Position numbers and translations under genes: made by a program
Notes under the pieces: generated by a model
The model's input: only the letters and a program-made list of their open reading frames with translations
Told to the model about the DNA's origin: nothing
The model's database searches: none
In this document: positions 1-25,218 of the stretch, piece by piece
Layout: every line of letters begins with the position of its first letter
Position numbering within the stretch: the stretch's first letter is position 1
IMG/VR virus record: IMGVR_UViG_3300025892_000138
Location: 1-25,218 of that record
DNA from: a virus
Length of the DNA stretch: 25,218 bases
Strand: one strand, 5' to 3'

Positions 1-118
1 TGCCTTGCTCATGATCACCAGCGTGAATGTTTAACGCATCTAAAAACAGAGTGCTAGACACCAATTTGCTGTCGGTGTCTGGACTGAGTTGCCTGGGGGT
101 TATTTTATTTATAGGCAT
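1..118 (-). CDS. N-terminal part of a probable virion structural protein (cut by window edge)
   Basis: The minus-strand frame opens with ATG at 118 and stays open to the window edge, giving 39 codons that begin MPINKITPRQLSPDTD and include FLDALNIHAGD. Its ATG overlaps the stop codon of the upstream connector-like gene as TAATG, so it belongs to the same operon and is probably translationally coupled. An opening of the type 'xxNxITPRQLxxDxDxxLV...DALN' is what I remember from large tail or stabilisation proteins that follow connector genes in Bacteroidota phages. That is recall, not a search. With only 39 residues visible the role stays open; 'virion structural protein' comes mainly from context. 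Confidence 0.6.
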   Translation of the reverse strand, partial: MPINKITPRQLSPDTDSKLVSSTLFLDALNIHAGDHEQG

Positions 119-948
119 TAGTACTTAGGCGCTTGCATAAAGTTCTTACGTACAGTCTTAAGAGCTTCCTCCTTAGTGAAGTTGCTGAGCCTAGCGTTTG
201 CCTTTCTTCTTTCGTTATAGTATTCGGACCTAGCTCTTGATTTTTCGGAGGCTGGAACAGAAGACTTACGCTCGATAATTTTATAGTACATATACGATCT
301 CAAGGCTTCCTCTGCATACACATGCACCTCTGGGTCCGTAGACCTAGCTTCGTCAGCAATGTACTCCATAACAACTTCGGAGTAATTGTTGTTTGTCTCT
401 ATTTCTATTCTGTTTTGGTCGAGGTTTACTCTATATCCTCCAGCTAGGCGCCCGCCGCCAGCCCCATACAACCTTCCAGCACCGCCTTGGTATAGGTAGT
501 TTTCAAACACGTAGTAATCTAGACCCTCATCATTAGAAGAAACGGTGTCTCCCGTAGCAGTTTTGCTCGGCTCCGTGTTTGTAACTATGTTTGCGGCAAT
601 GTCCAAAGGACCAGCAGCCGAAACATCTGTAGTACTGTCTGCCTTGTACTTTTCTGAGTAGTTGATGTTTTTGTTTTGACCAAAAACCCTGATAATACCG
701 TCTTCGTCAACCACCCCTATTTTGACCAAATCCACATAGTCTTCAGGGAGGTCAATAGTGTCGTTGTCATTAATCGTTCTCTTCAGAGACTTTATCTTCT
801 TTCCCAAATCAAAACCTATCTCTCTGATACCACGAAGCGCAAAGTTTCGGATAGCAAAATCAGAAACATTAGCGGCATAATCGTCCCCATCCAAAGTGAG
901 AATGAAGTCCTTAATTATTTGCGAAAGTTGTACTTTATCAAATGCCAT
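118..948 (-). CDS. Head-tail connector (ring/adaptor)-like virion protein
   Basis: A 276-residue protein with no signal peptide or membrane segment. It opens with a helical stretch (residues 5-60) followed by a TIDLPEDYVDLVKIGVVDEDG segment. That pattern, helices and then a beta region beginning 'LPxDYVxxVKV', is typical of podovirus adaptor and ring proteins that sit between portal and tail in T7-like and crAss-like phages. A Gly-rich stretch around residues 155-175 precedes a second beta region and a helical, basic C terminus (about 210-276). The start is the ATG inside TAATG, overlapping the upstream stop by one base. Its partner upstream is a second connector-like protein. The connector role is inferred from pattern and position; no catalytic motif is expected. 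Confidence 0.6.
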   Translation of the reverse strand: MAFDKVQLSQIIKDFILTLDGDDYAANVSDFAIRNFALRGIREIGFDLGKKIKSLKRTINDNDTIDLPEDYVDLVKIGVVDEDGIIRVFGQNKNINYSEKYKADSTTDVSAAGPLDIAANIVTNTEPSKTATGDTVSSNDEGLDYYVFENYLYQGGAGRLYGAGGGRLAGGYRVNLDQNRIEIETNNNYSEVVMEYIADEARSTDPEVHVYAEEALRSYMYYKIIERKSSVPASEKSRARSEYYNERRKANARLSNFTKEEALKTVRKNFMQAPKY

Positions 949-1739
949 TATTCAGATGCTTCTTCTTGTGTTGAATAAACCGACACAGCTGTGTCTCTCA
1001 GTCTAACGCCTATTAACTTCAAGATCTCAGAAGCGACTTCGTTAAGGTAGTGAGGCGGCAACATAAAGTTTCTGGATGCGTCGCCTGGAAGCTCGATCGT
1101 AGTCCCACCAAAAGAAGCTTCGCTGTAATCGAAATAAGGAGGCTGAGTGCTTACCGATCCGTCAGCGTTAAAAGAAGTAGGCTTGGCGTAGTACCTCATT
1201 TGAACGCTTTGAATTGAGTCTGCGGGAAACAATTCTATATCGCCTTGCGTAACTAAAGCAACAGGAAAACTAGCTGTAGGAGCGGACAAGTTACTTAGAA
1301 GTATTTTGTCCATTTTTTCTACATCGTAAACGATTTCGCAGTTAACCACATTTAAGTTGTTGTCTCCGTCTGCGTCTACAGTGAAATCGGAATCAACGGA
1401 TATGGATATAATTCTAGAAAGATCTAATGGCTTCTGAAATCTGTTTGACCCAACAAAAGACAGAAAATTGTCTCCGCCGTCGGTCTGCCCCACATCAACG
1501 GTTTTGACGTAGAAAGACAAGTCCTCCAAGGCCATCTTTCGAGGCGACTTATCTCTTCCTGGATCGAAGTTTTGACGGCTGAGACGCTTAGCATCAATAA
1601 GCTCTTTGAACATCTCGTTATAGATATTCATCTGAGCTATAGGTGCAAACGAATTAAACACCTGCGGGGTGATGAACCCCTTCTGCTCCTTGTTGGCGAT
1701 ATCCTTTACGGCGTTGTATACTTGAACTATGTCAACCAT
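948..1739 (-). CDS. Second connector/ring-like virion protein
   Basis: A 263-residue protein. Residues 1-60 are mainly helical (VDIVQVYNAVKDIANKEQKG), the middle is beta-rich, and the last 40 residues hold a helix with LPPHYLNEVASEILKLIGVRLRD, a layout common in small head-completion or neck proteins. It is translated just before the other connector-like gene with a one-base TAATG overlap, suggesting the two are made in fixed ratio. A TATATTTG element lies exactly four bases before the ATG, so the message may be leaderless. The product is probably a ring or neck component linking portal to tail. Family-level assignment is from pattern only. Confidence 0.55.
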   Translation of the reverse strand: MVDIVQVYNAVKDIANKEQKGFITPQVFNSFAPIAQMNIYNEMFKELIDAKRLSRQNFDPGRDKSPRKMALEDLSFYVKTVDVGQTDGGDNFLSFVGSNRFQKPLDLSRIISISVDSDFTVDADGDNNLNVVNCEIVYDVEKMDKILLSNLSAPTASFPVALVTQGDIELFPADSIQSVQMRYYAKPTSFNADGSVSTQPPYFDYSEASFGGTTIELPGDASRNFMLPPHYLNEVASEILKLIGVRLRDTAVSVYSTQEEASE

Positions 1740-1743
1740 AGAG

Positions 1744-1751
1744 CAAATATA
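1744..1751 (-). promoter_or_regulatory. Bacteroidota -7 promoter element TATATTTG
   Basis: On the minus strand TATATTTG matches the Bacteroidota -7 consensus TAnnTTTG. It is followed by CTCT and then the ATG at 1739. With transcription expected about 4-6 bases past the motif, the RNA would begin at or next to the start codon. No clear -33 TTTG is visible at the usual spacing. Confidence 0.6.
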
Positions 1752-1769
1752 CGAAAAAGAAATAGGCTG

Positions 1770-3089
1770 TTATTTTCTGCCGTATAGGTCGGCCAGCTGG
1801 CGGGCGATGTTTGCGGCCTCGTTAGCACCCACGTCTCTGGTAATTACACCAAACCTGTTGAGGAATACCTTTCCAGATGTAATTTGACTGTTTGACTCTC
1901 CCAGAGAGTTTATAACCAGATCTCCGTCAGTCCTGCCTGGAGAAGAAGCAGTAAGGCTAGGATCAAGGGCAGGAGTCTTTGCTGGTATCCTAGCTATAAT
2001 GTCTCCATCTCTGTTGTGTAGGTACATGTTGAAGCTTGAGTCTCTCCTGATGATAAACACATTGTTTGGGTTGTAGTTTATCGAAGATGTGTCTGAGTCG
2101 GGTATTTCAAAGTACTTTGTACCGTCTGCTGTAGAGTTTGTTTCTGTGAACGCCGCGTACCCAGTAATCCCATCATGCCTTACAGCAAAGGTGTTTCTGC
2201 TAGTCTTAAAGTCGTTGTTAGTGGAGCTAATCACACCGTCTTGAAGTGGTCTAGCCCCAAACCCAAATGATTCTCCATCAGAAGAGCCGTAAATAGCTCC
2301 AATTCCATACGTAGCGCTAGATGCTATACCGTTTGTGTTAAAGGCCGCAAAGATGGTGTAGTCTCCAGAAACGGTGACCCCTGCTGAGCCAACCCTATAT
2401 GAGTCCGTAGAGCCAAGAGTTGCACCCTTTTTAAACATGCTTTGCTCACCAGACGAATCATCTGGATCGATTACGATAGGTGACCCATTAAGCCCGCTTA
2501 AGTTATAGCTAGTGCCGCCTGTACCACTATTCACCCAGGTGGGGCTCACTGCGTCCCCCTGTGAAAATGAACTCAACCCTTCATGCGTTATATCAATAAT
2601 CGGCTTAGACTCGTTGTAGTAAATGCCGTCAATTGTGTTAGCCGTCTCATGCGTGGAATCCCCCCTAGATAAAGACTTCGTGGCGGTATTAATAGGCGTT
2701 GCAGGAATCACAGATGTAACGTCATTAAGTTTGTCCATAACAGCTTCTTTAAACGTCGACTCTTTGTTTACCACGTCAAACCTCATGATGTTCTTAGAGG
2801 TGTCTCTAGACATGAAGTTTATAACCGCTTCGATCAGGTTTGCTTCTTCGCCATCCTTACAAGAGACTGTTATGTTTGCCTTGGGTACCGACTCACCTTC
2901 GATTAAGTTGGTTTCGTCAAAACCATTACAATCCCTAAAGGTGAACATAACCTTTTTTTTTGCTGCCGTTATAAAGGTCAGATTTTCAGAGGGTATTGCA
3001 ATCGTGCTCAGACCGACACCAGTATCTGAAAACGAAGAGCTAGTCTCTGACTCTAGCTCTCTACGGAAAAAGAAGAATTTTCTGTCCAT
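1770..3089 (-). CDS. Virion protein with N-terminal capsid-module paralogue and C-terminal LamG-like domain
   Basis: A 439-residue protein starting MDRKFFFFRR. An upstream in-frame ATG at 3104 lies inside the promoter element and is rejected. Residues about 30-105 (IPSENLTFI ... VMFTFRD ... NITVSCKDGEEANLIEAVINF) share a pattern with the two small proteins next to the major capsid gene at 4053-4676 and 4737-5021. From about residue 155 to the end the protein is beta-rich with Gly, Ser and Thr and closes with a helix-like NEAANIARQLADLYGRK, the usual ending of concanavalin/LamG-like lectin domains in phage surface proteins. A TATATTTG promoter lies four bases before the ATG and a UUCG terminator lies just upstream, so it heads its own transcript. 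It is likely a surface-exposed carbohydrate-binding or decoration protein; the ligand is unknown. Confidence 0.6.
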   Translation of the reverse strand: MDRKFFFFRRELESETSSSFSDTGVGLSTIAIPSENLTFITAAKKKVMFTFRDCNGFDETNLIEGESVPKANITVSCKDGEEANLIEAVINFMSRDTSKNIMRFDVVNKESTFKEAVMDKLNDVTSVIPATPINTATKSLSRGDSTHETANTIDGIYYNESKPIIDITHEGLSSFSQGDAVSPTWVNSGTGGTSYNLSGLNGSPIVIDPDDSSGEQSMFKKGATLGSTDSYRVGSAGVTVSGDYTIFAAFNTNGIASSATYGIGAIYGSSDGESFGFGARPLQDGVISSTNNDFKTSRNTFAVRHDGITGYAAFTETNSTADGTKYFEIPDSDTSSINYNPNNVFIIRRDSSFNMYLHNRDGDIIARIPAKTPALDPSLTASSPGRTDGDLVINSLGESNSQITSGKVFLNRFGVITRDVGANEAANIARQLADLYGRK

Positions 3090-3093
3090 GAAA

Positions 3094-3101
3094 CAAATAT
3101 A
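3094..3101 (-). promoter_or_regulatory. Bacteroidota -7 promoter element TATATTTG
   Basis: TATATTTG on the minus strand is followed by TTTC and the ATG at 3089, the same four-base spacing seen at three other genes. It abuts the U-tract of the terminator of the preceding gene, so one transcript ends where the next begins. Confidence 0.65.
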
Positions 3102-3103
3102 CA

Positions 3104-3129
3104 AAACAAAAAAGCCACCCGAAGGTGAC
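3104..3129 (-). terminator. Rho-independent terminator with UUCG tetraloop
   Basis: On the minus strand GTCACC-TTCG-GGTGGC (3129-3114) forms a six-pair stem, including one G-U pair, closed by the very stable C(UUCG)G tetraloop. It is followed by TTTTTTGTTTT. It sits eight bases after the stop of the 3137-3967 gene. Confidence 0.8.
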
Positions 3130-3136
3130 CTTTCTT

Positions 3137-3967
3137 TTATGCTAAGCGTTCAAGCTTCTCTTCAAGGGAGGATAGAACGGAAGACCCTTTCTCCGTTAGA
3201 CAGAACCTAACCATTACGTCTAATGGATCTTGACCTACAGGTACAGATACAACCAGTCCATTGGAGTCAAACCAGTAAACACCGTCTTTTTTAACGTTAA
3301 GTATTTGATAGTCAGCGGCTTGCTTTACGGTAGATCTCACCTGAACCTGAGGCGAATCAAAAGCCTCCATAAACTCAGATGGCTTCTTCTTGGCAATCTG
3401 AAGCAGATTAAACCTAATCTCAGATGTTGGTTGATCAATATTCACGTTAAAGTAAATGGCCACAGGGAGAAGCTCTTCGATGCTTTTTTCTCGAACCATC
3501 ATAATGGCTTCGTTTTGCAAGAACTCTTTCTTCAACTCTTGTTCAGCCTCTACCTTCTTGTTTACCTCTTTAAAAAGCTGCCCTCCGTTTGCCATGTTGA
3601 GCGGGTGAGCTTCTAAGAAAAGACGCAAATTAGGTTTGTCTTTAGGTACAAAGATCCTGCCTTCACGAAAGGTGATAGCCTCTCGACGAGCGTTTTGGCT
3701 TTGCTCATCTATATAGATAGAAGGCTCGTTGGGGCAGTATCGAATCTCTCTAACTGTGTCCTTGTCGTTGTCGTAAACGGTTACTCCTTTTTGAGGGAGT
3801 AAAAATACAACGCCTCCATTCTTAGGAATCTCAAACTCCTTGTTGAGGTTTACCTGCTCTTTTCTTTTGATAGAGGGCTTCTTTTTGGCTGGGGCAGGAG
3901 AAGCTACTGGAGCATCGGGCTGGACTTTTTTAGGCCGTCCAGGAGCCTTTTTAGTTGGGGTATTCAT
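3137..3967 (-). CDS. Unknown virion-region protein with AT-hook-like basic N terminus
   Basis: A 276-residue protein. The first 40 residues are rich in Lys, Pro and Ala and carry APGRPKK at residues 8-14, an AT-hook-like GRP core, then a second Lys/Arg cluster at 28-37. This suggests DNA contact. Residues 44-110 look beta-rich, about 110-190 are mostly helical (KEVNKKVEAEQELKKEF), and the C-terminal third has a YWFDSNGLVVSVPVGQDPLDVMVRF segment followed by a helix. It has its own promoter (TATATTTG at 3989-3996, leader of about 21 bases) and its own terminator, so it is a single-gene unit between capsid and connector genes. I do not recognise a characterised family. An internal head protein or a DNA-binding accessory protein are both plausible. 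Confidence 0.65.
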   Translation of the reverse strand: MNTPTKKAPGRPKKVQPDAPVASPAPAKKKPSIKRKEQVNLNKEFEIPKNGGVVFLLPQKGVTVYDNDKDTVREIRYCPNEPSIYIDEQSQNARREAITFREGRIFVPKDKPNLRLFLEAHPLNMANGGQLFKEVNKKVEAEQELKKEFLQNEAIMMVREKSIEELLPVAIYFNVNIDQPTSEIRFNLLQIAKKKPSEFMEAFDSPQVQVRSTVKQAADYQILNVKKDGVYWFDSNGLVVSVPVGQDPLDVMVRFCLTEKGSSVLSSLEEKLERLA

Positions 3968-3988
3968 ATTGAATTAAATTAATTACTG

Positions 3989-3996
3989 CAAATATA
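3989..3996 (-). promoter_or_regulatory. Bacteroidota -7 promoter element TATATTTG
   Basis: TATATTTG on the minus strand lies 21 bases before the ATG at 3967. The intervening leader is A/T-rich (TTAATTTAATTCAAT) and lacks a Shine-Dalgarno sequence, as usual in Bacteroidota. It lies just downstream of the terminator at 4000-4024. Confidence 0.65.
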
Positions 3997-3999
3997 GGT

Positions 4000-4024
4000 A
4001 AAAAGAAAAAGGCCCCGTAGGGCC
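4000..4024 (-). terminator. Rho-independent terminator with UACG tetraloop
   Basis: The minus strand reads GGCCC-TACG-GGGCC (4024-4011) followed by TTTTTCTTTTT. The five-pair G/C stem closes on C(UACG)G, a UNCG-class stable tetraloop. It lies 29 bases past the stop of the 4053-4676 gene. Confidence 0.85.
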
Positions 4025-4052
4025 AGTTTCCTTGTAGTCTTGTGATTATCCT

Positions 4053-4676
4053 TTAAGCGGTAAGAGTTGCCGCAGCCGTAACCGTAGTAATCGAACTCGG
4101 TTGAGCGGGAACAGAAAGAGACACCGTTACAGTACATACGTCTGTAGCAGCGAATCCTTCAGTTGTCATCTCAGCAGCTGTAAACGTCAAAGCATCATCA
4201 GCGGCTGCAATTACACCTGTTTTAGTTAAAGATACAGTGTCGTCAGCGTCTTTAGTAATGGTGTAAGTGAAGTTAGCCCCCACAGTAGCGCTTGCTAATG
4301 TAGGTCCAACAGGAGCGGCAATGCTAACAGCAGTTGAAGCAAAGGTGAATGTAGGTATTTCCACACCCATAACGTTCTCTGCCAAAGTGCCTTTATTAGC
4401 AAACTTGTCAAGCAACTGAGAGTTGATTGGCAAGCCGTTTAAAGCATTGATGATAGACTCAGCCACATTTGCTGCATTGCCATCGGAAACCTTTAAAAAG
4501 ATCCTCTCTGAGGTCCCACTGTTTGTGGTAAGAGAGTTATCTTTTTCTTCTAGGAAAATCACAACCTCATCATTTGTTTCATCGGCTTGAATGGCTCTTA
4601 TTCTATTACTAATAATTTGAAAAATATTATCGGTAGTTAAGCTTAATCCGCTGTCTGATCTAAAAGTATTAATCAT
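4053..4676 (-). CDS. Capsid-adjacent structural protein with Ig-like C terminus (decoration candidate)
   Basis: A 207-residue protein starting MINTFRSDSG. The first half (DNIFQIISN ... EVVIFLEEKD ... IFLKVSDGNAANVAESIINAL) follows the same pattern as the 4737-5021 protein and the N-terminal part of the 1770-3089 protein, so the three appear paralogous. From about residue 110 to the end it is Ala/Thr/Val-rich with alternating hydrophobic residues (FTYTITKDADDTVSLTKTG ... TVTVSLSVPA), as in an Ig-like beta-sandwich. It follows the major capsid and 4737-5021 genes, is separated from the latter by a strong hairpin, and is followed by a terminator. The position suggests a capsid decoration or head-fibre protein; that is inference. 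Confidence 0.6.
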   Translation of the reverse strand: MINTFRSDSGLSLTTDNIFQIISNRIRAIQADETNDEVVIFLEEKDNSLTTNSGTSERIFLKVSDGNAANVAESIINALNGLPINSQLLDKFANKGTLAENVMGVEIPTFTFASTAVSIAAPVGPTLASATVGANFTYTITKDADDTVSLTKTGVIAAADDALTFTAAEMTTEGFAATDVCTVTVSLSVPAQPSSITTVTAAATLTA

Positions 4677-4697
4677 GATGTTGTGTTTAGGCTATAC

Positions 4698-4721
4698 CGA
4701 GGGGAGCTTTCGCCCCCCTCG
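4698..4721 (-). other. Perfect 10-bp stem-loop with GAAA tetraloop between capsid-region genes
   Basis: The minus strand (4721-4698) forms ten consecutive base pairs including one G-U, capped by a GAAA (GNRA) loop closed by C-G. It lies in the 60-base gap between the stop at 4737 and the ATG at 4676. No U-tract follows, so it is not a standard intrinsic terminator. It could be an attenuator, an RNA-processing or stability element, or a partial terminator that lowers expression of the next gene relative to the capsid gene. Confidence 0.75.
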
Positions 4722-4736
4722 ATGCAGCTATTTTAA

Positions 4737-5021
4737 TTACGCCTTAGCGACAGAAAATGCGGTCCCGTCTGCCTCTTGGTAAACCCCAGTAAGATCAATG
4801 ATGGATTTTTTACCAAAGTTGATCTCCTCAATCAAAGCTTCAGCGTAAGCTGAACCCTCGGCTGCGGAGTTTGTTCCAGAAGCTGTTAGAGTTGCATCAG
4901 TCGCGGTTCCGTCTTCATCGTTAAGATGGATTTTGACGTTATCCGCGTCGCTCTTTGTGTCTAGTGCGAGAATGTTGTCTACTGGAAAGTACCAGCTGTC
5001 TCCTTTTACAAATTTCATCAT
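4737..5021 (-). CDS. Small capsid-adjacent protein (decoration or head-completion candidate)
   Basis: A 94-residue protein starting MMKFVKGDSWYFPVDN; an ATG three bases later is equally possible. An upstream ATG at 5084 would overlap the end of the major capsid gene in another frame and add residues unlike the rest, so it is rejected. The protein is acidic and beta-rich with no Cys. It follows the pattern FPVDNILAL ... VKIHLNDEDG ... AYAEALIEEIN shared with the 4053-4676 and 1770-3089 proteins. It lies 28 bases after the major capsid stop and is probably co-transcribed with it. The function is not known; abundance and position favour a structural role. Confidence 0.6.
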   Translation of the reverse strand: MMKFVKGDSWYFPVDNILALDTKSDADNVKIHLNDEDGTATDATLTASGTNSAAEGSAYAEALIEEINFGKKSIIDLTGVYQEADGTAFSVAKA

Positions 5022-5049
5022 AGTTTCTAAATATTTAAAAATTAAACAA

Positions 5050-6480
5050 TTAACCCTTGATGAGAACGTGTTGATTAGCAGCACGAGTCAACAAAGCAAC
5101 CTCAGAGCGGTAGTGGAACGTAGCTACGTCCGCACCAGTATCACCGTTGTTTGTGTGACCCAATACACCACCACCAGTTACCCAGTGCTCCATCTCACGA
5201 GAGTAGCCGTTTGCCGCTTTGTACTTCATCTCCAAAGCTGGAGACTTCATGCCAGAACGTGCGTCAGCAACCTGAGACAATGGACACATAACACCTTGGA
5301 ACTTGTTAGAAGCACCCAACAAAGTAGGATCGTTCAACAGCTTCCAGTCGTGCTTGTGGAATGTATACCCACCACGAGTAAACGACTTAAAGCCAAGCTT
5401 TACAGCCATGTCAGCGTCGTTGTTAAACGCACCGAACTGACCAGCCAAACCAGCAGTAACGCCAGTAGAGATACCTGACGCCAACATGTCGTCAATCGCC
5501 AAGTCTTGCTTTCTGTTCAGGTACATAGCGTACTCAGAAGGAGCCCCTTGTCTGTCGAGTTCCAAGATAATGTCATCGAATTCAGCAAATGAATCGAGTG
5601 GGTTAGCGTTAGCGTTGCTTACGTTAATTCCTCTTTCTTCAAGTGAAGTAAGGTATCCGTCAGATCCAGCAATTCCAGCATCATTTGTGCCGTCGTTCAA
5701 GTGACCGAAGAGCAATGTCATCTCACGCTTGTCCATAAATCGCTTACGAGCTTCTTGCTCACCATACATGAACCATCTGTAATCACCGTTTCCGATATCT
5801 ACATAACCAACGTTAGTTGCTTGAGAACCAGCAACTTCAAATCGGTCCTTCACGATAGCGTAAGAATTAATTCTTCTGATTACCTCTGGTTGATTAAAGG
5901 TAGTAGGCTGGTTGCTGCCTTGAGCGTACATGTTACCCAAAACAATAAAGGTTCCGCCGTTAGAAGTGTCTACTTCAGCAGTTCCAGCAGCGTTTGCTCC
6001 GTCAAGGCGAATCAAAGTGTAATCGCCTGCTTGAGTTGTGTTGTGATCCTTCACGATCAATCTAACCCCAGTTACAGAGTCCATAACGACATCACCTGCC
6101 TCTAATACGCTACCAGTTGGGGTAGAGACAGAAGAGCCACCTGTTGTGTGTGTTAGGTTAGCCTCTGGGATATTTACTGCGTTAGAAACGATGCTTGCGG
6201 CATTAGTGTAGGCAATAGTTTTGTGTCGGCGTCCGACCTCATAAAATTCAACCTGGTCAGAGGAACCAGCAGCGGTAATAGCGCCAGTCAATTTTAAAAA
6301 TCCAGTAATACCTTGATCGCCGTATGTTTCGACCAACATATCACTTACATCGGGTTTACCGAGTTCGTTTACACCAGCAGCAGCCGCGTTGAGCATGTCG
6401 CCCAATGCCGCGTATGTATCTGGTGTTGTTTTAATACCGTATCCTGCGATATCGGTAGTAGCTCCATTTGTAGTAGCCAT
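5050..6480 (-). CDS. Major capsid protein (HK97-fold candidate)
   Basis: A 476-residue protein without signal or membrane segments. It is the best candidate for the major capsid protein by length, by its place directly after an acidic scaffold-like gene, and by its sequence. It starts with a helical Ala-rich segment, has a long beta-rich insert (about residues 70-190), then EEQEARKRF-type helices (EQEARKRFMDKREMTLLFG), and ends ATFHYRSEVALLTRAANQHVLIKG. That ending resembles the C-terminal strand of major capsid proteins of Bacteroidota phages, including crAss-like ones; this is from memory. The HK97 fold is therefore expected but not proven from sequence. The leader AAAAAATAGAAAATT before the ATG is A-rich with no Shine-Dalgarno. 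The gap to the scaffold gene is 13 bases, so the two are made from one message. Confidence 0.8.
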   Translation of the reverse strand: MATTNGATTDIAGYGIKTTPDTYAALGDMLNAAAAGVNELGKPDVSDMLVETYGDQGITGFLKLTGAITAAGSSDQVEFYEVGRRHKTIAYTNAASIVSNAVNIPEANLTHTTGGSSVSTPTGSVLEAGDVVMDSVTGVRLIVKDHNTTQAGDYTLIRLDGANAAGTAEVDTSNGGTFIVLGNMYAQGSNQPTTFNQPEVIRRINSYAIVKDRFEVAGSQATNVGYVDIGNGDYRWFMYGEQEARKRFMDKREMTLLFGHLNDGTNDAGIAGSDGYLTSLEERGINVSNANANPLDSFAEFDDIILELDRQGAPSEYAMYLNRKQDLAIDDMLASGISTGVTAGLAGQFGAFNNDADMAVKLGFKSFTRGGYTFHKHDWKLLNDPTLLGASNKFQGVMCPLSQVADARSGMKSPALEMKYKAANGYSREMEHWVTGGGVLGHTNNGDTGADVATFHYRSEVALLTRAANQHVLIKG

Positions 6481-6493
6481 AATTTTCTATTTT

Positions 6494-7621
6494 TTAGATG
6501 TTAAAAGTCATCTTACCTGAAGTACCGCTCATAATGTTTTTTAGCTGAGCGGCTAAAGGGTCAGATTGTTGATTTTGACTCCCTGTCTGAGGAGACTGAC
6601 TAGAAACGTTCGACGCGGTATTCACAAGTGTTCTCTGTCCGTCGCCCAACCCTTTGGTGTAAGCGGACTTTACAATTCTGTCAATGTTGTCAATGACAGC
6701 TAAATGTGATGATAGTGTGTCGTAGTCCCAGCTTCCGTCTTCTCCAACGTAAGAATCGAAAAACTCATCGAGACGAGTTTGTTTGTCTTTGAGTTGATTT
6801 CTATAATCGTCGTCCAAACCGAACTCAAGGGTGTTTTCATTCCCTAGGTCAAACTCTAGACCTTCGATGGAATCTACCTCCTGAGACATGTTTGCAATCC
6901 ACTGATCGTCAATCACAGACTCATAAGCTTCACTTTCAGTTTCTGGGGAGGCATATCCACTGCGGATATCCTCGATGCTCATTCGAGCTTTATCCCCGTC
7001 CATCTTCATTTGAAGCTTGGCAAGGCTGACTTCCTCCTCCGAGTGGAGGTCTGCGTCAATCTTGTACTTACTATTAACTAAAAGGTTTAATTCATCATAA
7101 GACAAGTTAGGATACTCATTCGACATTTGAATGCGAATAGCTGTCATGTCGTCCATACTCTCTGGATTCAATGACTGAAATCTAAACCAGTCTTCTGGTG
7201 CACGGCCCGTTTCCTCTACGAACCTTGCGATGGCTTCGACCCTTTCATCGATAGCGTTAGTTTCTTGTACGTTAAAATCGTCGAACGAGCTAATTTCTCT
7301 GCCAAGGCGCTCACTCATGAACTCCATGACGGCTTCTTCGAGCTCGCTTTCAGAATAATCTGTATCAGATGATGGCTCGGCAAAATCCTGCTGAGCCTCA
7401 TTCTCTTGTGTTGGTTGCTCCGCCTGCATCTCCTGTACGGGAGTTTCTTGCATTGGAGTCTCCTCTACCGTAGGCTGTTCAGTTGTTACCTGTTCAGCTT
7501 GTGGTTGCTCTTCAGCCTGTACAGCTGGTTGTTCTGGTGTGCTGTTCATAGACGCAGCAAGGTCCTCAGGATTACTGAAGACCTTCATTCCACTAATCTC
7601 TTCGATTGTATTTTGTTCCAT
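6494..7621 (-). CDS. Scaffold-like acidic protein
   Basis: A 375-residue, strongly acidic protein. Residues about 30-95 are low-complexity Glu, Gln, Pro and Thr (repeats such as VEETPMQETPVQEMQAEQPTQ). Residues 90-330 are Asp/Glu-rich and mostly helical. The C terminus after 340 is Ser/Gln-rich and ends in a short hydrophobic GKMTFNI. Length, acidity, disorder and the position just upstream of the major capsid gene all fit a scaffolding protein that directs capsid assembly and is lost from the mature head. No protease motif is visible here. The start has an A/T-rich leader (AATTAATTAAATATA). An internal capsid protein is the alternative. Confidence 0.65.
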   Translation of the reverse strand: MEQNTIEEISGMKVFSNPEDLAASMNSTPEQPAVQAEEQPQAEQVTTEQPTVEETPMQETPVQEMQAEQPTQENEAQQDFAEPSSDTDYSESELEEAVMEFMSERLGREISSFDDFNVQETNAIDERVEAIARFVEETGRAPEDWFRFQSLNPESMDDMTAIRIQMSNEYPNLSYDELNLLVNSKYKIDADLHSEEEVSLAKLQMKMDGDKARMSIEDIRSGYASPETESEAYESVIDDQWIANMSQEVDSIEGLEFDLGNENTLEFGLDDDYRNQLKDKQTRLDEFFDSYVGEDGSWDYDTLSSHLAVIDNIDRIVKSAYTKGLGDGQRTLVNTASNVSSQSPQTGSQNQQSDPLAAQLKNIMSGTSGKMTFNI

Positions 7622-7645
7622 TATATTTAATTAATTGTGTTCAAT

Positions 7646-7927
7646 TTAAGCCACGTAGCAAACTACGTTAGCGGCTGAAGACTCCACGTTAGTGAATCTC
7701 CCGTAAAGAGTTCCTCCAGAAGGAATCGGAAATCCTGTTGTCTCTGTTGAAAGCTCTTTGTATGCATCAGTCTGATAAGTGTATAAACTACCAGTTATAT
7801 CCACTGTAACCGCTGCTGCGGTTGGGTTGTATATAGCAAAAACATGACGTCCATTAGTTAGTGCAAGATCGTTAGTCCCGTTAAGGATGTACATGTTTTT
7901 AGGTAAAGCTTCTGAAGGATGTGCCAT
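7646..7927 (-). CDS. Small beta-rich structural protein (decoration candidate)
   Basis: A 93-residue protein, MAHPSEALPKNMYILNGTND. The whole chain looks beta: HVFAIYNPTAAAVTVDITG, then FPIPSGGTLYGRFTNVESS and VVCYVA at the end. A strand followed by 'N-x-T/S-x-AAxVTV' and then 'G-T-L-Y-G-R-F' is reminiscent of the pair of longer proteins encoded directly upstream (YIKNTSTTAAEYITI ... AGDWAFFPW), so it may be a distant shorter relative. It lies between that pair and the scaffold gene with short gaps of 12 and 24 bases. It is likely a minor or decoration component of the virion; no family name can be given. Confidence 0.6.
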   Translation of the reverse strand: MAHPSEALPKNMYILNGTNDLALTNGRHVFAIYNPTAAAVTVDITGSLYTYQTDAYKELSTETTGFPIPSGGTLYGRFTNVESSAANVVCYVA

Positions 7928-7939
7928 GTCTTATTTATT

Positions 7940-8347
7940 TTATGCTAGAGAAACTGCTGAGTTATCATTACCAAATACGCCGTACTCAATAAGGCTGTCC
8001 ACTTTGGTTGCAATAACCTCGTAAGTCTTGTCTGGAGCTAAAGGAATAAAAGCGAATTCACCTCCTCCAATCTTGGCTACAAGTGCGGTGTTGCTTTCAG
8101 TTTCGTTTCTTACGTAGATGTAATTCTCCAACTCCCCTTCTAAATTCTTGATATAAATATAAGCTCTTTCGCTTTTATCGTTTGCTTTATATACAACCAG
8201 ATCGTCCGTATCCGCAGCCGTACCTTTTACCTTAGCTCTGACTAAACTGCCAGAGTCGCAAGCAAGGTTAGCCACAGTGGTCAAAGCCAGCGCACTTGTA
8301 AGCACGTCAGCGCTGTTAAGGCTGAGTGAGGCGCGTACTGTTGCCAT
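7940..8347 (-). CDS. Beta-rich structural protein, paralogue of its upstream neighbour
   Basis: A 135-residue protein. It begins MATVRASLSLNSADVLTSALALTTVANL, matching the upstream protein's MATTTATLTLSSGDLTGDALALNTTATL residue for residue in its pattern, and both later have a Tyr-Ile-Lys-Asn strand (AYIYIKNLEGE versus VYIKNTSTTA) and a WAFFPW- or FAFIPL-type strand. The pair is clearly a tandem duplication that has diverged. Its ATG overlaps the upstream stop as TAATG, so the two are translated together. A decoration or head-fibre role is likely from position next to scaffold and capsid genes, but not shown. Confidence 0.65.
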   Translation of the reverse strand: MATVRASLSLNSADVLTSALALTTVANLACDSGSLVRAKVKGTAADTDDLVVYKANDKSERAYIYIKNLEGELENYIYVRNETESNTALVAKIGGGEFAFIPLAPDKTYEVIATKVDSLIEYGVFGNDNSAVSLA

Positions 8348-8748
8348 TATGCTTCAAAGATTACCATGTACTCAACAGTCATGTTGACGGCACTGGTGTC
8401 TATATCAATATCGTTTGTTCCATCCCATGGAAAGAAAGCCCAATCACCAGCGTAAAGACTACCTAAATTTAGGTTAGCTGCTCCCAACTCAATAGTGATG
8501 TACTCAGCAGCAGTGGTTGAGGTATTCTTAATGTAGACCTTGTGAGCCTTAGCGTCCGTGTAATCAGCGGCATCAATTAATTTTTCAGCAGTAGATGCAC
8601 TAGCGTAAAACTTCCGAGCCACCCCAGTAGTCTGATCTAGCCCAGTTGTTACACCAGCTTTAGTTAAAGTAGCGGTTGTATTGAGTGCAAGAGCGTCACC
8701 AGTTAGGTCGCCGCTCGAAAGTGTGAGTGTTGCAGTGGTCGTAGCCAT
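8347..8748 (-). CDS. Beta-rich structural protein, first of a tandem paralogous pair
   Basis: A 133-residue, Thr/Ala-rich, acidic protein with strands spread along its length: ATLTLSSGDLTGDALALNT at the N terminus, AHKVYIKNTSTTAAEYITIEL near residue 70-90, SLYAGDWAFFPWDG near 95-108, and VEYMVIFEA at the C terminus. The pattern is that of a small beta-barrel or jelly-roll capsid decoration protein. It starts the capsid transcription block: a TATATTTG promoter lies 20 bases upstream with an A-rich leader (CTAACACAA). The next gene is its paralogue, joined by TAATG. Confidence 0.65.
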   Translation of the reverse strand: MATTTATLTLSSGDLTGDALALNTTATLTKAGVTTGLDQTTGVARKFYASASTAEKLIDAADYTDAKAHKVYIKNTSTTAAEYITIELGAANLNLGSLYAGDWAFFPWDGTNDIDIDTSAVNMTVEYMVIFEA

Positions 8749-8768
8749 TTGTGTTAGTTATATGAATG

Positions 8769-8776
8769 CAAATATA
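8769..8776 (-). promoter_or_regulatory. Bacteroidota -7 promoter element TATATTTG (capsid block)
   Basis: TATATTTG on the minus strand lies 20 bases before the ATG at 8748 and four bases after the stop of the preceding basic-protein gene (stop at 8781). It would drive the decoration-like, scaffold and major capsid genes as one transcript, since no other clear promoter is seen down to 5022. Confidence 0.65.
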
Positions 8777-8780
8777 GGAA

Positions 8781-9029
8781 TTATTTTTTAGGCTTTTTGA
8801 TGATCTTAAACCTATCAACTCTGCCCTCTTTCCTTTTCTTTCTTCTAGCTCTTCTTTTCTCGGCTGGGCTTAACTCACCCCAAGTGGTAGGAGTTTCTGA
8901 AGAAACCTTTCTTCTAGGTCTAAAAGTCCTAGGTTTCCCATCGGTATCCTTCTCGCCAGACTCTGTTTGCCAATCCTCCCTGAACCAGCGCTTTAAATTC
9001 AGGCCAGCCTTAGTTTTTCTTACTGCCAT
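8781..9029 (-). CDS. Small basic protein, GLNLKRWFREDW type (DUF5872-like)
   Basis: An 82-residue, strongly basic protein with no Cys. The N-terminal motif AGLNLKRWFREDW, the central RTFRPRRKVSSETPTTWGEL and the SPAEKRRARRKKRKEG run near residues 54-69 recall a family of small proteins in marine phages and large DNA viruses that I know as DUF5872-like; this name is from memory. Its function is unknown. Its start overlaps the upstream gene by 20 bases. It is the last of four overlapping basic proteins. Nucleic-acid binding or DNA packing inside the head is a reasonable guess from charge alone. Confidence 0.65.
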   Translation of the reverse strand: MAVRKTKAGLNLKRWFREDWQTESGEKDTDGKPRTFRPRRKVSSETPTTWGELSPAEKRRARRKKRKEGRVDRFKIIKKPKK

Positions 9030-9174
9030 TTCCCCAGTTTTTTACGCCAACCTTTCTGCACTTCGCTAAAGCACCAGAAGCGTAAGCGGAAGGCCACTTT
9101 TTGTACCTAGACTTTACCTTGTAGTAACAAGCGTCCTTCAGGGTACCCCCCTTCTTAAGCTTCTTTACTACCAT
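9010..9174 (-). CDS. Very small basic protein with SRYKKWPSAYASGALAKCRK motif
   Basis: A 54-residue protein starting MVVKKLKKGGTLKDACYY. An ATG further upstream (9225) would overlap the previous gene by 71 bases and add residues unlike the rest, so the 9174 ATG is chosen. This gives a 20-base overlap with the upstream gene and a matching 20-base overlap with the next. The core YKVKSRYKKWPSAYASGALAKCRK, with two Cys (residues 16 and 39), is a motif I remember as recurrent in phages of marine bacteria and in some algal viruses, where it has no assigned function. It is a likely virion or nucleic-acid-binding component. Confidence 0.65.
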   Translation of the reverse strand: MVVKKLKKGGTLKDACYYKVKSRYKKWPSAYASGALAKCRKVGVKNWGNGSKKN

Positions 9175-9352
9175 GACTGACAAGCTTAAATTTAGCCTCC
9201 TTAACGGCACTAGGGTGTGGAGCATAATCTCCTTTCATAAGGAAGTATCTACCCCTATCCACCATCCAGTGAAAACCAGCAGGTGCAGGAACAGACTTCG
9301 TGGCAGAGCTAACTTTGAGTTTGCCGCCTTTATTGTACTTGACAGCATTCAT
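9155..9352 (-). CDS. Small basic protein with PAGFHWM...GDYAPHPSAV motif
   Basis: A 65-residue, Lys-rich protein. A basic GGKLK stretch at the N terminus is followed by PAPAGFHWMVDRGRYFLMKG and DYAPHPSAVKEAKFKLVSHG. The Trp, Phe, Tyr and Pro residues suggest a small folded domain rather than a disordered tail. The start overlaps the stop of the previous gene as ATGA, four bases. I remember similar short proteins next to other small basic genes in Bacteroidota phages but know no function. It is placed here because it shares length, charge and operon with its neighbours. Confidence 0.6.
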   Translation of the reverse strand: MNAVKYNKGGKLKVSSATKSVPAPAGFHWMVDRGRYFLMKGDYAPHPSAVKEAKFKLVSHGSKEA

Positions 9353-9657
9353 GATCCTTTAACCCATTTCTTGCTTGGAGATTTAGTCTTGCTTGGAGAC
9401 CATTTCACTTTGTTTGCCCAATAAGCGGCGCTGCACTTACCCTTAACTATGTTTTTAGCGTGACGACTCTTAAAAGCCTTGCGCTGTCCTGCCGTTTGGT
9501 TTGTTTTAACGCCCGCCTGACCAAAGCGAATAATTTTAATTTTACCATCACAGCGTGTAGCCACGATATGTGACTTGCCTCCGCTGGTTGAGCGCTTAGG
9601 TTTATTCAGTCCAGACAGCCCAAACCGCTTAAGTTTCTTTTTTACATCTTCGGCCAT
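9349..9657 (-). CDS. Small basic protein with SRHAKNI...CSAAYWANKVKW motif
   Basis: A 102-residue, very basic protein starting MAEDVKKKLKRFGLSG. An upstream ATG at 9708 lies inside the previous gene and is rejected because a TATCTTTG element sits exactly four bases before the chosen ATG. The C-terminal part RKAFKSRHAKNIVKGKCSAAYWANKVKW is a motif I recall in cyanophage and other marine phage proteins of unknown role (DUF6321-like, from memory). The sequence SHIVATRCDGKIKIIRFGQAG in the middle suggests a beta-rich core. It is the first gene of the basic-protein cluster. Confidence 0.65.
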   Translation of the reverse strand: MAEDVKKKLKRFGLSGLNKPKRSTSGGKSHIVATRCDGKIKIIRFGQAGVKTNQTAGQRKAFKSRHAKNIVKGKCSAAYWANKVKWSPSKTKSPSKKWVKGS

Positions 9658-9661
9658 AAAG

Positions 9662-9669
9662 CAAAGATA
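9662..9669 (-). promoter_or_regulatory. Bacteroidota -7 promoter element TATCTTTG (basic-protein cluster)
   Basis: TATCTTTG on the minus strand is followed by CTTT and the ATG at 9657, again a four-base spacing that predicts a leaderless message. It lies in the 28-base gap after the 9686-9916 gene. Confidence 0.6.
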
Positions 9670-9685
9670 ATAAAAACAAAAACAG

Positions 9686-9916
9686 TCAGATTCCAGCCAA
9701 CTTGTCAAGCAAATCCCTCGTCGCTTGGGTAGTGCTCCAGGAGGTAGCGCCGTTACCCTTTAATTGGTGGTACCTATCTCTTACAATCTGTATCCCTATC
9801 GACATATTCTCCGTGTATTCACGACCGTATATATCAGGCATCAAGGAACAGTTGCGCTGCTTGTGCTCAGGCCATCGAGAGTTTATCTCGTTTGTTGCTC
9901 CTTCCGTCAGGGTCAT
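9686..9916 (-). CDS. Small unknown protein following a tail fibre
   Basis: A 76-residue protein, MTLTEGATNEINSRWPEHKQ. It is soluble, mostly helical in its second half (IGIQIVRDRYHQLKGN ... TTQATRDLLDKLAGI) and has one Cys (residue 23). I do not recognise a family. Its ATG overlaps the stop of the discoidin-like fibre as ATGA, four bases, so it is translated right after the fibre. Short genes directly downstream of fibre genes are often fibre-assembly chaperones or minor tail parts, but nothing in this sequence proves it. Confidence 0.55.
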   Translation of the reverse strand: MTLTEGATNEINSRWPEHKQRNCSLMPDIYGREYTENMSIGIQIVRDRYHQLKGNGATSWSTTQATRDLLDKLAGI

Positions 9917-11325
9917 GATATTGACTCAGTATAAGTTGTAAAAGTTCCACCAGACTCTCCAGCTTTATCTATGTTTTGGAAAAATGCCATTTCCCGCTCT
10001 TCCCCTGTAAAATCGCCTGTATTGCTTCCATACAAAACGGCATAGTTAGCATTTGTCCAGTTCCCGCTCGTTGTGATTTGGCACTCCCCACTGCCGAAAT
10101 CGATGCTGCTGCCAAGGTCAATTTGAATCCAATTGTCTGCGGCTGCTGATATACTTAATGTCCACCACATTGAACTGGATGATGAGCCACTTCCATCCAT
10201 CGCTTTCCATGCTGGATAAGTTGATGAATATTGATACCCCTTTGTGACAACATAGGGTGACGGGGTTGTTTCACTTGTCATGTTCGAAGGGTACGCAGTA
10301 CCACCCCCGCCCGTAGCTGTGTACAGTCGGAAATCGCCTAACGCTACATGCCCGTTTACTGGGGTTTTGCTTGCATTGGTCATTTGTAGTCGCCAATATC
10401 TCATCTGCGTTTGAGCGGCTTGTGATTCGAACGTGTTTGAAGTAGCAAGAGCGCTTATGAACTCACCAATCTTTTGTGCTTGGATTGTTACATAGTAGCC
10501 AGCAGCAGGTGACAAGCCACTAGCTATCGTCCATGTTCCATTATTGTTGTTCGTGATCGTGTGGCTTTGCAGAGCATTGCTGCTGTTGTAGAGCTTCACA
10601 GCGTATGTGGTATCGCTATCGTAATTGCTTACGGTGATCGTGCTAGTTTGCGAGCTCTCGAAGTCGATGATTGTGCTGATCGTTGGTGTAGCTGAGGTCA
10701 GAAGCCCGCTCGTTACTCCGCTTTCATTTACCTGGAAAATCACGGTGCCATCCCCGCTCTGGATCTTGAAAGCTTGATCCGTTTCATCATCATCATCATC
10801 AAGCACGATCGTTACATTGCCATTGCTCTCAATCTGCAAATCAGTTTGCGTGCCTCCAGTGTTGGCTGGATGGATCGTATTGGTTCCATTGCCTACGAAT
10901 TGCAGGCCACTTGCGAATAGATTCGAGCTGAAGGTGGCATCACCTCCAACTGTTAAGGTGCCAGAGAATGATCCATTCCCATTGCCAGAGATGTTTGTTG
11001 CCTGGATCGCGCCCAGGCTTAGCATGCCAGTTGTTCCTAAAACGAGGCCGCCCAGGTTGCCATTTCCGCTGGCGGTTACTCCTCCAGTGATGTTCACGTT
11101 GCCAGTGCCCGTGATATCGTTGCTGTTCAAATCCAGGTTGCCTCCAAGCTGTGGCGTTGTATCATCCACCACATCGCTTGAGCCGCCGCCAATATCCCCA
11201 AAGTCAACATACTTAACAGTATCGCTGTCGGAAGTATCTTGAATCAAGATCTTGTCGTCAGATGCTGGCGTACCAATATCTGTCAGGCTTGATCCATCAG
11301 CTATTACCTTCTTCCACGTTGCCAT
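9913..11325 (-). CDS. Tail fibre or adhesin with discoidin-like C-terminal domain
   Basis: A 470-residue protein starting MATWKKVIADGSSLTD, an opening shared with the fibre at 11645-12886 and likely an attachment module. Residues 50-65 hold the VVDDTTPQLGGNLDLNSND motif also found in the 12919-13527 protein. Residues about 70-200 are Gly/Asn/Thr-rich shaft, with five consecutive Asp at 176-180 encoded by a trinucleotide repeat. An Ig- or FN3-like stretch (about 210-295) leads to residues 308-450 (MRYWRLQMTNAS ... AWKAMDGSG ... NWIQIDLGSSIDF), which match the F5/8 type C (discoidin) pattern, usually carbohydrate-binding. It probably binds host surface glycans. The start overlaps the hidden 58-residue gene by 29 bases. 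Confidence 0.7.
   Translation of the reverse strand: MATWKKVIADGSSLTDIGTPASDDKILIQDTSDSDTVKYVDFGDIGGGSSDVVDDTTPQLGGNLDLNSNDITGTGNVNITGGVTASGNGNLGGLVLGTTGMLSLGAIQATNISGNGNGSFSGTLTVGGDATFSSNLFASGLQFVGNGTNTIHPANTGGTQTDLQIESNGNVTIVLDDDDDETDQAFKIQSGDGTVIFQVNESGVTSGLLTSATPTISTIIDFESSQTSTITVSNYDSDTTYAVKLYNSSNALQSHTITNNNNGTWTIASGLSPAAGYYVTIQAQKIGEFISALATSNTFESQAAQTQMRYWRLQMTNASKTPVNGHVALGDFRLYTATGGGGTAYPSNMTSETTPSPYVVTKGYQYSSTYPAWKAMDGSGSSSSSMWWTLSISAAADNWIQIDLGSSIDFGSGECQITTSGNWTNANYAVLYGSNTGDFTGEEREMAFFQNIDKAGESGGTFTTYTESIS
10784..10801. repeat. Six-copy TCA/TGA trinucleotide repeat encoding a poly-Asp run
   Basis: Six tandem TCA units (plus strand) inside the discoidin-like fibre encode most of the Asp run at residues 176-180. 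Copy-number change would alter the number of Asp residues without shifting the frame. Confidence 0.85.
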
Positions 11326-11473
11326 CTTTCTTTGACTCTAACTTTTGTAGACGTGTAAATTCTTTTTCTAACTTTTCGATTAGTCCAGCCACCTGAACCG
11401 CGTCACTACCCTTTATGCTAACAGACATAACCGCCTGATGTATAAAGCTAACCTCGTTTACTCCTAACTTCAT
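11297..11473 (-). CDS. Small unknown protein (58 aa), paralogue of the adjacent 65-aa protein
   Basis: A minus-strand frame from ATG at 11473 to TGA at 11297 encodes 58 residues, MKLGVNEVSFIHQAVMSVSI and onward. It fills the space between two recognised genes, overlapping the upstream one by 26 bases and the fibre start by 29. The segment EVSFIHQAVMSVSIKGSDAV then QVAGLIEKLEKEF aligns without gaps to ELRYILTLISTSKFDGKDVF then VVADIVDKLNKKI in its neighbour, sharing E, I, G, D, V, A, K, L and K positions. That alignment, together with good filling of the gap, supports it as a real gene. The C terminus is a charged, coiled-coil-like helix. A role in fibre assembly is a guess from position. Confidence 0.65.
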   Translation of the reverse strand: MKLGVNEVSFIHQAVMSVSIKGSDAVQVAGLIEKLEKEFTRLQKLESKKDGNVEEGNS

Positions 11474-11645
11474 TGTGATTAAATTCTATTTTTTTATTCA
11501 ATTTATCTACGATGTCCGCCACGACGAAAACATCCTTACCGTCAAACTTAGATGTAGAGATTAAGGTAAGTATGTACCTCAACTCTTGATCATTCAGCTC
11601 TTGACTAGTAAAGTCCCTGGGTTTAGGGTTAGCCAATTTACTCAT
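11448..11645 (-). CDS. Small unknown protein next to tail fibres
   Basis: A 65-residue protein starting MSKLANPKPRDFTSQELNDQ. The ATG at 11645 overlaps the fibre stop as TGATG, so it is coupled to the fibre translation. The pattern LRYILTLISTSKFDGKDVFVV then a KLNKK helix resembles short proteins I have seen beside tail genes in marine phages ('F-x-G-x-D-V ... KL'), function unknown. It is mainly helical, with a basic C terminus (NEVRSKRG). It is followed by its paralogue at 11297-11473, so the locus carries a tandem pair between two fibre genes. Confidence 0.65.
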   Translation of the reverse strand: MSKLANPKPRDFTSQELNDQELRYILTLISTSKFDGKDVFVVADIVDKLNKKIEFNHNEVRSKRG

Positions 11646-12886
11646 CAAGCTGTTCTAATGTACAGCTCATCATCTGCTGTGTTGAAGTGAAATGAGCCAA
11701 CACCACCTGCATTATCGCCTGATCCTGGAGCACCACTTACCGCGTCAAATTCCATAATGGCGATAGGAAAAGCAGTTGTGTTGCCCTCTGCTTTAACAAC
11801 CATTTCGGTTAGCCCCGCACCATCAACAAACCCTACGAATGGGAGCTGTGTGCCATTTGATGTGTCTATCTCAAGACCAGCAGTACCAGCAGTAGCTGCG
11901 TCAGCGCTACCAGAAGCGGCTGTAATGATATGATCATCAACCGTTAGTGTACTTGAATTAACGGTGGTAGTGGTTCCATCTACCTGAAGGTTACCACGAA
12001 TAACAACCGTGGTATCATCGCCTGAATCACCAATATTTAAAGTGTCGCTACCATTGTATGAAGCAAGAACAGTCGTGAGGTTGGCCTTACTTACGTTTGA
12101 GTCCGTGTTAGTTGTAAACGAAAGATTGCCCTGCATATAAGACTGAAGCGCAGAAATGCTCAACTTTTTATGAGCTGTTGCAGACGCATCGTATATTACC
12201 ATAGTGTCTGTGCTTGCAGTCGCAGAGACAACGCCCATTCCGTTAATGTCAATTTCAACATCTGCAACAGCGGCAGAACCGTTATAGGTGGTCATAGAAA
12301 TACCTCCCTCATTGGTTCCTCTAAGGTTGCCTAGAGTACCACCAAGTGATACCCCACTAATCGTGCTGTTAGCAAGCTTTGCATTTGCAATTGAACCAGC
12401 TAGCTGAGCGTTAGAAACACCCAAGGCTTTGATCGTTACGGCTCCAGAGGTCACAGCAAAGTCTGCGGTGGCAAAACTTGCGATACCTTTATTTGATACG
12501 GTTGCGTCTTCACCAGATACTGTAGCTGTACCAGAAGAGTAGGACACGTCAATTCCCTCACCAGCAGCTACAATTACAGCCCCTTTGTTTGAGGCAGTAG
12601 AGTCTTCAGAGGCGATCGTAAGAGTAGACCCAGCAGCAGAAGTGGAAATTCCTTCACCACCAGCAATCGTGAACGATGCATCCCCAGTGGCGGCGCCTAC
12701 CGTGTTTGTGTCATCAGCCGTTACAGTAACGTCGGTGATATCACCTGAACCGCTACCAAAATTCTGAGCTACAATATAGTCAAATACAGCATTACCAGTT
12801 GCTAATCCAGTTTCTCCGTTAGCAATGCCGCCTGCTCCATCTGTAGCTTTGTCCGCTTCGGTAAGGACCTTTTTCCAAGTTGCCAT
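11645..12886 (-). CDS. Tail fibre protein (Gly/Thr/Ala-rich shaft)
   Basis: A 413-residue protein starting MATWKKVLTEADKATD, the same opening as the 9913-11325 fibre. The body is low-complexity beta with repeated 'SNKGA/I' units (STASNKGAVIVAAGEGIDV; DATVSNKGIASFAT) and 'ANAKLANSTISG' type segments, a pattern typical of trimeric fibre shafts. The region NLQVDGTTTTVNSSTLTVDD is a beta-helix style repeat found in many phage fibres. The end (PGSGDNAGGVGSFHFNTADDELYIRTA) is a common fibre tip motif. No enzymatic residues are seen. It has a short poly-A leader downstream of a weak promoter-like TATCTTTA element and is followed by two small coupled genes. Confidence 0.7.
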   Translation of the reverse strand: MATWKKVLTEADKATDGAGGIANGETGLATGNAVFDYIVAQNFGSGSGDITDVTVTADDTNTVGAATGDASFTIAGGEGISTSAAGSTLTIASEDSTASNKGAVIVAAGEGIDVSYSSGTATVSGEDATVSNKGIASFATADFAVTSGAVTIKALGVSNAQLAGSIANAKLANSTISGVSLGGTLGNLRGTNEGGISMTTYNGSAAVADVEIDINGMGVVSATASTDTMVIYDASATAHKKLSISALQSYMQGNLSFTTNTDSNVSKANLTTVLASYNGSDTLNIGDSGDDTTVVIRGNLQVDGTTTTVNSSTLTVDDHIITAASGSADAATAGTAGLEIDTSNGTQLPFVGFVDGAGLTEMVVKAEGNTTAFPIAIMEFDAVSGAPGSGDNAGGVGSFHFNTADDELYIRTA

Positions 12887-12900
12887 CTATTTTTTTTTTG

Positions 12901-12908
12901 TAAAGATA
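12901..12908 (-). promoter_or_regulatory. Weak -7-like element TATCTTTA before fibre gene
   Basis: TATCTTTA on the minus strand differs from TAnnTTTG by one base. It lies 14 bases before the ATG at 12886, and the leader contains a run of ten A. It may be a weak promoter or chance in an A/T-rich gap. Confidence 0.35.
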
Positions 12909-12918
12909 ATGATTTTTA

Positions 12919-13527
12919 TTATGAGTCACTAACACCAAAAAACAAGTTGTCTTGATCGTCTGCATACATACCACCTTCAAAGGCTGTTGGTGGTGTGCTA
13001 AACCTCCTGAATTTTATGGTTCCGTCAAGATTCACACTGCCTGTTCCGTTCGGTGTTATTGTGATGTCCTCATCTGTAATGCTAGTAAACAAAGACCTCG
13101 ACTGCACGTCAAGGTTTCCACCTAACTGAGGTGTTGTGTCTTCAATTACATTGAATAGGCCGCTCCCAGTGACTGAGGTCCATGTAGCGTCGTAGTCAGC
13201 GTCTGACGTCTTGGTCATATACTGACCAGCCGTTCCTCCAGCTGGGAACCCTGCGCCCGCATCTCCTTTCTCTCCTTTCTCCCCTCTACTGCCTTTCTCA
13301 AGAACCTCAACCGTGATGCCTGACGGCTTCGTAACCGTCATAGACGTAGGGGAGGGGACAGATACGTTTACCGTGTTGTTGACGAGAGACTGCGTAATTG
13401 TTCGCACCAACGCATTAGCAGTCATGACATCTATAGAAATGTCAGACGGCTTCGTAACCACAATAGAGGATCTCCTCTCTGGGGTTATCGTTACCTGCGT
13501 TGTATCTCCGTCAAAAGTTAGTGCCAT
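12919..13527 (-). CDS. Short tail fibre/adaptor protein with collagen-like segment
   Basis: A 202-residue protein. The N-terminal half contains two repeats, IVVTKPSDISIDVM and MTVTKPSGITVEVL, whose shared VTKPS is encoded by a 15-base direct repeat. A short Gly-X-Y stretch GSRGEKGEKGDAG follows, then IEDTTPQLGGNLDVQSRSLF, a motif also found in the discoidin-like fibre. The C terminus is MYADDQDNLFFGVSDS, typical of fibre tips. It begins at a TAATG overlap with the giant fibre gene upstream. The short length and shared modules suggest a fibre-linking or secondary fibre protein. Role inferred from motifs. Confidence 0.65.
   Translation of the reverse strand: MALTFDGDTTQVTITPERRSSIVVTKPSDISIDVMTANALVRTITQSLVNNTVNVSVPSPTSMTVTKPSGITVEVLEKGSRGEKGEKGDAGAGFPAGGTAGQYMTKTSDADYDATWTSVTGSGLFNVIEDTTPQLGGNLDVQSRSLFTSITDEDITITPNGTGSVNLDGTIKFRRFSTPPTAFEGGMYADDQDNLFFGVSDS
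13322..13459. repeat. 15-base direct repeat within the short fibre gene
   Basis: GACGGCTTCGTAACC occurs at 13322-13336 and again at 13445-13459 on the plus strand. Both copies encode the VTKPS segments of the 202-residue protein, so this is an internal duplication of one beta repeat. Confidence 0.85.
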
Positions 13528-16500
13528 TAGTAAACGCTGTAATACGTGTTCAAGTTAGATAGAATAGCAGAGCGCTCAGAAGACTTGTCACCGTCAAGCA
13601 TAATAATCTCCTGTACGTTACCATCAAAAGTGTATTGAATGTTGTTCCAAGCGTTCAGAATATAGCCAGACCTAAACGCTCCACTTCTGTTGTAGTTATG
13701 ATTACCAACCACATCGTTTCTCTGAGCAGTATTTATGTTTGATGAGTCTCTTCTGGCGTTGAATATCATTTGTCCAACCGTTCCAAAGGTGCTATAACCG
13801 CCCTGCTCATTTGCCCCCCCGTTGATTTGCCAGTTCAAATTAGTCCTAAACCAGAGTCTGTTGTCTTGGCCCACCTGGGTGCCTAAAATCATACCGTGGT
13901 TAGTGTTTGTTGTGGTTTTCTGACAAACCAGCCAAACATCGTATTCAGCAGAAGCAGAGAACTCGCTATCCATAATCATGGTGGCGTCTATGGTTTCAAC
14001 ACAGGGCTTTCCGTTATCCGTTAATACAGATCCAGCGGACACAATCTTTGGCTTTCTGCTAGAGTAACTAGCATTGTCATACCACGTAGCGTCGTTACCA
14101 TCACCAGTAGAGCCGCCTTGAACCTGATCATACCACTTCACTAGGTACCCATCGCCGCTACCACAGTGAGTCAAAAGGGCTGTAGTGTCGAGTTCGTAAT
14201 TAGAATCAAACCCTATATCAGCCTCTACGTCGCTATCGTTTACAACCCTTATGGCCGCGCCACCATAGGTGTGATTAACCAATCGAAGGCTGTAGGCCAC
14301 GGATGTACCTCCAAACCCGTCTGCATCTCCGCTAACAAAGCCTGATGAAGCAAGGTAGTTAGAGATAACAATTTTGGTTGAAAGAGGAGGCGTACCAGTA
14401 GACTGAACATTTAAAATAGTGTCAGCAGACTGAGATATAGAAGACGCGAGACTGGTGGACGTATAGGCCGTCCCCTGCGTCCAATCAGATGCTGTGTCTG
14501 GGTCCGCGAAAGCCTTATCAGAGTAATAGCTGGTTCTGGTTAGGGTTTGACCTGAGGTTGGAAGAACTCCAAGCGTCCTTTGAAACTGTCCTTGACCGTC
14601 AGCTCTAGCTGTGTAGTAGTATTCTATATCCTCTGTAGCACCAGTAACCTTTGACTCAGCGTCAGAATTAAATTTATTATGATAAAGATTAGGGGTTGTA
14701 TCTAGGAGTACGTTACCAGAAAGTGCTGGCAGGACGATATTGTTAGCTCCAGTTAAGTCAGAAGGAAAAATCCACGTCCCAGCAGTAGTGTTGTTTACGT
14801 CTTTGCTAGTAGCGTTATCGTAACCTGAAGGTTGACCAGAGTTCACAAAAGCCAAATTCCCCATGCCCGTCCCCAAAAAGAACGTATTATTTTTTGTAAC
14901 GCCTGGGCCAGAATTGAAGCCACTCCAGTTCATGGCCCCACTGAAATATGCGTTACCGCCCGTCCTGAAGCCAGAAGATTCAATCGTCCCTATAACCTCT
15001 ACCTCACCGTAAGACCTAAGCCCTTTCTGAAAAACAGCCTTGTTGTTAACTCTGCTCTCAAGGCTAAGTTCGTAATACTTCTTGTCTAAACGAATTATCT
15101 GGTCATTAGTGTTGAATAATATAAATAGATAGTCTGGGGTATTGAAAAGACCAGAAGGCCATGCAAAGTTTTCCTGATTCCAACTAGGGTAGGTTGTGCT
15201 AAAAGCTTGCTCTACGTATCCCGTATCAAGATGCAAAGGAATACCGTCGTCAGTATACGTAGACAGATCCCAAGCCGTAGAAAGCGTCGTAGTGTGAAGG
15301 TCGTGTCTCGTTCTTCCTGTAAAATAAGCTTTTGTTCCGTCTGTATTGAAACAAACGTTTATTACATATCCTTCATTATTTCCATAACTAGCCTCGCTAA
15401 CACTAATATTAGTTGACTTAGACGAGTTATAAACAGCTGTAGATAAATCCCAGGCCGTAGATAAGTCAAAATGTGAAAACGTGTTAGGGTTGCCAGCTCT
15501 TCCGACATACATAATAGTGCCGTCAGGATTAAACGTAACCGAATACACGCTGTTCCCGTGAGGGGTAGACGACAACCTTAGATAAGCGGTTGCGTCAGCG
15601 GACATAGTAGACAGATCCCAAGCCGTGGTGCAGGTATATTCCTGAACCTCATCTCTAGAATCACCAGATACAAAGAACTTCTTTCCATAGGTAGCCGTGT
15701 CGTTAGGATCATTAGCAACGTGCATACCGTACAATGCCCCTTCAAACCCTGCGCCACCAATAGCCGCAGATCCAGCAAGGTCTACACTGGTCACTGTTGC
15801 CGTAGATGCAATAGAGCTTAAATCCCAGGCTGTAGGTAAATCTACAGACTGAATGTCGTCGCGGCCATTACCAACCATAAACAGCCTGGTCCCATCTGGC
15901 TTAAAAAACAAATCTCTTGGGTGTCCTTCACCAAACGCAATCTCAACACCGCTTGTGCCAAAAGACCCTACACCAATAATCTGCTCGCTTCTTGCCAACC
16001 AATTCCTTGGGTCTTCGGTATCTACATAAGAAGATGAAATACCATCAATCCCTACATCTCCTGGCTCCCACTCGCTGTCAGCGTTGTTCCATACCAAAGC
16101 CTGGCCATCAGTAGGAGCAGCAGTGCTGGTGTCTACATCAGACAGATCATCTATACTGGCCGCTGCTATTCGAGCGTCAGCCTTAGCGTTTGTGTACCCC
16201 TCTTTGGCTGTGTTGGCTGCAACCGCGCTGGCATCGGTATAACTAATTTTAGCATTGTTCGATGTAATATCTGAGGCTTGTTGCGCGGTAATACCAACCT
16301 TCGCTGTGTTAGCCGCTACCGCTGAATGGTTCTCTACCCTGGAGTCTGTGTAGTACAGATTTGACGAGCCCTCTGTGAGGTTGTCTGTATTAGAGGTCGA
16401 GATATCTCCAGCTGGGCCTTGGATACCTTGGACCCCCTGAGTGCCCTGCGGGCCTGTAGCGCCTGTATTCCCAGTATCTCCCTTGTCACCTTGGGGTCCC

Positions 16501-16556
16501 TGCGGTCCAGTGGCGCCACGCTCGCCTCTTTCTAAGCTGACCGTGAGCTTTGCCAT
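13527..16556 (-). CDS. Large modular tail fibre: collagen-like, propeller-like repeats, AbfB-like C-terminal lectin
   Basis: A 1009-residue protein. Residues 11-51 are a collagen-like Gly-X-Y run (GERGATGPQGPQGDKGDTG). Residues 60-150 hold an NLYYTDSRVENHSAVAANT helix-forming region of a type frequent in phage fibres. Residues about 200-500 contain repeats of an 'F-x-x-D-G-T-x-x-[FY]' strand and a 'TAWDLS' strand (AWDLS at 243, 312, 368 and 428, with a degenerate one near 494), as in a beta-propeller. Residues about 752-1009 (SLRLVNHTYGGAAIRVVND ... GDGYLVKWYDQVQGG) match the arabinofuranosidase-B-like concanavalin domain seen in phage fibres. It probably binds or degrades host polysaccharide. 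Its ATG overlaps the upstream stop as TAATG. Confidence 0.7.
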   Translation of the reverse strand: MAKLTVSLERGERGATGPQGPQGDKGDTGNTGATGPQGTQGVQGIQGPAGDISTSNTDNLTEGSSNLYYTDSRVENHSAVAANTAKVGITAQQASDITSNNAKISYTDASAVAANTAKEGYTNAKADARIAAASIDDLSDVDTSTAAPTDGQALVWNNADSEWEPGDVGIDGISSSYVDTEDPRNWLARSEQIIGVGSFGTSGVEIAFGEGHPRDLFFKPDGTRLFMVGNGRDDIQSVDLPTAWDLSSIASTATVTSVDLAGSAAIGGAGFEGALYGMHVANDPNDTATYGKKFFVSGDSRDEVQEYTCTTAWDLSTMSADATAYLRLSSTPHGNSVYSVTFNPDGTIMYVGRAGNPNTFSHFDLSTAWDLSTAVYNSSKSTNISVSEASYGNNEGYVINVCFNTDGTKAYFTGRTRHDLHTTTLSTAWDLSTYTDDGIPLHLDTGYVEQAFSTTYPSWNQENFAWPSGLFNTPDYLFILFNTNDQIIRLDKKYYELSLESRVNNKAVFQKGLRSYGEVEVIGTIESSGFRTGGNAYFSGAMNWSGFNSGPGVTKNNTFFLGTGMGNLAFVNSGQPSGYDNATSKDVNNTTAGTWIFPSDLTGANNIVLPALSGNVLLDTTPNLYHNKFNSDAESKVTGATEDIEYYYTARADGQGQFQRTLGVLPTSGQTLTRTSYYSDKAFADPDTASDWTQGTAYTSTSLASSISQSADTILNVQSTGTPPLSTKIVISNYLASSGFVSGDADGFGGTSVAYSLRLVNHTYGGAAIRVVNDSDVEADIGFDSNYELDTTALLTHCGSGDGYLVKWYDQVQGGSTGDGNDATWYDNASYSSRKPKIVSAGSVLTDNGKPCVETIDATMIMDSEFSASAEYDVWLVCQKTTTNTNHGMILGTQVGQDNRLWFRTNLNWQINGGANEQGGYSTFGTVGQMIFNARRDSSNINTAQRNDVVGNHNYNRSGAFRSGYILNAWNNIQYTFDGNVQEIIMLDGDKSSERSAILSNLNTYYSVY

Positions 16557-16981
16557 TACGCAGTGATATCATCGTTTACAGTAAAGCTGCCCTTGAGGAC
16601 CGTAGTGGTCTTATTGTTTACGGTATACTGTAAGTCGTAAGTGTATCTTCCAGATGGGAAATTAGCCATAGTATCAGCTGTAGCCCTTACGGTTACGTTC
16701 CCGCTATTGTCAATATCTTCAAAAACAAAGCCTACGTTGCCAGAATTGTCGGTACCTTTTGCTTGATCTCCTTTCGAGAGAGTCCCAGCTATGAGTGCCC
16801 CCCTTGTGTTTGCTGTTTTTTTAGGGGATCGAACCTGCATAAAGAAATCATACTGATCAGTCAACAGGGCGATGTTGCTTCCAGCGCTATCTTTGAAATT
16901 TAAAGAAAGCTCAAACGTATCGCCTTTTCTGCAAGTAATATCTAGCTTTTCAGCTACATCTAAATTAGCTTTTGTTGCCAT
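16556..16981 (-). CDS. Fibre-associated beta-sandwich protein (BppU N-terminal-like)
   Basis: A 141-residue protein. Its pattern LDITCRKGDTFELSLNFKDS, DFFMQVRSPKK, then GRYTYDLQYTVNNKTTTVLKG and a closing strand FTVNDDITA follows the layout of small beta-sandwich domains that start many phage baseplate and fibre proteins, such as the BppU N-terminal type. That family link is by pattern. It lies one base after the portal stop and overlaps the large fibre start as TAATG, so it is made together with the fibre. It probably anchors the fibre to the tail. The gene order portal, this protein, fibre fits a short-tailed phage. Confidence 0.6.
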   Translation of the reverse strand: MATKANLDVAEKLDITCRKGDTFELSLNFKDSAGSNIALLTDQYDFFMQVRSPKKTANTRGALIAGTLSKGDQAKGTDNSGNVGFVFEDIDNSGNVTVRATADTMANFPSGRYTYDLQYTVNNKTTTVLKGSFTVNDDITA

Positions 16982-16982
16982 T

Positions 16983-19433
16983 TTAATCCAGTAATGAGTT
17001 TACAATATTGTCTACGCTGTCACCAGGATCGGCTAGCTCACCTCGCTTGCCTTGGCGCTGAGAAAGCAGTTTGCTTTGCTCAGAAGCTTGTTTTTCCACC
17101 CTTTCGTCTTTCCTGTTCTCTTTAAGGACTTCAAGTTTTTCCTTAAATTCTTGATCCTCTGTTTTAAAGCCAAGCGTAGCCTGCGCCTTAATCAGTTCAA
17201 TTTCTTTTCTAAATTGATGCCTTACTTGCTCTAGCTGAGCCTCCATCTGGCTCTTAAGTTGCATCTTTTTTAATTCCATCTCCGACTCCATCTGCATTTC
17301 CTGAATCTTTACCTGAGAGGCAAACTGAGCGGCCTCTTGAGCTTGCTGTTTTTGAAGTTGAGAGTTTTGAGCGGCAGACTCTTGCATCTTCTTCAATCTT
17401 TTATTCCTTCGAAGAATAAGCAGGCGCTCGGCCTGGTTAATGTCCTTCATCCCCCTAATAGCAATAGCGTCTTCAATATCTATTTCTTTCTGCTGAAGGG
17501 ACATTTGTATGTTTTGCTCTAGGTATGACCTATCCTTATCCTCCATTTCTTTAACAACCTGAACGCCAAAATTATACATAGGCAAGTCTCTAAAAGAGGA
17601 AAGCACCGCCATATTTTCTTTTCCGATAGCGTTTTCATAAACTTGAAAAAGAACAGACTCCATGGGTAAGATTTGAATACACTTTACGATATCCTCGCAA
17701 ACCTTTTTGAATATAATCATAGAGGCATTGGTTATATCATATATAGCGTTGTTGCCAGCGGCAATAGCGTTCTGCTGGACGCCAACAAGTGTGTCGCCTT
17801 TTGGCGTTGATGCGTCCATCATCTCGTTAATACCCGTTGTATCACGGATCATACGGAGGTAATGATTGTAAAGACCAATTAGCTCGTTAATATTTCGGAT
17901 GCTATTTCCTATCTCTCGCACGGGAGGGTTCTGAAATCCTCCTTCTGGGTTTTTACTTCTATAATAAAAGACGCCCGTTTGCTCATAAATATCATGCAGG
18001 TCCAAAGGTTGAAGCTCTCCGCCCTTTCCGAGTTGCACATTCTCCAAACCCTCAATATCAATAATTAAACCGTCAGGCTTGGCTTTTGCTATAGACTGCT
18101 GGATCTTTAAGTGGGTAAGCTGAAGCATGTCGGCAAACCCAGTGCAGCTATCTACCATTGACTTCGGTATCATTCCGCGAATGTTGGTTGCCACAGGAGA
18201 GTAAGACATCCGAGCTTTTGAAAGATCGTGAATGTTTTTAGGTATGTTTGTGCACATACCGTAGTTAAACAAAATGTCACAACCGCTATCGAGAACGTAA
18301 CTACCTTTATAAACGGTTGTAACATCCATCATGCTGGCCTCTTCATTAAACACGTTTCCTTTAACGTTGTCCATTAAAAAGCCCTTCATAAAGAAGTTTG
18401 TTTTCCCGTATTTGTTTTGCTTTTCTTCGAAATATATGCAATCAACCGAAAGAAACTCAAAATCCAGCACGTCAACCATGTACTCGTCGTACCCGTATTC
18501 TTGACGCATCATCCGTTTATTATAAGAGTGGCTGTTGAACGAGCCAGAATCGTTTCCGTCTCTGTTTTTTACGGCTTTCGCAATTTTTTCAAAATCCTCT
18601 TCCGAAAGCTCATGGCCAGCAATCCTTTTAAGTTCTTCTATTGTTATGGTTTTTATATGCCCAGCATAAGTAAGATCGTTAAGACCTGGATCCTCCGTGT
18701 AACTATGGATAAACCTACAGGGATCAATGTATTCTGTTTTAATACCCTCATTGGGGTCGTTTGATCGTTTTGCTACAGCTATACCTAGAGAGACCAAATC
18801 GTGCACACATCGCCTAAACACATTATCATTAAAGCTGTTCCAGGAAAGCGTCATGTTGGTGCCTATCTGAGCGGCAATCTCAGCGTCGGTTTTAATGTTG
18901 GTACCTATTAGAATTTCCGCCTCCTCAAGAGAATCTGGAAGATTATCAGGGTCTTCGTCAATTACAACCCCAGTGCTTTTCTTTAACTCTTGGAGTGTTT
19001 TTTTTGCCTCAATTTGAAGCTCAATTCTGCGCTTCTTGTTGTTCTTTTCTGAAGAGGATAAAGGGTCTACGGCCTCTAGATTCGGGTATGGCTCCCTAGA
19101 TAGTATTTTATTCGCCACTATTCTAACAAACTTAGGAAGAATGGGAACTGGAGTATAGTCCAGGTTCAACAAAGTTCCGTCGCCGTCGTTTGGGTTTAGG
19201 GACCCTAAAAGCTTCTTGTAAATACTTGTTTCCTGCGTACCATTAGCATAATCTCTGTTTCTTTCAAAGATTTTATTTCTCTTTCCGTAAAGCGAAGTAG
19301 CCTGAGTAATTTTACCCCACTGGGATTCGATTGCCTTAGCGTACTCCAACCCATATGCCTTTGATTGTTTTACATCGGTGGTGGCCAAAGGGTCTGGAAA
19401 AGAGCTTTTACGTTTGTTGTTGGTGTTGTGCAT
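16983..19433 (-). CDS. Portal protein
   Basis: An 816-residue protein encoded just after the large terminase. The first 60 residues are helical and basic. The middle (residues 85-440) carries the alpha/beta wing and stem-like elements of portal proteins, and residues about 505-565 (NSIRNINELIGLYNHYLRMI ... TTGINEMMDAST ... LVGVQQNAIAAGNNA) match a stem/crown pattern I know from portals of crAss-like and other Bacteroidota phages. From about 680 to 790 the sequence is a long Gln/Lys/Glu-rich coiled coil (MQESAAQNSQLQKQQAQEA). It would form the dodecameric ring through which DNA enters. Arg codons at residues 52, 58 and 60 are all AGA, which the phage tRNA-Arg reads. It has its own TATATTTG promoter 28 bases upstream. 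Confidence 0.8.
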   Translation of the reverse strand: MHNTNNKRKSSFPDPLATTDVKQSKAYGLEYAKAIESQWGKITQATSLYGKRNKIFERNRDYANGTQETSIYKKLLGSLNPNDGDGTLLNLDYTPVPILPKFVRIVANKILSREPYPNLEAVDPLSSSEKNNKKRRIELQIEAKKTLQELKKSTGVVIDEDPDNLPDSLEEAEILIGTNIKTDAEIAAQIGTNMTLSWNSFNDNVFRRCVHDLVSLGIAVAKRSNDPNEGIKTEYIDPCRFIHSYTEDPGLNDLTYAGHIKTITIEELKRIAGHELSEEDFEKIAKAVKNRDGNDSGSFNSHSYNKRMMRQEYGYDEYMVDVLDFEFLSVDCIYFEEKQNKYGKTNFFMKGFLMDNVKGNVFNEEASMMDVTTVYKGSYVLDSGCDILFNYGMCTNIPKNIHDLSKARMSYSPVATNIRGMIPKSMVDSCTGFADMLQLTHLKIQQSIAKAKPDGLIIDIEGLENVQLGKGGELQPLDLHDIYEQTGVFYYRSKNPEGGFQNPPVREIGNSIRNINELIGLYNHYLRMIRDTTGINEMMDASTPKGDTLVGVQQNAIAAGNNAIYDITNASMIIFKKVCEDIVKCIQILPMESVLFQVYENAIGKENMAVLSSFRDLPMYNFGVQVVKEMEDKDRSYLEQNIQMSLQQKEIDIEDAIAIRGMKDINQAERLLILRRNKRLKKMQESAAQNSQLQKQQAQEAAQFASQVKIQEMQMESEMELKKMQLKSQMEAQLEQVRHQFRKEIELIKAQATLGFKTEDQEFKEKLEVLKENRKDERVEKQASEQSKLLSQRQGKRGELADPGDSVDNIVNSLLD

Positions 19434-19461
19434 GTTTTATGGTCGCTCTACGCATATTCTG

Positions 19462-19469
19462 CAAATATA
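19462..19469 (-). promoter_or_regulatory. Bacteroidota -7 promoter element TATATTTG (portal)
   Basis: TATATTTG on the minus strand lies 28 bases before the portal ATG at 19433, in the 47-base gap after the terminase stop. No hairpin is visible in the gap, so portal can be made both from this promoter and by read-through. Confidence 0.6.
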
Positions 19470-19480
19470 GCAAATACATC

Positions 19481-21607
19481 CTAGACCTTATATTTTCTAA
19501 AAAACACCTTTTCGTTGAAATCAACTCTAGGCTTTTCTTTTGTTTTTTGAGCCGCAAGCAAAGCCAATCCTGAGCTTATCGTCAGGTCAAACTTAGTTCT
19601 TTTGTCGATCTTGAAGCCTATCCAGTCCTCAAGGGTTTTATTAAAGTACATGTTCCCCGTCTCCCCTGTCTCGTGATTGACTCCAACGCTTTCATGAATG
19701 TACTTCTCGATAGCCTGAGCGTGAGACTGTATAACATCTTGAGAGTTTGAAGGAATACCCTTTGTCTTTACGTTGACGTGAGATGACGAGCTCATTAAGT
19801 GCTTTGGGCGATCCATTAAGTAGCCGTCATAACCTCTTGATTCAAAGTATCTTGCGATACCGTACTTATTGTTTTCTATAAGTAATGGGTAGCCGTAAAA
19901 AAAAGCACACATCAATACATCCTCATAGAATATGCTTGCTAGGTCTGGCCGCGAAGCATACTCTACTACGAACATTTTTGAAGGACGATTCAGGCTAAAC
20001 TTATTATACATGTGTAGCGCCCCTTTCGATCCTCTGCCGTCTACCGTGGCATCCAAGTCGTAAGAGTCGACCCCTCCACATCCGTAGTTGGTAAATGGGG
20101 GAACCTTTTTGCCTCGCTCTTGGCGGACCACGTTTCTTTCGCTGGGGTCTGGCATCCAGCTAACTCTAAACCTACCGTTAGGGGTTGGAGAGAATACAAC
20201 TTCTTTGTCCTTTTCCTTCCATGTAAAATTGCCCACCACCACGGGGTTAGGGTATAGTTCTTCGTTGTATTCAATCTGTTGGTAGATCTTGCCAATGTTA
20301 AACAGACTGCCTTCAATGCTATCTCTAAATGCTTCGTCTTCAGTAAACGGAAACTGACGGGTCACCTCGTTTAGCTCAGACGGGTTGTCTTTAAAGGATT
20401 TTCGCTCATTCTTAAGGTAAGACTTACTTCCATAGTCAATATCTTCTCCGTCGATGCCTTTTATGACACCATGTATGTGTACGGTTTGGGCGGGGTCCTC
20501 AACAACGGGGTTTCCATGCTGATCAAAAAACCCTTCTAGCGCTTCGTATGCAGGAATGAATATGCGATACAATCCAGACCTTGTTCTATCGTTGTTGTTT
20601 CTGTCGTTAGGATCAGAATCGTACCACAAACCTTTGTACTCCTCTCCGCCCTTGTTCATAGGGTTTACCGTACTGCCAACTAAAGCTTTTCCTACTATGC
20701 GCTTACCGACGATCAAGCATGTACGTTCAACGCGCCAGGCTTCACGGATATCTGTGGGCTTTTCCCATTTTCCAGCCTCGTCGAGGTACAGTATATGTAG
20801 CTTTTCACCGTCATACGCATTGTTAGTGGTGTTCTTCCAGTTGATAACAGTGTTCAGAGCATCTCCTTTAAATGACGTTTTGTTGTTTTTCGTGATTCGC
20901 TTTGAAGGCTCACGAAAAGCTAACTCCATGCGGGGATTCGTAGTACCGTCCTGAATAGGTTTGAAAAAAAAGGGGTAACCCCTAAAAATAAAAACCACCT
21001 TCTTCATGAAGATGTTTTCCTGAGCATCTTTACCAGTTTTTGATTGAATGCCCAGCAGCTTTTCTTTAACTTGACTAGCTTCATCCACAAGCACAGCAGA
21101 ACATATATTAGTGTAGCCAGAACGACGACACTTAGTATATAACTGACCGAAACAACGAGGATCAGCCTCGCACGCAGCCATGTGAAGAAAGATTTCTTTT
21201 TGGAAATTAAGGTATGATGGATATCCGACATCAATTTTAGACCATTGAAGAAACATATAGTGCCTCCCTGTAATATACGTAGGTTCCCCATTATTGTAAA
21301 ACCATACACCGTCGCGCCGACGCTGAAACTCTTGCTCGATGTAAGAATGAAACTTTTTTCGAAACTCGGCAGGTTTTTCGAGCCACTCATCCATACTGCG
21401 AATCCTAAGCAGCTCTTCGGGCATAGCTGTGCGCTTCCACATTTGCATTGCCTTTGGGAGGTCATGGAAGAGAATTTTAGATCGCTTTGGTTTTTTTGGT
21501 AAGACAACGAGTAACCCGTGGAGCTCGATAACCTCTCCCTCTGTACTGTTAGGGTCGATTTTAATACCTTTAGTCTCATACCCTTTTATGTCTATCAAAC
21601 TGGACAT
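19481..21607 (-). CDS. terL: Terminase large subunit
   Basis: A 708-residue packaging motor with an N-terminal ATPase and a C-terminal nuclease. The ATP-binding motif lies at residues 158-166 (TKCRRSGYT), a deviant Walker A in which the usual GK(S/T) reads GYT. Walker B with catalytic Glu is ILYLDE (272-277), and a coupling motif follows at VGSTVN (310-315). The nuclease half shows the three acidic positions expected of an RNase H-like fold: Asp514 in GCGGVDSYD, Glu578 in YPLLIENN and Asp674 in KFDLTISSG. The start at 21607 overlaps the upstream zinc-ribbon stop as TAATG. The length is near the upper end for large terminases. Confidence 0.85.
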   Translation of the reverse strand: MSSLIDIKGYETKGIKIDPNSTEGEVIELHGLLVVLPKKPKRSKILFHDLPKAMQMWKRTAMPEELLRIRSMDEWLEKPAEFRKKFHSYIEQEFQRRRDGVWFYNNGEPTYITGRHYMFLQWSKIDVGYPSYLNFQKEIFLHMAACEADPRCFGQLYTKCRRSGYTNICSAVLVDEASQVKEKLLGIQSKTGKDAQENIFMKKVVFIFRGYPFFFKPIQDGTTNPRMELAFREPSKRITKNNKTSFKGDALNTVINWKNTTNNAYDGEKLHILYLDEAGKWEKPTDIREAWRVERTCLIVGKRIVGKALVGSTVNPMNKGGEEYKGLWYDSDPNDRNNNDRTRSGLYRIFIPAYEALEGFFDQHGNPVVEDPAQTVHIHGVIKGIDGEDIDYGSKSYLKNERKSFKDNPSELNEVTRQFPFTEDEAFRDSIEGSLFNIGKIYQQIEYNEELYPNPVVVGNFTWKEKDKEVVFSPTPNGRFRVSWMPDPSERNVVRQERGKKVPPFTNYGCGGVDSYDLDATVDGRGSKGALHMYNKFSLNRPSKMFVVEYASRPDLASIFYEDVLMCAFFYGYPLLIENNKYGIARYFESRGYDGYLMDRPKHLMSSSSHVNVKTKGIPSNSQDVIQSHAQAIEKYIHESVGVNHETGETGNMYFNKTLEDWIGFKIDKRTKFDLTISSGLALLAAQKTKEKPRVDFNEKVFFRKYKV

Positions 21608-21795
21608 TAAAAACTCTGGCCATGCCTATTCATTCTCCCCAATGATGGAACTCCTTTTTTAGGGTTTTTTAGCTCCATTTGATTACCGCAATCGCACTGA
21701 CCTTCAGGATAATAGACATCCCCGTTTCTAAACTTCACGCTTAAGGTCTGAACCGACTTTTCAGCCTTACATTTTTTGCAAATTAGATCTGGCAT
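21607..21795 (-). CDS. Small zinc-ribbon protein coupled to the terminase
   Basis: A 62-residue protein. It has CKKC at residues 6-9 and CDC at 34-36, a CxxC plus CxC pair that fits a zinc ribbon. The C-terminal part, MELKNPKKGVPSLGRMNRHG, is basic. Similar short zinc-ribbon proteins directly before the large terminase are something I remember in Flavobacterium-type phages, but with no proven role. A DNA-binding partner of the terminase or a small-subunit substitute are both possible. It ends in a one-base TAATG overlap with the terminase gene. It is preceded by an A/T-rich leader and, 16 bases further upstream, by the tRNA gene. Confidence 0.65.
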   Translation of the reverse strand: MPDLICKKCKAEKSVQTLSVKFRNGDVYYPEGQCDCGNQMELKNPKKGVPSLGRMNRHGQSF

Positions 21796-21810
21796 TTTTT
21801 TTAATTTAAT

Positions 21811-21887
21811 TGGTACACCCGACAGGATTCGAACCTGTGACCGTCTGCTTAGAAGGCAGATGCTCTATCCAGCTGAGCTACGGGTGC
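21811..21887 (-). tRNA. tRNA-Arg, anticodon TCT
   Basis: A 77-base cloverleaf on the minus strand that includes an encoded 3' CCA. It has a 7-base acceptor stem (GCACCCG with CGGGTGT, ending in a G-U pair), a D arm GCTC...GAGC, an anticodon stem-loop TCTGC-CTTCTAA-GCAGA with anticodon TCT, and a T arm ACAGG-TTCGAAT-CCTGT. It reads AGA and, by wobble, AGG. It sits between the coiled-coil gene and the zinc-ribbon gene and is likely processed from the same transcript as the terminase. AGA codons are common in the portal gene, which suggests the tRNA supports late-gene translation. Confidence 0.97.
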
Positions 21888-21929
21888 ATATATTTACCTT
21901 TAGGTAACCCGCTGTATTGTCTTGATTGT

Positions 21930-21937
21930 CAAAGTTA
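21930..21937 (-). promoter_or_regulatory. Candidate -7 element TAACTTTG upstream of tRNA-Arg
   Basis: TAACTTTG on the minus strand matches TAnnTTTG. It lies 42 bases before the first base of the tRNA and 30 bases past the stop of the 21968-22261 gene. It could drive tRNA, zinc-ribbon and terminase. A short inverted repeat, TTACCT-TT-AGGTAA, at 21894-21907 lies between it and the tRNA. Confidence 0.5.
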
Positions 21938-21967
21938 TAGTCTTCCCAGTAAATAAGCCCGCTGGGT

Positions 21968-22261
21968 TTATTTAGAGAAACGCTCTGCGAATCCACCTGA
22001 GTAGTCTTTTTGTTGTTCGATTTCTCCATTACTTTTGAGTTCTTTAACCATTTGTTCTAGCCTCTGGCGCTCCACCAAAAGCTCTTTGCAGTCAATAGCT
22101 GTTTGCTTTATGGATTGGAGCTCAGCCTTTCTAGAAGAGCCACCAGCCTCAGGATCAACAGGCTTTTTAATCTCTTCGATCATATTATCGATAGCGATCT
22201 CCATACTATTCATAAGCCTTTCGGCGGCGCTTATTGTAGTAAACCTTTTACCTCTCGACAT
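21968..22261 (-). CDS. Small coiled-coil protein upstream of the packaging genes
   Basis: A 97-residue, charged, mainly helical protein. Residues about 10-35 (ISAAERLMNSMEIAIDNMIE) and 48-78 (ELQSIKQTAIDCKELLVERQ) form two heptad-like helices split by a KKPVDPEAGG turn, a helical-hairpin shape. The start at 22261 overlaps the end of the GroES-like gene by 14 bases. It lies before tRNA, zinc ribbon and large terminase, so a small-terminase role is conceivable: many small subunits are short helical oligomers. No helix-turn-helix is obvious, so the role is unproven. Confidence 0.6.
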   Translation of the reverse strand: MSRGKRFTTISAAERLMNSMEIAIDNMIEEIKKPVDPEAGGSSRKAELQSIKQTAIDCKELLVERQRLEQMVKELKSNGEIEQQKDYSGGFAERFSK

Positions 22262-22832
22262 ACATCAAATCTTCTGCGCGGGTACGGTAATATTCCTTCC
22301 CGTCGATTTTGATTCTGTAGTCTCGGTTTTCCTTGAAGCCAACCACGTCTCCTGGCTTTACACCAAGTTCTTCAAGCCAAGCCGCTTTAAAAGAGACCAC
22401 CCCTTTCGTGACAGGCTTCTCCTTAAGTCTAATAACGTCGAGAACACCAGACTCTTCCTCTTGTTTTTCTTCCACTCGTTCGAGAAGTGACCAGCCCGCC
22501 AGAGGATGTAACCTCCCAGTCTTTGCAGACTTGTAAGCAATAGCCTGGTTATTAATGGTATGATTAGGATCGTACCGTACAACATAGTGATCATCCTCAC
22601 CAGTAAGAGGCTGGCCATCGTTAACAACAACAAGATGATGGAAGTAAAGAGTGTCACCCACCTCGACTCCATGATCGTATTTAAACGGGACCGCAACAAC
22701 TGGGCCTTCCGTGGTTCTGTTTTCAAACTCATTAAATCTAGTATCTATATAAAGCTCTAATCCACTCTCCGTGGTTATGCTGTCGTTTAGCTTTTTCTCT
22801 AGCTTAACAACAAACAAATCAAAGGTTTTCAT
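22248..22832 (-). CDS. Double-domain GroES-like co-chaperonin
   Basis: A 194-residue protein, twice the length of a single GroES. The C-terminal half (about residues 112-194) reads GWSLLERVEEKQEEESGVLD ... KGVVSFKAAWLEELGVKPGD, then VVGFKEN...YRIKIDGKEYYRTRAEDLMYV, with the order of strands, the 'VKPGDVVGF' and the final 'E-D-L-M-Y-V' of the GroES fold. The N-terminal half has the same 'G-x-V-V-A-V-P...GVEVGDTLYF' core (residues 43-64), so two GroES-like domains seem fused. A phage co-chaperonin of this kind would cap the host GroEL ring to help fold the capsid protein, as T4 gp31 does. No mobile-loop sequence can be assigned with confidence. It is in the early part of the operon, before the packaging genes. 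Confidence 0.75.
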   Translation of the reverse strand: MKTFDLFVVKLEKKLNDSITTESGLELYIDTRFNEFENRTTEGPVVAVPFKYDHGVEVGDTLYFHHLVVVNDGQPLTGEDDHYVVRYDPNHTINNQAIAYKSAKTGRLHPLAGWSLLERVEEKQEEESGVLDVIRLKEKPVTKGVVSFKAAWLEELGVKPGDVVGFKENRDYRIKIDGKEYYRTRAEDLMYVER

Positions 22833-22835
22833 TAA

Positions 22836-23072
22836 TTAAAAATTTAAGTCAAATTCAAGGACGCAAGGCATTTCATCGATGGCTTTCCAGAGCGCGGTTC
22901 CTTCGTTGTTCTCTATATAGACAAGATACCTTTGTTTTGCAAATCTATGAAGATATTTACCATCTTCAACAATAGCCGTGACTTGTCCTGCACCAGCCTT
23001 CATGCCCACATAATAGGCCATGCCGTTTTTAGGGTCTGTGCCGACCACAATCTTTCTAATAAGTCCCTCCAT
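22836..23072 (-). CDS. Small unknown protein (78 aa)
   Basis: A 78-residue protein, MEGLIRKIVVGTDPKNGMAY, mostly alternating hydrophobic strands: YYVGMKAGAGQVTAIVEDGK, then a helix-like YLHRFAKQRYLVYIENNEG, and a final strand CVLEFDLNF. I do not recognise a family. It lies three bases before the co-chaperonin gene and overlaps the upstream stop as TAATG, so it is translated in the same unit. It may be a small regulatory or accessory protein; nothing visible says which. Confidence 0.6.
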   Translation of the reverse strand: MEGLIRKIVVGTDPKNGMAYYVGMKAGAGQVTAIVEDGKYLHRFAKQRYLVYIENNEGTALWKAIDEMPCVLEFDLNF

Positions 23073-23371
23073 TAATTCAAGGATATGCCCAGCTCGCCCA
23101 AGAGGTCATTAAGATCGGTGTTTTCTTCTTGATATGCATTATCCATAACCTCTTTTACTGTTTCTAGTTCTGAGCGGTCCTGGAGGTTGAAGCTATACAT
23201 AGCTTTCATCTCGGCCTCTTCATCTCCAAATTCTACTGCATTCAAGTCGATTACTCCCACAACAATTGACGCAAGAACTCTTTCTTTCATTTCGAACTCG
23301 TCAATGGTCTCCTCCATTTTTTTAACGAGAGAATACATTTCAGCAAAGAAAAGGGTATCTTTTGGGTTCAT
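23072..23371 (-). CDS. Small acidic unknown protein (99 aa)
   Basis: A 99-residue, strongly acidic protein. The first 35 residues form a likely amphipathic helix (FAEMYSLVKKMEETIDEFEM), followed by a strand-like VLASIVVGVIDLNAV and a second acidic helical half ending DLNDLLGELGISLN. No Cys and no known motif. It is the first gene of this minus-strand transcript: a TATATTTG element lies 19 bases upstream, with a leader AGTTAAACAAATTTACACC. The next gene is coupled by TAATG. An unknown accessory or early protein is the safest call. Confidence 0.6.
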   Translation of the reverse strand: MNPKDTLFFAEMYSLVKKMEETIDEFEMKERVLASIVVGVIDLNAVEFGDEEAEMKAMYSFNLQDRSELETVKEVMDNAYQEENTDLNDLLGELGISLN

Positions 23372-23375
23372 GGTG

Positions 23376-23383
23376 TAAATTTG
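23376..23383 (+). promoter_or_regulatory. Candidate -7 element TAAATTTG for the plus-strand regulator
   Basis: TAAATTTG on the plus strand matches TAnnTTTG and lies 28 bases before the ATG at 23412. It overlaps the leader of the opposite gene, so transcription from the two strands would collide in this gap. No matching -33 element is evident. Confidence 0.4.
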
Positions 23384-23390
23384 TTTAACT

Positions 23391-23398
23391 CAAATATA
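23391..23398 (-). promoter_or_regulatory. Bacteroidota -7 promoter element TATATTTG (small-protein/co-chaperonin operon)
   Basis: TATATTTG on the minus strand lies 19 bases before the ATG at 23371. A TTG at 23424-23422 is a possible -33 element with 23-base spacing. It would drive the operon with the two small proteins, the co-chaperonin and the coiled-coil protein. Confidence 0.65.
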
Positions 23399-23411
23399 CG
23401 AAACAATTAAG

Positions 23412-23831
23412 ATGCCTAGGTCAACAGTTAAAAAAACAAAGCTATTTAGAGAGGTGTCAAAACTTCCAACTAAATATGTAAAGAGCAATTACTTAAAAAA
23501 CCTACGCAGTGCAACGGACAGCTTCCTGGATAGCAATCCAGACCTCACCAGGTCGTATCTTAACTTAATGCTTTTCTTATATGATCTAGAATTTTTTACT
23601 ATATCGTGGGTAGCAGAGAATTACGGTATGTACAAAAAGAACCTAGCCGACAGAATGATATACCCACTGGTTGCTTCTGGTTACCTATACAAACACTTTG
23701 ATAAGCTTACGCCTTCTCAAACGAGAGAAGATCATTTATTTCGTGACGAGACAAAATTTAACTACAGGGTGCGATATGCGTTATCTCAGAAGGGTAGGTT
23801 GGCCGTACAAAGATTTTATAACTCACTTTAA
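23412..23831 (+). CDS. Probable winged-helix DNA-binding regulator
   Basis: A 139-residue, basic protein (N terminus SKLPTKYVKSNYLKNLR) on the plus strand. Residues about 45-135 have helix-helix-helix-wing order: SYLNLMLFLYDLEFFTISWV, AENYGMYKKNLADRMIYPLV ASGY, then a hairpin HFDKLTP...DETKFNYRVRYAL and a final helix SQKGRLAVQRFYNSL. This is the layout of MarR/PadR-type winged-helix proteins, where 'YPLVASGYLYK' would be the recognition helix to wing and 'YALSQKGR' the closing strand. No ligand residues can be named. It is divergent from the operon at 23371 and faces overlapping promoters, so autoregulation or control of the late operon is plausible. It shares its last bases with a convergent gene. 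Confidence 0.6.
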   Translation: MPRSTVKKTKLFREVSKLPTKYVKSNYLKNLRSATDSFLDSNPDLTRSYLNLMLFLYDLEFFTISWVAENYGMYKKNLADRMIYPLVASGYLYKHFDKLTPSQTREDHLFRDETKFNYRVRYALSQKGRLAVQRFYNSL

Positions 23832-24355
23832 ACGAGAGGGTCAAGGGAAACATCAAACCTGTCTATGTACACAACATCTCCAGTCCCTTCTACATCGGTA
23901 GTTTCAAAAAAAACTATTATAGTGTCTACGTTGAATGTGTTCGTGTTCGTTGTCCAGGTCCATGTAAGCCATTGATCTGTGCCAGACACGGAACCGTTAG
24001 AAACGTAACTTCCAGCGAAACCACCTTTTTGTATACCTACTATACCGCTGTTTGAAGATGGAACATAAAATCTAATTCTAGCATAAACTGGAGTGGAGGT
24101 GGGGCTAGTCCATGATGAACTTGTTACTGAGTTTGTAGATAAATTAGCTCCAATCAGGAATGCATTTCCTACGGCGCTATTGTCTGTACACCTTAAAACA
24201 GCATTAGAGTCAAAATCGGTTTGATCTAAAGTTAATTGAGAGTTACCTATAGAAAGAAAACCTTCTGTGCTAGAATCGAAATTAAAAGTAGCGCTAAAAG
24301 CAGGATCCCCTAAGGGGGTTCCTACTCTTGATAAGCTTTGTCCTAATCCTAACAT
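23828..24355 (-). CDS. Beta-rich probable virion surface protein
   Basis: A 175-residue protein starting MLGLGQSLSRVGTPLG, an opening I remember from other small Bacteroidota phage structural proteins. The rest is Ser/Thr-rich with strands (FSATFNFDSSTEGFLSIGNS; YARIRFYVPSSNSGIVGI; WLTWTWTTNTNTFNVDTIIV) and ends VVYIDRFDVSLDPLV. The overall layout resembles carbohydrate-binding-module beta-sandwiches. An upstream frame extension to 24487 is rejected: it would overlap another gene, and a TATCTTTG element lies exactly four bases before the chosen ATG. Its stop and the stop of the convergent regulator share the TTAA at 23828-23831. A fibre or decoration role is inferred. Confidence 0.6.
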   Translation of the reverse strand: MLGLGQSLSRVGTPLGDPAFSATFNFDSSTEGFLSIGNSQLTLDQTDFDSNAVLRCTDNSAVGNAFLIGANLSTNSVTSSSWTSPTSTPVYARIRFYVPSSNSGIVGIQKGGFAGSYVSNGSVSGTDQWLTWTWTTNTNTFNVDTIIVFFETTDVEGTGDVVYIDRFDVSLDPLV

Positions 24356-24359
24356 ACCC

Positions 24360-24367
24360 CAAAGATA
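24360..24367 (-). promoter_or_regulatory. Bacteroidota -7 promoter element TATCTTTG
   Basis: TATCTTTG on the minus strand is followed by GGGT and the ATG at 24355, the same four-base spacing as at three other genes. It begins seven bases after the stop of the 24375-24509 gene. Confidence 0.6.
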
Positions 24368-24374
24368 GTAAATT

Positions 24375-24509
24375 TTATCTGCCCTGTCCTTTATAGGCTT
24401 TCTTGTAGTTTTTACTACGCTTATTTCTTGACGTCTTTGTTTTAGCGTGCACTCCTGGTCGAGAAACTTTGTTTTTCTCAGGTGCAAAATTGTGTAATTG
24501 CTTTGCCAT
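24375..24509 (-). CDS. Very small basic protein (44 aa), conserved-looking
   Basis: A 44-residue frame from ATG at 24509 to TAA at 24375, MAKQLHNFAPEKNKVSRPGV then HAKTKTSRNKRSKNYKKAYKGQGR. It is very basic and has no hydrophobic core, so it may be disordered or RNA-binding. The start overlaps the peptidase stop as TAATG. A 'RPGVHAKTKTSxxKxSKNYKKxYKGQGR' ending is a pattern I recall from short proteins in marine Bacteroidota phages, with no known function. The gap between peptidase and the next promoter is filled almost exactly by this gene, which supports it. Confidence 0.7.
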   Translation of the reverse strand: MAKQLHNFAPEKNKVSRPGVHAKTKTSRNKRSKNYKKAYKGQGR

Positions 24510-24970
24510 TACATATTCTTATAATAGACTCCTTTTTCGTCTCGGTGAGCGCTTCTAAGCTGTTTTCTATTCTTGCCTGCTTCTTTGTAAGAGATATGGA
24601 TCCAGTCTGGCTCTTCTTCGTCTCCGAACTCCCAGATCATTTGGTCCCAATCAAGGTTGTCTTTGATGTAATTAAAGAGCTCTTTGTTTGTAACCCCACC
24701 ACACATATGCGCGTCTATATCGAGCGCCTCCCCAATCATATGCTGAGAGTATTTACTTCCCCCGATGGCTGTATTTAATGCTTTACATCTATAGCCAGAG
24801 GTTACCCCGATAGGTATGCCGAAGTGATCTCTCATAGGTTGAAACACGTTCTGAGCAATAGCTATCAGGTTGTTTATCTCCCACTGATCAGGCTCGTTTT
24901 TTATTCCAAGGCGGGTCGCTGTGTCTGACTTCACAGCCTCCCTTAGGGTTAGGTTTTCGCTTAGCTTCAT
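24509..24970 (-). CDS. Peptidase M15-type cell-wall hydrolase (endolysin or virion lysin candidate)
   Basis: A 153-residue protein starting MKLSENLTLREAVKS, the usual opening of this phage family; an ATG at 24997 would add nine unrelated residues. The zinc-binding pattern is visible: His77 and Asp84 in SQHMIGEALDID, and His125 in EPDWIHISY. SGYRCKALNTAIGG (residues 58-71) is the matching substrate-side segment. This fits M15A-type D-Ala-D-Ala carboxypeptidases and L-Ala-D-Glu-type endolysins, which cut peptidoglycan cross-links. There is no signal peptide, so release would need a holin or the enzyme acts from the virion. No holin is visible in the window. Its stop overlaps the next start as TAATG. 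Confidence 0.85.
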   Translation of the reverse strand: MKLSENLTLREAVKSDTATRLGIKNEPDQWEINNLIAIAQNVFQPMRDHFGIPIGVTSGYRCKALNTAIGGSKYSQHMIGEALDIDAHMCGGVTNKELFNYIKDNLDWDQMIWEFGDEEEPDWIHISYKEAGKNRKQLRSAHRDEKGVYYKNM

Positions 24971-25029
24971 TTCGATTTGCAACCCATGACGGGTCAATTC
25001 TTTTGATTCGAGGGTTGTGGTAATATTTC

Positions 25030-25046
25030 TTCAATCGTAGATTGAA
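25030..25046. repeat. Inverted repeat TTCAATC-GTA-GATTGAA in the divergent intergenic region
   Basis: A perfect 7-base inverted repeat with a 3-base spacer sits in the 175-base gene-free stretch between the minus-strand peptidase and the plus-strand gene at 25146. It could be an operator or a small RNA hairpin. Otherwise this stretch holds only A/T-rich sequence with a run of nine A (from 25060); I see no gene in it. Confidence 0.7.
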
Positions 25047-25145
25047 TGCAGTAAAATTAAAAAAAAATTTGCGAAATCGAAAAGTTTATCTTACCTTGAG
25101 ATCAGCAAACCGAATTTACGAAACAATTTAAAACAGTTATTTGCT

Positions 25146-25218
25146 ATGAAAAATTCAATCTTAATCCTTTGCCTGTTGTTTACAGGCGTAACATTTAGCC
25201 AGGGTCTTCCTAGAACTC
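25146..25218 (+). CDS. Secreted protein, N terminus only (cut by window edge)
   Basis: The plus-strand frame starts MKNSILILCLLFTGVTFSQG and continues to the window edge. A short basic start, a hydrophobic core and a TFSQ end form a typical Bacteroidota signal peptide, with cleavage expected after Ser18 or Gln19. A Cys at residue 9 is not in a lipobox position. Only 24 codons are visible, so no function can be named. It is divergent from the peptidase block and begins another transcription unit. Confidence 0.7.
   Translation, partial: MKNSILILCLLFTGVTFSQGLPRT

Follow-up and report, generated by a model that had tools for sequence, protein, structure and literature searches.

A phage-encoded tandem co-chaperonin with two GroES-like domains and a shortened roof segment in both

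Overview

In the window analysed here, i.e., the whole 25,218-nucleotide stretch of viral DNA held as IMG/VR record IMGVR_UViG_3300025892_000138, the minus-strand gene at 22248..22832 encodes a protein that we read as a phage co-chaperonin made of two fused GroES domains, which would replace or supplement host GroES on host GroEL in the folding of phage head proteins (probability of about 0.75); the ring make-up and the function are the parts of this reading that we infer. The identity of the protein is not new, because GenBank/RefSeq entries of Cellulophaga phages and PHROGs already label members of this annotated phage family, with its Cpn10 fold, as co-chaperonin GroES or chaperonin cpn10. 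What is apparently unpublished, as far as open-licence PMC articles go, is a large phage family with a tandem co-chaperonin whose roof is reduced in both domains; our search of that literature turned up no account of a phage co-chaperonin in tandem form, and an excerpt on the Maribacter phage Panino mentions a phage GroEL and GroES (PMC11590407).

Gene, protein and conserved cores

According to the ORF list and its translation, the gene runs on the minus strand from an ATG at 22832 to a stop codon at 22248, and stops are present on the plus strand across the same interval. The product has 194 aa and a computed mass of 22.4 kDa. The first-pass annotation had described it as about twice as long as GroES with a VGD/PGD core in each half, and both points hold: the 11 host GroES used for comparison (picked by sequence pattern in 40 loci, 31 of host genomes and 9 of phages) measure 92-102 aa, and V-G-D occupies residues 58-60 and P-G-D residues 160-162, at a spacing of 102 residues. 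The two G-D cores (residues 59-60, 22653..22658, and residues 161-162, 22347..22352, both on the minus strand) are conserved in the family alignments, which comprise 92 of the 121 unique complete relatives plus the window protein (93 sequences; the MAG locus L155, truncated by its contig end, was left out). D60 and D162 are invariant throughout, G59 is kept in at least 90% and G161 in 92 of the 93.

Sequence evidence for the two domains

The C-terminal domain (22248..22511, minus strand; residues 108-194 plus the stop codon) was readily recognized. Pfam Cpn10 matches residues 109-190 (8.5e-8), the whole protein exceeds the curated cut-off of that family (PF00166; 32.6 bits vs 21.1), and Cpn10 matches were found for all 93 family members (E up to 1). 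A profile of the C half aligned with the 11 host GroES at E 7.6e-13 over 84 columns, and phrog_13932, 'co-chaperonin GroES', covered nearly the entire protein (E 1.8e-47, residues 1-193 on profile positions 1-199 of 200). The NCBIfam GroES equivalogs remained below threshold (best score 30.6 against a cut-off of 109 bits), so the tandem protein is not filed as a canonical GroES. Weak matches of the C half to MazE-like, CDC48_N and designed double-psi-barrel entries fall on the same GD segment and were set aside because Cpn10 outscores them. By sequence, then, the C half belongs to the Cpn10 family.

The N-terminal domain (22515..22832, minus strand; residues 1-106) has diverged strongly. Searched alone, it matched neither a Pfam nor an NCBIfam family, and its profile found no GroES among the sequences of solved structures in the PDB, the best hit being an unrelated protein at E 0.033. 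The single-domain phage GroES family phrog_3188 does match it, in register (E 0.001, residues 11-83 on profile positions 11-82). Furthermore, the N-half and C-half profiles align with each other at the GD core; their hhalign score of 28.7 exceeds every one of 200 controls in which the N-half columns had been shuffled (mean 11.7, maximum 18.9). Against host GroES the N-half profile scored 22.9, where the shuffle maximum was 19.4. Together with the predicted fold described below, these profile comparisons support the assignment of the N half as a GroES-like domain.

Predicted structure

The full-length AlphaFold2 model, built from the 93 sequences, reached a pLDDT of 86 and a pTM of 0.83, its confidence being lowest near residues 21-40 and 121-140, which are the two loop regions. 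In Foldseek against the PDB its best and, at E <= 0.001, sole match was 7ekq_R, the Cpn20 co-chaperonin subunit chain from Chlamydomonas (E 1.3e-4, with a TM-score of only 0.52), and VIA-align superposed the same chain on 167 residues spanning model positions 2..194 (Z 9.8, rmsd 4.5). The profile match of the tandem protein to Cpn20 is weak and limited to the C half (E 0.081). Among predicted viral proteins, the best match of the full model was the cpn10 of phage phi18:3 (E 7.8e-13).

Modelled alone, the N half attained a pLDDT of 89.9. Its top VIA match was 8wuc_a (Z 7.1, rmsd 3.1, 81 residues), and the 15 best rows were all GroES, Cpn10, gp31 or Cpn20 (Z 7.1-5.2), the first other row following at Z 4.5; as Z values of this size may reflect a common arrangement alone, the weight rests on the consistent ranking. 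Foldseek returned a single GroES for the same model (E 0.0085), everything else lying at E > 1. The fold match to gp31 was modest (2cgt_O, Z 6.9 for the full model and Z 5.9 for the N half). The models of the whole protein and of the N half alone thus predict a GroES fold in both halves, and a single non-GroES barrel, the outcome that would have told against the earlier reading of two fused GroES-like domains, is rejected on these fold matches. The structure prediction and the comparison with GroES and gp31 that had been proposed as a check accordingly sustain that reading, with the C half recognized by Pfam, the N half by profile and predicted fold, and the whole by its match to plastid Cpn20.

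Occurrence of the family

The family is widespread in marine phage contigs. Scanning IMG/VR with the single protein gave 267 confirmed places and scanning with the alignment at least 537, the best 80 being retained from each scan, and a further IMG/VR scan with the protein of a MAG titled Ekhidna sp. gave 33 confirmed places at 34-45% identity to that query. The genome scan yielded 2 confirmed places, in the Ekhidna sp. MAG and in one titled Flavobacteriales bacterium. The cultured phages with family members infect Cellulophaga baltica (8 records of 4 phages, at about 27% identity with 98% of the length aligned), and these relatives lead us to suggest a Bacteroidota host for the window phage as well. 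Like the window, the four phages, phi18:3, phi19:3, phi13:2 and phi46:3 (phrog_13932), have two GroES domains in about 200 aa, the N motif T-E-S-G-L-E-L and a position before terminase and portal. Cellulophaga-type records carry a single-domain GroES in addition (5 of 5), and their C-domain roof has 18 residues, not 16.

Genomic neighbourhood

The order on the minus strand is ORF78, the tandem gene, ORF97, a 62-aa ORF, terminase and portal. ORF78 (22836..23072, minus strand; function unassigned) is separated from the tandem gene by a 3-base gap, and it is the immediate upstream neighbour in 106 of 155 contigs. ORF97 (21968..22261, minus strand), conserved, of unassigned function and with no Pfam family above cut-off, shares 14 bases with the tandem gene and follows it directly in 161 of 166 contigs. 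For all such counts, 188 loci were reduced by 21 duplicates to 167 distinct contigs. The large subunit of the terminase (19481..21607, minus strand; phrog_6681, 1.3e-204) is found downstream on the same strand in every contig with enough sequence (156 of 156, in 153 within 3 kb), and the portal protein (16983..19433, minus strand; phrog_6547, 4.2e-191) likewise in 58 of 58; phi18:3 repeats the order of tandem GroES, small ORF, terminase and portal. About 16 kb further downstream stands a capsid protein candidate (5050..6480, minus strand; 476 aa, 50.7 kDa) that matches phrog_13704, 'virion structural protein' (4.9e-101), and no Pfam family, and this protein may be a client of the tandem co-chaperonin. 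The position ahead of packaging and capsid genes that had been noted from the letters alone agrees with this order.

Loops, roof and selection

In each domain a conserved segment resembles the GroES mobile loop. The N-domain equivalent (22710..22793, minus strand; residues 14-41) contains T-E-S-G-L-E-L-Y-I-D and was assigned by position and by eye; E sits in the middle of the hydrophobic motif. The T-E-S-G-L-E-L-Y-I-D segment reads TESGLELHAD in phi18:3 and is altered and shorter in the most divergent relatives, e.g., GDVEIYI. The C-domain equivalent (22410..22472, minus strand; residues 121-141; pLDDT about 66) keeps S128 in 87 and I131 in 80 of the 93 relatives. With anchors matched by hand, the N-loop stretch measures 32-36 residues (33 in 64 of 93) vs 25 in all 11 host GroES, and the C-loop stretch, at 26-31 residues (26 in 71 of 93), is about equal to the latter. 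That the N loop might be disordered is suggested by the full model only; when the N half is modelled by itself, the loop is fairly confident (blocks of 93 and 83) and not clearly disordered.

The roof segment was measured between the strand glycine and the GD core, the region that carries the roof hairpin in GroES. It comprises 15 residues in the N domain of all 93 sequences, and 16 in the C domain of 90 of them, the other 3 having 18, as phi18:3 also has. Host GroES have 22-23 residues here in 10 of 11 cases and 18 in one, from the Ekhidna MAG, which equals the longest phage C-domain roof. The MAG with this short-roof GroES of 18 residues also holds a tandem-carrying contig.

Pooled over those 322 pairs, out of 4278, whose pS ranged from 0.1 to 0.6, dN/dS was 0.15 for the N half, 0.17 for the C half, 0.13 for the N loop and 0.32 for the C loop; these pairs are not independent of one another. 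Both halves are under purifying selection and neither looks like a decaying spare. The first-pass annotation had offered a spare domain as one outcome of the tandem form, and this idea is disfavoured because the selection on the two halves is so similar.

Candidate partners

No phage GroEL was found within the window itself or in the 34 + 21 records searched (54 distinct, W01 and G042 being one phage), many of them fragments and the longest of 78,121 bases; the host chaperonin is therefore the expected partner. Window-type records, which are possibly fragments, showed no second GroES: each of 49 (33 + 16) had one Cpn10 match, the tandem protein itself, and a phrog_3188 search gave a single match in 14 of 14 window-type phages, whose records may again be fragments. 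All five Cellulophaga-type IMG/VR records had two Cpn10 matches, and the frame that holds the second measures about 85 aa. Phage phi18:3 (locus L081) encodes the single-domain GroES as gp080 (1651-1905), 84 aa long with a canonical SGIII loop, and the tandem protein as gp096 (12001-12603). Of the two tandem-carrying MAGs, one yielded 4 Cpn10 matches; in the other there was no match. In many genomes of the host phylum (e.g., G033:C404) the canonical GroES is accompanied by another Cpn10-like match, which scores about 45-50 bits and lies mostly in open frames of 120-180 aa.

Discussion

The tandem protein stands between several known co-chaperonins. Canonical Bacteroidota GroES, which aligns with the C half over the 84 columns given above, is a single domain with a roof of 18-23 residues; 10 of the 11 proteins carry G-I-I-[IL]-P in the loop, in a set that was picked with a pattern asking for a similar motif. 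Cpn20 of plastids and apicoplasts shares the head-to-tail arrangement of two GroES domains and is the best whole-length match among solved structures; according to excerpts of PMC3542282, it functions with GroEL, substitutes for GroES in E. coli and keeps the roof in both domains, whereas that of the phage protein is shortened in both (15 and 16 residues). Because of this shortened roof, we regard the phage protein as one that would work like Cpn20 and do not file it as Cpn20. T4 gp31 is, like the tandem protein, a phage co-chaperonin; it closes the GroEL chamber as GroES does, is required for folding of the T4 capsid protein, lacks roof loops, has flexible loops of 22 residues vs 16 and forms a chamber 8% larger (PMC6318259, in excerpt). 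Unlike the tandem protein it has one domain of 111 aa; by eye its loop reads TESGLII vs TESGLELYID in the tandem N domain. Of the two tandem loops, the N loop is longer than that of host GroES (33 vs 25) and the C loop about equal to it (26). That the roof is shortened in each half strengthens the earlier analogy with gp31; neither the annotated phage family nor the plastid Cpn20 precedent figured in the first-pass annotation.

In the reading we prefer, the tandem protein would, during infection, take the place of host GroES as the lid of host GroEL, or supplement it, with phage head proteins as clients, of which the 50.7 kDa capsid candidate is the likeliest. Both domains may sit side by side within one lid ring, in which three or four tandem subunits would set six to eight domains against the seven-fold ring of GroEL and the loops of both domains would be able to dock. 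The missing roof and the longer N loop could make the chamber wider or taller, as in T4 gp31, and the shortened roof might help the capsid candidate to fold. Several observations count against this reading: searched alone, the N half matches GroES in neither Pfam, NCBIfam nor the PDB sequences and finds a single GroES with Foldseek; its loop has E amid the hydrophobic residues, is altered and shorter in some relatives and is modelled with fair confidence in the isolated half; the TM-score to Cpn20 is low; and one host GroES, that of the Ekhidna MAG, has a roof as short as the longest phage C-domain roof. The capping of a seven-fold chaperonin by an even number of domains has been called a 'symmetry dilemma' for plastids and apicoplasts, where, as excerpts report, Cpn20 and single-domain partners form seven-domain hetero-oligomers and lids with six to eight linked domains work (PMC5780408). 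A phage lid could similarly be completed by one single-domain GroES, either the phage's gp080 or the host's. Three tandems plus one single-domain GroES would give seven domains, as reported for algal and plant chloroplasts, with Cellulophaga-type phages supplying their own single (phi18:3 gp080) and window-type phages borrowing host GroES; we hold this proposal tentatively and with considerable doubt.

An alternative geometry would have seven tandem subunits per ring. A single domain per subunit, probably the N-terminal one, would dock on GroEL, and the other seven domains would form a second tier that deepens the chamber or recruits phage proteins. The longer N loop (33 in 64 of 93 relatives vs 25 in 11 of 11 host GroES) and its stronger constraint (dN/dS 0.13 vs 0.32 for the C loop) speak for such a two-tier lid, which we nevertheless consider improbable, given that the likeness of the full model to Cpn20 extends across both domains and that the C half is the closer to canonical GroES by sequence, its loop keeping S128 and I131 in most relatives. 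Very unlikely, in our judgement, is a dedicated packaging or head-assembly factor that has abandoned the chaperonin role: the fixed place before terminase (156/156) and portal (58/58) and the strong divergence of the N half would suit it, but both halves have kept their GD core and loop segment, and in phi18:3 a stretch with five genes noted from MS/MS proteomics does not count the tandem gp096 among them. The best fold match invites still another thought, as 7ekq is a Chlamydomonas ClpP complex with the CPN11/20/23 co-chaperonin on the protease. PMC8889267 describes this heterotetramer on the Clp core and cites a study that, by its title, has it inhibit ClpP. A tandem protein that caps host ClpP, and not or not only GroEL, would shield phage proteins from breakdown; the match follows, however, from the shared tandem GroES layout, 7ekq_R simply being the available Cpn20 chain, and we give this idea hardly any credence.

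With a widespread phage tandem family, some of its members having a single-domain partner and others apparently lacking one, a symmetry question that, like tandem co-chaperonins themselves, is discussed for plastids and apicoplasts could be approached in bacteria. Should the mixed lid prove true, viruses would have come upon the design of chloroplasts in a version without a roof, suited to capsid folding. Additionally, the roof shortened in both domains puts to the test the opening of the dome as a general phage answer to the folding of large capsid proteins, which, as far as we know, has so far been seen in gp31.

Other features of the window

Just upstream of the cluster, on the opposite strand, lies a 139-aa ORF (23412-23831, plus strand) with no Pfam or PHROG family, for which a match was found in 149 of the 188 loci (duplicates included). 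A 1009-aa protein (13527-16556, minus strand) opens with G-X-Y repeats of the collagen type (Pfam Collagen, 3.2e-7) and is likely a tail or fibre protein. Finally, the minus-strand gene at 24509-24997 encodes a Peptidase M15-type endolysin (PF08291, 3.3e-18; phrog_894, 3.2e-36).
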